From assembly GCF_000234805.1 (NCBI RefSeq), contig NC_016645.1:1960391-2024390 (forward strand): 64,000 nucleotides of DNA, given 5' to 3'. Of this stretch, positions 1-64,000 are shown piece after piece. Made by a program: the position numbers and the translations under genes. The DNA is from Pyrobaculum ferrireducens. Lineage in GTDB: Archaea; Thermoproteota; Thermoprotei; Thermoproteales; Thermoproteaceae. How positions within the stretch are numbered: the first letter of the stretch is position 1; every line of letters starts with the position of its first letter. The notes beneath the pieces were generated by a model that worked only from the letters and a program-made list of their open reading frames with translations, was not told where the DNA came from and did no database searches.

Positions 1-157
1 ATAAAGCCATAAGCGCGCAGTTCCAGACATCTTCGCCTACCCCCGCCTCCCGCCCCAGAAGGGCCGCCAGTTGCGGGGCGCCTATCTGAAGCAGTATCCT
101 CGCCGCGAGGAGCCCGGTATCGACTACTGCTCCTCTCTGTAGTCGAGGATGCGGCAT
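1..157 (-). CDS. Partial hypothetical protein, cut by window edge
   Basis: An open frame starts at an ATG (complement of 155-157) and runs without a stop to the window edge. It begins MPHPRLQRGAVVDTGLLAAR and continues with a leucine/alanine-rich stretch. It overlaps the last part of the upstream gene (stop near 124) by about 30 nt, as is common for coupled genes here. At least 52 codons are visible. I do not recognise the family. The call rests on an open frame, good codon composition and gene order only. Confidence 0.4.
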   Translation of the reverse strand, partial: MPHPRLQRGAVVDTGLLAARILLQIGAPQLAALLGREAGVGEDVWNCALMAL

Positions 158-378
158 TTCTCATCCACCTTTAAAACCGCTTTGATCTCCCTCGGCGGCA
201 CCCCCAGCACTGCGGATACGTAGACGTAGTACACCTCGACCACCCACACATCGCCCTCCCTCTCCGCCTTAATCACCCGAAAGTTAGGAGGCAGGTAGCC
301 AACCATCTGCTGGAGAAAAGTCTTAATTCTAAGAGTCACGGCCGCGACATCTACGCACCCTGTCTCGACAATCTGCAT
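124..378 (-). CDS. Small hypothetical protein, 84 aa
   Basis: Short soluble protein with one strand-rich core (residues roughly 40-70, alternating hydrophobic VWVVEVYYVYV) and two cysteines. No family recognised. The start ATG at 378 is preferred over the GTG two codons upstream because an AT-rich box (complement of about 396-405, GCTTAAATAC) is centred about 23 nt upstream, the spacing seen for leaderless genes throughout this window. It is followed by, and overlaps, another reverse-strand frame, so the two are probably co-transcribed. Confidence 0.6.
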   Translation of the reverse strand: MQIVETGCVDVAAVTLRIKTFLQQMVGYLPPNFRVIKAEREGDVWVVEVYYVYVSAVLGVPPREIKAVLKVDEKCRILDYREEQ

Positions 379-498
379 AGCCACAACTCTCCACGTGTAT
401 TTAAGCTGATATTAAGCACCTCAAGAGCGTGGCGTTAACAAGTTTCAGATATGTAAGCGCCCCTCTTCTGTAGCGAGGGCGATTGGGCGCAACCGGGC

Positions 499-510
499 TT
501 AAGTTTTATT
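499..510 (+). promoter_or_regulatory. TATA-type promoter of the Panacea gene
   Basis: The AT-rich box TTAAGTTTTATT is centred about 25 nt upstream of the GTG start at 530, with no room for a leader. This is the typical archaeal box A position when transcription starts at the first codon. Confidence 0.55.
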
Positions 511-529
511 TAATGGAGTTGTTAATAAT

Positions 530-1042
530 GTGGAAACAATAGGCAAATATGATGTAGGTGATGTCGTGGCGTATGTTACATATAGGCTAGGGAATGTAGG
601 TAGCTTAAAGAAGTTAATGAAGCTCCTCTTCCTCATTCAGTACGAAACCCGCCGCTTGTTTACGCCGAGGGCGGTGAAGTTCCTATACCACGGCGCGCCC
701 GTGACGCGGGCCGAGTTTTTCATATGGAGCTTCGGGCCCATGGCTAACGAGGTGTACGACGCCCTGGAGGACGAGTCGCGGTTCCGTATAGAGCCCGCGG
801 AGGAGGGCCCCGCCTACACCGTGAAATACCTAGGCGAACCCCCGAAACTGCCTCCGCCAGTGGCGAAGAGAGTCGACGACGTGTTGAAGAGGTACGGAAG
901 CTACAAGGCGTGGGAGCTGGAGAAAAAGGTAAATCAGTTGCTGGGGCTCAAGCCGGAGAAAAAGGAGGAATACATGGGATGCAGTAGACAAATACCTCCA
1001 GCTGGAGGGGTTCAGGATAGAAACACGAGACTTGGCACATGA
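530..1042 (+). CDS. Panacea-domain (DUF4065, SocA/GepA-like) protein with frameshifted C-terminus
   Basis: Residues about 20-80 (KLMKLLFLIQYE, then FFIWSFGPMANEVYDAL) are typical of the Panacea/DUF4065 domain, found in many antitoxins and in the Caulobacter adaptor SocA. The last 20 or so residues of this frame look artificial (proline- and arginine-rich). Dropping one G from the run at 976-978 restores a natural-looking helical tail, YMDAVDKYLQLEGF, ending at TAA 1047-1049. So either the gene has a one-base insertion or the sequence has an error. Panacea genes usually sit next to a toxin gene; the next gene downstream is decayed. Function as an antitoxin is an inference from the domain. Confidence 0.75.
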   Translation: METIGKYDVGDVVAYVTYRLGNVGSLKKLMKLLFLIQYETRRLFTPRAVKFLYHGAPVTRAEFFIWSFGPMANEVYDALEDESRFRIEPAEEGPAYTVKYLGEPPKLPPPVAKRVDDVLKRYGSYKAWELEKKVNQLLGLKPEKKEEYMGCSRQIPPAGGVQDRNTRLGT

Positions 1043-1081
1043 CGATTAAGAATCAGTTAAAATTTTGGAGATCTCCACATT

Positions 1082-1640
1082 AGATCTAGAAGAAGTAGCC
1101 TCACGTGGGAGGAGTACAAGGAGTTAATACACGCGGCGTGCGCCGGGTGGAGCACGGCCTGAGTGGAGTGGCTAAGGAGGCGGTTCGGCAACCCTCGCGG
1201 TCACTACGGCCTTCTGGGTAGCGCCCTCGTGGCGTGCTACGCCGCCAGAGAATGTCGCGATGTTGTACCTGAAGCCGAGTTATCCATTCCCTCCATACGG
1301 GGCCCGATACTGGTAGACGTCGCAGTGGTGACAGACGTCGTAATAGATCTAGAAGCTACATCATAGAGATGTGAGAAGTCTCGACGGTCAACTAGATCCG
1401 GTAATAGAGCAACACGGACAAATCTTGAAGAGAAGCGGCATCTATCTTGGAGTTCTGCACTTATTCACGTCCAAGGTGCCTCGGATCAAGACTCCGCGCT
1501 GGGTATAGCCGGCACACATACCGCCTGGCTGGCATGAGTCGTTCAGTGCTGTGGAGAACGCCCTTAAGGGGTTGGCGAACAGCCTGGGCTTTAGATGGGC
1601 TTCCGTGGGCTCCTGTGGTAATACAGCCTCACTTTTTTAA
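1082..1640 (+). pseudogene. Decayed gene, three fragments; possible nuclease-fold protein
   Basis: One frame reads RSSLTWEEYKELIHAACAGW, hits TGA at 1160-1162, then continues in the same frame to 1366, including GHYGLLGSALVACYAARE and VDVAVVTDVVIDLEATS. The reading then carries on in the next frame from about 1362 (DPVIEQHGQILKRSGIYLGV), crosses TAG at 1506-1508 and ends at TAA 1638-1640. The coding character on both sides of each break indicates one former gene of about 180 codons. The VD..(n)..DLEAT pattern resembles the D...E.x strand of PD-(D/E)XK nucleases, but this is weak. Lying directly after a Panacea gene, it could be a lost toxin partner; that is speculation. Confidence 0.5.
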
Positions 1641-1660
1641 GCAGATCGGCGTGTATATGT

Positions 1661-3703
1661 GTGACTGTTGAGGTTGAGCTGGATATCTTGCGCGACAAGT
1701 TTAGAGAGTTGGTGACGGGTAACGAGAAAATCTCCGACGAGCTTATCAACATGATTATCCAGCGGAAGAGGTCTCTGGAGGTGGATTTCCACGACATCTT
1801 AATGTTTGACAAGACACTGGCGGATCTAGTAATCGAGAGGCCTAAGCAAGTCCTGCCAGAGGCGGACAAGGTGGTGCGGGAAATCGTAGAGGAGAAGGAC
1901 CCCGAGACCGCCAGGCAGCTTAAGCGCTTCTACTTCAGAGTGCGGAACCCCCCGCTGGCGGTCCCCCTGAGGAAGCTCAGGTCGGAGTACATAGGCCGCC
2001 TCATAAAAATAGAGGGTATAGTCACCAGGCAGACCCCCCCGAAGCACTTCCTATACAAGGCGCTGTACCGGTGCACCCAGTGCGGCTACGAGATTGAGCT
2101 CATGCAGGAGCTGGAGCGCCACGTCGAGCCCCCCGCCAAGTGCCCCAGATGCGGCGCCTCAAAGAGCTTCACCCTAGTCACAGAGCTCTCCCAGTACATA
2201 GACTGGCAGAAGGTCATAATACAAGAGAGGCCGGAGGACCTCCCACCCGGCCAGCTACCCCGTAGCATCGAGGCGGTGTTGCTAGACGACTTGGTAGACA
2301 CTGTCAAGCCCGGCGACATAGTGGCGCTGTCGGGAATCGTCGACCTCACCCTCAGCGAGCTCAAGAAGGGCAGGCCCCCAATCGTCACCTCCTACGTCCA
2401 GGGGGTCCACGTAGAGACGATGAACAAGGAGCTCGTGGAGGAGATCACCAAGGAGGACGAGCAGAAAATCCTCGAAATCTCGAGGCGGCCCGACGTGAGG
2501 GAGCTGATAGTCAGGTCCATCGCCCCCTCCATATACGGCTACGAAGAAGTGAAGGAGGCAGTTGCGTGCCTACTCTTCGGCGGAAACGAAATCGTGTACC
2601 CAGACGGCGTCAGGGTCAGGGGCGACATAAACATCCTCCTAATAGGCGACCCGGGCACCGCCAAGTCCCAGCTGTTGAAGTTTGTGGCTAAGATCGCCCC
2701 CCGCGCCGTCTACACCACGGGCAAGGGCTCCTCAGCGGCGGGTCTCACCGCCGCCGTGGTCAGGGACAAGCTGACGGGGGAGTTCTACCTAGAGGCGGGG
2801 GCCCTCGTCCTGGCCGACAAGGGTGTCGCCGTCATAGACGAGATAGATAAAATGGATGCCAAGGACCGGGTGGCCCTACACGAGGCGATGGAGCAGAACA
2901 CCGTATCCATAAGCAAGGCAGGCATAGTGGCCACTCTCAACGCGAGAGCCGCCGTCCTCGCCGCCGCCAACCCAGCCTTCGGGAGGTACCTCCCCAACCG
3001 CACGGTGGCGGAGAACTTAGACCTGCCCGTCTCCCTCCTCAGCAGATTCGACCTGATCTTCGTAATACGGGACGAGCCCAGGGAGGAGTTCGACTCAGCC
3101 GTCGCCGGCCACATACTAGACCTGCACTCAGGCAAAACCCCCGAGGCCTTCCGCGACGTGCTGAGGCCGGACTTCCTGAGGAAGTACATCATGTACGCCA
3201 GGCGGTACGTGAGGCCGCTCCTCAGCGAAGAGGCAAAGGAGAGGATAAAAGCCTTCTACCTAGAGATGAGGAGGCGCTACCAAGGCCCCGGCACAGCCAT
3301 AGCCATAACCGCCAGGCAGCTGGAAGCCCTCATACGCCTCACCACCGCCGAGGCCAAGATGAGGCTGTCGCCCATAGCCACCGCAGAAGACGCCGAGAGA
3401 GCAATAAGGCTCTACCTCGCCTTCCTCAAATCAGTAGGCATAGACATAGAGTCGGGCGCCATAGACATCGACGCAATAATAACCGGCGTCCCCGCCTCCC
3501 GCAGAGAAGCCTACATAAAAGTAGTGGAGCTACTAAAGAAGATGGAGGAGGCGGAGAAAGGCCCCGTCAAAATCGACAAGCTCAAGGCAGAGGCCGAGAA
3601 GCTGGGAATCCCCCCCGCCGAGGTCCAGCGCATCGTAGACCTGCTAATCCGCAACGGCGAGGCCTACACCCCCAGACCCGGATACATAAAACGCGTCACC
3701 TAG
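1661..3703 (+). CDS. mcm: Replicative DNA helicase MCM
   Basis: Homohexameric archaeal MCM, which unwinds DNA at the replication fork. Length 680 aa is normal. The N-terminal DNA-binding region carries a four-cysteine zinc site (C138, C141, C161, C164). The AAA+ domain has Walker A GDPGTAKS (about residue 330), Walker B DEIDKM (about 393) and the arginine-finger motif LLSRFDLIF. The last 80 residues form a winged-helix-type tail. Start is GTG 1661 (MTVEVELDIL). A GINS subunit that would act with it lies at 45.0 kb in the same window. The gene stands alone on this strand. Confidence 0.97.
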   Translation: MTVEVELDILRDKFRELVTGNEKISDELINMIIQRKRSLEVDFHDILMFDKTLADLVIERPKQVLPEADKVVREIVEEKDPETARQLKRFYFRVRNPPLAVPLRKLRSEYIGRLIKIEGIVTRQTPPKHFLYKALYRCTQCGYEIELMQELERHVEPPAKCPRCGASKSFTLVTELSQYIDWQKVIIQERPEDLPPGQLPRSIEAVLLDDLVDTVKPGDIVALSGIVDLTLSELKKGRPPIVTSYVQGVHVETMNKELVEEITKEDEQKILEISRRPDVRELIVRSIAPSIYGYEEVKEAVACLLFGGNEIVYPDGVRVRGDINILLIGDPGTAKSQLLKFVAKIAPRAVYTTGKGSSAAGLTAAVVRDKLTGEFYLEAGALVLADKGVAVIDEIDKMDAKDRVALHEAMEQNTVSISKAGIVATLNARAAVLAAANPAFGRYLPNRTVAENLDLPVSLLSRFDLIFVIRDEPREEFDSAVAGHILDLHSGKTPEAFRDVLRPDFLRKYIMYARRYVRPLLSEEAKERIKAFYLEMRRRYQGPGTAIAITARQLEALIRLTTAEAKMRLSPIATAEDAERAIRLYLAFLKSVGIDIESGAIDIDAIITGVPASRREAYIKVVELLKKMEEAEKGPVKIDKLKAEAEKLGIPPAEVQRIVDLLIRNGEAYTPRPGYIKRVT

Positions 3704-3783
3704 ACCCACCCGGCGCAACACACGTGGCGCCGTGCACCCCTACACGTTGTGGAAAACCCTAGCACAGAGCAAAAGAGGCGTCC

Positions 3784-4155
3784 ATGAGTAATTCCGCTGG
3801 CGCAGAGAGGCTTGACCCTCCACAACGCGTAGAGGCCTACCTGGCGCTACGCGAGAAGTACCTCAGGGAGGCTGAGGAGCTGTACGCAAGGGGCGACTTG
3901 GCGCAGGCCGGGGAGAAGTACTGGGGCGCCGTCGCCGCGTTGCTAAACGCCATAGCAGAGAAGCGGGGCTGGGAGCACTACAGCCACAAGGACTACAACG
4001 CGGTAGTCGGCAGACTCTACAAAGAAAGCGGAGACAAGGAGCTCCTAACAGCCTTCGGCATGGCAGAGAGACTCCACGCGAACCTTCGCCACAACTTCAT
4101 GGACAAGGAAATCTTCGAGGCACACCGGGAGGAGGCGCTAAAACTGGTAGATTAG
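3784..4155 (+). CDS. PaREP1-family HEPN-like protein
   Basis: All-helical protein of 123 aa that fits the PaREP1 family, first named as a Pyrobaculum aerophilum repeat family and related to HEPN domains. The hallmark is DPPQRVEAYL at the start, then a helix with LAQAGEKYWGAVAALLNAI and a later ERLHANLRHNF. The arginine followed by a histidine seven residues on (R..6..H) in the last motif matches the HEPN RNase pattern Rx4-6H; other copies in this window have LHINFYEG instead and lack the arginine. Unlike the copies at 48.9 and 61.3 kb it has no N-terminal ribbon-helix-helix-like extension. Biological role unknown. Confidence 0.8.
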   Translation: MSNSAGAERLDPPQRVEAYLALREKYLREAEELYARGDLAQAGEKYWGAVAALLNAIAEKRGWEHYSHKDYNAVVGRLYKESGDKELLTAFGMAERLHANLRHNFMDKEIFEAHREEALKLVD

Positions 4156-4722
4156 AAGATACGCCTCCTAGCTACGCCCAATTTCTGCTCTGCAACTTAG
4201 GCGCAGACGCGCCTCCGTTGCCCCCTCGGGGGCATCTACCGCAAGCCCATGAATGTAGAAAACATACCGTTAACTGCGGCGGAATTTATCTACACCACCT
4301 CATTCTGCTACTTCTAAATCTAAAACCGGCCTCGATACCTCTTTCAACCCCCTCGGCGCGTCGGTAGTTCAAAATTTCGATTAATACACCAAAGAAATGC
4401 CCCCTGCAGTCGTAGTTGACAATACAGGGAGGAAAGGGACAACGTCACTTCGTGCCCTCTATATCCGCATTATCGGCACATCGTCACGACGAGACTCGAC
4501 GTCGAGAGATCGCCGCACGTCCGGTTAAACTGCAGCGGCACACAGAAGGACGCGAAAAACCGTAAGACGGGGTGTACTCCAGTCCCCGGAGGCTCTGTAA
4601 GCACCAGAGATCTCTCGCCGCGCCCCAGCCGCCACGGCTCACGAGCCGCACAAAGCCACGGCAGTGTCAGAACCTGAGGTAAAACCGGCGTAAAAGCTAT
4701 TTATAAAGGCGGTACTAATTAT
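4156..4722. other. 567-nt interval without a supported gene
   Basis: Both strands were read. A reverse-strand stretch near 4300-4430 (IEILNYRRAEGV in one frame) has mild coding flavour but stops soon and has no start, so it may be debris of an older gene. The right end holds the AT box TATTTATAAA (about 4699-4708) for the gene starting at GTG 4723. No repeat or RNA gene recognised. Confidence 0.4.
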
Positions 4723-5529
4723 GTGGGCCTCACCCCCGAGGAGAAGCGTAGGTTTTTGAGGGCTCTTGAGGAGGATGAGGAGTTTAGGCTGGCGGTGGCT
4801 GGGGCCGTCGGGCTTGGGGAGGTGTTGAGAGAGCTTAGAGACCTCCGCAGAGACTCCGAGAGGAGGTGGAGGCGCTGGTACAAAACCTGGAAAAAATTCC
4901 TAGAGGAAAACGAAAAACGGTGGCAAGAAAACGAGAAAAGGTGGCTAGAGAACGAGAGGCGGTGGCGGGAGTGGTTTGAGACGTGGCGGAAGTTCCAAGA
5001 AGAGAACGAAAAGAGGTGGCAAGAAAACGAGAAGAAGTGGAGGGAGTGGTACGAGACTTGGAGAAAATTCCTAGAGGAGAACGAGAGGCGGTGGGCTGAG
5101 CACGAGAAGTTAGAGGATCAGAGATTTAAGTGGGTGCAGTCGGCTCTGATGGACATCAGGGAGGCCCTAGGGAGAGGCCTCGAGCACCTCGTGGCGAGGG
5201 CTGTCGAGGACCTCCTGAGGGAGAGAGGGGTGGAGTGCCGCATACGGGTAAACGTGACCCTGCCAACAGCCGGCTACAAGGAGGTGGACATCTTCTGCCC
5301 AAGCCCCCTCGTCGTCGGCGAAGTCACCACAGCGGTGAAAAACATTAAGGAGGCGGAGGACGCGCTGGAGCAACTGAGGCGCTCGGTAGAAGCCGCGGAG
5401 AGGTTCACCGGCGCCACGACACAGCTCAAGATATTAGCCGTGGGATCCGCGCCGAGAGAAGTAGCGGAGTACCTACGGAAAAAAGCAGAAGAGGAGGGCA
5501 TACACCTCATACTGGGAAGAGAATACTAG
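4723..5529 (+). CDS. Coiled-coil protein with C-terminal PD-(D/E)XK-like nuclease fold (DUF3782-type)
   Basis: 268 aa. Residues about 45-130 are a very unusual charged coil with tryptophan every seven residues (EKRWQENEKRW) and a 25-residue unit repeated twice (REWFETWRKF / REWYETWRKF). The C-terminal 120 residues carry GLEHLVARAVEDLL, then YKEVDIFC and VVGEVTT, the D...E-x-T layout of degenerate PD-(D/E)XK nucleases, ending GIHLILGREY. This matches proteins annotated DUF3782 in crenarchaea. Start GTG 4723, not the out-of-frame ATG at 4721, because of the TATA box at about 4699-4708. A shorter paralogue follows at 6168. DNA cleavage is not shown; the third catalytic residue is Thr rather than Lys. 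Confidence 0.75.
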   Translation: MGLTPEEKRRFLRALEEDEEFRLAVAGAVGLGEVLRELRDLRRDSERRWRRWYKTWKKFLEENEKRWQENEKRWLENERRWREWFETWRKFQEENEKRWQENEKKWREWYETWRKFLEENERRWAEHEKLEDQRFKWVQSALMDIREALGRGLEHLVARAVEDLLRERGVECRIRVNVTLPTAGYKEVDIFCPSPLVVGEVTTAVKNIKEAEDALEQLRRSVEAAERFTGATTQLKILAVGSAPREVAEYLRKKAEEEGIHLILGREY

Positions 5530-6167
5530 AGGCACCCACAGACATATACATACACGGCCGGAGACCTGCACTAGACCGGGTGATAGGCAGAGGCCCCAGC
5601 GCTGATCACACGACGGCTCACCCACTACTGCGGATCTACCCCGAGGCTCCTTCAAACACAGCGACGGGGTACCTCGCGGTGTAGTCAACACGCGGCCCGG
5701 CGGGCCGCGGAAAATTGAAACACATCTGCGTCGGCCATCTCAATCAGATCCCCATCAGCAGACATAGAAAACGCGCAGAGCCCCCAGAAACGGCCCTCCA
5801 CAGGATAACCGGCGCCGGGAGCTCTGCAAGCACGGTATGCTAAACACGCAACAGATCCGTCAACGCGCAACGGCGCAGTGCTCAAACATATATGTCGAAA
5901 GGAGGCGTCGCATCAGCATATTTAGCCCGCCGCCTCTGCAACTAATACGCGATCGGCACCAGACAACCGGCCGAGCGCCACGCATACGGAGCAAGTTGGG
6001 ATCACTCGGCCGCGGCTGTATATACTACATCGGTGAGGTGGAGCTGAAAGAAAACAGGCGATTTATATTCGGCCAGCACCCGCGGCCCCGCAACCGCCTC
6101 ACCCCCGAGCCGCACCGCGACAACGCGGGGCGGAGAAATGCTAAAATTGGCGTGACGATGCAAGAGT
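5530..6167. other. 638-nt interval between the two nuclease-like paralogues
   Basis: No frame on either strand has convincing coding character. No trace of the tryptophan coil of the upstream gene is found, so the shorter downstream paralogue did not simply lose its coil by a local frameshift. The stretch GCTAAAATTGG (about 6139-6149) is a possible box A for GTG 6168. Confidence 0.4.
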
Positions 6168-6605
6168 GTGAAGGACTCCTACATCTCCCGCATGGACGAC
6201 AGATTCAGAGAGATAAGGAGAATCCTCACCGAGATACTAGAGGAGGTCAGCGGCTTTAAGTACCGCGCCGCGAGGGAGGTAGAAGAGCTTCTGGAAAAGC
6301 GGGGAGTGCACTGCGGCATATGGCTAGACGTACGGTTGCCGGCCGACGGCCTCGTGAAGATAGACCTCTACTGCCCCCAGCCCCTCGTAGTCGGCAAAGT
6401 CACAGTCTCCCTAATAGACGCAGAGGAGGTAGAAGAAGCCCTCGCACAGCTACGGAAACTAGCCGAAGCCGCCGAGAAGTCCAGGGGAGCCAAAACATAC
6501 CTAGCGGTGCTAGCCGTGGAATTCGCGCCGAGGGACGTCGCCCAGTACCTCAGAAAGAGGGCAGAGGAGGAAGGCATACACCTCATACTGGGGAGGGAAT
6601 ACTAG
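6168..6605 (+). CDS. Short paralogue of the nuclease-like protein, catalytic Glu replaced
   Basis: 145 aa, equal to the C-terminal domain of the gene at 4723-5529, and ending with the same 14 residues (AEEEGIHLILGREY). The long coil is absent, leaving only a short helix (RFREIRRILTEIL). Where the first copy has VDIFC...VVGEVTT, this one has IDLYC...VVGKVTV: the putative catalytic glutamate is lysine. It is therefore probably catalytically dead or acts as a binding subunit. Start GTG 6168 fits an AT box about 25 nt upstream; ATG 6194 is an alternative. Family as for the neighbour. Confidence 0.7.
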   Translation: MKDSYISRMDDRFREIRRILTEILEEVSGFKYRAAREVEELLEKRGVHCGIWLDVRLPADGLVKIDLYCPQPLVVGKVTVSLIDAEEVEEALAQLRKLAEAAEKSRGAKTYLAVLAVEFAPRDVAQYLRKRAEEEGIHLILGREY

Positions 6606-6922
6606 CCAAGCCGCACGTTGGATGTCCAGAATCTCCCTAGGCGGAGATCGCCAAGCCAGCGATTAGCCGTTGTAAAAACGAAACAAGCGCTGGGGATGCA
6701 CTCCAATCCTTATAGACATTTGTATTTTATATAAATTCGGAGGTCCTCACGCCGAGGATTTGTAATAAACAACAAACACGCCGAGACACGGTATCCACAG
6801 CAGAGACAAAGAAAAAGCAAAAGGCTAGGCACGCCACACAACCTGGAGCAACAATCAGCCACTGGGACGGCGCCCTTAACACGGCATCTATATCCACTTT
6901 GCAGTTCGGCGGCTACACCACA
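6606..6922. other. Intergenic region before the pilin gene
   Basis: No supported gene. An AT-rich patch (TTTTATATAAATT, about 6724-6736) looks like a promoter element but no credible frame follows it on either strand. Confidence 0.4.
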
Positions 6923-6932
6923 AAATATATAA
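6923..6932 (+). promoter_or_regulatory. Strong TATA box of the pilin gene
   Basis: AAATATATAA is centred 25 nt before the ATG at 6953. This is the best TATA match in the window and agrees with a highly expressed structural gene. It also shows that the longer frame starting at 6899 is not the real start. Confidence 0.75.
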
Positions 6933-6952
6933 GGAGGGGCGTCCATCCGCTT

Positions 6953-7381
6953 ATGCCCACAAAACTAAAGGGTATGACCTCCCTAGAAATAGCGATAATA
7001 GTAGCAATAGTGCTGGTAATTGCGATAGCAGTCGGCTGGTACCTATACACCACATTCGCCGCAGCTGGACAACAAGCATCGCTAACAGTAGTGTCGGCAA
7101 AAATCACAACAACAGAAGATGGAGCTACTCTTACATTGGAAGTTGTGCCACAAGGTGGCGCGTCTGTACAGATAAAAGCAGTTGAGATAGCTGGAACACA
7201 AGTCGACACCAGTAAAATTACCCCAACTCTTATCAGTGGGCCTACTACAGTGATAGTTACATTGGATGACATCAACGTTGCTGTTGGGCAGGTTCTCACT
7301 GGTAGAGTAGTGTTGAGCAACGGCGCAGTTGCTCCATTCAGCGCGTCAGTTGTAGCTGGAGGTGGAGAAGGAGCACCGTAA
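6953..7381 (+). CDS. Type IV pilin-like major subunit candidate
   Basis: 142 aa. The N-terminus MPTKLKG-MTSLEIAIIVAI is a class III (prepilin) signal: basic residues, a glycine cleavage site, a glutamate five residues after the cut, then a 20-residue hydrophobic helix ending GWYLYTTF. The rest is a Thr/Val-rich beta-type domain without cysteines. Cleavage would be by a PibD-like peptidase not in this window. The strong TATA box, T-rich terminator and solitary unit suggest an abundant filament subunit. The phrase WYLYTTF recurs in the small pilin-like gene at 12004, linking the two. Which pilus it forms cannot be told. Confidence 0.8.
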   Translation: MPTKLKGMTSLEIAIIVAIVLVIAIAVGWYLYTTFAAAGQQASLTVVSAKITTTEDGATLTLEVVPQGGASVQIKAVEIAGTQVDTSKITPTLISGPTTVIVTLDDINVAVGQVLTGRVVLSNGAVAPFSASVVAGGGEGAP

Positions 7382-7388
7382 GTTAAGA

Positions 7389-7426
7389 TTTTTTCATTAC
7401 TTTTCTAAATAATAACTAGCTTTTTT
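7389..7426 (+). terminator. T-rich terminator after the pilin gene
   Basis: Just after the stop there are T6 (7389-7394), T4 (7401-7404) and T6 (7421-7426) tracts on the sense strand. Archaeal RNA polymerase terminates at such tracts without a hairpin. Confidence 0.55.
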
Positions 7427-7481
7427 AGACTGTAAATGGGCTTATCCATCAGATTTATTTATCACTACTTAAGGGGGTGCC

Positions 7482-8546
7482 GTGTTAAATATGAAGGTCT
7501 TGGTTGATTGGGTAAGGGCGTTGGCGGTGGTGGTTGTTTTTGTTATAACGTCATTGTCTGTTGGCTTCACTTTTGCGGATGAGGTGGTGTATATGAAAGC
7601 TGGCTTGGGACAACTGAGTGGAACGCCCCCGGCTCTTACTTCGAATCCGGAGCATCCGCCTCTTGCAAAATATCTAATAGGTTTGGCGCCTAGGTGGGCG
7701 CCGTTTATTGCTGGTGTCGTAACGGTGTTTTTGACTGGTTGGCTAGGGCGCTTGTTGGGGAGGCCGTTTTGGCTGGTTTCTCTAAGCTTGGCTACCGACA
7801 TAATATTTGCAAGGACTTCCAGCTTCGCCATGCTTGACGTTTTCGTGGCGCTTTTTTCGGTTTCTGCCGTTATTTCATACCTCTTGGGGAGGAGGTGGCT
7901 GTCGGGGGTGCTGTGGGGGGCGGCGCTTGCCTCTAAATTTACTGCGGCCTTTCCCCTAGCCGGGTTTGTTTTCTACGTTTTGCTGAGGGATAGGAAGTCG
8001 CTGGCGCCGATTACTATAGGCGCGGCGGTGGCCTTTCTGGCCGCCCATGCTGTTGACTTGGCCCATGGCTTGTTTCTATACCACCTCCAGTTCTATTGGT
8101 GGCTTGTGTCTTTCCATAGCCATAAGAATCCTCTTACTGGCTGGCTTACCTTCCTTATGGGGGCGCCGTGGTATGTCTACTACACGAAGTTTCTATACAA
8201 CGGCACAGACACTGTAACGGCGCTGTCGAATCCTGGAGTGTATAAAGTATTGGAGTACGAGATCCAAGTGTCGATTGCGCCGTGGCTTGGCCACGTAGCT
8301 TGGCGCGCAGTTCCAGTTGAATTAATTAGGAAACCATCCCTGGGGCTGGATGCTCTGTTGGTTGCGTCGTCTGTGTTAATATCGCAGTCGGGCTGGTTCT
8401 ACTGGTACTTCGCCGCGGTGGCGCCCTTCTTCCACCTCTACACCCGCCGCATCTATGTAGCTATACAGTTGATATTCATCGCCTTGCTGTACCTAGGCAT
8501 GCCCCCCATCTTGACTTGGCCGCTGGGACCCTTTAAGACGGGATAG
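7482..8546 (+). CDS. GT-C fold membrane glycosyltransferase (PMT/GT39-like)
   Basis: 354 aa, about nine hydrophobic segments. The first extracellular loop has the acidic pair DE after helix 1 (FTFADEVVYMKAG) and NPEHPPLAKYLIG, the pattern of dolichyl-phosphate-sugar protein glycosyltransferases. A later ASKFTAAFPL and a loop with MLDVFVALF also fit. It would transfer a lipid-linked sugar to exported proteins on the outer face of the membrane. Placed between pilin genes, it probably glycosylates surface subunits, which contain many N-x-S/T sites; this is inferred. Start GTG 7482 is about 25 nt after ATTTATTTATC. Codon use is more T-rich than in the housekeeping genes. Confidence 0.75.
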   Translation: MLNMKVLVDWVRALAVVVVFVITSLSVGFTFADEVVYMKAGLGQLSGTPPALTSNPEHPPLAKYLIGLAPRWAPFIAGVVTVFLTGWLGRLLGRPFWLVSLSLATDIIFARTSSFAMLDVFVALFSVSAVISYLLGRRWLSGVLWGAALASKFTAAFPLAGFVFYVLLRDRKSLAPITIGAAVAFLAAHAVDLAHGLFLYHLQFYWWLVSFHSHKNPLTGWLTFLMGAPWYVYYTKFLYNGTDTVTALSNPGVYKVLEYEIQVSIAPWLGHVAWRAVPVELIRKPSLGLDALLVASSVLISQSGWFYWYFAAVAPFFHLYTRRIYVAIQLIFIALLYLGMPPILTWPLGPFKTG

Positions 8547-8634
8547 GCTAGATTAAATCCCGAGTAAGAACGGTATGTGTTGTTATATAATATCTGCAGA
8601 GCTTTTGAAGACGTGGCTGTTGATGTATGCCTAA

Positions 8635-9378
8635 TTGGGAGGAGGGTGTACGATGCGCGTGGCGTCGTCCGCGTGCTGTCTAGACCTGTGTCTCGGCCTT
8701 TTGAGAGCCTTTCTAGAGCTCTTCTCGATGCGGTACAACGCGGCTGTCCCGGCTGAGGCGGTGGCGGAGCTGGCTTTCCACATCCTAGCAGAGGAGTGCG
8801 ACTCCATGTCGGAGTGCTACGTGGAGGCTGTGGTGTAGCTGGGCGATAGGCTTGGTGTGGCGCCGGCGTGTGTTAGGCGGCTTGTTGTCACTATCAGGTT
8901 GAGAAATCTGCTGGTGGATAGGTGCTGGGCGATTGACGACGAGCGGGTTCACAAAGGCGTGAGGAAGGACTTTATCTGTGTTGAGGAGCTTCTTAGCGTG
9001 GTGTGTAGACGCTTGGCTGTTATGTAGTTTAGGGTAGACGCGGGGGCCGTCGTGGAGGGGTTGCGAGGGGGCTACTTCGCGGGGTGGGGACGTCTCGCTG
9101 GCTTTTCCGTCTGGCTCGGTGCTTAGGCTGAGGTACGCCAGCGACATGGAAGTGGGGAAGAGGTATCTGCGCCGCCTTCTGGGGCTGGGCGTGGAGCTTC
9201 TGCTCGGCAATCTGTTGATGTTGTGGCTCTTGGCGAGTTGCCGCCGCGGCTTAGGCTTAAGGGGCTGGGAGGGTGGGTGGTGCCTAAGGTTGTGCCGTAT
9301 GCCGCGGCCGGGGTGTGGTAGCTGGCTGTGGCGGAGCTGGAGGATGTCGAGCTCTGCGGGCTGGCCGCCGGCGTTTCT
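8635..9378 (+). pseudogene. Decayed gene, possibly of a PaREP family
   Basis: Coding-like text runs through several stops and frames: LDLCLGLLRAFLELF and PAEAVAELAFHILAEE (8690-8800), then past TAG at 8836-8838 into LGDRLGVAPACVRRLVV and DFICVEELLSVVCRRLAVM. After about 9119 another frame gives SVDVVALGELPPRLRLKGL and, past a TAG, LAVAELEDVELCGLAAGVS ending near 9378. The same direction and continuity suggest one old gene with at least two stops and one frameshift. The style reminded me of the PaREP2 proteins, but I cannot confirm that. The frame joining this text to the next gene (start 9119) is accidental. Confidence 0.45.
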
Positions 9379-9436
9379 TAGAGTGTGGATAGGCAACATC
9401 ACCGTAATACATATATCCTGGCTTCTTTGGGGGGTC

Positions 9437-12004
9437 ATGAGATATGTATTGCTGGTGTCTCTCCTGGTTGTGCTGGCTTTTGCTTATGTAGTTCCGACGG
9501 AGTCTCTTGACGTGTATTACTGGGCTAAGCCAGATGGGGTGTATGTGGTGGGGCTTGACGGCGCGACGCTTTGGAGCGCTAATGCGGTGTTTCCCCTGGT
9601 GGCGAGCGACTCGGCTGGTAGGTGCTTCGCGGTGGTAAACAGGCCTTATGTATATGACATAGGAGGGGAGGGGCTTAATCTAAGGATCAGCGTGCCTACC
9701 ACTGTGGAGCTTTCTGAGGATCTTCTTGCGACGTTTAGGCAGTACGGCATATCGCTTCCGCCGCGGGTGCCCATTGTTTTAAACATCACGATCCCTCTGC
9801 CGCCTGTCATCATCGCGGCTACGTATAAGACGGCTGTGGCCTCTCTGCATGCTCCGTATGGCTACCCGCTGTGGGCGGTGACGCTGGGGCCCAGGGCCAA
9901 CGCCACGGCGGCGGCCACCGACTGTCAGTACGTGGTGGTGGGCACCATCGGCGGTGAGGTGTATGTGCTTGCCAACGGCCGCGTGGTGGATGTCAAGTCT
10001 CTGGGGGAGCCGGTGACCTCTGCGGCGTGGGGGAGGGCCCCGGGCGTCTTCTACATCGGCACGGCTGGGGGCAGGATCTTCCGCTACTCGCAGGGCTCGC
10101 TGGCGCAGGTCGGCACCTGCAGTGGCCAGGTCTACTCTCTGGCGGCTACGCCGGACGGCTCGGCGGTGGCGGCTTGTTTCAAGAAGGGCGAGAGGCCTGA
10201 GGTGGAGCTGTACCCCTACGGGCTGAGGCTCGCGCCCTCGGTGCTGGCGGAGTATGGGATAGACTCGCCTAGGGTCCCCGCGGCGCTTAGCCAGGACGGC
10301 AGGGTCTTCGCCGTGGGGGTGCAGGACTACGTCGTAGTTTTCGAGGGGGGTAGGGAGTCGTGGAGGGCGAAGGTGCCGTCTCTGCCCCTCGCGGTGGCGG
10401 TTTCGGGCAACGGCTCTGTGGTGGCTGTGGGGACTCTCGGGGGCGACGTTTTGGTGTTTTGGAGGGGGAGGGAGGTGGCGAGGCTTGGGGGGTCCTCGCC
10501 GGTGACTTCTCTGGGGCTTTCGGTGGATGGGAGGGCCCTCGTGGTGGAGAGGTGGACGCAGGCCTCGGCGACGCGGCTGGCCTTTGTCAACATCGCACTT
10601 AAGGTGCCGGGGCAGTGCCTCCCGGCCGACGTGGATGTGAGAGTGGGGGACTCTACATATCTCTACAGGCTCGCCGGTTCGGGGACTGTCTTCATACCGG
10701 TGGGGCGGGTGTCTCTGGCGCCTAGGTATAAGTACATGGGCGACGTGAGGTGTAGGCCTTTGGGCAACGTCACGCTTGACGTGAGGGGGGACGTGGAGGC
10801 GCCGGTGGAGCTGGGCTACGTGCTTGAGTACCGGGTGAGCCTCATGCCCCCCAACATCACTAGGGGGCCCGGCTGGGCTTCTGGCCCCGCCTCTTTCTTT
10901 GCGGAGAGGGTTGTGCAGATACCTGTGGTGGACTCCCCGGTGCAGCAGGGCAGGCTCGTGCTGGTGGGGTGGGAGGTGGATGGCAAGAGGCTCAATCTGT
11001 CTGCTCCCTCGGTTTCGGTAGATGTGTCGAGGCCGACTGAGGTTAAGGCTCTGTATAGGGTGGAGTTGCCGGGCTATGTGCAGGTTAACGCCACGTACAG
11101 GCTTAGGCTTGAGTCTGTGTTTGTCTTCGACAGGTTCGGGACTCCCATCGCCTCTGGCCCCGCGCCGGTGGTTTCCGTATACCCGGTTATTGTGAGGGGG
11201 GTCTACACGCCTCAGGTGCTCGTCTCCACGGTCTTCCCCGCCGTGGTTAACGGCTCGACGTCTCTATGGGCTGATCTGGGTAGCGTTGTTGTTTTCCAGG
11301 GGAGGGACGTTGAGTTTAGAAACGGGACGCGGCTTGCTTTTGTAAAGTGGGTGGAGCTGGACAGCTCTGAAAGGACTGTACAGCTGGTTGCCGACAGGGC
11401 TGTAAGGCTGACGCCTCAGTACGAGGTGCAGTACAGGGTTTGGGCGAAGCTGCCTGCCACCGTTGTGGAACCTGTGAACGCTACCTGGGTGGCTAGGGGC
11501 TCTGCAGTGAAGATAGCGGTTCCCGACGTCTTGAGCCAGCAGGGCAATACGAGGACCGTGGTGGGTCAGTGGGTGATTAACGGCGTCCCCAACGCGACGC
11601 TTAAGGGGAATGTTATCACGCTGAGAGTGACCAAACCGCTTAACGTGACGTATACGGTGAAGCGCCAGTACCTCTTGACGTTTACCACTAGGTACGGTTC
11701 TGTGACGCCAGCTATGTGGGTCGACGAGGGCGGCACAGCCGCGGTGGTTCCAACGCCTATGGATGTGTGGGCCCCGCCTCCGTTGCGTTGGGTATTCGCT
11801 GGGTGGAGAGACACGGCCACCGGGGTGGTGTACAGCTATCCTCAGATGCCGGTTGCGTACGGGCCTGTTACCTACGAGGCGGTCTGGACGCTTGACCTAG
11901 TGCCTATCCTAGCGATCGCCGGTGCGGCGGCCGGCGCTGTGTTTCTGGTCTGGTTCAGGAGGCGTAGGAGGCTGGCTAGGCTCATGGCCGAGGTGCAGGA
12001 GTAA
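9437..12004 (+). CDS. Large membrane-anchored extracellular protein (beta-propeller plus InlB-type repeats)
   Basis: 855 aa. Signal or anchor helix at residues 1-16 (MRYVLLVSLLVVLAFA). Residues about 20-380 show repeated propeller-like blades (SLAATPDGSAVAACF; VVAVGTLGGDVLVF). Residues about 440-820 contain about four modules like divergent InlB B-repeats (RYGSVTPAMWVDEGG, then VFAGW). A single helix near 830 (LAIAGAAAGAVFLVW) and a basic tail anchor it. Many N-x-S/T sites. ATG 9437 is chosen because TAATACATATA lies 26 nt upstream. Its stop overlaps the next start (TAATG), so it heads the pilin-like operon. Likely an adhesin or sheath protein; function inferred. Confidence 0.75.
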   Translation: MRYVLLVSLLVVLAFAYVVPTESLDVYYWAKPDGVYVVGLDGATLWSANAVFPLVASDSAGRCFAVVNRPYVYDIGGEGLNLRISVPTTVELSEDLLATFRQYGISLPPRVPIVLNITIPLPPVIIAATYKTAVASLHAPYGYPLWAVTLGPRANATAAATDCQYVVVGTIGGEVYVLANGRVVDVKSLGEPVTSAAWGRAPGVFYIGTAGGRIFRYSQGSLAQVGTCSGQVYSLAATPDGSAVAACFKKGERPEVELYPYGLRLAPSVLAEYGIDSPRVPAALSQDGRVFAVGVQDYVVVFEGGRESWRAKVPSLPLAVAVSGNGSVVAVGTLGGDVLVFWRGREVARLGGSSPVTSLGLSVDGRALVVERWTQASATRLAFVNIALKVPGQCLPADVDVRVGDSTYLYRLAGSGTVFIPVGRVSLAPRYKYMGDVRCRPLGNVTLDVRGDVEAPVELGYVLEYRVSLMPPNITRGPGWASGPASFFAERVVQIPVVDSPVQQGRLVLVGWEVDGKRLNLSAPSVSVDVSRPTEVKALYRVELPGYVQVNATYRLRLESVFVFDRFGTPIASGPAPVVSVYPVIVRGVYTPQVLVSTVFPAVVNGSTSLWADLGSVVVFQGRDVEFRNGTRLAFVKWVELDSSERTVQLVADRAVRLTPQYEVQYRVWAKLPATVVEPVNATWVARGSAVKIAVPDVLSQQGNTRTVVGQWVINGVPNATLKGNVITLRVTKPLNVTYTVKRQYLLTFTTRYGSVTPAMWVDEGGTAAVVPTPMDVWAPPPLRWVFAGWRDTATGVVYSYPQMPVAYGPVTYEAVWTLDLVPILAIAGAAAGAVFLVWFRRRRRLARLMAEVQE

Positions 12005-12369
12005 TGCTCTCGCTCGGCCATGCTGTGTTGCTCGGGTTTGTTCTCGTTATCGTGCTGGCGGTTGCGTGGTACCTGTATACAACTTTCTCAGCCTCTTCCT
12101 CCGTCGCGGCGGGACAGAGGGGTCTAAAGATCTTACAGGCATGCGTCGGCGGTGGGCGGTTGCTGTTGAGGGTGGAGGCTGTGGCGGGTCAGCCTGTGTA
12201 TGTGGATTCCGTAGAGGTATACGGCATGAAATATCCAGTGGGGAAGGAGGTCTCGGGTGTAGACGAGATTGTTGTGTCTGGGATTGAGGCCTCTACCACG
12301 CCGCTTTACGTGAGGATCTACACTGCGGGTGGCTTTGTGGTGTCTACCTACGCTGGGCGCTGTCCCTGA
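12004..12369 (+). CDS. Pilin-like small membrane protein
   Basis: 121 aa with an N-terminal hydrophobic helix (residues 5-25) ending AWYLYTTFSASS, almost the same as in the pilin at 6953. The exported part is a small beta-type domain with two cysteines (QACVGG and GRCP at the end) that could form a disulfide. No clear prepilin cut site (no basic-Gly before the helix except G5). Its ATG overlaps the stop of the 855-aa protein by one base, showing translational coupling. Probably a minor subunit or partner of that protein. Confidence 0.7.
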   Translation: MLSLGHAVLLGFVLVIVLAVAWYLYTTFSASSSVAAGQRGLKILQACVGGGRLLLRVEAVAGQPVYVDSVEVYGMKYPVGKEVSGVDEIVVSGIEASTTPLYVRIYTAGGFVVSTYAGRCP

Positions 12370-12448
12370 GCCTTATGGCGCATGTTTTTGAAGTGTAGAA
12401 AAGGGGTTACACCATAAAATATAAATTCAAAAGTCCGTTGCTAGTTGT

Positions 12449-14050
12449 ATGCGTGGTTTAGAGTCTTTCGACATGCTTATCGCCTTTACTATAGTGGCCC
12501 TTTTTGTGGTCGGTATCTACTTCATGATGGGGTACTTCCCCTTTGCCACCGGCGCCGCTGAGGTTAAGGCGTCGGTGGGACTCGACGCGCAGGAGGTGTT
12601 AAAGAAAATTATACAGCAACCGGGCTCCCCCGCCGACTGGACGGACATAAACCAGGTGCAGGACCTGGGGCTGGCCGACAGCGGAATACCCGGCCAGCTA
12701 GATCCCAAGAAGTTGCTGGCTCTGGCGTCTCTCTCAGGTGGCGCGGAGGCCGTCTGCCGCATCAGAACATCCAGCCAAGACTACCCAGTCACTAAGGTTG
12801 GCTACGGCATATATCTGTGGGGCACTCCCTCCAGTACGCAACTGGATCCCTCGGTGTATCAGAGGGTTTTGAAGAGTCTATTTGGTAGTGACTGGGATAA
12901 GTACGACATTGAGTTAGTAATTAGGCCTGCTCTTAAGATAAATCTCGACATTCAAGGGGGCCAGACGTTTATCTCTATAACGCCTCCAGGCGTCTACGCG
13001 CTGGATGCTTGTGCCATATTCTGGGCCTCGTCATCCTCAGCGGCGTATAATGTGGAGATTATAGGGGCCTACTACTACTCACAGGGTGGCGGTGAGAATG
13101 CCAAGTGGTACTTCAATATAAGGCTGTACAACTCGGGCACCCAGAGCGTCCAGATAAACAGCATTAAGCTGGGTGGACAGGAGTTACTTACCTCCCCAGT
13201 TACGATAAATCCAGGCGACGTATGGTGCAACACATATCAACTCTCTGGGAAGCCGGCGGATACTACCGTAGCCGTAAGCGGTCCTAATGTATATGTGACT
13301 GCCCAGGCCCAGGGGGTGAAGCCTGTTGGCGGTTGCGCGCCGCCTAACAAGAACACGCCATCTATCGTGCCTCAGCAACAGTGTTTCTCTGGCGGCACTG
13401 ATGCCGATGGGAGGGCGGTTCTTTCAGTACCTGGAAATACCGTGTTTACCTTTGTGAGGGCGAGGGGGGCCGCGGTGAGGGGCGTTAACTACACGTACCC
13501 AGGCTCTGGCCAGGTCTCGCTGGTAGGGCTTGTTGCTAAGCAAGACGCCGGGGTATACATCATACACTCGAAACTTATACAAAACATTGGTAGCACCTCG
13601 CTCTGCGGTTGCGACGACCCCGGAGTCTCGGCTCTCGGCCTCCGCGCCGTCTACGGCTTTCTCGGCGGACAGACGTCTAACTTGTTGCAAGATGTGACGA
13701 TAAACCCATCTGTCAATCTTGATCTGGGCACTGTGTGTGGCAATGGCGTAATGGATAAGGCCGGCTGTCTCATTCCCTGGGGTAGGATAGGGAGGGCTAA
13801 GTTCTTGGTTGTGCTTGTGGAGCGTAACTCTAACGGTGATCCTCCCAAGTGCGGTGAGATTCCGCAGAGGGATGTCATTGTGATGCCCCTCACCGGGGGC
13901 CTACCGCCGCTGTATGAGGTGCGTTTTGCTACTTGGTGGAGGTGGGTTGGGCAGAGGCCTGAGGCGCTGGTTACTTCGTACGCCGAGGCTTTGGCGGACT
14001 CTGGCGAGATTACGTACAAGGTTGAGCTGTGGGTGTTTAGGTACAGATGA
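12449..14050 (+). CDS. Large pilin-like exported protein, 533 aa
   Basis: N-terminus MRGLESFDMLIAFTIVALFV has the basic-Gly-(x)-Glu start and hydrophobic helix of archaeal pilin-like proteins. The remaining 500 residues are an extracellular region rich in Gly, Ser, Thr and Asn with several cysteines (for example CGCDDPG and GTVCGNGVM), probably disulfide-stabilised. It has its own promoter (AAAATATAAATT, about 12415-12426) 25 nt before ATG 12449 and overlaps the next gene by 4 nt (ATGA type). No enzyme motif seen. Possibly a tip or adhesive subunit; role inferred from operon and topology. Confidence 0.7.
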   Translation: MRGLESFDMLIAFTIVALFVVGIYFMMGYFPFATGAAEVKASVGLDAQEVLKKIIQQPGSPADWTDINQVQDLGLADSGIPGQLDPKKLLALASLSGGAEAVCRIRTSSQDYPVTKVGYGIYLWGTPSSTQLDPSVYQRVLKSLFGSDWDKYDIELVIRPALKINLDIQGGQTFISITPPGVYALDACAIFWASSSSAAYNVEIIGAYYYSQGGGENAKWYFNIRLYNSGTQSVQINSIKLGGQELLTSPVTINPGDVWCNTYQLSGKPADTTVAVSGPNVYVTAQAQGVKPVGGCAPPNKNTPSIVPQQQCFSGGTDADGRAVLSVPGNTVFTFVRARGAAVRGVNYTYPGSGQVSLVGLVAKQDAGVYIIHSKLIQNIGSTSLCGCDDPGVSALGLRAVYGFLGGQTSNLLQDVTINPSVNLDLGTVCGNGVMDKAGCLIPWGRIGRAKFLVVLVERNSNGDPPKCGEIPQRDVIVMPLTGGLPPLYEVRFATWWRWVGQRPEALVTSYAEALADSGEITYKVELWVFRYR

Positions 14051-14412
14051 GGTGGGTTGTTGAGCTTGTGTTTGCCTCGGCGTTGCTTGGGCTAGTGTTT
14101 GCGTTGTTTAACTACACATCTCCCCTCTCTATGTCTGTGCAGGTGGGGGAGAGGGGTAGGTTCTCTGAGCTGGCTCTGTTCGCCATGAGGCTCGCCTCTA
14201 GCCCAGACTTCCTTTTTAGGCTTCAGACCGACTGGGGCTCGGCTCTGCTGACTGCGAATGCGGAGGCTGGGTTGATTGACCCGCTTGCGCGTGTAAGCGT
14301 GGTGAGGCCTGTGGGCGGCGTGTGTCCAGTTGTGCCGTCGCCTAGGTTCTCTATTTCTGTGGCTTCTGTTATGCCCAACGGCACGGCTGTATGTATCGCG
14401 GTGTACGCATGA
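14047..14412 (+). CDS. Minor pilin-like protein, 121 aa
   Basis: One N-terminal helix (VVELVFASALLGLVFALF) with a glutamate near its start, then a short exported domain with two cysteines (GGVCPVV, TAVCIAV). It is coupled to both neighbours by 4-nt ATGA overlaps. Its plan, a helix followed by a small globular part, is that of minor pilins or pseudopilins. No sequence family recognised. Confidence 0.65.
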   Translation: MRWVVELVFASALLGLVFALFNYTSPLSMSVQVGERGRFSELALFAMRLASSPDFLFRLQTDWGSALLTANAEAGLIDPLARVSVVRPVGGVCPVVPSPRFSISVASVMPNGTAVCIAVYA

Positions 14413-15608
14413 GGGGCCAGATTATACTCCTAACTGCTGTGTTAGTGGCTGTGGCTGTAGTTGCGGTGCTGGTTCTGCAGTCTATCGCGTCGTCTTCCCC
14501 TGGCTACGGCGGGGTGAGGGCGGCTTACGGCGTTTTCTCCAGAGATGTGTCGAAGGCTGTTGGTGTTTTGTCTTCCTATGTGGATTACATGGGGCTGGCG
14601 TCTCTTGTTAACTTCAGCGCCTCCAGCGCCCGCTATGCCTTCCTGACCTCGGCGCTTCCGTACACCGGCGGCGCCAACGCGTATCTGTACTGGCTCCACA
14701 TGAATAGGACTTTGGCTATGATGAACAGCACGGTGGTGTTTTTTGAGCTGAATAGGGGGGTCCTGGGCCTCTCCGTGAAACAACCGACGATGGTGTATAG
14801 AGGGGGGAGGTCAATTAAGCTGTATACCCCGGGCTACTTCAACCTCACTGTTATGTTGCAACCTGTCCCAAACGGCACGCATCTGACGCAACCCCTCCCC
14901 TCGTGGGTTTCGCTGTCGTTTTACGACAGCGGCGGCATTATGCGTAGCGTGAATAACTTCACTATTGTGTTGGCTAGTAATTTGGCGTCTGCTTTGTATA
15001 GGAGCTCTGTGGTGATGAATGTCTCTCTCCTGGCTCTGGCTGGGCTAAACGTCACTGCGCAGTTTGGGGTATCTATACGCGTCTTGCCGCAGGAGCAGTC
15101 TGGGAGCGTCTGCGGTGATTATATATGTATAAACATCACGACCACCGCCCCATATGGCTGGACGGCCTACATAACCGTGCTCAATAGAACGATTCTTCAG
15201 GGCGACTCCTACTCGATTTATTACAAGCAGGTGGCGGCGTCGTACGGTTTGTACAACTACACCACTTATTCCGCTGTGTATTGGGTAGATCTTTCGGGCA
15301 TGTATGTAGAGCCGCTTCTCAGGGTGACTGTTGGCGATGTGCAGCTCTATTTGTTGCCTTTCGTAACTATTACCTGTCCCCAGTTGTCTCAGAACCAGGA
15401 TTTGAAGAATAGATACAGTTATCCCCTTGTCTACTTCAACATCACCGCGGCGCCTATAGCGCCGGGTATCGGCAAGAATGTAACTAGGATTGACTTCTCC
15501 TTTAGGGACTACAGAGTTACTTACTGGGTTGTTCACCAGGGCGGCGTCTTGTCGATAGGTAGTGGGAATTTGCAGAATCTTAAGTCGCTGTGGCCATGCA
15601 GTCCTTAG
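14409..15608 (+). CDS. Minor pilin-like protein, 399 aa
   Basis: N-terminus MRGQIILLTAVLVAVAVVAV is typical of archaeal pilin-like proteins: Arg-Gly directly before a long hydrophobic helix. The ectodomain has about a dozen N-x-S/T sites (NMTL-type loops, FNITA, LNVTA), fitting heavy glycosylation, and two or more cysteine pairs. ATG 14409 overlaps the previous stop by 4 nt; the upstream in-frame start at 14391 would intrude into the preceding gene and is less likely. No domain recognised. Confidence 0.68.
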   Translation: MRGQIILLTAVLVAVAVVAVLVLQSIASSSPGYGGVRAAYGVFSRDVSKAVGVLSSYVDYMGLASLVNFSASSARYAFLTSALPYTGGANAYLYWLHMNRTLAMMNSTVVFFELNRGVLGLSVKQPTMVYRGGRSIKLYTPGYFNLTVMLQPVPNGTHLTQPLPSWVSLSFYDSGGIMRSVNNFTIVLASNLASALYRSSVVMNVSLLALAGLNVTAQFGVSIRVLPQEQSGSVCGDYICINITTTAPYGWTAYITVLNRTILQGDSYSIYYKQVAASYGLYNYTTYSAVYWVDLSGMYVEPLLRVTVGDVQLYLLPFVTITCPQLSQNQDLKNRYSYPLVYFNITAAPIAPGIGKNVTRIDFSFRDYRVTYWVVHQGGVLSIGSGNLQNLKSLWPCSP

Positions 15609-16201
15609 AGTTGCTTATAATTACCTCGTTTGCGCTGGTTGCTATATTTGCCGTTGTGCCGGTTATACTTCAGCAGATATACTACTACCAAGCTCTTGTG
15701 GAGATGCGTAGTGCCTCTGCGTTTTTTAACTTGGTGGCAGACTCTCTGGAGAGCGACATGGGGGCCGCGTTCGCGCAGAGGGTTATTAATCTGCCTAGTC
15801 TGCGCTTTGGCTCGTTGAAGTACAGCGTGGCGCAGATGGGCATGTGCGGCGGCGCGGCGGTTTTCAACACTACGTTTGTATACGAGTCGCAGTACTTGTC
15901 TGTGGCTGGTATGTTGCGGGGTGTGAACTGGGGCAAGGTGGTATACGCGCCTGACACTCCTATTGCAGTGCGGGGTTGGGGGACCTCTTTGTCTATGGCG
16001 CCCCGGGTTGTTAAATATGGCGACATCGCGGTGGTGCTAAATATTACGTACACAGCGGCTCAGAGGGCTTCAGGCGTCGCCTTATATTACAACATCACGG
16101 CTCCGGTGGCTTACAACGCTGGTGACTGCGCCCTTGACGGTGTAGATCTAAGTGGCGTGTCGAAGGTGTTGGTAGTTCCGGTTAGGCTGGAGTTGCGATG
16201 A
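15590..16201 (+). CDS. Minor pilin-like protein, about 203 aa
   Basis: Short leader (GTG 15590, or more likely ATG 15596, giving MQSLELLIITSF), then a hydrophobic helix with a glutamate near its start and a coil (YYYQALVEMRSASAFF) continuing it, as in pilin alpha-1 helices. The ectodomain has two cysteines and several N-x-T sites. It overlaps the preceding gene by about 13-19 nt and the next by 4 nt. Family not recognised. Confidence 0.65.
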   Translation: MAMQSLELLIITSFALVAIFAVVPVILQQIYYYQALVEMRSASAFFNLVADSLESDMGAAFAQRVINLPSLRFGSLKYSVAQMGMCGGAAVFNTTFVYESQYLSVAGMLRGVNWGKVVYAPDTPIAVRGWGTSLSMAPRVVKYGDIAVVLNITYTAAQRASGVALYYNITAPVAYNAGDCALDGVDLSGVSKVLVVPVRLELR

Positions 16202-16707
16202 ATGCTTTACAGACGGCGGTCTCTATGGCCTTCGCCGGCTTGCTCTCAGTACTGATTGCCTATATCGTAAACGTGCAGGCGCAGATGGCGTTTGATCAAG
16301 AGACCGCGTCTATGGCTCAGGCCTTGGCTGATTCCGTGGCTAACCAGATAAGGGCTGGCATCTCCTCTATCACTTTGCCAAATGTTTATCGTTTTAACAT
16401 GTCTATAGCGTTGCCTAGCTTCTCGCCTCCTTTCGACTCCTTCTTCTACTCAATAAAGTTGGTGAATGAAAATGACATCCTCGTTGTATACGTAAATATG
16501 ACCGCGTATAGAGGCTCTGGAATGTCTAGTACATCTGTATATAAGGCGGTTTATAACATTACAAACATCAAGATCTATGCCCAGGGCACTACGCCGTTGG
16601 CCACATGTAGTCAAGGCGATTTGGTAGATCTATCTCAGCGGGGTTGTTACGTCATGTGGCAGATGCCGGCTCCCACTTACGTGAAGTATCTAGTTTTTAC
16701 AAAATAG
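16198..16707 (+). CDS. Minor pilin-like protein, 169 aa; last gene of the operon
   Basis: N-terminal helix (TAVSMAFAGLLSVLIAYIV) continued by an amphipathic segment (QMAFDQETASMAQALADSV), followed by a small domain with two cysteines (ATCSQGD, RGCYVMW). The arrangement resembles archaellum stator-type or minor pilin proteins, without clear similarity. Coupled to the preceding gene by ATGA. No terminator hairpin, but CCTTTTTC (about 16745-16752) follows. Confidence 0.65.
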   Translation: MNALQTAVSMAFAGLLSVLIAYIVNVQAQMAFDQETASMAQALADSVANQIRAGISSITLPNVYRFNMSIALPSFSPPFDSFFYSIKLVNENDILVVYVNMTAYRGSGMSSTSVYKAVYNITNIKIYAQGTTPLATCSQGDLVDLSQRGCYVMWQMPAPTYVKYLVFTK

Positions 16708-16824
16708 CTTCAGCTAAGTGGGGCTATGTATGTAGCCACGGCGTCCCTTTTTCAGATGGTGCTGCCATTGCAGGGTTTCTGTAGTCTTGGAAGTTTTATT
16801 TTCTGCTAATACTTACGTACTGGG

Positions 16825-17169
16825 CTATTTTGTCTTTACTAGTTCTATAAGGAGCTTCTGTATGTCAAGAAGAATAGTTTGTAGAGAGTCTATTCTCTTA
16901 CTTAGCAAGTCTGCGACGGCATCTATCCTTTTGTTCATTTCGTCGATTCTCCTATTTGTCTCGTCTATTCTTCTATTTGTTTCGTCGAGTCTCTGCTCTA
17001 GTCTGGCTATTTCGGTCCGCAATTCGCCCATTTCTCTCAATATGGATCCTAGGTAGAGGAGGAAGATGTCCTCTGTGGTGAGCTTTTTGCCCTCCTTAAG
17101 CTTACCAACGACGTGCTCTACTGCGGTCTTAAGCGCATCGTAGACAAAGGCGCCGAGCTCGCCCGACAT
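16825..17169 (-). CDS. Small heptad-repeat coiled-coil protein
   Basis: 114 aa. Residues about 50-90 are consecutive 7-residue units (RLDETNR, RIDETNR, RIDEMNK, RIDAVAD), a classic trimeric or dimeric coil. The DNA repeats with a 21-nt period near 16935-16990. No signal peptide or nuclease domain is attached. The box AGATTTATAAAC (complement of about 17187-17198) lies upstream of ATG 17169 at the usual spacing. Short coiled-coil proteins of this sort are common in Pyrobaculum; function unknown. Confidence 0.7.
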   Translation of the reverse strand: MSGELGAFVYDALKTAVEHVVGKLKEGKKLTTEDIFLLYLGSILREMGELRTEIARLEQRLDETNRRIDETNRRIDEMNKRIDAVADLLSKRIDSLQTILLDIQKLLIELVKTK

Positions 17170-17292
17170 AGTATCTTCCTTCCATCAGTTTATAAATCTA
17201 GTGACGAGCTACATTACAGACACCGGACATATATTGGATGTCGCGCGAATTCCGGGGCGGGTGTTCCTATTTATAAAGTGTTTTGTTGTGTT

Positions 17293-18714
17293 GTGGTTGT
17301 GGAGGAGCTGGAGAGGCCTCTGCGCTTTATTAGGATGGCGAGCGGCGTGCATGTAGTGGCTCTGATGACAGAGCCGTTTCCGTGTCCGGGCCGGTGTACC
17401 TTCTGCCCGTCGGCGGAGGGGGTTCCCAAGTCCTACATGCCCGACAGCCCGGTGGTTCTCCGTGCCAAGAGGAGCCGATACGATCCCTATCTGCAGACCG
17501 CTGGCCGTATCAAAGTGTATCTTATGAACGGCCACCTCCCGTCGAAGATCGAGGCTGTGGTGATGGGGGGCACCTTCGGCGCCTTGCCGCGGTGGTACCG
17601 GGAGTGGTTTGTGGCTAACGTCTTCAAGGCGCTGAACGACTACCCCAACTGGGCGGGCTCGGCGGATCCGGCGCCGGATTTGGAGGCCGAGCAGCTTAGG
17701 AACGAGTCGGCGGCTATGCGCCTCGTCGCGATCACGGTGGAGACGCGGCCCGACTTCGTGGACGCGGGAGAGGTGGACTTCCTACTGAGGCTGGGAGTGA
17801 CTAGGGTTGAGCTGGGCGTCCAGTCTATATACGACGACGTACTTGCGAGGGTTGGGAGGGGCCACGGCGCCGCCGAGGTGGTTAGGGCGACGGCTCTTTT
17901 GAAGGATTCGGCTTACAAGGTCTGCTACCACCTGATGCCGGGCCTGCCGGGGAGCGATCCAGACCGCGACTTGGAGATGGTGAGGGAGGTGTTTTCAAAC
18001 CCGGACTTCATGCCGGACTGCGTCAAGATATACCCCACGTACGTGGTGCCGGGGACTGCGTTGTACGAGGAGTGGCGCCGCGGGGCGTACCGAAGCTACG
18101 ACGAGGAGACTTGGCTTGACCTCCTGGCGAGGATATACGCGGCGGTGCCCAGATGGGCCAGGGTCATGCGCCTCGGCCGCGACATCCCTCTGCACCACGT
18201 TGTGGACGGCCCCAGGTGGGGGAACATGAGGCAGGTGGTGCTCCGGCATATGGAGAGGCTTGGGCTGAGGTGTGTGGAGATCCGCTGTAGGGAGGCCGGC
18301 GTGAAGCTGGCCAACGGCCTGCCGATTCAGCCCGGCCCGGTGGAGGTTAGGCGCGTCGAGTACGTGGCGTCGGGGGGCGTGGAGGTTTTTCTAGAGGCGG
18401 TGGGGCCCGACGACACTCTCTACGGGATTCTGCGGCTGAGGATCCCCCACGGCCCCCACAGGCCCGAGCTCCGGGGGGCGGCCTTGGTTAGAGAGCTCCA
18501 CGTCTACGGCCCCGAGGTGCCCGTCGGCGCGGAGGGGGGCTGGTGGCAGCACAGAGGTATAGGCAGGTCTTTGATGGAGAGGGCGGAGGAGATCGCCGCG
18601 GAGTTCGCGAAGAGGGTGGCTGTGATCAGCGGCGTCGGCGCGAGGCCCTACTTCCGCAAGCTGGGGTACGAGAGGTGCGGTCCATATATGTGTAAAGAGC
18701 TCTCAGCCTCGTAG
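17293..18714 (+). CDS. elp3: Elp3-like tRNA U34 modification enzyme (radical SAM + acetyltransferase)
   Basis: Elp3 adds a carboxymethyl-type group to uridine 34 of tRNA. The N-terminal radical-SAM domain has the cluster motif CPGRCTFCP (Cx3Cx2C; many Elp3 proteins have a longer first gap) and the conserved RAKRSRYDPYLQ. The C-terminal GNAT domain carries the acetyl-CoA motif QHRGIGRSLM. Start GTG 17293 (or 17299) follows TATTTATAAAG by the leaderless distance; the longer frame from 17113 overlaps a divergent gene and is unlikely. The 3' end overlaps the convergent ATPase by 12 nt. A Trm9-like methyltransferase, the enzyme that would act next, lies 1 kb away. Confidence 0.93.
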   Translation: MVVEELERPLRFIRMASGVHVVALMTEPFPCPGRCTFCPSAEGVPKSYMPDSPVVLRAKRSRYDPYLQTAGRIKVYLMNGHLPSKIEAVVMGGTFGALPRWYREWFVANVFKALNDYPNWAGSADPAPDLEAEQLRNESAAMRLVAITVETRPDFVDAGEVDFLLRLGVTRVELGVQSIYDDVLARVGRGHGAAEVVRATALLKDSAYKVCYHLMPGLPGSDPDRDLEMVREVFSNPDFMPDCVKIYPTYVVPGTALYEEWRRGAYRSYDEETWLDLLARIYAAVPRWARVMRLGRDIPLHHVVDGPRWGNMRQVVLRHMERLGLRCVEIRCREAGVKLANGLPIQPGPVEVRRVEYVASGGVEVFLEAVGPDDTLYGILRLRIPHGPHRPELRGAALVRELHVYGPEVPVGAEGGWWQHRGIGRSLMERAEEIAAEFAKRVAVISGVGARPYFRKLGYERCGPYMCKELSAS

Positions 18715-19714
18715 AGCCCTCGCCACGGCGTCTCTAAGCGCGGGGGTCTGCCAGGCGTACAGCCTCCCCACCCCCAGCTCAGGATCGCGGCTCGGGACGC
18801 CGCCTATAGCCGCCGGCGAGAGCTCGACGACGAAGTTGCGGCTCTCAAGCAACCTGGCGAGCCTCAAGCCGCTGGGCTCCGCCAAAATGTCCGGGTCCTC
18901 CACGGCCTCTTTTAACGCATCGGTGAGGCCCAGCTCGGCGGCTTTGGCCACCACCCACCTCACCCCCCTCGACGAGGATATCGACGCCAGATACCTCTCC
19001 GCGTCCCACCCAGCCTCTGCCAGCTGGAAGAGGCAACGGGGGTTTCCTCCGCAGAGCCTCCACGCCGTGGCGAAGTCAGGCCCGCCCACGGCCTCGTTGA
19101 GGCGTTTAAAGTCGTCTTTGTCCATATTCCACATCAGCGCCGTGTGGGCCCAGCTGTGTCTAGAAAGCTCCCGCCTGGACGCGCCCTCAGATGTAAATAC
19201 TAGGTATGCGATACGGACGCCCGCCAGCGGCCTGGGTATGAGGCCCGCCTCGGCTTTTAGAGACCTCAGATGCCTATCGCCCAGCTCCTGGGCGTGCTTC
19301 ACCACCACCGCCCCTTCTCTGACGCCGACGGCTGAGAAGAGCTCGTCCACTATCACGAGGATATTCGACGGCGACATCCTCTCCACGAGGCGCTCAACGA
19401 CCCGCCCTAGTAGCCACACTGCCGCCCGCGCCGCCGCCCCGCCTATCCGGCCTAGGAGCTCGGCTGCCACATCTGCTAGGATATCCCCCAGCTGTATATT
19501 GCTCTTGAAGACGTCCTCCCCCCCTCCTCGCTTTGCCGTCTAGATATAAGGCCACCCCGCGTGGATACCAGCGTGAAAAACGCCTCACCGCCTCCAGGGC
19601 CAGCGCCGTTTTGCCGCACCCCTCGGGGCCGTAGATTACATACGGCGTAGATCTGTCCGCCCCCGCATATTCCCGAAGCCAGCTCAGCTCAGCCTCTCTG
19701 CCGATAAATACCAC
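18703..19714 (-). pseudogene. P-loop ATPase (archaeal ATPase type) split by a frameshift at a 7-C run
   Basis: The first part (from GTG 19714) has FIGREAELSWL, Walker A GPEGCGKTALAL and RWYPRGVALYLDGKARRG. It then runs into the tract C7 on the + strand (19518-19524) and becomes nonsense. Removing one base puts it in register with EDVFKSNIQLGDILADV and the rest to 18703, which carries Walker B NILVIVDELF. The whole would be about 337 aa, a normal size for this NTPase family, found in crenarchaea with unknown cellular role. It may be a pseudogene, a phase-variable or frameshifting gene, or a sequencing miscount of the homopolymer. Confidence 0.75.
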
Positions 19715-19741
19715 AGGTTGCCAAGCCTGCGTTTTTAAATA

Positions 19742-20302
19742 TCAAAATACTATGTAGAAATTGTAGTGCCTCCCCCTCCGCATTACCCCGGCCGAGAGGA
19801 CGGGGGTGGGGGCCACGGCCAGCAGGTCCTCCAGCTGGTACTGGAAGTAGATCCTCCTGGCTTTGCCTCCCCACGGCACCTCCCAGACGCCCGGCGCGAT
19901 TTCGCGCCCCCTCCAAACGTCGGGCGCCCAGACAGTAGCCACGGCCACCCGCCCCACCCGCCTAGCCTCTCTTAAAGCAAGCGCCGCCGCGTCGCGGGGC
20001 ATGTGGTGGATAACCGCCACAAGGTACACCACGTCGAAGGCACCGTCTCTAAAGGGCATCATCGTCGCTTCGCACTCCACAGAATCCCCGCCGGGCGTCA
20101 TCCTCCGGTCGAGGTCGCAGTGGACAACAAAGCCGTGTTCATGTTCCAGATACCTCGGCTGGGCCCCCCTGCCGCACCCGACGTCAAGCGCCCTGCGGCC
20201 GAACGAGGCGAAGTCCGCGACGGGCAGAGGCCTCCTCCTCGTCGCCTCGTACTCCTCACCGATTGAGATGTACGCCTCTCTAGCCTCTTTCGCCCACCAC
20301 AT
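19742..20302 (-). CDS. Trm9/ABH8-like SAM-dependent methyltransferase
   Basis: 186 aa class I methyltransferase. Motif I is ALDVGCGRG; the N-terminal signature IGEEYEATRRRPLP and the later VYLVAVIHHM strongly recall Trm9, which methylates the carboxymethyl group on tRNA U34 made by the Elp3 pathway. Finding it about 1 kb from elp3 supports that role, though the two genes converge. Its start overlaps the end of the nucleotidyltransferase gene by 23 nt, so it is probably expressed with that gene. The trm9-type substrate assignment is inferred. Confidence 0.75.
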   Translation of the reverse strand: MWWAKEAREAYISIGEEYEATRRRPLPVADFASFGRRALDVGCGRGAQPRYLEHEHGFVVHCDLDRRMTPGGDSVECEATMMPFRDGAFDVVYLVAVIHHMPRDAAALALREARRVGRVAVATVWAPDVWRGREIAPGVWEVPWGGKARRIYFQYQLEDLLAVAPTPVLSAGVMRRGRHYNFYIVF

Positions 20303-20843
20303 CTTGTAGAGCTGAGAAGGTCTTCTCGACGACGCGCCTCATTTCCTCCAGCTTTTTATCAACGCCGTTGCCCCTTGCGAATTCAAGGGGGTAGTCCCGG
20401 TTGAGGTGCTCTCTCTGTGCGCTCAGCACCGCGGCGGCGCGTTCGCAGTCGGCTGGGGGCTCCCCGTAGACGCACGAGTTGGGGCTGGACACAATGGCGT
20501 CTTCCGGCGACTGGACGTATACGCTACCTCCACATGTACGTAACCCCTTTACGCGGCCTGTGTAGGTATATCCGACGAGGTCTAGGTAGAGGGCGCCGGG
20601 CCCCTCGTACACCCGCGACACCTTTCTCCACCCACGTTTTGCAACAAGCTCTTCAAAGACGTGCCGGGCCTCCCTCACCCTCGGGGTATCTATGACAAAA
20701 TCTATATCTCCTCTTCTGTAGGCCACCCCGCTGTACAGCTCCACCGCGAAGCCGCCCACAACAACTACCCTCCCTAGGCCACGCCGCCAAACCTCTTCAT
20801 TCAGCTCAGCCAAAAACCCAAGCGCGGGGCTACAGGAGCTCAT
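20280..20843 (-). CDS. Nucleotidyltransferase-fold protein (MNT/AbiEii-like)
   Basis: About 187 aa. Motif VVVGGFAVELYSG followed by RRGDIDFVID is the GG...D-x-D core of pol-beta-type nucleotidyltransferases, as in MNT antitoxins and AbiEii-type toxins. ATG 20843 overlaps the upstream 64-aa gene by 14 nt; the in-frame ATG at 20861 is possible but overlaps more. The partner is not HEPN-like, so a standard MNT/HEPN pair is not evident. The third acidic residue could be in LYLDLVGY. Confidence 0.7.
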   Translation of the reverse strand: MSSCSPALGFLAELNEEVWRRGLGRVVVVGGFAVELYSGVAYRRGDIDFVIDTPRVREARHVFEELVAKRGWRKVSRVYEGPGALYLDLVGYTYTGRVKGLRTCGGSVYVQSPEDAIVSSPNSCVYGEPPADCERAAAVLSAQREHLNRDYPLEFARGNGVDKKLEEMRRVVEKTFSALQDVVGERG

Positions 20844-21024
20844 CCACGACGTATACACCATCCATCAACCTAACTCTGTACCTCTTATGCGGCTCGAGGC
20901 CTCTAAGCGTAAATACATCGTCTGAAGGCCAAATCACATTTCGCCCCAGCCTCGCAGACATTATGATAATCTTCTCTAGCCTCTCCTCAGCCGCCTCCTT
21001 GGGGAAACGCCTTACACGCCCCAC
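20830..21024 (-). CDS. Small protein upstream of the nucleotidyltransferase, 64 aa
   Basis: Basic N-terminal half (GRVRRFPKEAAEERLEKIIIM) and a C-terminal beta-like half (YRVRLMDGVYVVDELL). GTG 21024 is chosen because TATTTATAA (complement of 21044-21052) is centred 24 nt upstream and lies inside the longer frame, which excludes a TTG start at 21056. It overlaps the nucleotidyltransferase start, so the two form a unit with toxin-antitoxin-like layout. Family unknown. Confidence 0.6.
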   Translation of the reverse strand: MGRVRRFPKEAAEERLEKIIIMSARLGRNVIWPSDDVFTLRGLEPHKRYRVRLMDGVYVVDELL

Positions 21025-21043
21025 ATATATCAAAATGCATCTG

Positions 21044-21052
21044 TTATAAATA
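21044..21052. promoter_or_regulatory. AT box, possibly bidirectional (small gene / structured RNA)
   Basis: TTATAAATA centred at 21048. On the reverse strand it fits the GTG at 21024. On the forward strand the same spacing predicts a 5' end at about 21071, exactly where the first hairpin of the structured RNA candidate begins. Confidence 0.5.
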
Positions 21053-21070
21053 CCCAATGGAGCCGGCTGT

Positions 21071-21310
21071 CTGCTTGACGCAGTGGGGAGGGGGGGGGGC
21101 GCCGGGTACCCCCGCTTCTGTTGGGGTATGTGTCTATCCCCCTACCCGGGCCTCGCGCGGGCCTCACAGGCCCTGCTTGGGGGCCGCGCCTCCAGCTGGT
21201 TTTTACCCCCGCCTTTCGGCGGCCCGCTGGAGGCTCCCCGCGGCGGTGCGGGAGGTTCCAGAGGCTGGCCGTCTCCGAGCCAGCCCCGTCCCCTCGGCGC
21301 CCCTATTTTC
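21071..21310 (+). ncRNA. GC-rich, highly structured RNA candidate of unknown class
   Basis: No protein frame is credible, yet the segment is packed with exact inverted repeats. A closing stem pairs GGGGCGCCG (21096-21104) with CGGCGCCCC (21295-21303). Inside are GGGTA/TACCC (21104-21108 with 21143-21147), GGGCCT-CAC-AGGCCC (21159-21173), CCTCCAGC/GCTGGAGG (21189-21196 with 21226-21233) holding CCGCC-TTTC-GGCGG (21209-21222), CCCGC/GCGGG (21237-21241 with 21248-21252) and GGCTGG/CCAGCC (21263-21268 with 21280-21285). A small hairpin CTGC/GCAG (21071-21083) starts at the predicted transcription start, and TATTTTC (21304-21310) could terminate it. I found no SRP helix 8 motif, no RNase P CR-I or CR-V, and no tRNA T-arm. 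Confidence 0.55.
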
Positions 21311-21392
21311 TAGCAGTGCTGGGATATAAGCTTTACACGGTTGCCCCTGTAGTATATCTGTGCTTGTTTTTATATCGGGTTTTTGTGAGTTA

Positions 21393-22205
21393 ATGGTGTT
21401 GCTGATGGGCCGTGTTGATGGGGTGCCTAGGAGAGTTGTGAGTCTTAACCCGTCTGTTAACGAGTTTTTGGCGTTGCTCGGCGTTGAGGTCGTCGGGCGC
21501 GATGCCTTTTCGTACAGGCCGAGGGAGCTGATGAAGGTGCCTATCGTGGGTACGTTTACAGATTTCGATGTGGAACGGGCGCGGGCGCTGGCCCCCGACT
21601 TGTTTATCCTCTACTACCCGGTGCAGAGACATTTGTTAGAAAAGGCGGCGGAGGTGTCCAGGGCTGTTGTGGCTGTGCCGACACCTGTGAATATCGACGC
21701 GGTGGTTGCCGTATTTAGGTTCTTCGCAAGGCTTTTCGATCGCGACGAGGAGGGGGACAGACTAGCCGGGGTGTACCGAGATTTGTTGAGGGGGGCGCCG
21801 CTGTACGACGGCGTTCTTGCGATTATAAACCTCGGCGTGTACGACGTGGCTTGCAGCAACTCCTACGTGGCGGACGCGCTTACGAAGGCGGGTCTGAGAT
21901 ATCTGGGGGGGCTCCCATGCGTCTTTATACACTACGAAGAGCCCCCGCTGGGGTTGCTGGAAAGGGCTAGCTTTGTGATTTACGAAGCCAGGGGGAGGAG
22001 CTACAGCGAGCGTGAGGTGGAGTTCCTGAGGGGGAGGGAGTACGTGGTGACTCCAAACGACACCCTGGCGCACTACGGCCCCTCTCTGCCCCTAGATCTC
22101 GGGCTCCTCACCGCCGCCGTCGCCAGGGGGGAGAGGTGGGCGGGGGGCGCCTCCAGCGTCTCGAGGCCCTCCCTGCGGGACGCCTGGTACGGCCCCTATA
22201 GATGA
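21393..22205 (+). CDS. BtuF/FepB-fold periplasmic-binding-like protein without signal peptide
   Basis: 270 aa. The opening RRVVSLNPSVNEFLALLG and the repeat DVERARALAPDLFILY are the signature of class III (helical-backbone) substrate-binding proteins that bind corrinoids or iron chelates. There is no export signal or lipobox, so it is probably cytoplasmic, like similar archaeal proteins. ATG 21393 is 22-25 nt after TTTTTATATCG, so the mRNA should be leaderless and the structured RNA upstream is not its leader. Overlaps tiaS by 4 nt (ATGA). Ligand unknown. Confidence 0.75.
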   Translation: MVLLMGRVDGVPRRVVSLNPSVNEFLALLGVEVVGRDAFSYRPRELMKVPIVGTFTDFDVERARALAPDLFILYYPVQRHLLEKAAEVSRAVVAVPTPVNIDAVVAVFRFFARLFDRDEEGDRLAGVYRDLLRGAPLYDGVLAIINLGVYDVACSNSYVADALTKAGLRYLGGLPCVFIHYEEPPLGLLERASFVIYEARGRSYSEREVEFLRGREYVVTPNDTLAHYGPSLPLDLGLLTAAVARGERWAGGASSVSRPSLRDAWYGPYR

Positions 22206-23449
22206 GGGTTTACATAGGGATCGACGACACAGACAGCCACAGGGGGGGTTGCACAACGTATGTAGGCTACGTATTTGCGAAGGAGGTGTTGAAGAGGTGG
22301 GGCCCCGGGGCCTTCCAAGACTTCCCCCGGCTCATTAGGCTGAACCCCAACGTGCCGTTTAAGACTAGGGGCAACGCCGCCGTGTCCCTAGCCCTAGATG
22401 TGCCGCCCGGCGACGTAGATGAGCTCTGGAGACTCGCCGTGGAGGTGGTCCAAACCCTCGCCAGGCGGGAGGGCAAGACAGACCCAGGCGTCGCCATGGC
22501 CGTCGGCGCCGTGCCGGAGCGCGCGCGGGTCCTATACAGAATGGCGCTGACGCAGGTGGTTAGCATAAGCGCGGCTGAGCGCGCAGGGCTTAAGACGTGG
22601 GGCGGCAGGGGTAGGATAGGCGCCGCCGCCGCCGTGGGGGCGGAGCTCCCCCTCTCCACCTTCGAGCTCATCGCCTACCGCGAGGGGGAGAGGCTACCGA
22701 TACCCCCCCAGCTGGCGAGGACCATGGAGGCCCTCACCTATCCATTCACCTTTCACAACGTCGATAGGAACAGGGTGTTGATCGAGCCCAGGGGGCCCGA
22801 CCCCGTGTACTTCGGCGTGAGGGGGCTAACCCCCCAGCACCTCGTATACGCAGAGTCTCTTTTAGAAAGCTGGGGCTTCAAGCCGTCGGGCTGGGTTATC
22901 TACAGGACTAACCAAGCCGTGGACGCCCACATCGAGCTGGGGATCTACTTCGAAGAGCCCTATCCCTACTCTTTCTACAGAGCCAGGGGGGTAATACAAG
23001 GCGTAAAGAGGGTGGGGGGGAGGCATCTTGTGGGGTGGCTGGACAGCGGCCTTCCGTTCGTGGTCTATAGACATCTGGGGAGAATGGCGGCTGAGCTGGA
23101 GAGGTGCGTTGGGTGCGACGTGGAGCTCTACGGGGGGCTGAAGCCCCGCGGGGGGCGGCTCTACCTATACGTAGAGAGGGCGTACATCCTCGGGCGCTAC
23201 CGGAGGGCTAGAGAGAGGTGTCCCTACTGCGGAGGCTCGCTGGAAAGCGCCGGGGCTGGGAAGGGCTGGAGATGCCGCGTCTGCGGCACGCTGTTCCGCC
23301 GGGCCGCCACCAGGTGGATATACGACCACGCCCCCAGGGCTCTGATTCTGCCCAGGCCCGGCGAGTGGCGCCACCTCCTTAGGCCGCCCGGGGTTGAGCC
23401 GGAGATCGCAAGCTTCTTCTCCCCCAGCGCCGTCAGGTGGATTGTCTAG
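22202..23449 (+). CDS. tiaS: tRNA(Ile2) 2-agmatinylcytidine synthetase TiaS
   Basis: TiaS puts agmatine on C34 of tRNA-Ile(CAU), so that it reads AUA. The protein (415 aa) starts with the typical YIGIDDTDSHRGGCTTY, has the central kinase-like domain and the OB region, and ends with a zinc ribbon (CPYCGG ... CRVCG). It is cotranscribed with the binding-protein-like gene (4-nt overlap), and its 3' end overlaps the convergent sufD-like gene by 4 nt. Assignment is secure. Confidence 0.95.
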   Translation: MRVYIGIDDTDSHRGGCTTYVGYVFAKEVLKRWGPGAFQDFPRLIRLNPNVPFKTRGNAAVSLALDVPPGDVDELWRLAVEVVQTLARREGKTDPGVAMAVGAVPERARVLYRMALTQVVSISAAERAGLKTWGGRGRIGAAAAVGAELPLSTFELIAYREGERLPIPPQLARTMEALTYPFTFHNVDRNRVLIEPRGPDPVYFGVRGLTPQHLVYAESLLESWGFKPSGWVIYRTNQAVDAHIELGIYFEEPYPYSFYRARGVIQGVKRVGGRHLVGWLDSGLPFVVYRHLGRMAAELERCVGCDVELYGGLKPRGGRLYLYVERAYILGRYRRARERCPYCGGSLESAGAGKGWRCRVCGTLFRRAATRWIYDHAPRALILPRPGEWRHLLRPPGVEPEIASFFSPSAVRWIV

Positions 23450-24558
23450 AGCACGCCCGGGGCTTTGACAACCTCTTCTACAAAACCCCGGGCTTGCGCC
23501 GACAGCGACGAGAGGTACTGATCTATCAAGCTCGCAATGAGCAACTTAGGCAGATCCTCCCTCCTCACCCCCCTGGCTCTGAGGTAGTACTCCCTCTCCT
23601 CGTCCAGCGCGGCGTCGGCGGCCGAGTGCCTAGCCCCCTCCACCTCGCCAGTCTCCACCAGGATGATGGGCTGGGTGTTGGCGACGGCCCCCTCCCCCGC
23701 TATGTACACCACGCCCTCCACCGCGCTGTCGCTACCAACCCCCCGCTTCGTGATGCGGCCCACGGCCCTCTGCGTAACAAACGACTTGTCCGCCGCCACT
23801 GCGTAGAGCCGGGCGCGACCCCTACCCCTAGGCGCGTCGTTTATAACAGAAACCACGTGGTCAAGCCTAGAGGCGCCGGTGCCCAGCTCAAGACCCACCA
23901 CCTCAACAGAGGCCCCCTCCCCCGTCACATATTCCTCCCTCACCGAGTTCATCACGCCCCCCATCACCAAGGGCCTCGCGTAGAGGGCGCTCCTCACGGA
24001 AAGCGCTGAGTGGACATACTGAGGCCCCCCGCCCCTAGACACAAGCACGTACTCCACACCGCCGCCGGCCACCCCCTCCACCACGGCGGTGTGCATCACC
24101 CCCTCCCCCGCCTCGACGTAGATAACTACAGAGCCCGAGGCGGCGCTGTCGATATCCAACACGACGTGGCTAGCCACGTGGGCCCCCCTCTCAGAGGCCA
24201 GCAACTTAACCACCAGGGGGCCTACCGAGCCCCTCACCCTCACAGACACGGGCTCCCTCAGCGCCGCGGCGTGCAGGGCCAATATCTTGCTGTTTATCTG
24301 TATCTCTTTAAACACGTCGTCGGCGACCCCCACCTCCACCCTCCCGCACCTCCCAGCCCCCAGCAACACGCCGTTGTAGACAACAACCTCACAGCCGGAG
24401 ACAGGCAACTCAACCCTCGGCGCGGCCTCCAAGCGCTTAAACCCCTCAAACCTAGACCAGTCGGTGTAGTACCTAATGGTTGGTGAGTCAGCGATCTCCT
24501 GCCAAGGAAGCTTACCCACCAGCTCCGCCCCAAGCGACCTGGCTGACTTAACATCCAT
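23446..24558 (-). CDS. SufB/SufD-family Fe-S assembly protein (SufD-like)
   Basis: 370 aa right-handed beta-helix protein of the SUF Fe-S scaffold. Conserved C-terminal block: ANTQPIILVETGEVEGARHSA, then LDEEREYYL and a helical end (LLIASLIDQYL). The core contains SufD-type VEWVSVI-like strands with RLDHVVSVINDAPRG. The conserved histidine before AADAALDEE fits SufD. A sufC ATPase and sufB are not in the window, so they must be elsewhere. ATG 24558 fits TTTATTATC on the complement (24580-24588) better than GTG 24567. Confidence 0.85.
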   Translation of the reverse strand: MDVKSARSLGAELVGKLPWQEIADSPTIRYYTDWSRFEGFKRLEAAPRVELPVSGCEVVVYNGVLLGAGRCGRVEVGVADDVFKEIQINSKILALHAAALREPVSVRVRGSVGPLVVKLLASERGAHVASHVVLDIDSAASGSVVIYVEAGEGVMHTAVVEGVAGGGVEYVLVSRGGGPQYVHSALSVRSALYARPLVMGGVMNSVREEYVTGEGASVEVVGLELGTGASRLDHVVSVINDAPRGRGRARLYAVAADKSFVTQRAVGRITKRGVGSDSAVEGVVYIAGEGAVANTQPIILVETGEVEGARHSAADAALDEEREYYLRARGVRREDLPKLLIASLIDQYLSSLSAQARGFVEEVVKAPGVL

Positions 24559-24634
24559 GGCCTCCACGTCGTTTAGAGTTTATTATCTTAACGGCATGGA
24601 CATTAATTAATTTTTAATACCGCGGATTATATAC

Positions 24635-25099
24635 GTGGAGCCCTTGGCGTTGCTAAAAAGGCGGGTTGAACAGCTCGGGAAGGATGCAGATGCATACCTC
24701 CTAGAGCTCCTAGCCCGGGAGGCGGACCCCCCGGAGAGGGTTGAGGCGTATCTAGCCGCCTCTGAGTGGTTCTGGAGGGAGGGGCTGAGGTTGCTATCGC
24801 TAGGAGACTTGAGACAGGCATCTGAGAAGATATGGAACGCAGTTGTGCAAGCCGTGAAGGCCTACGCAGAGGTCACGGGGCTTCCGCACGACTCTCACAG
24901 ACTAATCTGGGCTGTGGTGAGGCGGCTGGCTAGAGATAGGCCGGAGCTAATCACCATGTTCGCCGCCGTTGAGCAGTTGCATATAAACTTCTACGAGGGA
25001 CACCTCGAGAGGGGAGATATAGAAGCTCTTCTAAAGGCGGCGGAGTCCGTCCGGTCATACGCCGTGGAGATGGCTAAGTCGGCGCAGAGGCGGGGCTGA
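24635..25099 (+). CDS. PaREP1-family HEPN-like protein
   Basis: 154 aa. Carries all PaREP1 hallmarks: DPPERVEAYLAASEWF, LRQASEKIWNAVVQAVKAYAE, and VEQLHINFYEG. The N-terminal 30 residues (LKRRVEQLGKDADAYLLELL) resemble the second half of a ribbon-helix-helix unit but the strand is short. GTG 24635 follows TAATTTTTAATACC at the leaderless spacing. The 3' end overlaps the convergent aminotransferase gene by 26 nt. Role unknown; HEPN proteins are often RNases or their inactive relatives. Confidence 0.8.
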   Translation: MEPLALLKRRVEQLGKDADAYLLELLAREADPPERVEAYLAASEWFWREGLRLLSLGDLRQASEKIWNAVVQAVKAYAEVTGLPHDSHRLIWAVVRRLARDRPELITMFAAVEQLHINFYEGHLERGDIEALLKAAESVRSYAVEMAKSAQRRG

Positions 25100-26069
25100 G
25101 CACGGCAGCCACGGTCCTCAGTAGCTGGAGGTTCATCTCCCTTGTCCCCACGGTAATGCGGACGTAGCCCGGGCCGAGCCTCTGCTCCTCGTCTCTGACC
25201 CATACTCCGTGTTTTCTGAGCAACTGGGCGAAGCCAGGCGGGCCTCTGGCTAGGAGGAAGTTGGCCCACGTAGGCCACGTCTTGACCCCCGCCTTGGCGA
25301 GGCCCTGCCTCAGAAGCTCGGCGCCCTCCCTTATCTGCCTCACCACGTCGTTGACGTAATCCCTTTTGTACAGGGCGGCCCTGGCCGCGGCGAGAGAAGC
25401 AAGAGACACTCTAAACCTCACCGTGTTGTAGTGTATCTCCCAGCCCCTCCCGGCGAGCACCGGCGTAACTCTGAACCCGGCCATTAGAAACGCCTTTGAC
25501 ATTGTCCTAACCACGGCGAGGTTGGGCCAGGAATCCACCAGTCCGGCCACAGTCACGCCGGAAAACTCGAAATACGCCTCGTCGATGACAGTGGGCTTGC
25601 CCAGCGCCAGTAGCTCCTCCACCTCTCTCTGGTCCAGTAGGAGCTGGCCAGTGGGGTTGTTGGGGTTGTCTACATACACGGCGTCCGCCCTCTTGGCCTT
25701 GTCTAGAAAATCCGAGAAGTCTAGGCGGAACTCCTCGCCCGTAAGCGGGCTCTGCACAAGGGCCACTCTGTGAAACGCAGACTGGTCCTCTAGGAGGAAG
25801 TACGTGGGGCGGGGGGCCGCCAACGTCTTTACCCTGTGTAGCAATATGTCGAAAAAGTCGTCTGCCCCCGGGAACAGCCAGACGCGGCTCGGGTCTACCC
25901 CCGAATACTCTGCGTAGAGCTGCCTAACCTCGTCGTACAGAGCCGCGGGCTGATACCAGTTACTCACAGACAGCGCCTGGGCCGCGGCCGCGACAACATG
26001 CTCCGGAGGCGGTATGGGCACCTCGTTCTGGTCAAGCTTAAGAATGCCGGCGGGCGGCGGGAGGGTCAT
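25074..26069 (-). CDS. HisC-like aminotransferase, second copy
   Basis: PLP enzyme of the class II, histidinol-phosphate aminotransferase type, 331 aa. Motifs: LDQNEVPIPPP (substrate region), VDNPNNPTGQ, DEAYFEF, and the PLP lysine in RTMSKAFLMAGFR, followed by the carboxylate arginine RITVG. A second hisC-like gene sits inside the histidine cluster at 47.7 kb, so this one may serve aromatic amino acids or tyrosine. It begins in a 4-nt overlap (ATGA) with a newly noted 54-codon gene. Exact substrate unknown. Confidence 0.85.
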   Translation of the reverse strand: MTLPPPAGILKLDQNEVPIPPPEHVVAAAAQALSVSNWYQPAALYDEVRQLYAEYSGVDPSRVWLFPGADDFFDILLHRVKTLAAPRPTYFLLEDQSAFHRVALVQSPLTGEEFRLDFSDFLDKAKRADAVYVDNPNNPTGQLLLDQREVEELLALGKPTVIDEAYFEFSGVTVAGLVDSWPNLAVVRTMSKAFLMAGFRVTPVLAGRGWEIHYNTVRFRVSLASLAAARAALYKRDYVNDVVRQIREGAELLRQGLAKAGVKTWPTWANFLLARGPPGFAQLLRKHGVWVRDEEQRLGPGYVRITVGTREMNLQLLRTVAAVLSPASAPT

Positions 26070-26230
26070 GGCCCCCCACGCCCAAACTGCGTCAGCAGGC
26101 TTGTTGCGTAGAGGCTTTCTACGTACTTCGCCTCCCCCAGCCGCGAATCGATACGTAGGCGCGATACGCCGCTAAGCATCCGAAGACCACTGTTACACAG
26201 TAGCTTCATAAGTGGGGCGTCCGCCCTCAT
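26066..26230 (-). CDS. Short coding frame (54 aa) coupled to the HisC-like gene
   Basis: Reads MRADAPLMKLLCNSGLRM and so on to FGRGGP, with its TGA overlapping the aminotransferase ATG (ATGA). The AT box GTTAAATATGCC (complement of about 26252-26263) is centred about 26 nt before ATG 26230, and there is no such box directly before the aminotransferase gene. Both signs argue for a real first cistron. The peptide is basic and partly helical; no family recognised. It may also be a leader whose translation controls the next gene. Confidence 0.5.
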   Translation of the reverse strand: MRADAPLMKLLCNSGLRMLSGVSRLRIDSRLGEAKYVESLYATSLLTQFGRGGP

Positions 26231-26253
26231 AGGTGTAGTGGTTAATGAGTGGC

Positions 26254-26261
26254 ATATTTAA
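26254..26261 (-). promoter_or_regulatory. AT box of the small gene/aminotransferase unit
   Basis: TAAATATG on the reverse strand (forward CATATTTA), positioned at leaderless spacing from the ATG at 26230. Confidence 0.45.
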
Positions 26262-26301
26262 CAAAGGCGGTGTAGCTGTCAGCGGCGCATTGTGTCTAGT
26301 A

Positions 26302-26589
26302 CTAGCCCTTCCACAAGCCCAGCGCCAGTCCAATGAGGAATGTGATCGAGGAGTAGGGTATCGCGTTTTTTATTCTCGTGGCGTAGGCCAGCGCCTCGTT
26401 GGTAGCGTACCCAAGTTGTTTTAGAAAGGCCGTGACTTGATCCGGGGATAGGTAGCCCAGGGCGGCCAAGGCGATGAAGAGGGCTATTAAGACGGCGGCC
26501 AGCGACAGTACCCTCTTGGCCAGTACCCCTACTAGGAACCCGATTACGAGGGGCCCCAGTAGTGCCAATACATTGTCAAGCACGACCAC
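26302..26589 (-). CDS. Small membrane protein, FUN14-like
   Basis: 95 aa with three hydrophobic segments: ALLGPLVIGFLVGVLA, LAAVLIALFIALAALG and ITFLIGLALGLWKG. The short loops, the glycine-rich first helix (GFLVGVLAKRVL) and the terminal helix resemble archaeal FUN14-domain proteins, whose function is not known. Stands alone on this strand. Confidence 0.6.
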   Translation of the reverse strand: MVVLDNVLALLGPLVIGFLVGVLAKRVLSLAAVLIALFIALAALGYLSPDQVTAFLKQLGYATNEALAYATRIKNAIPYSSITFLIGLALGLWKG

Positions 26590-26634
26590 TCTTGCCGGTG
26601 GTAATTTAAAAGTTTAATGGCGCGGGTATGTTGT

Positions 26635-27440
26635 TTAGAAGCACACTCCCAACGCTCTGCACACGGGCTTCAGCCTCATCAGCGCATCTAGGGCGCCTCC
26701 GGTGAGTTGTATCTGTCTTTCCTTTTCTGCTCCACTTGTCGACGCCGAGGGCCTTCAGCACAGCCGCAGTCCTCGCGTAGTCCGCCTTGCGGCCTCCCTC
26801 GGCGCCGGCGTGTATGTTGACGTAGCCCTTAATCATGTTGCGACTGGCTTTGTAGAACTTTGCATCTTTCTCCACTGCCGCTTCGCTGTTCCCGTCGAAC
26901 ACCTTTGCCTTCACTCTTACGACTAGGTGCTCCCTTGTCTCGCTTTGCTCTCTCCACGCCTCCACCTCTTCCACCTTCACCCTCTTGCCCTCCACCTTGA
27001 CTCCCTTTTTAAATGGGCGGCTTCACAGAGCCCCACTGCTCGCCTTCGCGGAAGTACCGCTTTAGGCGGTCGCGCACCTCCTCTCCCTTAGACTCGGCTT
27101 CCTTCAGCCGCTGAGCCCTCTCATCGCCGCGGTTAGCCAACCAGCCGGCTCTGAAAGCCGTCGTCTCAATGTACAAAGCCGTGGTGGAGGGAGAGGGGAA
27201 GCTGGGAGTCAAGAGGAGAAGGGAGAGGGGGGTTAGCCGCCGCCCCGGCTGAGAGGTCGAGGAGTCTACAGACCCCGCTCGGCACTCCACAACTAGCCAG
27301 AAGTCTCCATAGTGGGGGAAGGCGGCGGGCGGAGGCCGCCGAGGTAGCCACACAACTCCCCAAACCGCGCCCCCTCCACTAGGCCAACAGCCCTCTGCAT
27401 AGTAGACGCCGGCGCGCCCTTTAAGACAGAAGAAAACATG
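26635..27440 (-). pseudogene. Degenerate PaREP2-type gene, several frameshifts
   Basis: Coding pieces in different frames follow each other. From about 27440: SVLKGAPASTMQRAVGLVEG, GELCGYLGGLRPP; a frame change near 27310 gives FPHYGDFWLVVECRAGS; then AFRAGWLANRGDERAQRLKE and FREGEQWGSVKPPI, with a stop caused by a frame change at the A5 run near 26999-27012; then VEGKRVKVEEVEAWREQ and YVNIHAGAEGGRKADYART; and finally, after a change near 26700, QLTGGALDALMRLKPVCRAL ending at TAA 26635-26637. The last motif is typical of PaREP2 proteins of Pyrobaculum. The piece between 27160 and 27260 looks like a scar from an internal deletion. Not functional. Confidence 0.65.
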
Positions 27441-27609
27441 TAGGAAAAAGTCAGACAAATAGAACCCACGCGCCGAATTATACGTAATTGTTCTACTGTG
27501 GTTTTATACACCACGCCGAATTTCGAAAAACTCACCCTAGAGATATGTAGCGCCGGCTGGTAGATACGCGGCGCGAGAGTATATAAAGTCATAGCGTGAG
27601 TTCATCACT

Positions 27610-28242
27610 GTGACGTTTAGATGCGAGCCGGGTTGCGCCTTGTGTTGCAGAGCCAGTCCGGTGACCGTGTTGCCACACGAAGTGTACATCCTGCAGAAAT
27701 ACGCCAGGGATCTGGGCGTAGAGGTGGTGTTTACACCTGCCTACAAGGTTGCCGATTTAAAGTCTAGTCTCAGGGTGGCTCTGTCGTACTTAATGCACCT
27801 CGACGAGGGTGGCGCCTGTCCCTTTCTCGACGGGACGAGGTGTATGTTGCATGGCCTCTACAAACCTCTGACGTGCAGGTCGTTTCCCTACCTGCCGAAG
27901 ATTATCCGCTACGAGCTGGACCCGGCGGCGCGCGAGGTTAGGATGGATGTCAAGTTTGTGATGTCCACTCTATGCCCAGTGGTGCGCCGCGACTTAACGG
28001 CGGCTGACGTGGCGCATATGGCTAACGTAAAGGTGGCTGTGAAATACGCGCCGAGAGAAGTCGGCGTAGCCGTCAAGACGCTGGAGAAGCGGTATCTATA
28101 CGCCAAGATTCTGTCAGAGCTGTGGAAGAGGGGGGAGGCGGAGCTAGACGAGGAGGGGAAATACCCGTTCTTCCCCATCATAAACGGGTTCACCTATATC
28201 CGCCGATTCTACCCCGAGCTGACTATTGAAAAGTTTCTATAG
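27610..28242 (+). CDS. YkgJ-type cysteine-cluster protein
   Basis: 210 aa. Cysteines in C-x3-C-x2-CC (EPGCALCCRA) near the start, then GACPFLDGTRCMLHGLYKPLTCRSFPY, the spacing of the Fe-S or zinc cluster of the YkgJ/CxxCxxCC family. A fourth group (STLCPVV) lies near residue 125. Function in the family is unknown. GTG 27610 is preceded by GAGTATATAAAG (about 27577-27588). Its end overlaps the convergent ferredoxin oxidoreductase gene by 6 nt. Confidence 0.8.
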   Translation: MTFRCEPGCALCCRASPVTVLPHEVYILQKYARDLGVEVVFTPAYKVADLKSSLRVALSYLMHLDEGGACPFLDGTRCMLHGLYKPLTCRSFPYLPKIIRYELDPAAREVRMDVKFVMSTLCPVVRRDLTAADVAHMANVKVAVKYAPREVGVAVKTLEKRYLYAKILSELWKRGEAELDEEGKYPFFPIINGFTYIRRFYPELTIEKFL

Positions 28243-29181
28243 CAATCTGTCTGCGATGAGCTTTTCGAAGTCTATGATAGATTTGCCATCCACCTCTACT
28301 GGCTGTAGTGCAGGCGGGAGGACCCTGTAGTTGGGGTCGTATAGGCTTTCATACCGCTCCTCGAAGGTTGGGATAAGCTCGTTCTTGTAGAATATGCCAA
28401 GTGGGAGCCTTTCGCGCTCCACTATCTTATCAAGCGCCTTGCGTATCTTGGTGTCCAGCTCCTTCTCGTCGTGGACGACGGGGTCCCAGCTCGGATCAGC
28501 CTCTTCTAGTTTGTATATCCTCTTCTCGTACCACTCCCTCGTCATTATGTTGTTGTAAGTTACGCAGGGGCTGTATATCTGCACAAAGGCGCTACCCCTG
28601 TGTCTAATCGCCTCTACGATCAGCCGCGTGGTGTATTTTATGTCGTACGAGTAGCCCCTCGCGATGAAGGTGAACCCCGCCGTGAGCGCCATGAGGAGTG
28701 GGTTAATCTCGCTCTGGGGGTTTGCCTTGGGCACAGCCTTTACCTTAATCCCAGCTGGTAGGGTGGGGCCTGCCTGCCCCCTCGTAAGTCCATATACCGA
28801 GTTGTCCATTAGGATAACAGTCATGTCGACGTTTCTCCTCCCCATGTGGAGTAGGTGGTTGCCGCCTATAGCCATCAAGTCTCCGTCTCCGCCCACCACC
28901 ACCACCTCGAGGGAGGGATTTGCCAGCTTTATCCCCAGGGCATAGGGAATAGCCCTCCCGTGTATTGCATGTACGCTAGTGGTGCGGACGTAGTGGGGAA
29001 GACGTGAGGAGCAGCCGATGCCGGAGACAAGCACCACGTTAGCGGGGTCGAGGTTAAGCTCCGCAAAGGCGTTGTAGATGGCTTGCAAGACGCCGAAATG
29101 TCCACACCCGGGGCACCACTCAGGCGCGCGTAGCCACCTATAATCGGCGGCCGTCCTCTTAACAACCTGTTGCATAGTCAC
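28237..29181 (-). CDS. 2-oxoacid:ferredoxin oxidoreductase, beta subunit
   Basis: 314 aa. TPP-binding subunit: WCPGCGHFGV at the start (cysteine cluster ligands) and VVVGGDGDLMAIGGNHLLH with the GDG...N Mg-TPP motif. With the alpha subunit it oxidises 2-oxoacids (pyruvate, 2-oxoglutarate or others) to acyl-CoA and reduces ferredoxin. The GTG at 29181 overlaps the alpha stop by 4 nt; ATG 29175 two codons on is an alternative. Crenarchaeal two-subunit enzymes of this type are broad in substrate, so pyruvate versus 2-oxoglutarate cannot be set from sequence. Confidence 0.93.
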   Translation of the reverse strand: MTMQQVVKRTAADYRWLRAPEWCPGCGHFGVLQAIYNAFAELNLDPANVVLVSGIGCSSRLPHYVRTTSVHAIHGRAIPYALGIKLANPSLEVVVVGGDGDLMAIGGNHLLHMGRRNVDMTVILMDNSVYGLTRGQAGPTLPAGIKVKAVPKANPQSEINPLLMALTAGFTFIARGYSYDIKYTTRLIVEAIRHRGSAFVQIYSPCVTYNNIMTREWYEKRIYKLEEADPSWDPVVHDEKELDTKIRKALDKIVERERLPLGIFYKNELIPTFEERYESLYDPNYRVLPPALQPVEVDGKSIIDFEKLIADRLL

Positions 29182-31079
29182 AAATCCGTCTCTATTTTAA
29201 TAATGTTTTGGCCCTCCTCGAATTTTTTAAAGGCGTATAAAACATCATCGCTGGTTATGGGCCTCCCGTTGAACTTAACGGCGACGGCCTTCGGCTCTAT
29301 TCCAGCGTACATGCGGGTTGTCAGCGCAAGTTGGCCATAGTAGTTATTTTCGATGAAGAGTGCCTCTCTGCCCTGGAGATACCTCCGCACCAGCTCGGCG
29401 GGGTATGGGTACAGTAGCTTTATGTACAGGAACCCCACATCGCGTAGCTCCTCAAGTGTCGTCAGTATGGCGGGTTTCGTGGAGCCCCACCCCACCATTA
29501 CACGTCTGGCGTTCTCGGGGCCGTAGTAGACTAGCTTCTCCTCAGGCGGTATCTCCTGCTCAATCAACCTCAGCTTCGCCATCCTCCTCTCGAACATCCT
29601 CGCCACCACCACCGGGTCTTCCTCAGGGTCGCCCTCGGGGTCGTGCTCCAGGCTGTTTAGGTGGAATATTGCGTTTGACACGCCGGGTAGCAACTTAGGC
29701 GGTATCTCCTCATCTAGGGGATAGGCCTCCACCTCCTTAGTTTGTGGATACACCACCGGCTTCACCGTGGCTATCTTGACCTTGGATGGATCTGGTAGCG
29801 GCATCACGGCGAATGTATTAGACAGGTTTTTGTCGAGGAGGTGAATTACCGGCACTCTATATCTCTCGGCCCAGTTAGCCACGCGGATGCTGTCTAGGAA
29901 AACCTCCTCCAGGTCGCCGCTGGCGTAGACTATTTTGGGATACTCGCCGTGGCCTATGTATAGCGAAAATAATAGATCTTGCTGACCCTGCCTCGTCGCC
30001 TGCCCAGTGCTTGGCCCAGCTCTCATCCATAACGTAACTACCAACCCAATCTCCATCATGCCCGCCATGGAGAGCGCCTCAGCCATTAGGCTAAAGCCCG
30101 GGCCAGAGGTGGCGGTGGCCGACCTAGCGCCGGCGATAGCACCACCAGTCGCGATAGCCACAGCCGCAAGCTCGTCTTCAGCTTGGAAGGCCACGGCGCC
30201 AACTCGCTCATATTTAGAGAACTCCCCGGCATCTCTCGCCACTGGGAATGGTATCAGCCTTTCAAAAGTCATGGCGTCGTCAGTGGCGGGGGTTATGGGG
30301 TAATAGGCGATAAATCTAATCCCCCCCACTACTTTGCCATATCCAGAGGCCTCGTTTCCATTCCAGAACACGCGTTTGACGCCTGGCTCCCTCGGCTCTA
30401 GTACGGCAATTCTCCTATCCACCAGCTTCATGGCCTCTGCCGCTACCTTCTTGTTTTGCTCAATCACATCTGCCTTTTTCCCAAGAGCAAAGCCGACGCC
30501 CCTAGCCACGTACTCATCGCTGAGACCCAGCAACGCCGCGCCTAATGCCACTACGAAGGTGTTTACAAATCTGGCCAACATAACCGGCGACGTAACCCCA
30601 ATCTTCCTCCCAATTTCGGTGATGTGTTTATTATAGGGCAACCCGATGACCTCGACGCCGCCTCGCCTTAGGTAATCTACGTAGCCCTTCACCGTGGGCT
30701 CGAAGCCGTTCTCCTTTGCGAATTTTTTCAATCTGTCTGCCAGCGCCTTAGACATCATCGCGTAGTTATCAGGAGTTTTGGAGTCCTCCTCAGTGTTGTA
30801 CACTAAGTAGCTCCCCTTCTTTAAGTGAAAGACGTGCTCCAGCACCGCGTGGCCGTCGAAAGTCAGCGCCAGCTCTACAGAGTTTCCCGGCGCCGGGGCG
30901 GGCCACTTCTCTGATATTGTCCCAACTACATAGCTATGGCGCCCACCTGCTATGTTACTCCAGAACTCCCTCCTGGAGTATACATAATACCCCGCGGAGC
31001 CGACGCCGTATATAAACATGAAAGACGCAGTCTCAACACCTCTACCCTGGGGGCCTCCTATTAAGAAACTAATTTTCAT
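29178..31079 (-). CDS. 2-oxoacid:ferredoxin oxidoreductase, fused gamma-alpha subunit
   Basis: 633 aa. Residues about 1-190 are the gamma domain (GGPQGRGVETAS); the alpha domain follows with the conserved FIAYYPITPATD (substrate-binding YPITP), then TSGPGFSLMAEALS and GPSTGQATRQGQQD. The gamma-alpha fusion plus a separate beta subunit is the crenarchaeal a2b2 form. First gene of a two-gene operon driven by the strong AT-rich promoter at 31101-31109. Confidence 0.93.
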   Translation of the reverse strand: MKISFLIGGPQGRGVETASFMFIYGVGSAGYYVYSRREFWSNIAGGRHSYVVGTISEKWPAPAPGNSVELALTFDGHAVLEHVFHLKKGSYLVYNTEEDSKTPDNYAMMSKALADRLKKFAKENGFEPTVKGYVDYLRRGGVEVIGLPYNKHITEIGRKIGVTSPVMLARFVNTFVVALGAALLGLSDEYVARGVGFALGKKADVIEQNKKVAAEAMKLVDRRIAVLEPREPGVKRVFWNGNEASGYGKVVGGIRFIAYYPITPATDDAMTFERLIPFPVARDAGEFSKYERVGAVAFQAEDELAAVAIATGGAIAGARSATATSGPGFSLMAEALSMAGMMEIGLVVTLWMRAGPSTGQATRQGQQDLLFSLYIGHGEYPKIVYASGDLEEVFLDSIRVANWAERYRVPVIHLLDKNLSNTFAVMPLPDPSKVKIATVKPVVYPQTKEVEAYPLDEEIPPKLLPGVSNAIFHLNSLEHDPEGDPEEDPVVVARMFERRMAKLRLIEQEIPPEEKLVYYGPENARRVMVGWGSTKPAILTTLEELRDVGFLYIKLLYPYPAELVRRYLQGREALFIENNYYGQLALTTRMYAGIEPKAVAVKFNGRPITSDDVLYAFKKFEEGQNIIKIETDL

Positions 31080-31100
31080 TAATTCTAAAAATGTTATGTA

Positions 31101-31109
31101 TATTTATAT
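31101..31109 (-). promoter_or_regulatory. TATA box of the 2-oxoacid oxidoreductase operon
   Basis: ATATAAATA on the reverse strand, 26 nt from ATG 31079, in a very AT-rich segment (31080-31160). Also separates the operon from the gene ending at 31179. Confidence 0.6.
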
Positions 31110-31178
31110 TTTTTGTATTATTTATATTCAAAGTTTTTTAACTTGCTCCAAACAGCCTAAGTAATACAGAAACTGTAT

Positions 31179-31493
31179 TTATATATATGTTTTCCAACAT
31201 TTAACGTAAATAATCTTTCCTAATTGGCTCATCTCTAACCCTCTCAAGAACTCCACCTCGTCGTCCGAATCTCCCTCAACCACCGTGTAGCTAAAGCCAA
31301 GGAGCTCCGGGGCGTGTGAGAGGCCGTATTTAACCGCCTCCACCAAATCAGATAAGTCGGAGGACAGCCGCTTCACTGCTACGAAATATGTGTTTAGGAG
31401 TCTGTATAGTGCACACGGCCCGTAGATGTAGAGCACCGCCCCGCTGAGCCGGGGTAGGACTCCACGTGCCCTATCTACATCTACGACATCCAT
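31179..31493 (-). CDS. Hypothetical protein coupled to marC, 104 aa
   Basis: Soluble alpha/beta protein (VLYIYGPCALYRLLNTYF; GFSYTVVEGDSDDEVEFLRGL). It starts within the last codons of the MarC-type gene (overlap about 13 nt), so the pair is cotranscribed. The C-terminus contains one more cysteine (VKCWKTYI). No family recognised. Confidence 0.6.
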   Translation of the reverse strand: MDVVDVDRARGVLPRLSGAVLYIYGPCALYRLLNTYFVAVKRLSSDLSDLVEAVKYGLSHAPELLGFSYTVVEGDSDDEVEFLRGLEMSQLGKIIYVKCWKTYI

Positions 31494-32074
31494 CTCGCTA
31501 CGTGGTTTTTAACACCTGTTAGAATCATTTCCGTTGCCACCGAGGCTATGATAAGAGACATAAATCTGCCGAGGAGCCTCATGGGCGTGGCCCCCACGTA
31601 CCTAACAACTCTGATGCCTAGTAGCAACGTCGCCGCAACTGCCGTGGACGCGGTCACAGAAACCGCCAGCGCAGTTGCCGGGCCGTATATAGACGACATT
31701 ATGATTAGAGCAGTGATAGTGCCCGGGCCCACTATTAGAGGCGTCGCCAGCGGGACAACCGCCTGCTCCTCAGTAATCTCCAGACGGCCCACGTAGGAGC
31801 CAGATACCAAAGTCATTATGGAAATAGCCATCAACACAATGCCGCCGGCAATTCTAAAGCTGTCGATGCTGACGCCAAACACGGCCAGGATGACCCCTCC
31901 GCTTAAGGCGAAGATGGACGATAGGATGTACACCGTGACAACTACGACTATGGTTATCTTCCGGACGTACTCAGGCTTTTCAACAGCGAGAGGGCCTACA
32001 ATGGCAAGCTTCCCTATGGGATTCATAATAGCGTAAAGCTGACCTACCAAACCCAAGAACTCCACGGGGGTCAC
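31481..32074 (-). CDS. MarC-family membrane protein
   Basis: 197 aa with six membrane helices. The motif AVVPLATPLIVGPGTITALI and the opening FLGLVGQLYAIMNPIGKL are diagnostic of MarC. GTG 32074 is chosen over the longer frame from 32122 because CTTTAAATCC (complement of about 32090-32099) sits about 22 nt upstream. MarC function is not settled; transport of small metabolites has been proposed. Confidence 0.85.
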   Translation of the reverse strand: MTPVEFLGLVGQLYAIMNPIGKLAIVGPLAVEKPEYVRKITIVVVVTVYILSSIFALSGGVILAVFGVSIDSFRIAGGIVLMAISIMTLVSGSYVGRLEITEEQAVVPLATPLIVGPGTITALIIMSSIYGPATALAVSVTASTAVAATLLLGIRVVRYVGATPMRLLGRFMSLIIASVATEMILTGVKNHVARWMS

Positions 32075-32122
32075 GACACACCCACACAGAGGATTTAAAG
32101 ACTTTACCCACTCAGCCAACAA

Positions 32123-32475
32123 TACTCTTCACCAATCCGACCTCACGCGCCTCGTCACCAAAATACAGCCACAGCCCCACATAAAAACAATTCACCCAAC
32201 CCCCAGCAAAACCTAAACACCAACACTCCCCCACCCTCTGCGTATTTCCCCACGTCGCCTCCTATTCTCACACCAGCCAGCGTAGCCACTGCGAGCCTGC
32301 CACACCACCTGCGGACACACGTACTCCCCGAGCAAGTCAACACCATCAGTTGCCTCCTCAAGCGCCTTGAGATCTATAGGTGCGCCGTGTAGGGGAATTT
32401 AAAAGGAGCCGTGGCACAGATCGGGGCGTAGCCGCCCGGCAGGTCCTAGCTAAAAGTTAAGTCGATAGTTGTAAC
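32123..32475. other. Interval without a supported gene
   Basis: A reverse frame (IDLKALEEATDGVDLLGEYV, about 32295-32380) has some coding flavour and a TTTTAAATT box lies upstream, but there is no start codon at the expected place and the frame breaks off; it may be debris. The rest is CA-rich and without recognisable features. Confidence 0.35.
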
Positions 32476-33675
32476 CTAGTCGTGTTGCGACTCCTCAACC
32501 TTCACCCCCTTTACGACAGCCTCCACGTACCTCCTCCTATTCTTCTCATACTGATCGGCGGGGTACGCCTTAATCTTGGATAATATCTTCGGTAGCGCGG
32601 TGTACTCCATCTCCTCCGGCGGCAGTCTGTGGGGCTGGAACGGCCCCATCCTCCTGATGTAGTCGGCCACCTGCGCCGCGACTTGCCTCACGTAGTCGAA
32701 GGCTGGGTCGTCAAAGAGGTCCACACCCCCCTCCAGATACCCCTCGTGGAGCTGGAACCCGAGGGCGCCTACCTTCGGCGGCCCGTCGAACCGCGTCATC
32801 TTGGCCCCGATGGCGATCCTCCGCTCGGGATCGACTGAGATGAAGCGCGCCGGCATCAACGGCCCGGCGTGGCTACCGCGCATCCAGCCGTGCACGAGGT
32901 GTGGGTGGGCGAACGCCTCGAGCACCTCCCCCACAGCGGGCAGGCCCGACTGCGCCCTGACCACCATCACCGGGTCGTCTTTGCCGACGTAGCGGCCAGC
33001 TATGAGGGAGAGCCTCTCGACGCTGTTGGCGGCGGCGGGGGCGCCGTCGGCTTTTCTAAAGACTTTCCTAATTATATACCTCCCGGTGGTTCCTATAAGG
33101 CCGAGGAGGGAGTAGGCCTCCTCCGGCGTCTTGAGCAGATATACCTTGTGCTCAACTACGTCTAGCACCTCGAATATGAAGCCTTCGTGCATCGAGGGGT
33201 CTATGACGAGGCCGGCTGTGTTGAAGGGGTCTGCGAACATTTTGTAGAGGGGGAGGTTGAAGGCGCCTGGCTCGGTCTTGTCGGCGGCGAATACGATCAA
33301 TGGCTCGCTGGGCCTCTCCTCGAACTCCATCTCCGCAACCTGGGGGCCCATGCCCCTGACGTTGCCGGAGAAGGCGTCTTTCAAAAGGTCCTGGCCCGCG
33401 CCGTACAGCTTGTACCTCTTGGCTATCTGCTCGGTGACCTCCTTGAAGGTCTCCCATGCAAGGCCGTGGATCTCGGGGTTGTCTTCGCCTTTTGTGTGAG
33501 TCATTAGTAGAGATATGTCGTCTCCCACGTTGTAGACGAAGTAGTCGATTATGAGACCCCTCTTCTGGGCCTCTTTCAATTTCGCCGCGGCGTACTCAAG
33601 CATTTTTGGGTGGACATGGGCGTGACCTGGGAAGCCGCCTACGTCGGCTTTAATTATGGAAACCGTTACCTTCAT
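32476..33675 (-). CDS. fbp: Bifunctional fructose-1,6-bisphosphate aldolase/phosphatase
   Basis: 399 aa, class V FBPase (FBPA/P), which makes FBP from triose phosphates and removes a phosphate, driving gluconeogenesis in one direction. Mg-binding acidic residues in MKVTVSIIKADVGG and the loop NVGDDISLLMTH. The Schiff-base lysine is K232 in GRYVGKDDPV, at the same number as in the solved Thermoproteus neutrophilus enzyme, with Tyr229 next to it. Transcribed from a box it shares with the divergent GNAT gene; start codons are 46 bp apart. Confidence 0.96.
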   Translation of the reverse strand: MKVTVSIIKADVGGFPGHAHVHPKMLEYAAAKLKEAQKRGLIIDYFVYNVGDDISLLMTHTKGEDNPEIHGLAWETFKEVTEQIAKRYKLYGAGQDLLKDAFSGNVRGMGPQVAEMEFEERPSEPLIVFAADKTEPGAFNLPLYKMFADPFNTAGLVIDPSMHEGFIFEVLDVVEHKVYLLKTPEEAYSLLGLIGTTGRYIIRKVFRKADGAPAAANSVERLSLIAGRYVGKDDPVMVVRAQSGLPAVGEVLEAFAHPHLVHGWMRGSHAGPLMPARFISVDPERRIAIGAKMTRFDGPPKVGALGFQLHEGYLEGGVDLFDDPAFDYVRQVAAQVADYIRRMGPFQPHRLPPEEMEYTALPKILSKIKAYPADQYEKNRRRYVEAVVKGVKVEESQHD

Positions 33676-33694
33676 AACAACAGGCTTGAGTCGA

Positions 33695-33704
33695 ATATTA
33701 AAAG
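33695..33704. promoter_or_regulatory. Shared bidirectional AT box (fbp / GNAT gene)
   Basis: ATATTAAAAG, centred at about 33699, the midpoint between ATG 33675 (reverse) and GTG 33721 (forward). No second AT-rich box is present in the 45-nt spacer, so both genes should use this one. Confidence 0.6.
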
Positions 33705-33720
33705 GTTTTCCTTAAACTCC

Positions 33721-34176
33721 GTGGACATTGACTACGTCGAGATAACTGGGGTACACTCAAAAATTCAAGAGTTTTACCGCGCGGTTTCGCTAGACAGCGT
33801 AATATATAGATTTTTACACCCAATTTCAGATCCTGTATATATATACAGGTATTTGTGGAGCCGGGGCTGTAAGACCTTTCTCATCTACTATAGAAACAAG
33901 GCTGTGGGGGTGATAGACATAACTCCATGTGGCGAAGGGGCTGAGGTCGCGATAGTGATAGCAGATGCGCACCAAGGCAAGGGCCTGGGGAGGGCCGTGG
34001 CTGTGGACTTCGCGCCGAGGCTTAGGGAAATGGGGTTTAAATACGCCGTGGCGTACGTCTCCCCCGAGAACTACAAGGCGCTGTCTATAGCTAGGAGGAT
34101 GGGGGCTGAGGTTAGATGTAGAGACATATGCATCGTGATCTACAGGCTTGTGGAAGATAGAGATGTGTGTAGATAA
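33721..34176 (+). CDS. GNAT-family N-acetyltransferase
   Basis: 151 aa. Acetyl-CoA motif A is ADAHQGKGLGRAVAV, and the C-terminal YVSPENYKALSIARRMG matches the usual substrate helix of RimI-like or small-molecule acetyltransferases. GTG 33721 is the start: the longer frame from 33610 runs into the fbp gene and lacks a promoter. Substrate unknown. It lies directly upstream of carA with a separate box for that gene. Confidence 0.8.
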   Translation: MDIDYVEITGVHSKIQEFYRAVSLDSVIYRFLHPISDPVYIYRYLWSRGCKTFLIYYRNKAVGVIDITPCGEGAEVAIVIADAHQGKGLGRAVAVDFAPRLREMGFKYAVAYVSPENYKALSIARRMGAEVRCRDICIVIYRLVEDRDVCR

Positions 34177-34183
34177 GCATAAA

Positions 34184-34192
34184 GTTTATATA
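34184..34192 (+). promoter_or_regulatory. TATA box of carA
   Basis: GTTTATATA, centred 25 nt before ATG 34213, arguing that this ATG, although out of frame with most of carA, is the real start codon. Confidence 0.6.
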
Positions 34193-34212
34193 GTGGACGG
34201 TTCAGGCTATTG

Positions 34213-35291
34213 ATGTCAAAGGGGCGAATGGGAGGGCTTACCTCGTCCTTGAAGACGGCACTACTTTCGTAGGGAGGCCAATTGGGGCGGAGAGGGTAGC
34301 GGTGGGGGAGGTTGTCTTCACCACCGCCGTTGTGGGCTATCCGCAGGTGTTGACCGATCCGAGCTACAGGGGGCAGATACTTACATTCACGATGCCCTTG
34401 ATAGGTAACTACGGCGTCTCGGAGGACCAGATGGAGTCCGACGGGGTGAAGGTGGAGGGTGTTGTGCTGTTCGAGGCGACGTCGCCGAGCCACTACAAAT
34501 CCGTGATGTCGCTTGACGAGTGGCTAGCCGCCTCCGGCGTGCCCGGCGTGGCTCGGGTCGACACGAGGGCGCTGGTGCAGATTCTTAGAGAGCATGGTGT
34601 GATGATGGGGGCGGTGGGGCCCGAGGAGCCTGGGGTGTTGCTGGAGAAGTTGCGCAGATCGCCCCGCTACGACGAGGTGGTCTACGTCGACCAGGTATCT
34701 GTCAAAGAGCCTGTGGAGCTGGGGGACGGGAAGCTCTGCGTGGGTATTGTAGACTGCGGCGTGAAGAAGTCGATAGTGAGAGAGTTTTTGAAGAGGGGTG
34801 TAAAGGTGAGGCTTGTGCCGTGCCGCCGGCCCGAGGCGGCTTTCGACTGCGACGCGTTGTTTGTCAGCAACGGCCCCGGCAACCCCAAGCTACTGGACTT
34901 CCTATCTACAAAGATTGCGGAGTATGTAGAGTATAGAAAGCCCCTGATGGGCATATGCCTCGGCCACCAGGTGATTGCCATGGCCCTAGGCGCCAGGATA
35001 CACAAGCTGAAATTCGGCCACAGAGCCAGCAACAAGCCTGTACGCGACTTGTTATTCACCGGCGGGACCTACATAACCACCCACAACCACGGCTACGCCG
35101 TCGATCCAAGCGGCACCGAGCTGAAGGTGTGGGCTGTACAGCCAGACGACGGCACCGTGGAGGGCCTCTACCACGAGCGTCTCCCGGTGTTAACCACCCA
35201 GTGGCACCCCGAGGCCTCGCCGGGGCCTCACGACACGAGGTGGGTCTTCGACAAGTTCCTAAAGCTGGCGCACCGCCATGCCGGACGTTAG
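34213..35291 (+). CDS. carA: Carbamoyl-phosphate synthase small subunit, apparent 1-nt frameshift near the start
   Basis: Glutaminase subunit that feeds ammonia to CarB. Class I amidotransferase core: CLGHQ (GICLGHQVIAM) with the catalytic Cys, and QWHPE. The conserved N-terminus AYLVLEDGTTFVGRPI and the following GEVVFTTAVVGYP read in one frame from about 34236, but this frame has no ATG, GTG or TTG after TAG 34191. ATG 34213 (MSKG), correctly placed after the TATA box, is in another frame; one extra G in the run at 34221-34224 would join them. Otherwise an ATT start at 34209, or a short form from GTG 34302, must be used. 3' end overlaps carB by 14 nt. Confidence 0.9.
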
Positions 35292-38200
35292 GAAAATCCT
35301 AATAATAGGGTCCGGGGCTATAAAAGTCGCCGAGGCGGCGGAGTTTGACTACTCCGGCTCACAGGCGCTGAAGGCGTTCAGGGAGGAGGGCATAGAGACC
35401 GTGCTGGTGAACCCCAACATAGCCACGATTCAGACGTCTAAACTCCTCGCCGACAAGGTGTACTTCATCCCCATACAGAGGCAGCTTCTAACTGAGGTTA
35501 TAGAAAGGGAGAGGCCGGACGCCATCGCCTGCGGCTTCGGGGGCCAGACTGCGCTGTCTGCATGCGTCGAGCTGGAGGAGGCCGGGGTGCTGGATAAGTA
35601 CGGGGTTAGGGTGGTGGGGACGCCGGTGCGCGGCATAAAGAGAGCCCTGTCGAGAGATCTATTTCAGAAGGCCATGAAGGAGGCGGGGATACCCGTGCCT
35701 CCAAGTAGCCCAGCCAAGTCGCCGGAGGAGGCGCTTGAAATCGCCAGGGGACTTGGGTACCCCGTGGTTGTTAGGGTCAGCTTCAACCTGGGCGGCGCCG
35801 GGGCCTTCGTGGCCCGTAGCGAGGAGGTGCTGAAGGCCAGGATCTACAAGGCGTTTGCGCAGTCGGCGATTGGGGAGGTCCTTGTGGAGAAGTACCTCGA
35901 GGGCTGGAAGGAGGTGGAGTTCGAGGTGGTTAGGGACTCCTACAACAACGTGGCGGCGGTTGTGTGTATGGAAAACGTCGACCCCATGGGGATCCACACA
36001 GGAGACTCCATTGTGATCGCGCCGTGTCTAACCCTCACGGACGAGGAGTACCAAACGGCGCGCAACATCTCCATAGGGGTTGCCAGGGCTATTGAGCTGG
36101 TGGGGGAGGGGAATGTCCAGGTGGCTGTGAACTACGCGGGGCCTGAGCAGTACGCCATAGAGACAAATCCACGTATGTCGCGCTCGAGCGCCCTCGCCTC
36201 CAAGGCCTCTGGATACCCCCTGGCCTACATAGCGGCGAAGCTGGCCCTGGGCTACCGCCTGGACGAGGTGTTGAACCAGGTGACGAGGCGCACCGTCGCG
36301 TCCTTCGAGCCGTCCCTTGACTACATCGTAGTGAAGCACCCCAGGTGGGAGGCCGAGCGGTTCGGCATCACAGAGGGGCTCGGCCCAGAGATGATGTCCA
36401 TAGGCGAGGCGATGGGGGTGGGTAGGACGCTGGAGGAGGCGTGGCAGAAGGCCGTGAGGATGATAGACATCGGGGAGCCCGGGCTGGTGGGCGGGAGGAT
36501 GTTCCGCAACCTTACGCTGGGGGAGTCGCTGAAGTGTTTAGAGGAGTACAGGCCGTACTGGCCCATCTGCGCCGCCAAGGCGCTGTACCTCGGCGCCTCA
36601 GTCGACGAGATCTACAAGATAAACAAGGTAGACAGATTTTTCTTAAGGGCTATTTGGCGGATTGTAGACGTCTACAAGAAGCTGGAGGCCGGGGCGCTCG
36701 ACTTGGAGGAGGCCAAGGTGCTCGGCTTCTCGGATGAGCAGATCGCCGGGGCTTTGGGGAAGTCTGTGGAGGAGGTGAGGAGGGCTAGGAGGAGGCCTGT
36801 GGTTAAGAAAATCGACACGCTGGCCGGGGAGTGGCCAGCCGATACCAACTACCTATATCTCACATACGGCGGCCAGTACGACGACAAGACGCCGCCGGTG
36901 GATTATTTGGTAGTTGGTGCCGGCGTGTTTAGAATAGGCGTAAGTGTAGAGTTCGACTGGTCCACCGTCATGCTGGCTACCGAGCTTAGGAATAGGGGGT
37001 ACCGGGTGGCCATTCTGAACTACAACCCCGAGACCGTGTCCACCGACTGGGATATTGTAGATAAGCTCTACTTCGACGAGATTTCCGCCGAGCGCATACT
37101 CGACATAGTAGAGAAGGAAGGCGGGGGGGTGACGGTGGTGCTGTACGCAGGCGGCCAAATAGGGCAGAGGCTGTACGTCCCGCTGGAGCGGGCTGGGGTG
37201 AGGATTGGGGGAACGCGCTCCAGGTCTATCGACATCGCTGAGGATAGGAGTAAGTTCTCTAAGCTGTTGGATAGGCTCGGCATAAGACAGCCGCCGTGGG
37301 TACACGCCTCAAGCATCGACGAGGCGCTTAAGCTAGCTGAAGACCTGGGCTACCCCGTGTTGGTGAGGCCTAGCTACGTCCTCGGGGGGACCTACATGGC
37401 GGTTGCGCACAGCGGGGAGGAGCTACGCGGCTTTCTCGAAAAGGCGGCGAGAGTAAGCGGGGAGTACCCAGTGGTTATCTCCAAGTTCATGCCCAGGGGG
37501 GTGGAGGCCGAGGTGGACGCCGTCTCCGACGGGGTGCGGCTCGTGGCGACGCCGATTGAACACATAGAGCCCCCCGGGGTGCACTCCGGCGACTCGACGA
37601 TGGTCCTGCCGCCGAGGAGGCTGGGCGACGCCGCCGTGAGGAAGATGGTGGACGTGGTCCACACGTTGGCGAGGGAGCTGGAGGTCAAGGGGCCGCTCAA
37701 CGTACAGTTCCTCGTCCAAGACGACGTATACGTCATCGAGGCGAATCTCCGGGTGAGCCGCTCCATGCCGTTTGTGAGCAAGGCAACCGGGGTTAACTAC
37801 ATGTCGCTGGTCGCCGACGTCTTGACCCGGGGCGCGCTGGCGGTTGACGAGGAGAGGGTGGTGCTCAAGCCGTCGAAGTGGTGGGTCAAGTCTCCCCAGT
37901 TTTCCTGGGCTAGGCTCAGGAGCGCGTACCCCAGGCTGGGGCCCGTCATGTACAGCACGGGGGAGGTGGCGTCGAACGGGGCTGTGTACGAGGAGGCTCT
38001 GCTGAAAAGCTGGCTCTCCGCCACCCCCAACAAGGTGCCGGCCAGGAGAGCTTTGGTGTACACCTACGACCCGCGGCACGGCGAGCTCATCAAACAAGCC
38101 GCGGAGCTCCTCTCCGGGCGGCTTGAGGTGTATACGCCCGAGCAGCTGGGCGACAAGCTCCTCGATATGTTGAAGTGGCGCGAGGTGGACATCGTAATGA

Positions 38201-38355
38201 CCGCGGGGGACACCCCGCAGAGAGACTTCCACATCAGGAGGACCGCCGCCGACACCAACACGCCGCTGGTCCTCGACTCGACGCTGGCCGTGGAGCTTGC
38301 CAAGGCCTTTGGGTGGTATTACAAAAACGGGAGGCTTGAGGTGTCGCCGTGGTGA
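35278..38355 (+). CDS. carB: Carbamoyl-phosphate synthase large subunit
   Basis: 1025 aa, with the two ATP-grasp halves: residues 1-400 (carboxy-phosphate half; KILIIGSGAIKVAEAAEFDYSG) and about 540-900 (carbamate half; VVGAGVFRIGVSVEFDW), plus the C-terminal MGS-type allosteric domain. It makes carbamoyl phosphate from bicarbonate, ammonia and two ATP, for pyrimidines and arginine. The second half opens with a glycine-rich VGAGVFRIG, an unusual form of the common SGPIRIGQG type. Overlaps carA and the next gene. Confidence 0.96.
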   Translation: MPDVRKILIIGSGAIKVAEAAEFDYSGSQALKAFREEGIETVLVNPNIATIQTSKLLADKVYFIPIQRQLLTEVIERERPDAIACGFGGQTALSACVELEEAGVLDKYGVRVVGTPVRGIKRALSRDLFQKAMKEAGIPVPPSSPAKSPEEALEIARGLGYPVVVRVSFNLGGAGAFVARSEEVLKARIYKAFAQSAIGEVLVEKYLEGWKEVEFEVVRDSYNNVAAVVCMENVDPMGIHTGDSIVIAPCLTLTDEEYQTARNISIGVARAIELVGEGNVQVAVNYAGPEQYAIETNPRMSRSSALASKASGYPLAYIAAKLALGYRLDEVLNQVTRRTVASFEPSLDYIVVKHPRWEAERFGITEGLGPEMMSIGEAMGVGRTLEEAWQKAVRMIDIGEPGLVGGRMFRNLTLGESLKCLEEYRPYWPICAAKALYLGASVDEIYKINKVDRFFLRAIWRIVDVYKKLEAGALDLEEAKVLGFSDEQIAGALGKSVEEVRRARRRPVVKKIDTLAGEWPADTNYLYLTYGGQYDDKTPPVDYLVVGAGVFRIGVSVEFDWSTVMLATELRNRGYRVAILNYNPETVSTDWDIVDKLYFDEISAERILDIVEKEGGGVTVVLYAGGQIGQRLYVPLERAGVRIGGTRSRSIDIAEDRSKFSKLLDRLGIRQPPWVHASSIDEALKLAEDLGYPVLVRPSYVLGGTYMAVAHSGEELRGFLEKAARVSGEYPVVISKFMPRGVEAEVDAVSDGVRLVATPIEHIEPPGVHSGDSTMVLPPRRLGDAAVRKMVDVVHTLARELEVKGPLNVQFLVQDDVYVIEANLRVSRSMPFVSKATGVNYMSLVADVLTRGALAVDEERVVLKPSKWWVKSPQFSWARLRSAYPRLGPVMYSTGEVASNGAVYEEALLKSWLSATPNKVPARRALVYTYDPRHGELIKQAAELLSGRLEVYTPEQLGDKLLDMLKWREVDIVMTAGDTPQRDFHIRRTAADTNTPLVLDSTLAVELAKAFGWYYKNGRLEVSPW

Positions 38356-39143
38356 CGCTGGTATACGACGTGGTCAGGGAAGAGGAGAAGGCTTTGATAA
38401 AAACCGCGGAGAGGCTCGGCGTAGTTTTAAAAACGGTGAAGATAGGGGAGGTGCTGGACGTGGAGGGGTGGGAGCCCGACGTCTACCTAATAAGGACCCT
38501 GAGCCACAACAAGGGCATCGTGGCGGCCGCGGTGGTCGAGGGCAACGGGGGGCTAGCCGTCAACTCCTCCAGCGCCATAGCCGTGAGCTGGAACAAGGCA
38601 GTTACCCTGGCGAGGCTAAGGGCCTGCGGGCTCCCGGTGCCCAGGACCAAGGTGCTCTTCGGCGAAGCCGAGGTGGAGGTGGGAGAAAGAGCTATTGTGA
38701 AGACCGCCAGCGGCAGCTGGGGGCGCAAGGTGGCGCTGGTCACCGCGCCCGAGGAGGTGAGGCTCTTGATGAGATCCGCGGAGAACGAGGTGTTTCTACT
38801 ACAGGAGATGATAGGCACTGGGGAGGACATAAGAGTCTTCGTAATCGGGGAAAGGGCAGTCGCGGCCATGAGGAGGATACCCCCCAGAGGCGACTGGAGA
38901 AGCAACGCCGCACGGGGCGGCCGGACAGAGCCCCAGCAGATAGACGGCGAGTTGGAAGACCTCGCTGTGAAGGCGGCGAGATCTGTGGGGGCTTTCTACG
39001 CCGGCGTGGACATACTCATAGGAGACAGGCTGTACGTCAACGAGGTCAACGGAATACCGGAGTTCAAGGCACTCATGAAAACCACAGGAGTAGACGTGGC
39101 CAAGCACCTCATAGAGGCCCTAGTAGAGCTTAGAAAAACGTGA
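38349..39143 (+). CDS. RimK-type ATP-grasp ligase (LysX/ArgX-like)
   Basis: 264 aa. ATP-grasp core: VKTASGSWGRKVALV, QEMIGTGEDIRVFVIG and the metal-binding DILIGDRLYVNEVNGIPEFKAL. NxxxSSxAIxxSxNK and EVNGIPEF fit LysX/ArgX, which attach glutamate or 2-aminoadipate to the carrier protein LysW in arginine/lysine synthesis. LysW was not found in the window. Coupled to carB by 7-nt overlap, which suits a role in arginine synthesis. Also called RimK-like; substrate not proven. Confidence 0.8.
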   Translation: MVTLVYDVVREEEKALIKTAERLGVVLKTVKIGEVLDVEGWEPDVYLIRTLSHNKGIVAAAVVEGNGGLAVNSSSAIAVSWNKAVTLARLRACGLPVPRTKVLFGEAEVEVGERAIVKTASGSWGRKVALVTAPEEVRLLMRSAENEVFLLQEMIGTGEDIRVFVIGERAVAAMRRIPPRGDWRSNAARGGRTEPQQIDGELEDLAVKAARSVGAFYAGVDILIGDRLYVNEVNGIPEFKALMKTTGVDVAKHLIEALVELRKT

Positions 39144-40107
39144 ACAACTTATCCTCGACGTAGGGCCTTGTGTAGATCTTCCCGCCGATTCTGACCAGGT
39201 AGCCGCTCGGCGGCTTCACCTCGCCGATCACGGCGTGCGGCACGCCCAGCGCCTCCAGCCTCTCCACAGCCTCGTCCAGCCTCCCGCGGGGCACCGTGGC
39301 AAGGAGTACACCCGAGCTCAGAGTCTCGAGGGGATCTATGCCGAAGGCTCCGCACAGCGCCTCCACCTCCCTGTAGACGACGACCTTTCCCCTATCCACG
39401 TCTATTGACACTCCCGACGCGTAGGCGATTTCCGCCAGCCCGTTGGCCAGACCCCCCTCCGTGGGGTCGTGCATAGATGTGGCCAGGTCGGCCAAGGCAA
39501 GGGCCTCCCTCGCCACAGACACCTCCAAAGCCAGCCTCTCTGCCCTCGCCACCGCCTCCGGCTTCACCCCCCTCCTGAGAGCCTCCTCTCTGAAGTCCGT
39601 CGCGAGGATAGAGGCGGCCTCCTGCCCCGCGGATTTTGTCATAATGACTACGTCGCCAGGTCGGGCGCCCCCCGTGGATACATACCTATCGCCGACGCCC
39701 ATCGCCGTGGCCACCGCCATCGGCCTGGTGACAGCCGTAGTCACCTCCGTGTGGCCGCCCACCACCATAACCCCCAGCCTCCCCGCCGCCTCGTCTATCT
39801 GCCTAGTAATCATGTCGAGGACAGAATCGTCCGCGCCCGGCGGCAGAAACAGCGCCGTGGAGAGCCACATCGGCTCCACCCCCCTCACCGCTATGTCGTT
39901 TGTGGGGATGTACACCGCGAGGTAGCCCAGTAGCTTCACCGAGCCCGATATGGGGTCTGTGTGGACTGCCAGGTACCTCCCGCCTACGTCTATAACCGCC
40001 GCGTCTTCCCCCACCGCGGGTCCCACAAGCACCTCGCGCCTAGCCACCCCCCTCCTGGCGATCACAAGACGCTGGAGCAGGTCGGGCGGTAGCTTCCCAA
40101 TCTTCAT
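39130..40107 (-). CDS. AIR-synthase-related (PurM-fold) protein
   Basis: 325 aa. PurM/HypE/ThiL/SelD superfamily: GPAVGEDAAVIDVGG (nucleotide loop), HTDPISGSV, and VVGGHTEVTT, with the C-terminal HDPTEGGLANGLAEIA, the most diagnostic stretch (as in HypE and relatives). Annotated generally as AIR synthase-related; it probably phosphorylates or dehydrates an unknown carbonyl substrate with ATP. Other HypE-type genes were not seen nearby. ATG 40107 (not TTG 40116) fits the AT box CATTTAACATA. Confidence 0.85.
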   Translation of the reverse strand: MKIGKLPPDLLQRLVIARRGVARREVLVGPAVGEDAAVIDVGGRYLAVHTDPISGSVKLLGYLAVYIPTNDIAVRGVEPMWLSTALFLPPGADDSVLDMITRQIDEAAGRLGVMVVGGHTEVTTAVTRPMAVATAMGVGDRYVSTGGARPGDVVIMTKSAGQEAASILATDFREEALRRGVKPEAVARAERLALEVSVAREALALADLATSMHDPTEGGLANGLAEIAYASGVSIDVDRGKVVVYREVEALCGAFGIDPLETLSSGVLLATVPRGRLDEAVERLEALGVPHAVIGEVKPPSGYLVRIGGKIYTRPYVEDKLFTFF

Positions 40108-40131
40108 AAACGTCAAATTTCCCTATGTTAA

Positions 40132-41010
40132 ATGGTTGACCTAAGCGGCACCTGGATAAAAAACAGCGACGTGGATGTGGTGAGGCTGGTACACGAAACC
40201 GTGGTGAGGGAATTCGGCAAGAGGGCTCTGCAGTATACAGACACCGCGGGGGCGCCCGAGCCCAGGGAGGAGCTGAGGAGAATCCTAGCCGTGAAGGGCT
40301 TTACGAAACATGAGGTATACTTCACCACAAGCATAGCCGACAGCATCAGGATAGTCGCAGAAATCCACCTAGACCGAGGGGAGTGCATACAGCCGGAGGA
40401 CCCCACCCAGAGGGAGGTAATAAGCTATGCCAGGTGCGGAAGGCCTAAGGCCGTGTATATACAGCCCCACTGGAGGAACCCCGACGGGTATATATACAGC
40501 GCCGGCGAGCTGGAGGCGGCGTCTCGCTCGGCGCCTCTAACCATTTACGACCTGACCTACGGCCTACTCGCCGGCGAGGTGCCGTACATACCGGAGAACG
40601 TCGTCGTCGTCGGCTCGCTCGACGTGCTCTTCCCCGGCCTCCACCTGGCGTACGTCGCGGTCCCGCCAAGCCTCTCCGACTACTACCTAAACGTCTTGGA
40701 GGCGTCGTATCTACACCCGCCGACGTATATGCAGTACCTGTTTTACGCCGCAGTGAAGTCCGGCGCTGTCTACGCCGTGTTTAACTCCCTGGCGAGGCGC
40801 CGCGATCTGGTGAGGCAATACCTAGGCGTGGAGGCCACGCCGTATTTCGCGTGGCTGAGGCCTAGGGATAAGACAATTTTTTTAAAACACGGCGCCCTAG
40901 ACGGCAGTGCCTTCTCCTGGAGAGGCCGCTTCGGGGAATACGTCAGGCTGGGCCTCACTAGTGCGACCGAGGAGGAGCTCGCCGACTTCCTATCCAAGAT
41001 ACCTCTCTAA
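40132..41010 (+). CDS. Fold-type I aminotransferase homologue lacking the PLP lysine
   Basis: 292 aa. It aligns with class I/MocR-type aminotransferases: [11 protein letters not shown] in place of [16 protein letters not shown] for the Asp/Tyr that bind PLP, and [13 protein letters not shown] for the carboxylate arginine. Where SFSKTLAPGLRLGY is expected it has [14 protein letters not shown], so the Schiff-base lysine is absent and the block is one residue shorter. It therefore cannot be a normal transaminase; it could be a regulator, a binding protein or an enzyme with another chemistry. ATG 40132. Confidence 0.75.
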
Positions 41011-41020
41011 AAACTTCAAG

Positions 41021-41608
41021 GTGGTGGCCATAGCCGAGAGCTTCAGACTTGAAGACGGCGAGTCGGTGTACGTCGGCGTAAGGGCCCGGCGCGACGGCGT
41101 GGTGGAGGACGTGGCGTTCGCAAAGGCCAAGCTTGGGGGTAGAGACGGCACAGAAGCCGCCGCCAGGATACTCGGCGCCGTCCTTAGAAGAGACGTCAGC
41201 CTCGTAATGCTCGACGGGTGCATAGTGTCCTTCTACAACTGGATAGACGGGGAGGCGCTGTACACCAGTTTTCAAAAGCCCGTGGCGTGCTACGTCTTCG
41301 AAGAGCCCGGGGGCCACGTCGAGGAGGCAGTCAAGAAGCTCTTCCCAGACTGGGAGGAAAGGCTAGAAGCCATAAGGAGGCTGGGCCCACCCACGCTCTA
41401 CTACACTAGAGACGGTTTCAAGATTTACGTAAGATCCTGGGGCATCGACCCCATAGACGCGGGCAAGGCGGCGGAGGCCTGTATGAAATTCGGCAAGATG
41501 CCGGAGCCTCTGCGCATAGCTAAGATAATCGCCAGCGGGGCTAGGCAATTTTTAAAAACCCTCCGCGCCGCGGGGTATCAATGGTCACCAGGAGGCAGCT
41601 CCTCATAG
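41021..41608 (+). CDS. DUF99 (UPF0215) family protein
   Basis: 195 aa. The start [19 protein letters not shown] with [12 protein letters not shown], then [19 protein letters not shown] and [10 protein letters not shown], follows the DUF99 pattern. Distantly related to endonuclease V; catalytic activity not known. GTG 41021 is the first in-frame start after the stop of the preceding gene (10-nt gap), though the very N-terminus looks a few residues short. The gene end overlaps the start of the substrate-binding protein by 28 nt. Confidence 0.82.
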
Positions 41609-42768
41609 CCGCCGGCGCCGCCGCAGTCCTAGCCGCCGTGGGGGGCGGGCTCCTACTTACGAGAAAGCCAGCAGAGGCGCAGGGGACGGCAACCACCACC
41701 TCAGCCACGCCCACCTCAACCACCACCACGACGGCAACCACCCCCACCCCCAAGCGCGGCGGGGAACTCGCCGTCTACAACTACTCGTACTATATCGACA
41801 AGGATCTGCTCCCCGAGTTTGAAAAGGAGTACGGCATAAAGGTGGTGTACCAGGAGTTTGAAAGCGGCGAGGAGGCCTACGCCGCCCTGCTGAGGGGAGG
41901 CGGGGGTTACGACCTGGTGGTCCTCCCAGACACCTATCTCAAGGAGATGATAAAGGGGGGGTACGTAAGGAAGATAGATCACAACAAGCTGACTAACCTA
42001 GGCAACGTAGATCCTGCATTTTTTGAAAATCCGAACGACCCCGGTCTGCAGTACTCGGTTCCCTACGCCTTCGGCACGACGGGCTTCGCCGTGAACTACT
42101 ACGCGATGAAGGCCGACGTCGGTAGGTTAGAGAAGTGGGGGGACTTGTTCGACGCGGCGATCCTGGAAAAAATTGGGAATAGGGTAGCCATGCTGGAGGA
42201 GTTTATCGAGCCTGTAATGGCCGCCAAATACGCCCTGGGCATAGATCCAGACGACTGGAGCGAGGGCGCCGTGAACAAGGTAATTGACTTGTTAAAGAAG
42301 CAGAAGCCCTACATAAGGGGGTACCTGGGCATCAGCCAGATCGTGCCAGCGCTGGCCGCAGGAGAGCTCTGGGTATCCCAGATCTGGTCCGGCGACGCCG
42401 CCACCGCGAGAGACGAGTTTACCAAAACCGCCGGCCAGGCAAACGCCGACAAGTTTGAATACGTCCTCCCCAAGCCGAAGACCCACAGATGGGTCGACTT
42501 CATGGTGATCCCGCGCGACGCCAAGAATGTCGAAGCCGCGTACCTCTTCATAGACTTCCTGCTCCGGCCGGAGAACTCCGCCCGCATCGTGAAGGCGTCT
42601 AACTACCCCACCGCCTTAAAGAGGCAGTTGCTGGCGAAGTACCTGGATCCAGACATTCTCAACGACCCGACTGTGTTTCCGCCGGAGTCCGCGCAGTTAA
42701 TACATTTGAACTACACCGAGGAGATGATTAAGGCGGTGGAGAAGATCAGCTACGCGGTGAAGGGTTGA
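41581..42768 (+). CDS. ABC-transporter substrate-binding protein, polyamine (PotD)-like
   Basis: 395 aa. N-terminal RR-containing signal ([20 protein letters not shown]), possibly Tat-type, then a Thr/Pro-rich linker ([19 protein letters not shown]) typical of archaeal anchored binding proteins. The mature part has [36 protein letters not shown] and [17 protein letters not shown], typical of spermidine/putrescine binders. No permease or ATPase genes follow; they are elsewhere. ATG 41581 follows AATTTTTAAAAA at the leaderless distance. The 3' end overlaps the HAD gene. Confidence 0.82.
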
Positions 42769-43240
42769 GCAACTGGATTATCTCCAGGAAGCATTTAACG
42801 TCTCTGCCGAAGTGGATGAAGCGCACTGGGCCGATGTTTTCCCAGATTTCTTGGATGTGTATATCTCTGTCGTCTATATAGACGACGTCCCGAGGGTCTA
42901 TGTCGAGTCCCCTCTCTGCCTTGATCTGCCTTAGTAGTTTGTAGAGCATCTTGTCTTTACGGGGGTGCGGCTCTATTGCTAGGTAGTGGAAGTACTTGTC
43001 TATTTCGAAGGCCCTCAGCGCTTGGTACGCCACGTCGAAGTCGTTCCATGACAAGGTGGTGAGGATGTGACCGTCCTCCACAGCCCACTTTAAGAAGTCG
43101 GGGAGGTGCGGCCTCAGAGCCACCTCCACCCCTCTGCTGTCTTGTATCTTCAGCGGGGAGACCCGTCTAAATGGGGGGTAGAGCGAGGAGATGTCTAGAT
43201 GATCCCACGCCGTGCCGTCTAGATCCAACGCAATTAGCAC
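42746..43240 (-). CDS. HAD-family phosphatase (MDP-1-like)
   Basis: 164 aa. Motif I is ALDLDGT (nucleophile Asp), motif III is KDKMLYKL, motif IV VYIDDRDIH. Small cap-less HAD enzyme resembling magnesium-dependent phosphatase-1. GTG 43240 is about 24 nt from CTTTATAAAC (complement of 43259-43268). Since all histidine genes but the histidinol-phosphate phosphatase are found between 46 and 61 kb, this is a candidate for that step; no direct evidence. Confidence 0.8.
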   Translation of the reverse strand: MLIALDLDGTAWDHLDISSLYPPFRRVSPLKIQDSRGVEVALRPHLPDFLKWAVEDGHILTTLSWNDFDVAYQALRAFEIDKYFHYLAIEPHPRKDKMLYKLLRQIKAERGLDIDPRDVVYIDDRDIHIQEIWENIGPVRFIHFGRDVKCFLEIIQLLNPSPRS

Positions 43241-43352
43241 AGCATAAGCTTGGCGTAGTTTATAAAGTGTTATGGGTGTGCGAAGGCGTCCACGGAGATG
43301 CGCGGGGGGTGTGGGGTGGGTGGCTGGTTTTAAATAGTGTGTATGTTTCTAC

Positions 43353-43874
43353 ATGGCTCACGAGCACCACAGATCGCAGGGGCCTCGTGTGGCTAGGTTC
43401 TACATCGTGACTGTTAGCACGTCTAGGTTTAGGGAGAGGTCCGCAGGGGGGTCTCCGGGGGATGAGTCTGGCGACTTGGCGGAGGCCATGGCTAGGGAGG
43501 CTGGGCATGTCGTGGTGGGGCGCGACTTGCTCCCCGACGACCTGCACGCCATTAGGCGGAAGGTGTTTGAGCTTGTCCAGAGGGACGACGTCGACGTGAT
43601 TATATTCACCGGGGGGACCGGGCTTACGAAGACTGACGTCACTATTGAGGCGGTGAGACCGCTGTTTGAGAAGGAGATTGAGGGGTTCGGCGACGTGTTT
43701 AGATACTACAGTATTCAGGAGGTGGGAACCGCGGCGTTTTTAACGAGGTCCACCGCCGGTGTTATAAGCGGCAAGGCCGTGTTTCTACTGCCGGGATCTC
43801 CCAACTCTGTGAGGACTGGCATGCGGATAATCCTCGCCGAGGTCCCCCACGTGCTTTACCTCATTCGGCAATGA
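43353..43874 (+). CDS. moaB: Molybdenum cofactor protein MoaB
   Basis: 173 aa. Adenylyltransferase fold: FYIVTVSTSRFRE at the start, IIFTGGTGLTKTDVT (molybdopterin-binding GGTG loop), and AVFLLPGSPNSVRTGM. MoaB/Mog-type proteins activate molybdopterin by adenylation; in hyperthermophiles the tungsten cofactor is often served. ATG 43353 follows TTTTAAATAG by about 24 nt. Overlaps the next gene by 4 nt (ATGA). Confidence 0.93.
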   Translation: MAHEHHRSQGPRVARFYIVTVSTSRFRERSAGGSPGDESGDLAEAMAREAGHVVVGRDLLPDDLHAIRRKVFELVQRDDVDVIIFTGGTGLTKTDVTIEAVRPLFEKEIEGFGDVFRYYSIQEVGTAAFLTRSTAGVISGKAVFLLPGSPNSVRTGMRIILAEVPHVLYLIRQ

Positions 43875-44401
43875 GGCAGATAGCAGTGGCCGTCCACAGC
43901 AACAACGTCCCGGGGCTAGCTGAGAAGGTGGAGAGGTTTGTAGAGGCCTTGGCCAGAAGATGTCCAGATGCCGTTTTGCTAGTAGGCGGCTACTGGGGGC
44001 ATATGAAGGAGGTGGTTGATGCCGCCTTGAGGAGGGGGCTGAGGGTGGTGGCGGTGTTGCCTATCGAGAGGGAAGGGGTGGAGCTCCCTCCCGGCGCCGT
44101 GGTGATACGTAGCGGTTGCGAGTACCGGTGCCGCTCTGTGATTATGGTGCGCTCTGCCGACGCCGTGGCGGTGTTGGGCGGCGGCGTGGGGACAGCCATA
44201 GAGGCCTTTATGGCGTATGCCATGGGCAAGCCGCTGTTTGTGCTGGCGGGGGCGGGGGCCTCCACAGACCGCCTCCGGGAGGCGTATCCCGAGTACTTCG
44301 ACGAGAGGAGGGTGGTGAAGGTGGTTTATGTAGACGACCCCGAGAGGCTGGCGGAGCTTGTCTGCGCGGCTGAGGGAGGCGCCGCGGCGAGCTTCGGCTA
44401 G
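43871..44401 (+). CDS. LOG-family (lysine decarboxylase-like/TIGR00725-type) protein
   Basis: 176 aa Rossmann-like protein. LVGGYWGHMKEVVDAAL in the first half and LGGGVGTAIEAFMAYAMGKPLF in place of the PGGxGTxxE signature of LOG proteins. LOG proteins release cytokinin-like bases by hydrolysing nucleotide monophosphates; TIGR00725 members are less defined. Coupled to moaB, so possibly part of nucleotide or cofactor metabolism. Converges on the CPBP gene with a 4-nt overlap. Confidence 0.75.
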   Translation: MRQIAVAVHSNNVPGLAEKVERFVEALARRCPDAVLLVGGYWGHMKEVVDAALRRGLRVVAVLPIEREGVELPPGAVVIRSGCEYRCRSVIMVRSADAVAVLGGGVGTAIEAFMAYAMGKPLFVLAGAGASTDRLREAYPEYFDERRVVKVVYVDDPERLAELVCAAEGGAAASFG

Positions 44402-44982
44402 TGTATGAGCATGGCGAGGGTGTTCTGCGTGGCGTGGAGCATGATGCTGGCGGGCAGGCCGTATCTGTGGTACGCGAATGCCAGGGATAGGGCGACGATA
44501 AATATGGGAACCGCCCCGAGTCCGGGGTTGTGGAGTAGGGCGAATCCCAGCGAGGAGATTAGGTATGCAGACGCCGTGCCCCACCTCCTCCTCACCTCCT
44601 CAAAGAGGAGTCCCCGGAAGACCACCTCCTCGACGAGCGGCGCGAGGAAGATGGCTTGTATCACGAGCAGGGGCCTCCCCAGGGGGCATTGAGAGGCGGC
44701 GGAGAAGTAGCGGGCCTGGGCCTCCCTCACCTCGTTGTAGCTCTGCAGTATCTGCGGCGAGGCTAGTATCAACAGACCCGCCGCCATTAGAGATAGGAAG
44801 TACACGCCGTATGCAAGAGGGAAGCCCCTCCCCAGCCGCCACCTCGCCAGGTAGCCCGCGGGTAGAAACGCCGCGTAGTAGAGAGTCCCGCCGTACAGCG
44901 CGGCGCACACCGGCGGCTTTATTATCGCCAAGGCGGCGATGCCGGCGATAAACGCCGCTGTGACTAGGAGCCGTATTACCAC
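44398..44982 (-). CDS. CPBP-family intramembrane metalloprotease
   Basis: 194 aa, about six helices. The active-site motifs are EEVVFRG (Glu-Glu...Arg), FALLHNPG and MLHATQNTL, as in CAAX-protease and bacteriocin-processing families. GTG 44982 and the GINS start on the other strand are 46 bp apart around one AT box. Substrate unknown. Confidence 0.85.
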   Translation of the reverse strand: MVIRLLVTAAFIAGIAALAIIKPPVCAALYGGTLYYAAFLPAGYLARWRLGRGFPLAYGVYFLSLMAAGLLILASPQILQSYNEVREAQARYFSAASQCPLGRPLLVIQAIFLAPLVEEVVFRGLLFEEVRRRWGTASAYLISSLGFALLHNPGLGAVPIFIVALSLAFAYHRYGLPASIMLHATQNTLAMLIH

Positions 44983-45000
44983 ACAGTGCTGGAAACGCGT

Positions 45001-45009
45001 CTTTTTAAC
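45001..45009. promoter_or_regulatory. Shared bidirectional AT box (CPBP / GINS)
   Basis: TTTTTAA (45002-45008), centred at 45005, exactly halfway between GTG 44982 (reverse) and GTG 45028 (forward). Confidence 0.55.
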
Positions 45010-45027
45010 TGGTATATGTGTAGATGT

Positions 45028-45525
45028 GTGGCGTTCAACAGCGTGGCTAACTACTACCCAGTGAGGGTCACGTTTAGGCGGGACGTGTCTCTACCCCTGC
45101 TCGGCGTCTCCTACCAAGCCAACACGGTGGCGGAGGTGCCGCTGTACCTCGCCTTGAAGCTGGACGAGATGGGGGCCGTGGAGATAGACGAGGCGTATGC
45201 CCTCCCCCCGAGGGACGTGGCTTCTTTAAAATATGTAGAGCAGAGGGAGACCTATCCCGCGAAGTTGCCGGAGGGCTTCTACCCGCGGCTGAGGCTCACC
45301 ATATACCTCCTCAGCAAGAGAGGCGACGCGAAGACCGTCAAGACCATCCTCCAAGACGTCAGGGAGCTCCTAATAGAGAGAGTAAAGAAAATGGCGTTGC
45401 TCGTAGCCACACGGCCCGACATTGTTAACGACCAGTCCTTCATGGATCGGCTCACGCCTGAGGAGAAGGCCCTCTTAATGTCGATGTACAACGCCATCAC
45501 ACAGTTCATGCTTTCGGTGTTGTGA
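45028..45525 (+). CDS. DNA replication GINS subunit (Gins51-type)
   Basis: 165 aa. Opening AFNSVANYYPVRVTFRRDVSLPL, and the helical middle (GDAKTVKTILQDVRELLIERVKKM) with EKALLMSMYNAI, agree with archaeal GINS proteins that join MCM in the CMG-like helicase complex. GTG 45028 is preferred to the earlier ATG 45016 and TTG-type starts because of the central AT box. tmk follows 52 nt downstream. Whether it is the 51- or 23-type subunit cannot be settled. Confidence 0.7.
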   Translation: MAFNSVANYYPVRVTFRRDVSLPLLGVSYQANTVAEVPLYLALKLDEMGAVEIDEAYALPPRDVASLKYVEQRETYPAKLPEGFYPRLRLTIYLLSKRGDAKTVKTILQDVRELLIERVKKMALLVATRPDIVNDQSFMDRLTPEEKALLMSMYNAITQFMLSVL

Positions 45526-45577
45526 AGCCGCGCCCCCTCTACATGGGGTCTTTAATAACAGACACCCGCCGGGGGTT

Positions 45578-46177
45578 ATGGCGTTTGTAGCAGTGGAGGG
45601 AATTGACGGATCGGGCAAGAGCACCGTGATACAGCTCCTCGCCAAGCTACTGCCGAAGGTGTACGTCACGAAGGAGCCCAGCGACGGCCCCGTGGGTAGG
45701 TTAATAAAGGAGTGGGCCCTGAAGGGGGGGTCTGTTGACCCCCACGTCGATGCGTTGCTGTTTGCAGCCGACCGTATAGAGCACTACAAGAGAGAGGTGG
45801 AGCCGAAGATAAGGGAGGGGTACCTGGTCATCAGCGAACGCTACGTGGAGTCCTCAATAGCGTACCAAGGCGCGGCGGGGGTGCCGATAGACTTCATAAA
45901 ATACATCAACAAGCTGGTGCCGAGGCCCGATCTTACTGTAATCCTCGACGTCGATCCAGAAGTCGCCGAGGCCCGTATTAGGAGGAGGGGGCACGTGGAG
46001 AAGTACGAATACGTCCAATTCCTGAGGAGGGTTAGGGAGATATACCTAACCAGAGCGGCCGAAGAGGGGCACCCCGTGGTAGATGCCTCCCGGAGTCCGG
46101 AAGAGGTGGCCGCAGACGTGGCGGAGATAATACACAGGTCGGTAATCGAACCGCGCGGGAGACAGTCGCTGGGCTGA
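45578..46177 (+). CDS. tmk: Thymidylate kinase
   Basis: 199 aa. P-loop VEGIDGSGKSTVIQLLAK, dTMP-binding KEPSDGPVGR, the DRxxH-type ERYVESSIAYQG, and lid RRRGHVEKYEYV. Phosphorylates dTMP to dTDP. ATG 45578, about 25 nt after GTCTTTAATAAC. Beside the GINS gene, so DNA synthesis genes are linked. Confidence 0.95.
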   Translation: MAFVAVEGIDGSGKSTVIQLLAKLLPKVYVTKEPSDGPVGRLIKEWALKGGSVDPHVDALLFAADRIEHYKREVEPKIREGYLVISERYVESSIAYQGAAGVPIDFIKYINKLVPRPDLTVILDVDPEVAEARIRRRGHVEKYEYVQFLRRVREIYLTRAAEEGHPVVDASRSPEEVAADVAEIIHRSVIEPRGRQSLG

Positions 46178-46190
46178 TCGGCGCCGCCTC

Positions 46191-47039
46191 CTATGTTATC
46201 AACTTCTCAATCGGGGTTATTACTATGTCTCTTGCCCCCGCCTCTTTAAGCCGCATCACGAGGTCTGGGAGTACGTCTTCGGGGACTACAGAAAAGACTT
46301 CGTAGACGTCGCCTTTTGCTAGTCTCGTCACGCTGGGGGCCTCCATCGCCGGGAGCACCGTCAGCACAGCCTCTAGCTTGTCTGCGGGGACGTTTAGAAA
46401 CACCATCTTCCTACCCTGCGCCGCGTAGTACCCCCTTATGAATGTGACGAGCTTCTTGGTTAATTCGTGCTCCACGTAGCGGGGGTTTACTACGAGCCTC
46501 GCCGAGGTCTCGAGCACGGTGGCTATCGGCCTCAGCCCGTGCACCTCCAGAGTGGTGCCAGTCGCCATCACGTCCAGTATGGCGTCCGCGATGCCGAGTT
46601 GCGGCAACACCTCAACCGATCCCGTCACTCTAATAATGCGGACTCTCTTCCCCAGCTCTGCGAAGTAGTTGTAAGCGATGTTGACGAACTTAGTGGCAAC
46701 CCGAGCCCCGGGAGGGAGCTCCTCGACGGTAGAGACGCCGCTGGATTTCAGAACTGCAACCACCAGCTTCCCCCTCCCGAACTCTAGGTCGAGCACCTCG
46801 GCGACGTTTGAGCCGGACTCCACCACGTAGTCGTGTCCCGTCACGCCAGCCCAAACCCTCCCGCTCTCGACTATGTGCGGTATGTCCTCGGGCCTAGCCC
46901 GTATGAGATTTACCACGCTCCACGAGGTGGGCACCACCAGCGCCCTCTCGTCCGAAGCCAGCGGCCTGATGCCGACGGCCTCGAGAAGCTTCAGCGTAGG
47001 CTCCTGAAGCCTGCCCTTGCTAGGAACCGCCAGAAGCAT
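46191..47039 (-). CDS. hisG: ATP phosphoribosyltransferase (long form)
   Basis: First histidine enzyme; joins PRPP and ATP. 282 aa, long form with C-terminal regulatory ACT-like domain (residues about 205-282; AKGDVYEVFSVVPEDVL). Catalytic region LLAVPSKGRLQEPTLKLL, GVTGHDYV, and the PRPP loop ILDVMATGTTLEVHG. ATG 47039 is preferred to TTG 47066. No HisZ is needed for the long form. A PaREP gene lies directly upstream in the same direction. Confidence 0.95.
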   Translation of the reverse strand: MLLAVPSKGRLQEPTLKLLEAVGIRPLASDERALVVPTSWSVVNLIRARPEDIPHIVESGRVWAGVTGHDYVVESGSNVAEVLDLEFGRGKLVVAVLKSSGVSTVEELPPGARVATKFVNIAYNYFAELGKRVRIIRVTGSVEVLPQLGIADAILDVMATGTTLEVHGLRPIATVLETSARLVVNPRYVEHELTKKLVTFIRGYYAAQGRKMVFLNVPADKLEAVLTVLPAMEAPSVTRLAKGDVYEVFSVVPEDVLPDLVMRLKEAGARDIVITPIEKLIT

Positions 47040-47084
47040 GGGGAGAGCTATCCATAGGGGCCACAACCCGTCGATTTATAAACA

Positions 47085-47603
47085 TTAACCCGAGAGCCGC
47101 GGCGGCTCTCTGCCGGCCTCGCCCGCCAGCCTCCTCTCTAGTTGCGCAACTAGCCTCTCTATAAGGCCCCTGGCCGCGTCATCGCTGGGTATTTTGCTCA
47201 GAACACCGGAGGGATCCGGGCCGTTGTGCTGGTATTCATGTATTAGCAAAGCCAAGGCGGTGAGCTCCACGACCTCCGGCTCCCTCGCGCCTAGCTTCTC
47301 AGCCAGTTGCGTCATCATGGTGGTGGGCGCCAGGGCAAGCACCAGCTCCTTACGCAAGACGCCGATGCCCCTCCTCAAGATTTTAACACCCTCTAGCTGG
47401 AACAGATCTTGGTGCTTAATTGCTAGGTAGGAGAGATATGCCTTCCACGCTTGGAAAGCCTTGCCGGCGGCGTTCCTTAGGAGACCTGCGTGGAGGAATT
47501 TCCTAGCCAGCTCTACCTCAGCTCTGCTCTCCATAAGCCTTGCCTTCGCCACGTCCTCCAGCGGTATCCTCAATATCTGGACCCCCCTCCGGCTGAGCTC
47601 CAC
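47085..47603 (-). CDS. PaREP-type helical protein (PaREP8-like), copy 1
   Basis: 172 aa, helical. It shares with the gene at 52453-52935 the run GLLRNAAGKAFQAWKAYLSY, PTTMMTQLAEKLG and HEYQHNGPDPSGVLS. The shape matches the PaREP1/PaREP8 HEPN-like group. GTG 47603 is chosen because GGTTTTTAAAAG (complement of about 47619-47630) lies about 22-25 nt upstream; the longer frame from 47669 would cover that box. It sits between hisC and hisG. Confidence 0.7.
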   Translation of the reverse strand: MELSRRGVQILRIPLEDVAKARLMESRAEVELARKFLHAGLLRNAAGKAFQAWKAYLSYLAIKHQDLFQLEGVKILRRGIGVLRKELVLALAPTTMMTQLAEKLGAREPEVVELTALALLIHEYQHNGPDPSGVLSKIPSDDAARGLIERLVAQLERRLAGEAGREPPRLSG

Positions 47604-47700
47604 ATATTCACAACTCCCCTCTTTTAAAAACCATAACCCCGCGGCGAGCCGCCGCTTCGCAATCCACACAAGGCGCCGGGAGGCGCGGCGCCGCTTGGGC

Positions 47701-48741
47701 CTAAGGAGCCTGGCTCCTACCTCCAGAGGTTTCTTGCAGGACTTTTTCTAACTGTTGGAGGAACTTGTCCATGATGGGGCGGGGGGCTAGGGTGAAGCGT
47801 ATGCATGAGGGGCAGAGCGGCTTTCCGCCGAGTACCCTCACCACGAAGCCGGCCTCCTCTAGCTTGGAGGCCGCGGCCTCTGCGTCGCCAACCTTGACTG
47901 TGATGAAGTTTGTGGGGCCGTGGTACTTGTCGCCTCTTATCTGCGCCGCGGCCCACTGGCGTACTTCACTCAACTCCTCCACGGAGCGCTCCACGTACGG
48001 TCTGCCGACCTCCAGCGCCTTTTCCACCACCTTGGCCGAGAAGGAGGAGATGGGGTGCGGCGGTGACAGCGCCCTCAGAGCCTCTGCCAGCCGCCTCTGG
48101 GCTACGACGTAGCCCACCCTCAGCCCCGCAAGCCCCCACGCCTTTGAAAAAGTCCTCACCTCAGCGACGTTTCCATATTCGTACAGCTTCGGCGTCCAGT
48201 ACCCGGCGAACTCGGCGTATGCGGCGTCTAGCACCACAAGGCCGCTGAACCTCGCCGCGAGCTCCTCCACCTCCTTCACCACGTGGGCGGTGGGGTTGTT
48301 AGGCGAGCAGACGTACACAGCGCCGACGCCAAGCCTCGCCACCGCCTCGACGTCTAGAGACAAGTCCCCGCCGTAGGTGGCAACTACGGGCCTCAGCCCC
48401 ACCTGCCTAGCCACCACACGCGCCATGCCGTAGGTGGGCTCCACAATAGCCAAGCCGCGCCCCATATGCGCGGCTAGTTGCATGGCGAGCCTCAGCCCCT
48501 CGTCAGCCCCAGCAGTTATAACGACGGAGCCTTGTGGGAGGCCTAGATGCCTCTCTATAGCCACTGCTAGCTTCCTATTATTAGGATCTGTGTAGTAGCG
48601 TATCTCCCACGGCTCGGGGAGCGCCGTGACGGCTCTGTAGTAATCCTCAGGGAGGAAGAGGTTTTCATTAAAGTGAAGCCTTATCCTCTGATAGCCCACG
48701 TCAGGCTCATCGTAGGCGAAGTCTATTTCAGGCACCAACAC
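47701..48741 (-). CDS. hisC: Histidinol-phosphate aminotransferase
   Basis: 346 aa, PLP class II. RLHFNENLFLPEDYY, PNNPTAHVV, LDAAYAEFAG and the PLP lysine in RTFSKAWGLAGLRVGY, then CIRFTLAPR. It makes histidinol phosphate from imidazole-acetol phosphate. Placed among his genes, unlike the second copy at 25.1 kb. GTG 48741 follows TTTTATAAC (complement of 48759-48767). Confidence 0.93.
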   Translation of the reverse strand: MLVPEIDFAYDEPDVGYQRIRLHFNENLFLPEDYYRAVTALPEPWEIRYYTDPNNRKLAVAIERHLGLPQGSVVITAGADEGLRLAMQLAAHMGRGLAIVEPTYGMARVVARQVGLRPVVATYGGDLSLDVEAVARLGVGAVYVCSPNNPTAHVVKEVEELAARFSGLVVLDAAYAEFAGYWTPKLYEYGNVAEVRTFSKAWGLAGLRVGYVVAQRRLAEALRALSPPHPISSFSAKVVEKALEVGRPYVERSVEELSEVRQWAAAQIRGDKYHGPTNFITVKVGDAEAAASKLEEAGFVVRVLGGKPLCPSCIRFTLAPRPIMDKFLQQLEKVLQETSGGRSQAP

Positions 48742-48925
48742 GGGCCAAGCAAACTATAGTTATAAAACCTTATCTATGTAGCACGGCGGGCGAATACGTA
48801 GCGTATATCGCCGTTTCGTTGATGTGTATACACGCGTGCCCTACGCCGAGCTTTTGGCAGAACCGCGAAGGAGCCGAACTTCGTCGAGCTCGGTAACCTA
48901 TATAAATTTCTACTATCGCAGATGT

Positions 48926-49441
48926 GTGGAGACGTTAGTGTTGCCGTCTAAAATCGTGAGGGAGCTTAAGGCAAGAGCGGAGGAGGCCGGCGTGTCTATA
49001 GAGGATTATCTATTAGAGCGGCTACTAGCCGACGTAGATCCACCCGGCAAAGCTAAAGCATACGCCGAGGCTGCCTTAGATCTGCTGAGGGCGGCGGGGG
49101 AGGAGCTTGGAACCGGCGACTTCCGTCAGGCTAGTGAGAAGATTTGGGGGGCGGCGGCGCTGGCTGTGAAGGCCTACGCCTACTGGCGCGACGGCGTTAG
49201 ACTGGCGTCACACGGAGAGCTGTGGCGCTATAAGGATAAAATCGCCGCCGAGCTAGGCGACTGGATACGCGACGCCTGGAACGCCGCAAACGCCATGCAT
49301 ATAAACTTCTACGAGGGGTGGGCCACCGAATCCGACGTGAGGAAAGCCTACGAGGAGGTAAAAAACTTCGTCGATAGGATCGCCAAGCGAATTCTCGAAC
49401 ACGACAAATCTAAAAACCAGACAAATTCTCATGGAGCCTAG
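48926..49441 (+). CDS. PaREP1 protein with ribbon-helix-helix-like N-terminus
   Basis: 171 aa. Residues 1-35 (LVLPSKIVRELKARAEEAGVS, EDYLLERLL) have the strand-helix-helix form of RHH/CopG DNA-binding units. After DVDPPGKAKAYAEAAL comes the PaREP1 helical part (FRQASEKIWGAAALAVKAYAY, NAMHINFYEGW). GTG 48926 fits CCTATATAAATT. The last codons overlap hisI by 11 nt. Nucleotides 49127-49264 are nearly identical to 61463-61600. Function unknown; an autoregulated RNA-binding role is possible. Confidence 0.8.
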   Translation: METLVLPSKIVRELKARAEEAGVSIEDYLLERLLADVDPPGKAKAYAEAALDLLRAAGEELGTGDFRQASEKIWGAAALAVKAYAYWRDGVRLASHGELWRYKDKIAAELGDWIRDAWNAANAMHINFYEGWATESDVRKAYEEVKNFVDRIAKRILEHDKSKNQTNSHGA

Positions 49442-49829
49442 GCCTTTGGCATCTGCTGAGGAGGCTTGGAAAATTGCGTCGTCTTTACGCTACCGCCACA
49501 TAGATGGCACTGTGGTGGCGGTTGCGCAAGACGTGGTTACTAAAGACGTTTTGATGGTGGCGTATATGGACCCGATCGCCGTGGTGCTGACGCTCACCAC
49601 GGGCCTCGCGCATTACTTCTCCACCACGCGCAAGAGGGTCTGGCTGAAGGGGGAGACCAGCGGCCACTACCAGATAGTAAAGGAGTTTAGGACGGACTGC
49701 GACGGCGACGCCGTCGTGCTCAAGGTCTTCCAGATAGGCGCGGCGTGCCACACGGGTTCCAGGTCGTGTTTCGAGTCCTCGGCATCGCACGTCTTGAAGA
49801 GCGGGGAGGAGCGGCGCGGCTTGCTGTAG
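49431..49829 (+). CDS. hisI: Phosphoribosyl-AMP cyclohydrolase
   Basis: 132 aa, third histidine step. Contains DVLMVAYMD, STTRKRVWLKGETSGH, the Mg-binding DCDGDAVVL and the zinc cysteines in GAACHTGSRSCF. HisE is a separate gene here. Its start lies in the end of the PaREP1 gene, with an AT box at about 49404-49414. Converges on hisH with a 0-nt gap. Confidence 0.95.
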   Translation: MEPRPLASAEEAWKIASSLRYRHIDGTVVAVAQDVVTKDVLMVAYMDPIAVVLTLTTGLAHYFSTTRKRVWLKGETSGHYQIVKEFRTDCDGDAVVLKVFQIGAACHTGSRSCFESSASHVLKSGEERRGLL

Positions 49830-50405
49830 CTACCTACGCGCCTCGGCTAGGAATCTCCTAATCAGCGCGAGGCCGGCCTTGCCGCTTCTCTCCGGGTGGA
49901 ACTGCACGCCAAGTATGTGTCCCCTCCTAACCGCCGCGGCGTATCTATCCCCCAGCTCCACGTAGGCGATGTGCGAGGGGTCCTCCCCGTCCCAGCGCAC
50001 GCCGTAGCTGTGTAGGTAGTAGTAGTACCCCTCCTCCACCACGCCGTCGGGCCTCGCCACATGCGTATACGCCCAGCCGATGTGCGGCACCTTCCGAGCC
50101 CTTACCCTCTCCACCCGCCCTCTGAAGACTGCGAGCCCCTGCCCCCCGCCCTCTTCGCTCGCCTCGAATAGCAACTGCATGCCGAGGCATATGGCCAGCG
50201 TTGGCTTTTCCAAAATCGCATTTCTAAATTCGTGGGCCAGCGCGTAGGCCGCCTCGTAGGTGCCGACGCCGGGCAACACCAGAGCGTCGACCCTCGCCGC
50301 CTCCCTTAAGCTTTTCACAACTACAGGCTCTGCCCCCGCCCTTCTTAACGCCGTAAGTACGCTACCGACGTTGCCCACTGTGTAGTCCACAACACCAACA
50401 AACAC
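49830..50405 (-). CDS. hisH: Imidazole glycerol phosphate synthase, glutaminase subunit
   Basis: 191 aa triad glutamine amidotransferase. VVDYTVGNVGSVLTALRRAG, nucleophile Cys in AICLGMQLLFE, and FHPERSGKAGL carrying the His-Glu of the triad. Passes ammonia to HisF (59.1 kb). GTG 50405 with TTTTTAAAAC upstream. Confidence 0.95.
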   Translation of the reverse strand: MFVGVVDYTVGNVGSVLTALRRAGAEPVVVKSLREAARVDALVLPGVGTYEAAYALAHEFRNAILEKPTLAICLGMQLLFEASEEGGGQGLAVFRGRVERVRARKVPHIGWAYTHVARPDGVVEEGYYYYLHSYGVRWDGEDPSHIAYVELGDRYAAAVRRGHILGVQFHPERSGKAGLALIRRFLAEARR

Positions 50406-50439
50406 GGGAGGAGGGAAAAGGGGGTTTTAAAAACTGGGG

Positions 50440-51096
50440 TTACCTCACCTCCCGGATGTATGCAACTATATTGGCGTAGGAGCTTCTACAGACTCTCCTC
50501 ATGGCGCTGTGAATTATGTCAATTATGAAGAAGTAGGGCACCTCTGCCTTGTCGTCAAATATCAACAGTCCGTGGGTCGTTGCGTTTATCAACTCGCCGT
50601 GCCCCTCGATCACCAGTCTAGAGTAGTTAAAACTGGTTTCGACTAACAGCTGGCTACGGGGGGCGAGAGGCGACTTGTCAAAGGGCACGGGGTTGAGGCT
50701 ACGCTTATAGACAACGCCGCCGAGGCCCTTCACAGTTTCGTTGTTAACACTCCTAACCCTACCTAGGTCAAGCAGTAGCTCTCCAATATAGGCGAACTGA
50801 TGCGGGTAGCTAAACACAGCCAGCGGCAACTCGTAGCCGCCTAGCACGGCCCTGGCCAACTTACCGTTCTTATAGACTAGAGTGAGGTTTGCCTCGAATT
50901 TGTTCCCCCCGGCGCACATAACCTCAGCCGTGTACTGCGCCGTAAATGTGCCTTGGGTTAAGGGCACCAGAGGCTTGCCAGGTCTTGCGTAAGCGGCGCT
51001 GAGCCATATGGCAAGTGCCACTAACAAAATAACCACGACAGCCGCAACGACCACACCTCCCGTGTGGCGCCTCCCCTTCATATTATCCACATGCAT
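50440..51096 (-). CDS. Membrane-anchored extracytoplasmic protein, 218 aa
   Basis: N-terminal basic stretch (MKGRRHTGG) and a single helix (VVVAAVVVILLVALAIWLSA), then an exported beta-rich domain with N-x-T/S sites (EANLTL, NNETVKG, FNYSRL, INATTH) and cysteines (VMCAGG, RRVCRSS). The domain could resemble lipoprotein-like binders. No family recognised. ATG 51096 is about 25 nt after ATATTATAATACC. Confidence 0.6.
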   Translation of the reverse strand: MHVDNMKGRRHTGGVVVAAVVVILLVALAIWLSAAYARPGKPLVPLTQGTFTAQYTAEVMCAGGNKFEANLTLVYKNGKLARAVLGGYELPLAVFSYPHQFAYIGELLLDLGRVRSVNNETVKGLGGVVYKRSLNPVPFDKSPLAPRSQLLVETSFNYSRLVIEGHGELINATTHGLLIFDDKAEVPYFFIIDIIHSAMRRVCRSSYANIVAYIREVR

Positions 51097-51216
51097 CTAC
51101 CCATATATTACTGGGTATTATAATATTTTCCTTGATATGCCATATATTTTGTATGGGCGCTGTCTATCTTTTCTTTTGCACTACTGCAGTGACTTATTGT
51201 GCTCACTGCTGATATG

Positions 51217-52437
51217 TTAATCACATAGTCTCAGGTTTAGTGTTTCTTCTATTAATTTCTCCACGGGCCACTTATGGTATTCGTACGTCAATGCGCGTAT
51301 TTCCCGGGCTTTTTTGTACGCCTCGGCTCTGCTGTACCCCTCTCTTATTAACTTGTTCATGTGGAATTCTGTGAGGATGTGGGGTAGCGCCTTCTGCAGG
51401 TTCTCCTCTATTCTCGCCTCGTCTATGTACACGGTCTTCAAGACTCTAAGGGTGCTGTTGAGGATTTCGTCCAGGGCGAGGAGGGCCTCGGGTATCCATA
51501 TGCGCTCGTTGGCGGAGTTTGTGAGATCCCTCTCGTGCCACAGGGCCACGTTTTCAAACGCCACGTGTGTCAAAGCCCTCACGTACCTCGCCAGGCTGAC
51601 GATGCGCTCGGAGGTCGTGGGGTTGGCCTTGTGAGGCATGGCGGAGGAGCCGCCTCCCCTCTCCACCACCTCGCCGATCTCGGGGCGGGAGAGCTCTCTT
51701 ATCTCCACCGCGAGGCGCTCGGCGACGGCCGCCGTCAGCGCCAGAGAGGCGGCCAGCACGGCGAACGCCTCCCTGGGCGCCACCTGGGTCGTAATTACGT
51801 GGTGGGGGAGGCCCAACATCTCGGCGACCCTCCTCCTGACCTCGGGGCCTAGTTCCCCCCACGCGGCCATGGTGCCGACGGCGCCCCCTATCTTGGCTCT
51901 TATAAAATCCTCGGCGAGGGCCAGCTGTCTGCATGCGATGTGGAGCTCGTAGTAGTAGTTTGCGAATTTGAAGCCCAGCGTGATGGGCTCGGCCCACTGT
52001 CCGTGTGTCCTGCCTACCATCTCTAGGGTTTTGTACCTCTCCGCGAGGCGCGCTAGCTCCTCGCCCACGGCCCGCGCCCTCTGCTTTATTATGGAGAGGG
52101 CGCGTCTAATGAGCAGAGCCCACGCCGTGTCTATTATGTCGTTGGAGGTGGCCCCGTAGTGCACGTACCTGCACCCGCTTTTCTGTTCCAGCAGAAGCAC
52201 TAGGCTCAGCACGTCGTGCCCCGTCTCCTTCTCAAGCCGGTAGACCTCGTCGGCGCCTACCTCTGCGTTTTTTACTTTTTCGCAACAGCCCTTCTCAGCC
52301 ACGCCCAGCTCCTCCAGCGCACATACAAGCGCCCTCTCCACCTCTAGATAGGCGTTGATGACTGCCTCCTGGCTGAAGAGGCGGCGCATCTCCTCGGTGC
52401 CGTAGCGCCAGTCAAATGGGGATACGTACATCGCCAC
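51217..52437 (-). CDS. purB: Adenylosuccinate lyase
   Basis: 406 aa. Catalyses two fumarate-releasing steps of purine synthesis. SPFDWRYGTEEMRRLFSQE at the start, GATSNDIIDTAWAL, GRTHGQWAEP, and the flexible signature loop GSSAMPHKANPTTSE. GTG 52437 or ATG 52431; AT box ATTTATAAAAAC upstream (52452-52462). Downstream of a PaREP-type gene and purA, all on this strand. Confidence 0.96.
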   Translation of the reverse strand: MAMYVSPFDWRYGTEEMRRLFSQEAVINAYLEVERALVCALEELGVAEKGCCEKVKNAEVGADEVYRLEKETGHDVLSLVLLLEQKSGCRYVHYGATSNDIIDTAWALLIRRALSIIKQRARAVGEELARLAERYKTLEMVGRTHGQWAEPITLGFKFANYYYELHIACRQLALAEDFIRAKIGGAVGTMAAWGELGPEVRRRVAEMLGLPHHVITTQVAPREAFAVLAASLALTAAVAERLAVEIRELSRPEIGEVVERGGGSSAMPHKANPTTSERIVSLARYVRALTHVAFENVALWHERDLTNSANERIWIPEALLALDEILNSTLRVLKTVYIDEARIEENLQKALPHILTEFHMNKLIREGYSRAEAYKKAREIRALTYEYHKWPVEKLIEETLNLRLCD

Positions 52438-52452
52438 GTTGTTTCCGAGTTT

Positions 52453-52935
52453 TTATAAATGGAGTTGTCTCGCTAGCTCCTTAGCCTTTTCGACTAGCCT
52501 CTTCACGTCCTTTACCGCGGCGTCGTCGTCTGGATACACGCTGAGTATACCCTCGGGATCGGGGCCGTTGTACTGATACTCGCAGAGCAGTAGCGCTATG
52601 TTTGTATAGAGATCTACGTCTCCTCCAACTATCTGCGCCACTTTCTTGAGGGCTGTGGTTGGCATTATTGCCACTATCCACACCGCCTTATCGACGACGC
52701 GTCTGGCGCCCCTCAGCTTTTTACGGCCGGGGAAAGCCCTCCCTAGCTCCTCGATTTTGTCCACTGAATACGCGGCGACAATAGCCTTCCAGCTCTGGAA
52801 GGCCTTACCCGCGGCATTTCGCACAAGGCCCTCCTCAAGGAACTTCTCCGCCAGCTCAGCCTCGTAAAGAGCCTCCCTTAGCCGCACCGCTCTATACCGC
52901 ATTAGGTCGAACCAAGGCTCTGGCAAAACCTCCAC
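52453..52935 (-). CDS. PaREP-type helical protein (PaREP8-like), copy 2, between purA and purB
   Basis: 160 aa. Homologous to copy 1 at 47085: EKFLEEGLVRNAAGKAFQSWKAIV, MPTTALKKVAQIVGG, CEYQYNGPDPEGILSVYPDDDA. HEPN-like in character but no RxxxxH motif. GTG 52935 with TGTAATAAAGAC just upstream. The gaps to purB (15 nt) and to purA (11 nt) suggest a shared transcript with the AMP-branch genes. Confidence 0.7.
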   Translation of the reverse strand: MEVLPEPWFDLMRYRAVRLREALYEAELAEKFLEEGLVRNAAGKAFQSWKAIVAAYSVDKIEELGRAFPGRKKLRGARRVVDKAVWIVAIMPTTALKKVAQIVGGDVDLYTNIALLLCEYQYNGPDPEGILSVYPDDDAAVKDVKRLVEKAKELARQLHL

Positions 52936-52946
52936 ACCTGTCTTTA

Positions 52947-53951
52947 TTACACTTCTCCTTTCTCCTTTCTCAAGTCTACCATGTGTTGCGGCTCTGGGCC
53001 GGTTCCTATCAACGTGATGGGTACCTTCAGCGCGTCTTCCACTTCTTCAATCCACTTCCTGGCTTCTGGCGGTAGATCTGTCCACCTGGTTTTGCCTGAG
53101 GCGTCTCTGAAGAGGATGTCTATCTTTGTTATGGCTATTTGGGTGGGGGTGTTGAGGAGAACTGCGCGCTTGGCGAGCTCCATGTTGAATGGCGCCGCCC
53201 TCCTCGGCCTGCCGGTGACGGCTCCCCGCTCGGCCCATCCCCTCCTCTCGGCCTCTTCTGGCGGTAGCTCGCCGGGTAGGGGGCCGTTGCCCACCCTCGT
53301 AACGTAGGCCTTGAATACAAGCACGACGTGGTCCACGGCCCTGGGACCCACCCCCGCCTCGCTCAACACGCCGCTTGCCGTGACGTCTCTACTTGTGACG
53401 TAGGGGTAGGTGCCGTGGTAGAGGGATAGGAAGGTCCCCTGGGTGCCTTCTATAACCACGCCCCGGCTCCGCTCTTGGTGTATCATCGCCGGGACGTCGG
53501 CGAGGTAGGGCTTAAGCGCCTCGAACTCCTTGGCCAGCCTAAGCCTCCGGAGGACGCGGTCGACCATCGCGGCCCCGACGCCCTGCCCCGTGGAGCCGAC
53601 TGTTTTCATGAGAAATTCGTCTGCCCTCTCCCGCTCCACGTGCGCCTCTTCTATGACGCCTGTGTTGAAGTCGACGTAGCTACGGCCTCTGCCGAACTTC
53701 TCCACCTCAGAGAGGAATACGTCTATCTTGATCAACGCGCCGGGTGCCACGGCCAGCTTGGAGCCGGGGTTGACGAAGCACGTGGGGAGCGTGCGTAGGA
53801 CCACGGCCTCCCCTCTCCAAGCCACTGTATGCCCCGCGTTGGGGGCGCCGGTCCTCACGCACAGCGCCGGCTTGTCGACGGCGGCTAGATACGCCACGAC
53901 TTTGCCCTTTCCCGTGTCGCCGAAGAAGCCGTCGACGACGACGTATAGCAT
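52947..53951 (-). CDS. purA: Adenylosuccinate synthetase (short archaeal form)
   Basis: 334 aa, about 90 residues shorter than the bacterial enzyme, as usual in archaea. P-loop FGDTGKGKVVAYL, IMP loop TGAPNAGHTV, STGQGVGAAMVDRV and TKIDIL (the guanine-binding TKxD). Converts IMP to adenylosuccinate with GTP. ATG 53951. Confidence 0.95.
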   Translation of the reverse strand: MLYVVVDGFFGDTGKGKVVAYLAAVDKPALCVRTGAPNAGHTVAWRGEAVVLRTLPTCFVNPGSKLAVAPGALIKIDVFLSEVEKFGRGRSYVDFNTGVIEEAHVERERADEFLMKTVGSTGQGVGAAMVDRVLRRLRLAKEFEALKPYLADVPAMIHQERSRGVVIEGTQGTFLSLYHGTYPYVTSRDVTASGVLSEAGVGPRAVDHVVLVFKAYVTRVGNGPLPGELPPEEAERRGWAERGAVTGRPRRAAPFNMELAKRAVLLNTPTQIAITKIDILFRDASGKTRWTDLPPEARKWIEEVEDALKVPITLIGTGPEPQHMVDLRKEKGEV

Positions 53952-54068
53952 GTTTCTTGTCTGCGGCAGTGGTTTTAAGTAATACTGCCTATCTGCACCG
54001 TCTATCGCTGGGCGGCTTGGTAATTTGTACTAGTGATATTATAAATATCCAGTTGTGCATGTCGTTAA

Positions 54069-55508
54069 GTGGTTACGCAGTACCTATCCCGCCTCAGGAC
54101 GCTGGATCGGTACGTGGGGGATTACGACGTGGTGATAGTGGGGGCGGGGCCGGCGGGCCTCTTCGCTGCTCTTGAGCTGGCCGAGGCCGGGGGGGTTAAG
54201 GTAGCTCTCATCGACGGTGGGTACAAGGCCTCGCAGAGGCACTGCCCTCTGCAGACTCCTCTGGAGAAGTGCACCTACTGCGTCCCCTGCCACATCATGT
54301 ACGGCATTGGGGGGGCTGGCACGTTGAGCTCCGGCCTCATCAACCTCAGGCCGGACGTGGGGGGCGACCTCCACGAGCTGGTGGGGGACTGGGACAGGGC
54401 GATGGAGCTTATCAACTACGTGGATTCGATATTTGTCAAGTTCGGGGCGCCGGGCCGCGTCTACGAGCCTAATATGGAGTACCTCGCGAAGCTCTCGGCG
54501 CTGGCTGCGAGGGTCAACGCGAGGATTATCCCAATACGCCAGCGCCACATGGGCACCGATGGGAGTAGGATGGTTGTGGAGGCTATGACTCGACACCTCG
54601 AGGGGGCCGGCGTCGCCGTGATGTACGCCACGTGGGCTGTGGAGGTGGAGCGTGGGTCGAATGGACTCTTCACTGTCAAGACTACCCGCGGCGTGCTGAA
54701 CGCGAGGGCTGTTCTTCTGGCGCCGGGGAGGGGCGGCGCCGAGTGGCTTGTCTCACAGCTAAAGCGCCTGGGCGCCTCTATTGACTTCGGCCCTGTGGAT
54801 ATTGGGGTGCGGGTGGAGGTGCCGTACCACGTCATGAAGCCGCTTACAGACGCGGTGCACGACCCCAAGGTGGTTCTCTACACCTCTAAATACGACGACA
54901 AGGTGAGGACTTTCTGTACGAACCCCCGCGGCTTCGTGGTTAAGGAGGTGTATTCGGACGGCACGATCGGCGTCAACGGCGAGACGTACCTAGAGAAAAA
55001 GAGCGACAACACAAACTTCGCGTTTCTAGTGACGCTCAGGCTTACAGACCCCATGGAGGACACGCTTGAGTTCGGCAAGTCAATCGCCAGGCTGGCCACC
55101 AAGCTGGGGGGCGGCAAGCCGCTCATCCAGAGGCTTTACGACCTGGAGAGGGGGCAGAGATCCACCTGGGACCGTATTAGGAGGTCGAGTATATCCCCCA
55201 CGCTTAAAGACGTCACACCTGGCGACATATCCCTCGCGCTACCCCACCGCATTGTTGAGGACATTATAGAGGGGTTGAAGAAGCTCGACGAGCTGGCCCC
55301 CGGCGTGGCGAGCCCCCAGACGCTTATCTACGCCCCTGAGATTAAGTACTACTCAGCGAGGCCTGCGGTAGACGCAAACCTGATGACGACAGTTCCCGGC
55401 TTATTCGTTGCGGGCGACGGCGCCGGCCTCTCCCGCGGCATAAATGTCGCCGCGGCCACCGGGGTTCTAGCGGCGAGGGGAATTCTGAAATACCTCGCGC
55501 AACATTGA
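54069..55508 (+). CDS. FAD-dependent dehydrogenase (COG2509 type)
   Basis: 479 aa. FAD-binding [20 protein letters not shown] near residue 25; a cysteine group ([18 protein letters not shown]) as in COG2509 dehydrogenases; [15 protein letters not shown]; and the C-terminal [20 protein letters not shown]. Physiological substrate unknown. GTG 54069 follows ATATTATAAATA by about 24 nt. Confidence 0.85.
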
Positions 55509-55585
55509 TAGAATACTGACAAGTAAACTGCGTGTAGTTGTCAGTTTGGTATCAAAGATTTATACTTAAGGCACCGGTTGCTGGT

Positions 55586-56767
55586 ATGGAGACGTTGGAG
55601 CGGAGCAACCCGTGGTGGTTCGACCCAGACTGGTCCGAGAGGGATATACACCTTAGGCGCTGGGCGTCGGAGAGAGTTAGGTGGATTCCACAATGGATAG
55701 AGCACTTATCCCTCTCCCCACCTGCTCTTAATTTTGTCTACGGACCGCGGCAGACTGGGAAAACCACCGGCGTGAAGTTTCTCATTAAGCACCTGCTCGA
55801 GAGCGTCCCACCGGAGTCTGTGGTTTATGTCGACCTGGACTCCGTGGTCTCACTGAGGGAGTTTAGAGAGGTGATGCATTGGGTGCTGGCTAGGGCTGAG
55901 GCGAGAGGCGTCAAGCGGCTATATATATTCCTCGACGAAGTGACCTCTCTCAGGGGATGGTGGAGGGTGGTCAAGTTTTACATAGACTCCGGGGCTTTGG
56001 AGAGGTCGGTGGTCACAGCGACTGGATCTTCGGCTGTTGAGCTGTTGAAAACTCCAGAAAAATTTCCAGGTCGGAGGGGGAGCGGAAGAGATGTGGTTGT
56101 CCTGCCGCTGGGCTTCCCCCAGTTCGTAGCTGTGCTCTACGGAGAGGCGAGAGATCCCGCCGTGGTTGAGGCCTTGTTTGAGGAGTACTTAAAGAGAGGT
56201 GGGTTTCCCAAGTCTATAAATGAGCACCCAGACGCCGTCGCCTCGCTTATCGACGCCGTGGTCTCTGAGACGTATAGACACGGAAGGAGCCCCCAGCTAT
56301 TAAAAGAAATAATAGGCGCCATCATGGAGAAGGTTCCCAGTCCTCTGTCGTACCACGCCGTGGCTCAGGAGGTTGGGATATCTCACAACACAGTCCGCGA
56401 CTATGTGGAATTTCTCAAAGATCTCTATCTGCTGGGGGTGGCGTATCTACTAGAGGGAGACAAGCCAAACCTCCGACGAGAGAAAAAAATCTTCTTTAGA
56501 GACCCACTGATATATAGAGCTCTAGCCTGGTGGACCGGGAAGGCAGTTGACGAATCTACGCTACTTGAACACGTGGCTCAGGAACACCTCTACAGGACAT
56601 GCGGCTCTGTCTACTACTACAGAAATAGGACTGAGATAGACATAGTCGCGGGGAGCTACAGGCTGGAGATAAAGACGTCCAAAGCCCGGAAGAGCTACCC
56701 CAGGGAGGTGCAGATAGTCGCCAAGAAAGATCTGCCAATATTCCTCCTACAGCTAAAGAGTTGCTGA
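55586..56767 (+). CDS. AAA-type ATPase with DUF4143-like C-terminus
   Basis: 393 aa. Walker A YGPRQTGKTTGVKFL, Walker B LYIFLDEVTS, sensor TATGSSAVELL, and the later QFVAVLYG. A winged-helix motif (YHAVAQEVGISHNTVRDYVEFL) and a C-terminal YYYRNRTEIDIVAGSYRLEIK, a PD-(D/E)XK-like strand pattern, as in AAA_14/DUF4143 proteins. ATG 55586 follows GATTTATACTT at the standard distance (the frame runs on to 55538). Role unknown. Confidence 0.82.
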   Translation: METLERSNPWWFDPDWSERDIHLRRWASERVRWIPQWIEHLSLSPPALNFVYGPRQTGKTTGVKFLIKHLLESVPPESVVYVDLDSVVSLREFREVMHWVLARAEARGVKRLYIFLDEVTSLRGWWRVVKFYIDSGALERSVVTATGSSAVELLKTPEKFPGRRGSGRDVVVLPLGFPQFVAVLYGEARDPAVVEALFEEYLKRGGFPKSINEHPDAVASLIDAVVSETYRHGRSPQLLKEIIGAIMEKVPSPLSYHAVAQEVGISHNTVRDYVEFLKDLYLLGVAYLLEGDKPNLRREKKIFFRDPLIYRALAWWTGKAVDESTLLEHVAQEHLYRTCGSVYYYRNRTEIDIVAGSYRLEIKTSKARKSYPREVQIVAKKDLPIFLLQLKSC

Positions 56768-56779
56768 GCCGTCGCCCCG

Positions 56780-57064
56780 CTACTTCATCCGCCTCTCCAA
56801 CTCGCCGCAGACATCCGCGAGAGAAAGGCCGAGTGAGTTCAGCAACACCAAGAGGTGGTAGAGGAGGTCAGCCGCCTCGGCCACCACCCTCTCCCTCCCC
56901 TCTGACAAGGCCGCCACGGCCACCTCCACCGCCTCCTCACCGACCTTCCGGGCTACCGCGGGAATGCCCGAGGAGTATAGGCGGTATGTGTAGCTCTGGG
57001 GGTTGCCCTCGGCAATTCTCCGGCGGATGACCCCCTCAAGCTTCTCCAGCACCTGGCACGTCAT
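56780..57064 (-). CDS. hisE: Phosphoribosyl-ATP pyrophosphohydrolase
   Basis: 94 aa, all-helical MazG-like. LEKLEGVIRRRIAEGNPQSYTYRLYSSG and KVGEEAVEVAVAALS with the Mg-binding EExxE, then EAADLLYHLLVLL. Second step of histidine synthesis. ATG 57064 overlaps the hisD stop by 4 nt (ATGA); the upstream part of the longer frame is hisD shadow. Confidence 0.95.
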   Translation of the reverse strand: MTCQVLEKLEGVIRRRIAEGNPQSYTYRLYSSGIPAVARKVGEEAVEVAVAALSEGRERVVAEAADLLYHLLVLLNSLGLSLADVCGELERRMK

Positions 57065-58170
57065 AGCAACGCCCTGCGGTGGAGCGGGAAGCCTTCGTAC
57101 TCCGCCAGCTTCCTGGCGGCCTCTAGCAGGGCCAGCTCGCCCACAGCCTCGGCTATGCCGACGGCCTTCATAAAGATAAGCGGCGTCACGATGCCCCGCC
57201 ACCTCGCCGAGCCGCCTGTGGGCAAGACGTGGCTAATCCCCGCCACGTAGTCGAGATAGGGGCTCGGCATGTTGACAGACACGGCGCCCACATTCTTGAC
57301 TCTGTAGGCCACCTCCCTCCTCCCCCACACCTCCAGGTGCTCGGGGGCAATTCTCTCGATGAGATCCACGGCCTCCTCCACGCCGGAGACCGTTCTCGTC
57401 TCCAGCGACCCCATTGAAGAGGTCCTCTCCCTCCTGTATATCTCCTCTACGCCTCTCAGCAGTTGGGGATCAGGCGAGAGGACGTATGCAAATGAGGTGG
57501 GGCCGTGCTCCAGCTGAGCCAGCGCCCCCCTGGCCGCCGTGTCGGGCGCTACGGACTCTGCGTACACCACAAGCTCGGTGGGGCCCTCTATGCCGTCTAT
57601 CCCGACGTGTTGAGACAGCAGGTACTTAGCCGCTTGGACGTATAAGCCGCCGGGGCCCGCCAGCATGTCAACCCCCATGTGATGCACCGCGTAGGCGAGG
57701 CCGTGGGGTCCTCCAATGGCGAGCACCGCCTTGACTCCGAGCTCCCTCGCCACGGCAAGCAATTCGTCTGTAACGCCGCGGGGCGGCGTCACGACGTATA
57801 TCTCGTCGACCCCGGCGATTTTCGCGGGGATCGCCAGCATGACGAGAGTAGATATATAACGCGCGGGCACGTACAGCCCCACGCTTCTGACAGGTTTCCA
57901 CAGTGCCGTTCTCAACACACCTCCGTAGTAGTCTGTTGCTGATGGAGGCGTCATCTTCTCGTAGAACCTCCTGAGCGATTCCGCAGCGGTTAGGGCAGCA
58001 GACACCACCTCTACATCTCCCCCCGGTCTCGGCGTGATTAAGTAATTCTCTGGAGCAATGCCGTCAAGCCGCTTGGAGTACTCCAAGGCCGCGCTCAGCC
58101 CCCCTCCCGCCACTTCGTCAATAATCTTACCAACAGAATCCAAGACATCCCGCGGAAAGCCTCTCTTCAT
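57061..58170 (-). CDS. hisD: Histidinol dehydrogenase
   Basis: 369 aa. SVGLYVPARYISTLVMLAIPAKIAGV, GPHGLAYAVHHMGVDMLAGPG, IEGPTELVVYAE, PEHLEVWGRR, HVLPTGGSARW (zinc and catalytic His). Oxidises histidinol to histidine. ATG 58170 fits GCTAATAAATAG (complement of 58185-58196) about 20-26 nt upstream; the frame opens at 58200. hisD-hisE operon. Confidence 0.95.
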   Translation of the reverse strand: MKRGFPRDVLDSVGKIIDEVAGGGLSAALEYSKRLDGIAPENYLITPRPGGDVEVVSAALTAAESLRRFYEKMTPPSATDYYGGVLRTALWKPVRSVGLYVPARYISTLVMLAIPAKIAGVDEIYVVTPPRGVTDELLAVARELGVKAVLAIGGPHGLAYAVHHMGVDMLAGPGGLYVQAAKYLLSQHVGIDGIEGPTELVVYAESVAPDTAARGALAQLEHGPTSFAYVLSPDPQLLRGVEEIYRRERTSSMGSLETRTVSGVEEAVDLIERIAPEHLEVWGRREVAYRVKNVGAVSVNMPSPYLDYVAGISHVLPTGGSARWRGIVTPLIFMKAVGIAEAVGELALLEAARKLAEYEGFPLHRRALL

Positions 58171-58266
58171 GCCTCTCCCCACCCCCCTATTTATTAGCAT
58201 TGCTAACTACACGCCCAGCGGCAGGCTTCAAGATGAGTCCTTATACGCTCTTAATATCGAGGGTTT

Positions 58267-58941
58267 TTAAACGGCTGATATCTTAGGGGCCGAAAGCGTG
58301 CGCAGAGGCGCGGCGATTAGTTGCCGCTTCCCAGCGCCTGTCCGTTCCCCAGCCGGCGCCGGGCGCGCCGGCGGTAGGTAGAGGCTGAGAGGCGCGTCTA
58401 CTGTTGCCCCCAACGTCACTTCATGTATATGGGTTGAGATGCGGAAGAGGGTTTCTACAGCCCACTTGAATACATCTGAACGCCCAGGCCCGGAAATCAC
58501 CACTGCCCTATACCCTCTCTGCGTTTTTTCCAAGCTGGCTACTACGCCGTTGCCTAACTGTAGACGTGGGCGGCTTTTAAATACGGCCTCTATATACGCC
58601 GTACAGTAAATACACCTACTCGCGTATATAGCCAGCGCCGCGTTGAATGCCCTGGCCAACTCCCACCAAAGCCCCCTCTTTACAAACCCCCGGAATAGGC
58701 TCAGCCCGTCAGAAGTGGTGAGGGTTCCGTTGCTCAACTCAACCCTCTTCGGGAACCCGGCGGCAACGTAGAACACAGACTCCTCAACAGAAGCAGATCC
58801 GGGATATACGCCCTCCCCCCTCTTCAATACCAAATACCGGCCCTGGCACGGCTCGTTGAGCAACACAGGCACCTCACCCACAAGCTTAACGCACTTTTTC
58901 CCCATGGGCAAGATATTGAAACGCGGAGTCAAAACATGCAT
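58267..58941 (-). CDS. Hypothetical protein, 224 aa
   Basis: Mixed alpha/beta protein with three or four cysteines (MGKKCVKLV, NEPCQGRYL, SRCIYCTAY). Long strand-rich start (LVGEVPVLLNEPC, GRYLVLKRGEG) and a helical middle (WWELARAFNAALAIYASRC). No export signal. ATG 58941 with the box GTTATATCAA (complement of about 58958-58968). Family unknown. Confidence 0.6.
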   Translation of the reverse strand: MHVLTPRFNILPMGKKCVKLVGEVPVLLNEPCQGRYLVLKRGEGVYPGSASVEESVFYVAAGFPKRVELSNGTLTTSDGLSLFRGFVKRGLWWELARAFNAALAIYASRCIYCTAYIEAVFKSRPRLQLGNGVVASLEKTQRGYRAVVISGPGRSDVFKWAVETLFRISTHIHEVTLGATVDAPLSLYLPPARPAPAGERTGAGKRQLIAAPLRTLSAPKISAV

Positions 58942-59070
58942 GTCATAGTAGATGCGGCGATTGATATAACCAATAAGTGAAAAATCGCATCACGGTAGCG
59001 CCTCCGGCGTGTTGGGTAATTTTCAGAACTGGCAGATCTCTCAACTGTGGGCGACCCCGCGCCAGGCCTT

Positions 59071-59829
59071 TTAAAGCCTAACCGCCACCCCCCTCTGTTT
59101 TAGAAAACTCTTTACCTGTCCTATGGTGACGACTTTGAAGTGAAAAAGAGAGGCGGCCAGCACCGCGTCGGCGCCCGCCGCGACTGCCTCGTAGAAGTGC
59201 TCAAGCGCGCCGGCTCCCCCGGAGGCTATGACGGGGATGTTGACGGCGGAGGCCACCCTTTTAATCAACTCAACATCGTAGCCTTCCCTAGTCCCGTCGC
59301 GGTCAATCGACGTCAGCAGTATCTCCCCGGCACCCAGTTCCTCCACTCTCCTCGCCCACTGCACCGCGTCTAGCCCCGTCGCCACGCGGCCCCCGCCTAT
59401 GTAAACCTCGTAGCGGCCCCCAGCCAGCTTCGCGTCTATGGCCACCACGGTGGATTGGCTACCAAACTCTCTAGCCATCTCCTCCACAAGCTCCGGGCTC
59501 TTCACCGCGGCTGTATTTACAGAGACCTTGTCGGCACCTGCTTTAAACAGAGCCTCTGCATCCCGCAGGCTCCGCACCCCGCCCCCAACCAAGACAGGTA
59601 TAGACACAGCCTCGGCCACCCTCCTAACCGATTCGATAAAGGTGGCCCTCCCCTCCGGCGTGGCTGTGATGTCCAGTACAGCGATTTCGTCGGCACCCTC
59701 CTCCTCGTACCTCACAGCCATCTCCACGGGGTCGCCGACCTCTCTAATACCCTGGAAATTCACCCCCTTAACCACGACCCCCGCCTTGCCGTCCATGTCG
59801 AGACACGGGATGACCCTCACCACGGCCAC
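59071..59829 (-). CDS. hisF: Imidazole glycerol phosphate synthase, cyclase subunit
   Basis: 252 aa TIM barrel. [17 protein letters not shown] carries the first catalytic Asp; [11 protein letters not shown] the second; phosphate loops VGGGVRS and ASGGAGA. GTG 59829 is the real start: it is 23-25 nt from the shared AT box, and the longer frame would run into hisB. Divergent from hisB. Confidence 0.95.
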
Positions 59830-59847
59830 GGAGCTTAATGCATAGTC

Positions 59848-59856
59848 TATATAAAT
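59848..59856. promoter_or_regulatory. Shared bidirectional AT box (hisF / hisB)
   Basis: TATATAAAT, centred at 59852, the exact midpoint of GTG 59829 (reverse) and ATG 59875 (forward). The surrounding CTATATAAATAG is nearly palindromic, so TBP could seat in either direction. Confidence 0.65.
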
Positions 59857-59874
59857 AGAAACGGGAGGGGAGAC

Positions 59875-60438
59875 ATGGCCGCCTACACCCGGAAGACCTT
59901 GGAGACTGAGGTCGTCGTGGAGCTGAGCCGAGGCGGCGAGGCGTCTGTAGATACGCCGATACCCTTCCTCACACACATGGTGGAAACACTGCTACTATAC
60001 GCAGGGCTGGGGGGGAGAGTCGTCGCGAGGGAGCTGAGGAGGCTGGACGACGGCCACCACGTAATAGAGGACGTCGCCATCGCGCTCGGCAGGGCGCTGG
60101 ACGCCCTCATGGGCGATAGGAAGGGGATCGCCAGGTTTGGCCACTCGGTGGTGCCAATGGACGACAGCATCGCGCTGGCCGCAGTAGATCTCGGAGGGAG
60201 GGTGTACTGGGTGGTGAAGACGAGGTTGCCGGACACAGCCATCGGGGGCTACCCCCTCTCCATGTTCCCCCACTTCGTGAGGAGCTTGGCAACAGAGGCG
60301 AGGGCCACCATCCACATATACGCCAGAGGCTTAGACCCCCACCACAAGATAGAGGCCGCACACAAGGCCCTCGGCCTCGCGTTGAGACACGCCCTCTCGC
60401 CCGGCCAGGGCACCTCTACAAAGGGAACGCTGAAATGA
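59875..60438 (+). CDS. hisB: Imidazoleglycerol-phosphate dehydratase
   Basis: 187 aa. [65 protein letters not shown]. These are the Mn-binding histidine motifs of IGPD. Sole IGPD domain, without a phosphatase part. Sixth step of histidine synthesis. ATG 59875. Confidence 0.95.
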
Positions 60439-60490
60439 GGCGGTAGAGCCGCCTCTCGTTAAACATTAAATAGTACTTCGAGGCGGGGGC

Positions 60491-61186
60491 GTGATTATCC
60501 CCTCAATCGACATAGAGGGAGGCAGGGCTGTAAAGCGCGTGAAGGGGGAGAGAGGGCGGTACATCTTCCAGGGCGATCCCGTGGAGCTGGCCTACAAATT
60601 CAGACCAGCCCCTCTTGTCCACGTGGTGGATCTAGACGGCGCTGAGGCCGGCAGGCCAGTCAACACGGCAGTTATCAAGCGGGTCGCGGAGATCCTCGGG
60701 GGTAGGTGCCAGTTGGGGGGCGGGCTGAGGAGTAGGGAGGCTGTGGAGGAGGCGCTTGCCCTCTGTAAATACGCAGTCGTCGGCTCGTTGCCATTTAAAA
60801 ACTGGGACCTGTTCACAGAGATAGCCGGGCTTTACAGACAGAGGCTAGTAGTTTCGATAGACTACGGCGGGGGGCACGTCTTGACAAGCGGCTGGCTGGA
60901 GAGAGCCCTACCTCTTGAAGAGGCTGTGCGTCTGCTGGCAGAGGCCGGCCCCTACGCCGCAGTCGTGGTGACGGCGGTGGAGGTGGAGGGCACGGGAGGC
61001 GGCGTCAAGGCAGACATACACGTGGGCAGGCTGAGGAGAGTCGCAGAGAGGATATACTACGCAGGTGGAGTTAAAAACTGCAGAGACGCCGAGACAGCCC
61101 GCCGCCTTGGATTCGACGGGGTGATAGTGGGCTACGCCCTCTACGCAGGTGATTTAAAAGAGTGCGTCGAATGGATCCAGCGCTAG
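60491..61186 (+). CDS. hisA: Phosphoribosylformimino-5-aminoimidazole carboxamide ribotide isomerase
   Basis: 231 aa TIM barrel, homologous to HisF. IIPSIDIEGGRAVKRVKGE (Asp8), QLGGGLRSREAVE, VSIDYGGGHVLTSGW, AVVVTAVEVEGTGGG, YYAGGVKNC. GTG 60491, with CATTAAATAG about 24 nt upstream. 52 nt after hisB. Fourth step of histidine synthesis. Confidence 0.93.
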   Translation: MIIPSIDIEGGRAVKRVKGERGRYIFQGDPVELAYKFRPAPLVHVVDLDGAEAGRPVNTAVIKRVAEILGGRCQLGGGLRSREAVEEALALCKYAVVGSLPFKNWDLFTEIAGLYRQRLVVSIDYGGGHVLTSGWLERALPLEEAVRLLAEAGPYAAVVVTAVEVEGTGGGVKADIHVGRLRRVAERIYYAGGVKNCRDAETARRLGFDGVIVGYALYAGDLKECVEWIQR

Positions 61187-61261
61187 AAACGGCGCCTGTT
61201 CAAGCCGAGATCCCAAAAGAAAGGTGCCGACACCAATATAAACTGGAATTTGAGGAATGAC

Positions 61262-61754
61262 GTGGAGACTATACGTCTTCCGGCAAGCGTCGTGAGGGAG
61301 TTGCGCAAAAGAGTTGAGAAAGAGGGCATCACCCTTGAAGACTACGTATTGGAAAGACTGCTGGCAGATGTGGATCCCCCAAGCAGAGCCGAGGCATACG
61401 CTGAAGTCGCCTTAGATCTGCTGAGAGCCGCCGAGGAGGAGTTGAGGGCTGGTGATTTGAGGCAGGCTAGTGAGAAGATTTGGGGGGCGGCGGCGCTGGC
61501 TGTGAAGGCCTACGCCTACTGGCGCGACGGCGTTAGACTGGCGTCCCACGGAGAGCTGTGGCGCTATAAGGATAAAATCGCCGCTGAGCTAGGCGACTGG
61601 GTACACAACGCCTGGGCACAGGCAAACGCCAATGCATATAAACTTCTACGAGGGATGGGCTACGGGGACCTCAGTGGAGCTGGCTCTTCATAGAGTTAGA
61701 CGGCTAGTTTTCGAGATTGTTCAGAAAATAGGTGTAGCCCCCGCCGACAAGTAA
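61262..61754 (+). pseudogene. PaREP1 gene (RHH-like + HEPN-like) with a frameshift near 61633
   Basis: Same architecture as the gene at 48926: TIRLPASVVRELRKRVEKEG, EDYVLERLLADVDPPSRA, then the PaREP1 block. After AWAQANA the expected MHINFYEGWATG appears in the next frame and runs to TAA 61752-61754 (LHRVRRLVFEIVQKIGVAPADK). One surplus A in GCCAATGC (about 61629-61632) explains the break. Without it the 163-aa protein would be intact. GTG 61262 fits ATATAAAC upstream. The central 138 nt match the 48.9-kb copy at 136 positions. Confidence 0.75.
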
Positions 61755-61756
61755 AG

Positions 61757-63211
61757 TTAGCCTTTGACGACGCCTATAGGTCTCTGTCTCACCACCTTCT
61801 TTGCGAAGCCTACTTGGTGCGCGGCCTCGACGACGCGGTCTACGTCTTTGTAAGCCCAGGGAGCCTCTTCGCTTATCACCTCCGTCTCGGCGCTCCGTAC
61901 GATAATACCTCTCTTAGACATCTCCTCTTGCACCTTGTGCGGCGGGTACATCCTGATGGCCGCCTCGCGGCTCAACACCCTCCCCGCGCCGTGCGGGGCC
62001 GTGCCGAAGGTGAACTTCATAGAGTCGTGGGTGCCCACGAGTATCCACGAGGCGGTCCCCATAGAGCCGGGTATCAGCACCGGCTGGCCTACGTCTCTGT
62101 ACCTGGCCGGGATCTCGGACCTCCCCGGCGGGAAGGCGCGGGTGGCGCCTTTGCGGTGGACCCACACCCTCCTCACGGTGCCTCTCTCGTCTATAACGTG
62201 GTCCTCTAGCTTGGCGATGTTGTGAGCCACGTCGTAAACCAGCTCGAGGCCTACCTTCTCAATAGAGCCGAACACCTTCTTAAACGCCTCCCTAACCCAG
62301 TGCATTATGATGTGGCGGTTGGTCCAGGCGAAGTTGGCGGCGGAGGCCATGGCCTTGATGTAGTCCTCCGCCACCTTGTCCTTCAGAGGAGCCGCCGCTA
62401 GCTCCCTGTCCGGGAGATTCAGACCCCACTGCCTCATCTTCCTCTCCATTATGAGCAGGTAGTCGGTAGCTACCTGGTGCCCGAAGCCGCGGCTACCCGT
62501 GTGTATCATAACCACCACCTGGCCCTCCCTCTCAATGCCGAATACCTTAGCCACCTTCTCGTCGTATATCTTGTCCACCACCTGTATCTCCAGGAAGTGG
62601 TTGCCGGAGCCCAGCGTCCCCAGCTGGTCTCTACCCCTCGCCTTGGCCTTCTCGCTGACCTTGGAGGGGTCGGCGAGCTTCCACGAACCCCTCTCCTCTA
62701 TGAAATCCATATCCTCAGCCCAGCCGTAGCCCTTCTGCACAGCCCACTCAACGCCCTCGGCGAGGACTCTCTCAAACTCCGTCGGGGAGAGCCTAAGGTG
62801 GCCCGTGCCGCCGACGCCTGGAGGCACCAGTCTAAATATCGTGTCGACAAGCTCCTTCAGCTTCGGCCTAACCTCCTCCTCCGTGAGGTTTGTCCTCAGC
62901 ACCCTCACGCCGCAGTTAATATCGTACCCAATGCCGCCGGGCGAGATGACCCCCTCCTCGGCGTCTATCGCAGCCACGCCGCCGATGGGGAAGCCGTAGC
63001 CCTGATGGGCGTCCGGCAGGACAATAGACCACCTATAGATCCCCGGGAGGCAACCGACGTTAATACCCTGCTCAAGCGTCATGTCGCTCTTCATCTTCTC
63101 CAGCAACACACTATCTGCATAAATCCGCACAGGCACCTTCTGGCAAGGCTTCACCCCAGGCGGAATCTCCCACACATAGTCACTAACCTTGTTAATAGGG
63201 ATGTTCCTCAT
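61757..63211 (-). CDS. rtcB: RNA-splicing ligase RtcB
   Basis: 484 aa. Ligates 2',3'-cyclic phosphate to 5'-OH ends, as in tRNA intron splicing; Pyrobaculum-type archaea have many tRNA introns. GIGYDINCGVRVL (metal Cys/Asp), LGTLGSGNHFLEIQ, MIHTGSRGFGHQV, and VWVHRKGATRAFPPG (guanylylated His). ATG 63211. No intein seen. tRNA splicing endonuclease is not in the window. Confidence 0.96.
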   Translation of the reverse strand: MRNIPINKVSDYVWEIPPGVKPCQKVPVRIYADSVLLEKMKSDMTLEQGINVGCLPGIYRWSIVLPDAHQGYGFPIGGVAAIDAEEGVISPGGIGYDINCGVRVLRTNLTEEEVRPKLKELVDTIFRLVPPGVGGTGHLRLSPTEFERVLAEGVEWAVQKGYGWAEDMDFIEERGSWKLADPSKVSEKAKARGRDQLGTLGSGNHFLEIQVVDKIYDEKVAKVFGIEREGQVVVMIHTGSRGFGHQVATDYLLIMERKMRQWGLNLPDRELAAAPLKDKVAEDYIKAMASAANFAWTNRHIIMHWVREAFKKVFGSIEKVGLELVYDVAHNIAKLEDHVIDERGTVRRVWVHRKGATRAFPPGRSEIPARYRDVGQPVLIPGSMGTASWILVGTHDSMKFTFGTAPHGAGRVLSREAAIRMYPPHKVQEEMSKRGIIVRSAETEVISEEAPWAYKDVDRVVEAAHQVGFAKKVVRQRPIGVVKG

Positions 63212-63382
63212 AAGGCGACACCCTCTGTGTAGTTATAAACTTTTATGCGCCCATCAACAACCCCTCGGAGTTTCAACACCTGGACGCACCAAGCGCGCCT
63301 CAGCTAGTTAAAACCGGCGGCGCCAGTCCCTATGTAGTACATGCGGAAAAAACGCAGGTAACCCTGGAATGGGGAAGGGGAG

Positions 63383-64000
63383 CTACTTACCCCTTAATAT
63401 TCGTCTTGTTAAGTAGATAAGCGCCGTGGCTCCCACCGCCAAGGCTGTCGTCTCTGTAATCACCAGTCCCCACGGAATCTCCACGCCGATAGGTTCCTCA
63501 ACCCTTATATCTCTCGCCAGCTCAATAATCGTGCCGTTGGGACATGTACCGAACTCCTTCACGGTTCTCTCTGTTAAAGTCTTGAGGAAGTTATCTTCAT
63601 TTGGAGGCGCTTTCAACAACATTACAATACCCTTGTTAGGTCTTATACCTATTAAAACATCGTCATGCGGCTTAACGGACATGCCAATATCCTCATATAT
63701 CTGTAAAATAATTTTATATAACTTAACATATCTCTCTTTTAATTCCTCTTCATCAACGCCTTTGATATAGGGCGAAGGCGGCGGTGCCTCATATATATTT
63801 ATCAAAAGTAAAAACGGCGTATTTCCATAGCTTCTAAACACGTTGTCAAGCTTATTCTTAACCTTAGCCAGAAGGCCAGCCCCTTTGCCGGGGCGCACAA
63901 ACACATCCACCCCCGCAAAGCCCTGACTCACGCTTACGTATATGCTCCTCACTTCAGCGCCTGCCTCTTTAAGAGCGCCCTCTACTTTTTCTACTAAAGA
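63383..64000 (-). CDS. Membrane-anchored protein, N-terminus outside window
   Basis: The frame stays open through the window end (VEKVEGALKEAGAEV before the GTG at 63952), so the gene probably starts beyond 64000. The visible part is mixed alpha/beta with VSVSQGFAGVDVFVRPGKG, FLLLINIYEAPPP, and a cysteine (FGTCPNGT). A single C-terminal helix (GLVITETTALAVGATALIYL) plus a basic end forms a tail anchor. Family unknown. Confidence 0.6.
   Translation of the reverse strand, partial: SLVEKVEGALKEAGAEVRSIYVSVSQGFAGVDVFVRPGKGAGLLAKVKNKLDNVFRSYGNTPFLLLINIYEAPPPSPYIKGVDEEELKERYVKLYKIILQIYEDIGMSVKPHDDVLIGIRPNKGIVMLLKAPPNEDNFLKTLTERTVKEFGTCPNGTIIELARDIRVEEPIGVEIPWGLVITETTALAVGATALIYLTRRILRGK

Follow-up and report, generated by a model that had tools for sequence, protein, structure and literature searches.

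The window analyzed here is a stretch of 64,000 nucleotides that covers positions 1,960,391-2,024,390 of the 2.47-Mb single-contig genome of Pyrobaculum ferrireducens. The genes and promoter elements of interest, in window coordinates, are the following:

6914..6929, + strand: BRE/TATA-like promoter element TACACCACAAAATATA before the major pilin gene, matched with 0 mismatches
6956..7381, + strand: PilA, major pilin with leader MPTKLKG followed by mature MTSLEIAII...; phmmer match to 6w8u_A
7482..8546, + strand: GT, polytopic membrane protein, 78% identical in the relative G009
9437..12004, + strand: PROP, propeller ectoprotein, as judged from an AF2 model, WD40 structure matches and PDB profile hits
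12004..12369, + strand: B, small PilA-related leaderless pilin starting MLSLGHAV...; PilA-profile match, E=2.9e-14
12408..12423, + strand: second copy of the promoter element, TACACCATAAAATATA, before C in the B-C gap, matched with 0 mismatches
12449..14050, + strand: C, large cysteine-rich minor pilin with an MRG leader and an acidic residue at +5, from the 14-member alignment A7
14047..14412, + strand: D, small pilin-like protein with an MRW..EL start, from conserved order and N-terminus
14409..15608, + strand: E, pilin-like protein rich in glycosylation sites, with an MRG/Q leader and a hydrophobic +5, as in 16 of 16 orthologs
15596..16201, + strand: F, leaderless minor pilin starting MQSLE, with an AF2 model; alternative GTG start at 15590
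16198..16707, + strand: G, leaderless minor pilin starting MNALQ, from the reading of its upstream frame

PROP and B to G are seven successive ORFs on the same strand which, as originally predicted, vary widely in size (855, 121, 533, 121, 399-405, 201-203 and 169 aa). Each of the seven has a hydrophobic N-terminal segment and an even number of cysteines (6, 2, 10, 2, 4, 2 and 2, from PROP to G), in line with the cysteine pairs noted earlier. The abundance of N-x-S/T sites that had been ascribed to many of these proteins holds for E (13) and PROP (12); D, F and G have 2-3 each, C has one and B none. For E, the start at 14409, which yields the conserved MRG, is more likely than the one at 14391. 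The chain of ATGA or TAATG overlaps said to join the genes is interrupted between B and C, which are separated by 79 bp. Because this gap also holds a promoter-like element, the genes probably form two transcription units, PROP-B and C-D-E-F-G. The only 0-mismatch matches to the element in the window are those before PilA and before C, and 3 matches are found at ≤3 mismatches compared to 0.22 expected; in most orthologs of C, too, the gene is preceded by a related element in the corresponding place.

Every one of the seven genes has orthologs in other genomes, and dN/dS is low for C, D, F and G; orthology and dN/dS together rule out that the small ORFs arose by chance. The five-gene block C-D-E-F-G (12449-16707) is conserved throughout the Thermoproteaceae, and its order is kept in two genera, contrary to the possibility raised with the original prediction that no relative would conserve it. 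C is single-copy in the P. ferrireducens genome, and B, among the loci that we read, was found elsewhere only in G009. One contig labelled Calditenuaceae (WUQR01000121.1) carries a C-D-E-F-G cassette resembling one Pyrobaculum type (L031), which is probably a binning error or a recent transfer. Directly past G, on the opposite strand (16825-17169), lies a gene for a coiled-coil protein that is present also in the G009, G001 and G005 loci. An Elp3-like radical SAM gene (17113-18714 in the window; loci L038-L040, L043 and L046) adjoins PROP in two genera and, in Thermoproteus, runs convergently into the 3' end of PROP.

The presence of a major pilin upstream was confirmed. PilA matches the P. 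arsenaticum pilin (PDB 6w8u_A; phmmer E=1e-36) in an alignment that starts at mature residue 1, a methionine, and, by this match, is the ortholog of that pilin, which was solved by cryo-EM. It combines membership in the PilA family with a short basic-Gly leader, both of which characterize type IV pilus subunits. Cleavage after Gly7 has been reported for P. arsenaticum, as has the use of Pyrobaculum pili as receptors by viruses (PMC7347861). The adjacent GT had been called a sugar transferase solely from its PMT-like sequence appearance; Pfam gives no match at E≤1 and NCBIfam no credible one, and GT is possibly a GT-C/PMT-like enzyme. In two Pyrobaculum genomes, G001 and G005, the GT gene appears to be in pieces (L031:6865-7858 and L036:7522-8089), as if decaying.

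The prediction of a large propeller protein also stands. Structure predictions, made for PROP and F as single chains, gave for PROP a model with a mean pLDDT of 79.9 and VIA-align Z scores of up to 23.9 against WD40 propellers; profile searches also yielded PDB hits. PROP is predicted to consist of a signal/anchor helix, a 7-bladed WD40-type propeller (approximately aa 50-385), a beta-rich stalk (approximately aa 386-815), and a C-terminal TM segment with a basic tail; the model suggests that this C-terminal helix anchors the protein in the membrane. The PilY1 family is defined by a C-terminal propeller in a soluble protein, an arrangement that PROP does not share, and no PilC/PilY1 Pfam match was found at E≤1.

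For F, the model (AF2, pLDDT 86.8) shows a helix of 52 residues (3-54) followed by a beta domain. Together with an invariant Glu5, this predicted fold of a long N-terminal helix and a beta-rich globular domain is that of a type IV pilin. A comparison of the beta domain with the PDB yielded no significant Foldseek match and a best VIA Z of 2.1, with no known pilin among the structures listed, an outcome that rules nothing out. The lack of a PDB match counts against the pilus reading. Pfam and NCBIfam gave no credible matches for B, C, D, F and G; a weak N-terminal Pfam hit of E to DUF7261 was not used. A scan of viral_contigs for relatives of F found none and hence gave no sign of viral carriage.

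At least five of the proteins had been predicted to start with short basic-Gly leaders, which does not hold. Such a leader precedes the hydrophobic helix in PilA (MPTKLKG), C and E (both MRG), and D starts with MRW. B, F and G begin with a methionine at mature residue 1: following the frame upstream of each start to the nearest in-frame stop, we found that stop 2-36 codons away. B has no upstream in-frame start codon, and in the orthologs of B, F and G the stretch between the stop and the methionine is usually free of start codons. The Pyrobaculum F proteins start with M[TQ]SLE; in 9 of the 11 tabulated orthologs there is no start codon between the stop and the methionine, and in the remaining two the sole alternative is a GTG two codons earlier. 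G is MNALQ or MRSLE in seven Pyrobaculum genomes, two of them with a GTG far upstream. Relatives also encode a small pilin, PilA2, which is leaderless in six genomes; in one of these there is a GTG far upstream. Misannotation of the starts is accordingly ruled out for most orthologs, which have no alternative start codon before the in-frame stop.

Orthologs in other genera keep or lose the leader in either direction, with position 5 staying in register. In Thermoproteus, F is RG/LEALE, mostly with MRG, and G is mostly MRG/I[ST]A[LI]E; two Pyrobaculum G proteins also have RG. C shows the inverse pattern: it is leaderless, (GTG)Q[SA][IV]E, in five Thermoproteus, whereas in most Pyrobaculum it reads RG/LES[x][DE] or similar. 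The +5 residues were tabulated manually from the N-terminal sequences: every F, C and PilA sequence in the table has E or D at this position, and G and PilA2 are mixed. In protein E, the residue is L, V or F in all 16 sequences and never acidic. In bacteria, one minor pilin, usually the largest, has a hydrophobic +5 residue and has been proposed to be the first subunit of the filament (PMC5207764). E reaches 1.1-1.24 kaa in other lineages; in the window, unlike in type II cassettes and in Thermoproteus, C is longer than E, which counts against the pilus reading.

The original prediction also held that no assembly machinery is present. Whole-genome searches indeed placed every T2SSE, T2SSF and A24 peptidase match outside the window; the wording is misleading, however, given that an ATPase/TadC-like pair is encoded approximately 91 kb away. 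Across the genome, there are five matches to T2SSE-type ATPases and two to T2SSF. One of the ATPases, ATP895, adjoins the gene for a 507-aa membrane protein, TadC507, at approximately 1.877-1.882 Mb. TadC507 has no Pfam match, and its membrane segments and position before the ATPase suggest a TadC-like platform. In three Thermoproteus loci (L073, L074 and L077), the genes that come right after C-D-E-F-G encode TadC507 and a VirB11-type ATPase; both genes lie beside PROP in G007 and G017, and in G018 the ATPase alone does so on the stretch read. The combination of a VirB11-type ATPase and a TadC-like platform that marks archaeal type IV pili is thus present and, in Thermoproteus, G007 and G017, linked. 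With the machinery beside the cassette or PROP in other lineages and the pair located at approximately 91 kb in P. ferrireducens, the puzzle of a missing machinery dissolves.

Co-occurrence was observed as well: of the 81 genomes in the class, 19 encode TadC507 and exactly these 19, which comprise all 19 genomes of the family, encode full-length PROP. Because this distribution is limited to one family, it could stem from shared ancestry alone; adjacency is not confounded in this way. Of the 19 genomes, 17 contain a strong match to F. Weak F matches come from a second family of the order; there, proteins resembling C and F are encoded near other large TM-anchored proteins. An A24 prepilin peptidase candidate of 197 aa is encoded elsewhere in the genome (E=2.3e-5; 25.9 bits, just below the Pfam cut-off of 26.5), and a search for Arc_PepC_II gave no match. 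A further locus (L010:5365-6937), with genes for an ATPase, a 4-TM protein and a TFIIB-like protein, resembles the unusual 4D system in the account of Makarova et al.

The ATPase gene itself appears altered in P. ferrireducens. At L009:7021-9705 (G000:C1:1879021-1881705), the pilus ATPase ORF is in frame with an N-terminally shortened TgtA, resulting in a single 894-aa ORF. Compared to G009, 1,020 bp are absent, namely the last ~33 ATPase codons, a small ORF, the gene for a ~170-aa membrane protein and the first ~66 tgtA codons; ATPase and tgtA are separate genes in G001, G002, G005, G006 and G009, and both small genes are present in relatives. The gap reflects either a genuine loss of sequence or a mistake in the assembly. 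The fused TgtA is the only TgtA over the cut-off in the P. ferrireducens genome. The ATPase truncation may have altered the pilus machine of this organism, which counts against the pilus reading.

Comparison of close relatives showed that parts of the locus have been replaced as blocks, with dS close to 1 or saturated inside and approximately 0.1 in the nearby flanks. Between the window and G009, dS is 0.91-1.25 for PilA, GT and PROP, compared to 0.06 in an upstream gene (6168-6605) and 0.08-0.15 in C, D, F, G and ELP3, with intermediate values for B and CC114 (0.26-0.30) and E (0.37); similarity at the DNA level restarts within the PROP gene, at 11626. In the pair G003/G004, the replaced block is C to G. 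These genomes are 94% identical at the DNA level across L033 8974-12563; C to G lack a DNA-level match, the proteins being 25-34% identical with dS of 1.1-3.1; and identity is back to 91% at 16918, just past G, with dS of 0.10-0.13 downstream. A gene further upstream has a dS of 0.64, so the background there is uneven. Both cases are accounted for by ordinary homologous replacement; a role of viruses as drivers of the exchange is a guess prompted by the reported use of pili as receptors.

A set of minor pilins, or else an adhesin-bearing surface appendage, remains the best-supported reading of this locus, shorn of the missing machinery that the original prediction implied. Specifically, we consider it quite likely that the secreted components of a Thermoproteaceae type IV pilus are encoded here, with a PilA shaft, C to G as minor or tip subunits and PROP as an ectoprotein, built by the TadC/VirB11-type pair encoded approximately 91 kb away. 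Under this model, PilA would be the shaft subunit. C, D, E, F and G would be pilin-like subunits of low copy number, probably responsible for nucleating the filament and making up its tip, where E would be outermost and act as the adhesin. PROP, a propeller-plus-stalk protein with a C-terminal helix as its presumed membrane anchor, would probably reside at the base or at the S-layer; that PROP and the C-G cassette are far apart in Thermoproteus counts against a joint role in the pilus. Processing by the prepilin peptidase would be required for PilA, C and E. B, F and G, like PilA2 of the relatives, would be made leaderless, with the initiator methionine placed where cleavage would leave the mature N-terminus.

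An unlikely alternative is that the cassette forms a short secretion pseudopilus, akin to type II secretion, that exports proteins across the S-layer. The anatomy of the cassette matches that of the GspH-I-J-K minor pseudopilins, down to the single subunit with a hydrophobic +5 residue, and an ATPase with a TadC-like platform is common to type IV pili and type II secretion systems. However, the adjacent major pilin is orthologous to that of a genuine long pilus, no family of secreted substrates is linked to the locus, and block exchange along with a length-variable E rich in glycosylation sites better fits a surface-exposed binding tip. It appears still less probable that the cassette belongs with a different pilus system encoded in the genome, with a 4B- or 4G-like ATPase, and not with TadC507/ATP895. 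The genome does encode several VirB11-type ATPases, including 4B- and 4G-like ones that are potential alternative partners and so count against the proposed pairing, and the gene of the partner ATPase is altered; nevertheless, the cassette or PROP adjoins TadC507/ATP895 orthologs in three lineages, and TadC507 and PROP have the identical distribution in 19 of 19 genomes. Equally improbable is that C-G and PROP are S-layer or other TM-anchored surface glycoproteins with a pilin likeness limited to the N-terminal helices: the C-terminal TM anchor of PROP, as in the S-layer-like proteins described by Makarova et al. (PMC4858521), the glycosylation sites of E and PROP and the lack of a PDB match for the F domain would fit, but the register of position 5, the RG leaders in orthologs, the synteny with TadC and the ATPase, and the conserved five-gene order do not.

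On the preferred pilus reading, a broader and more tentative proposition can be made, which as a whole we regard as plausible but somewhat doubtful: some archaeal minor pilins would be peptidase-independent, the initiator methionine being mature residue 1 and the protein ready for assembly as made; the leader would have been lost or kept independently; and the tip cassette would be swapped whole, perhaps under pressure from viruses. Peptidase cleavage is regarded as the hallmark step by which a prepilin becomes competent for assembly. If the proposition is true, minor subunits can be inserted and assembled without a leader, and leaderless subunits escape class III signal-peptide finders, so that archaeal pilin counts may be too low. 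A narrowly worded search of the open-access literature found no report of pilins without a leader, which does not imply that there is none.

The system is of a known type, and we do not regard the finding as categorically new. Type IV pilus systems of this sort, including separate ATPase loci, were predicted in Thermoproteales by Makarova et al. (2016), who likely listed these genes (PMC4858521). As described there, subclade 4E is delineated by an ATPase within clade 4E and the minor pilin arCOG05475. By described gene content only, the present locus resembles subclades 4E/4G, which occur in Pyrobaculum and Thermoproteus. In these subclades, ATPase and TadC are sometimes encoded apart and the locus can include a major pilin of the PilA family; further shared features are a number of predicted minor pilins or adhesins, a protein with a C-terminal TM segment, and conserved cysteines. 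Main-text passages of that paper on these systems make no reference to a propeller, to minor pilins without a leader, to a pattern at position 5 or to an exchange of blocks; relative to those passages, the leaderless minor pilins, the hydrophobic +5 of E, which is the GspK-type tip signature, and the block exchange are new. The P. arsenaticum type IV pilus (6w8u; Wang et al. 2020, PMC7347861) shares with the present system the orthologous PilA, with the same mature N-terminus MTSLE; that study addressed the shaft and left the minor pilins untreated. It also labelled the Met8 starts of PilA orthologs as misannotations, whereas most F, G and PilA2 orthologs analyzed here have no upstream start codon. 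Like the cassette, the GspH-I-J-K minor pseudopilins comprise several Glu5 subunits and one, usually the largest, with a hydrophobic +5 (PMC5207764); in the present case, however, there are five subunits, E is not the largest in the window, and homology is not evident from sequence. The PilY1/minor pilin priming and tip complexes of M. xanthus (PMC7541494) likewise combine a propeller with several clustered minor pilins, and their alternative versions have been proposed to give different tips. PROP differs from PilY1 in its N-terminal propeller, its C-terminal TM anchor and its lack of a PilC/PilY1 Pfam match. Furthermore, the M. xanthus versions are kept as paralogs, whereas here they are exchanged at one locus, which offers a natural test of the linkage between tip identity, adhesion and virus entry.

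Follow-up and report, generated by a model that had tools for sequence, protein, structure and literature searches.

RNase P RNA removes the 5′ leaders of precursor tRNAs. The canonical archaeal RNA, type A (Rfam family RF00373), and a minimal form, type T (also type P; RNaseP-T, RF02357), are related ribozymes that have in common a catalytic core with helices P1 and P4, but in type T the specificity domain is almost entirely missing. RNaseP-T was described in 2010 (Lai et al., PNAS 107:22493, cited in PMC7191817, PMC4919922, and PMC4919917) and, according to these citing papers, occurs in Pyrobaculum, Thermoproteus, Caldivirga, and Vulcanisaeta. Two of them (PMC7191817 and PMC4919922) attribute to Lai et al. 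the description of the type as one that retains the catalytic domain but hardly any of the specificity domain, and the first cites the same work for the catalytic activity of family members. Rpp21, a protein that binds the specificity domain, is reported to be missing in Thermoproteaceae (PMC4919917).

Here, we describe an RNA gene in a 64,000-nt stretch of the Pyrobaculum ferrireducens genome (“the window”), where sequence inspection had originally led to the prediction of a new, plus-strand structured RNA. The block is a known gene that has already been described, not a new RNA. We put at about 0.99 the probability that positions 21303–21096 of the minus strand are the genome’s single intact RNase P RNA gene (rnpB), of minimal type T, with its own minus-strand TATA promoter, a catalytic-domain fold, and a role in 5′-leader cleavage of precursor tRNAs. 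Given that the RNA type dates from 2010 and is present in Rfam, the finding is an ordinary one; nevertheless, the RNA is an essential tRNA-processing ribozyme in minimal form, and its correct naming matters for annotation.

Identity of the structured block

The block originally delimited (21071–21310) is GC-rich, non-coding, and highly structured, with a perfect 9-bp closing stem and several inner helices. In these respects the original prediction was accurate: the stem (21096–21104 with 21295–21303) is intact, the block as given folds with −138.4 kcal/mol (z = −2.6 against dinucleotide shuffles), and a 90-aa plus-strand frame has no Pfam match, leaving no convincing protein there. A stand-alone RNA gene, neither leader nor riboswitch, was also correctly proposed. 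However, RNase P RNA had been compared and dismissed, even in the reduced form known from Pyrobaculum, apparently because only the plus strand was folded or compared, and a significant match to an established RNA family had been named as grounds for refutation. Such a match exists: when the window was scanned with all Rfam families, exactly one exceeded its cut-off, RF02357, on the minus strand, at 21303–21096 (196.2 bits, E = 6.1e-44; gathering score, 60 bits). The match is full length, covering model positions 1–208 of 208, and places the 5′ end of the RNA near 21303 and the 3′ end near 21096, inside the limits first given. In a focused Rfam scan, the alignment marked no broken pairs and included the conserved stretches GGAACCUCCCGCACCGCC and ACAGAAGCGGGGGUA. 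The gene thus has all the consensus helices of the type, in the genus in which the type was discovered, and departs from it by species-level changes only (e.g., a hairpin tip of CCCGCG for CCGCGG). Matches to htlv_FSE, MIMT1_1, and Methylosinus-1, on either strand, fell far below the Rfam cut-offs inside the RNase P RNA and are chance matches. A tRNA search found none in the window.

Of 41 genomes searched with RF02357 (this one and 40 relatives), 39 gave a match over the cut-off, as against 0 of 14 controls. The positions found in P. oguniense, P. islandicum, P. aerophilum, and P. neutrophilum (G002, G004, G006, and G009), and in P. calidifontis, T. uzoniensis, T. tenax, and Caldivirga maquilingensis (G010, G015, G016, and G019), are those of the T-type rnpB entries in Table 1 of PMC7191817. 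A covariance-model search for the canonical archaeal RNA (RF00373) gave zero matches in the P. ferrireducens genome. The only RNase P RNA there is of the RF02357 type, the other over-cut-off match being a 3′-half remnant (see below). A third RF02357 match (G000:C1:80199-80331, 26.6 bits), which resembles one in G003, the nearest of the relatives sampled, lies in an apparent long coding region with its central part unaligned and is probably due to chance.

Fold and covariation

Covariation among relatives, proposed at the outset as a check, supports the stems. We aligned 17 Thermoproteaceae orthologues and considered the Rfam helices together with a long-range core helix. Standard pairs form in 98.0% of helix cells when three non-standard Rfam pairs (tandem G·A pairs and one G–A) are left out, and in 93.1% with them. 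Two-sided, compensatory changes occur in 16 of 57 pairs, as compared with a mean of 5.6 in shuffled alignments; none of 500 shuffles reached 16. When partners were slid by 1–3 columns, the proportion of paired cells dropped to 42–57%.

The closing stem is helix P1 of the family, with its 5′ strand, GGGGCGCCG, at 21295–21303 and its 3′ strand, CGGCGCCCC, at 21096–21104 (minus strand). Six of its nine pairs have changed on both sides among the aligned sequences, and these changes include a wholesale exchange, to CGCCCGCGG/CCGCGGGCG, in two Thermoproteus genomes. A 7-bp, pseudoknotted helix joins the conserved 5′ and 3′ regions over a long range: CUCCCGC at RNA positions 50–56 (21248–21254, minus strand) pairs with GCGGGGG, which follows ACAGAA, at RNA positions 189–195 (21109–21115). 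This core helix, which we assign as P4, is invariant in all 17 sequences and hence shows no covariation.

A further hairpin at RNA positions 131–156 (21148–21173, minus strand) resembles a kink-turn, GGGCC-UGU-GA-G...C-GA-GGCCC, with tandem G·A pairs. Its UGAG and GAG columns are invariant in 17 of 17 sequences, and Rfam draws the tandem G·A as consensus pairs. L7Ae-family proteins are encoded in the genome, and the hairpin is plausibly an L7Ae site. Type T RNA has kept this candidate site despite the near-complete loss of the specificity domain.

Strand, promoter, and a second copy of the gene

Folding energy alone cannot tell the strand, because Watson–Crick helices survive reverse complementation. 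Indeed, z for the exact 208-nt gene is −4.2 when the minus strand is folded and −3.7 for the plus strand, and this near-symmetry is one of two points in favor of the new plus-strand RNA first proposed, the other being an AT box at 21044–21052 that was read as its promoter. Non-Watson–Crick cells do discriminate: across the 17 orthologues, the minus-strand reading of the helices has 48 G–U cells versus 8 A–C cells, whereas a plus-strand RNA would need the reverse, so the minus strand is favored. Rfam likewise gives its full-length match on the minus strand alone. In the orthologues, an AT-rich box with a mean AT content of 0.73–0.82 precedes the minus-strand 5′ end at −32 to −21, whereas the flank of the supposed plus-strand start has no AT peak at a comparable distance in these sequences. 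In the window, the peak corresponds to an archaeal TATA-like box, TTATATCC, at 21322–21329 (minus strand), about 20–27 nt upstream of the 5′ end, which belongs to the RNase P RNA promoter. The AT box at 21044–21052 reads TATTTATAA on the minus strand and, since it lies ~24 nt before the GTG start codon of a small minus-strand gene, is most likely the leaderless promoter of that gene rather than of a plus-strand RNA. The T-rich tract (CTATTTTCTA) once taken for a terminator is the complement of an A-rich stretch directly before the 5′ end of the RNA. We therefore consider a novel plus-strand RNA very improbable, and the general lesson is that both strands should be scored before a symmetric multi-helix RNA is called new.

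Still less probable is a reading in which the type T gene in the window is inactive or xenologous and another locus does the work of RNase P. The genome-wide search did find a further over-cut-off RF02357 match, at G000:C1:567368-567547 (84.8 bits), but the match is RNase P RNA in its 3′ part only: a remnant of ~109 nt, corresponding to model positions ~98–208, on the plus strand (L033:7440-7548, i.e., G000:C1:567439-567547). It has neither the 5′ strands of P1 and P4 nor the 5′ hairpin; formation of P1 and of the P4-type helix is impossible, and the remnant is presumably dead. The window copy, by contrast, is complete and has a promoter.

Origin of the remnant

The remnant is 88% identical to the window rnpB and 95–96% identical to the rnpB genes of T. 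uzoniensis and P. aerophilum. It is flanked on one side by a 545-nt piece of a glycogen-synthase-like gene (named from its sequence) and on the other by a 1,281-nt MFS transporter region. Both flanks (L033:6904-7440 and 8217-9496) align with the T. uzoniensis rnpB locus (L007) at ~94% identity and keep its order. Relative to L007, ~1.05 kb is absent, with a single shared T at the junction, and this gap removes the 5′ halves of rnpB and of the adjacent glycogen-synthase-like gene. Because of the identity of the flanks to the T. uzoniensis locus, we regard the remnant as a horizontally acquired and subsequently deleted xenologue: very probably, the genome gained a Thermoproteus-type rnpB locus in addition to its own rnpB, and one deletion of ~1.05 kb then took the 5′ half of the gene. 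If so, this small evolutionary curiosity would directly document the passage of an RNase P RNA gene from one genus to another, into a genome that kept its resident copy. No second rnpB copy was found in G003, and a limited literature search found no mention of the remnant. A mobile-element origin was also considered and rejected: the conserved pattern was not found in viral contigs, nor the fragment in phages, there is no tRNA nearby, and the flanks are instead colinear with the Thermoproteus locus.

Mechanism and RNase P proteins

In the mechanism that we propose, rnpB would be transcribed from its own minus-strand TATA promoter, and the RNA would fold into a catalytic domain consisting of P1, the P4 core pseudoknot, and peripheral hairpins, with almost no specificity domain. 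Together with its proteins, the type T RNA would then remove 5′ leaders from precursor tRNAs. The window and its relatives directly show the fold of the RNA, its strand, its orthology, and where its promoter lies; cleavage of precursor tRNAs by the window RNA is expected by analogy with published work on orthologues in the same family.

The protein complement was searched with Pfam profiles. Rpp21 (PF04032) had no match in the genome, whereas four control archaea matched. The lack of a canonical RNase P RNA together with the lack of an Rpp21 match is as published for the family (PMC4919917). The Pop5 and Rpp30 profiles also had no match in the genome at E = 1e-3, although such generic models may miss divergent members; we tentatively take their silence as divergence rather than absence, and see in it no serious objection to the identification.

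Gene neighborhood of rnpB

In most Pyrobaculum genomes, rnpB adjoins genes for Peripla_BP_2 and/or TiaS (in the window, rnpB at 21096–21303 and these genes at 21390–23449). The orientation varies: rnpB is divergent from Peripla_BP_2 in the window, G003, G002, and G006, and lies upstream of it on the same strand in G004, G008, G009, G007, and G001. Among Pyrobaculum genomes, rnpB has either flipped in place or undergone rearrangement.

On the other side of rnpB in the window is the small downstream gene mentioned above (20830–21024, minus strand), an ORF of ~64 aa from the GTG at 21024. A protein 93% identical to its product is encoded beside rnpB in G003. The small ORF (about 64–75 aa) overlaps a DUF2204-type nucleotidyltransferase gene (the two spanning 20280–21024, minus strand). 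The pair also neighbors rnpB in G003, whereas in G012 it lies on the opposite side of rnpB; it possibly forms a two-gene module.
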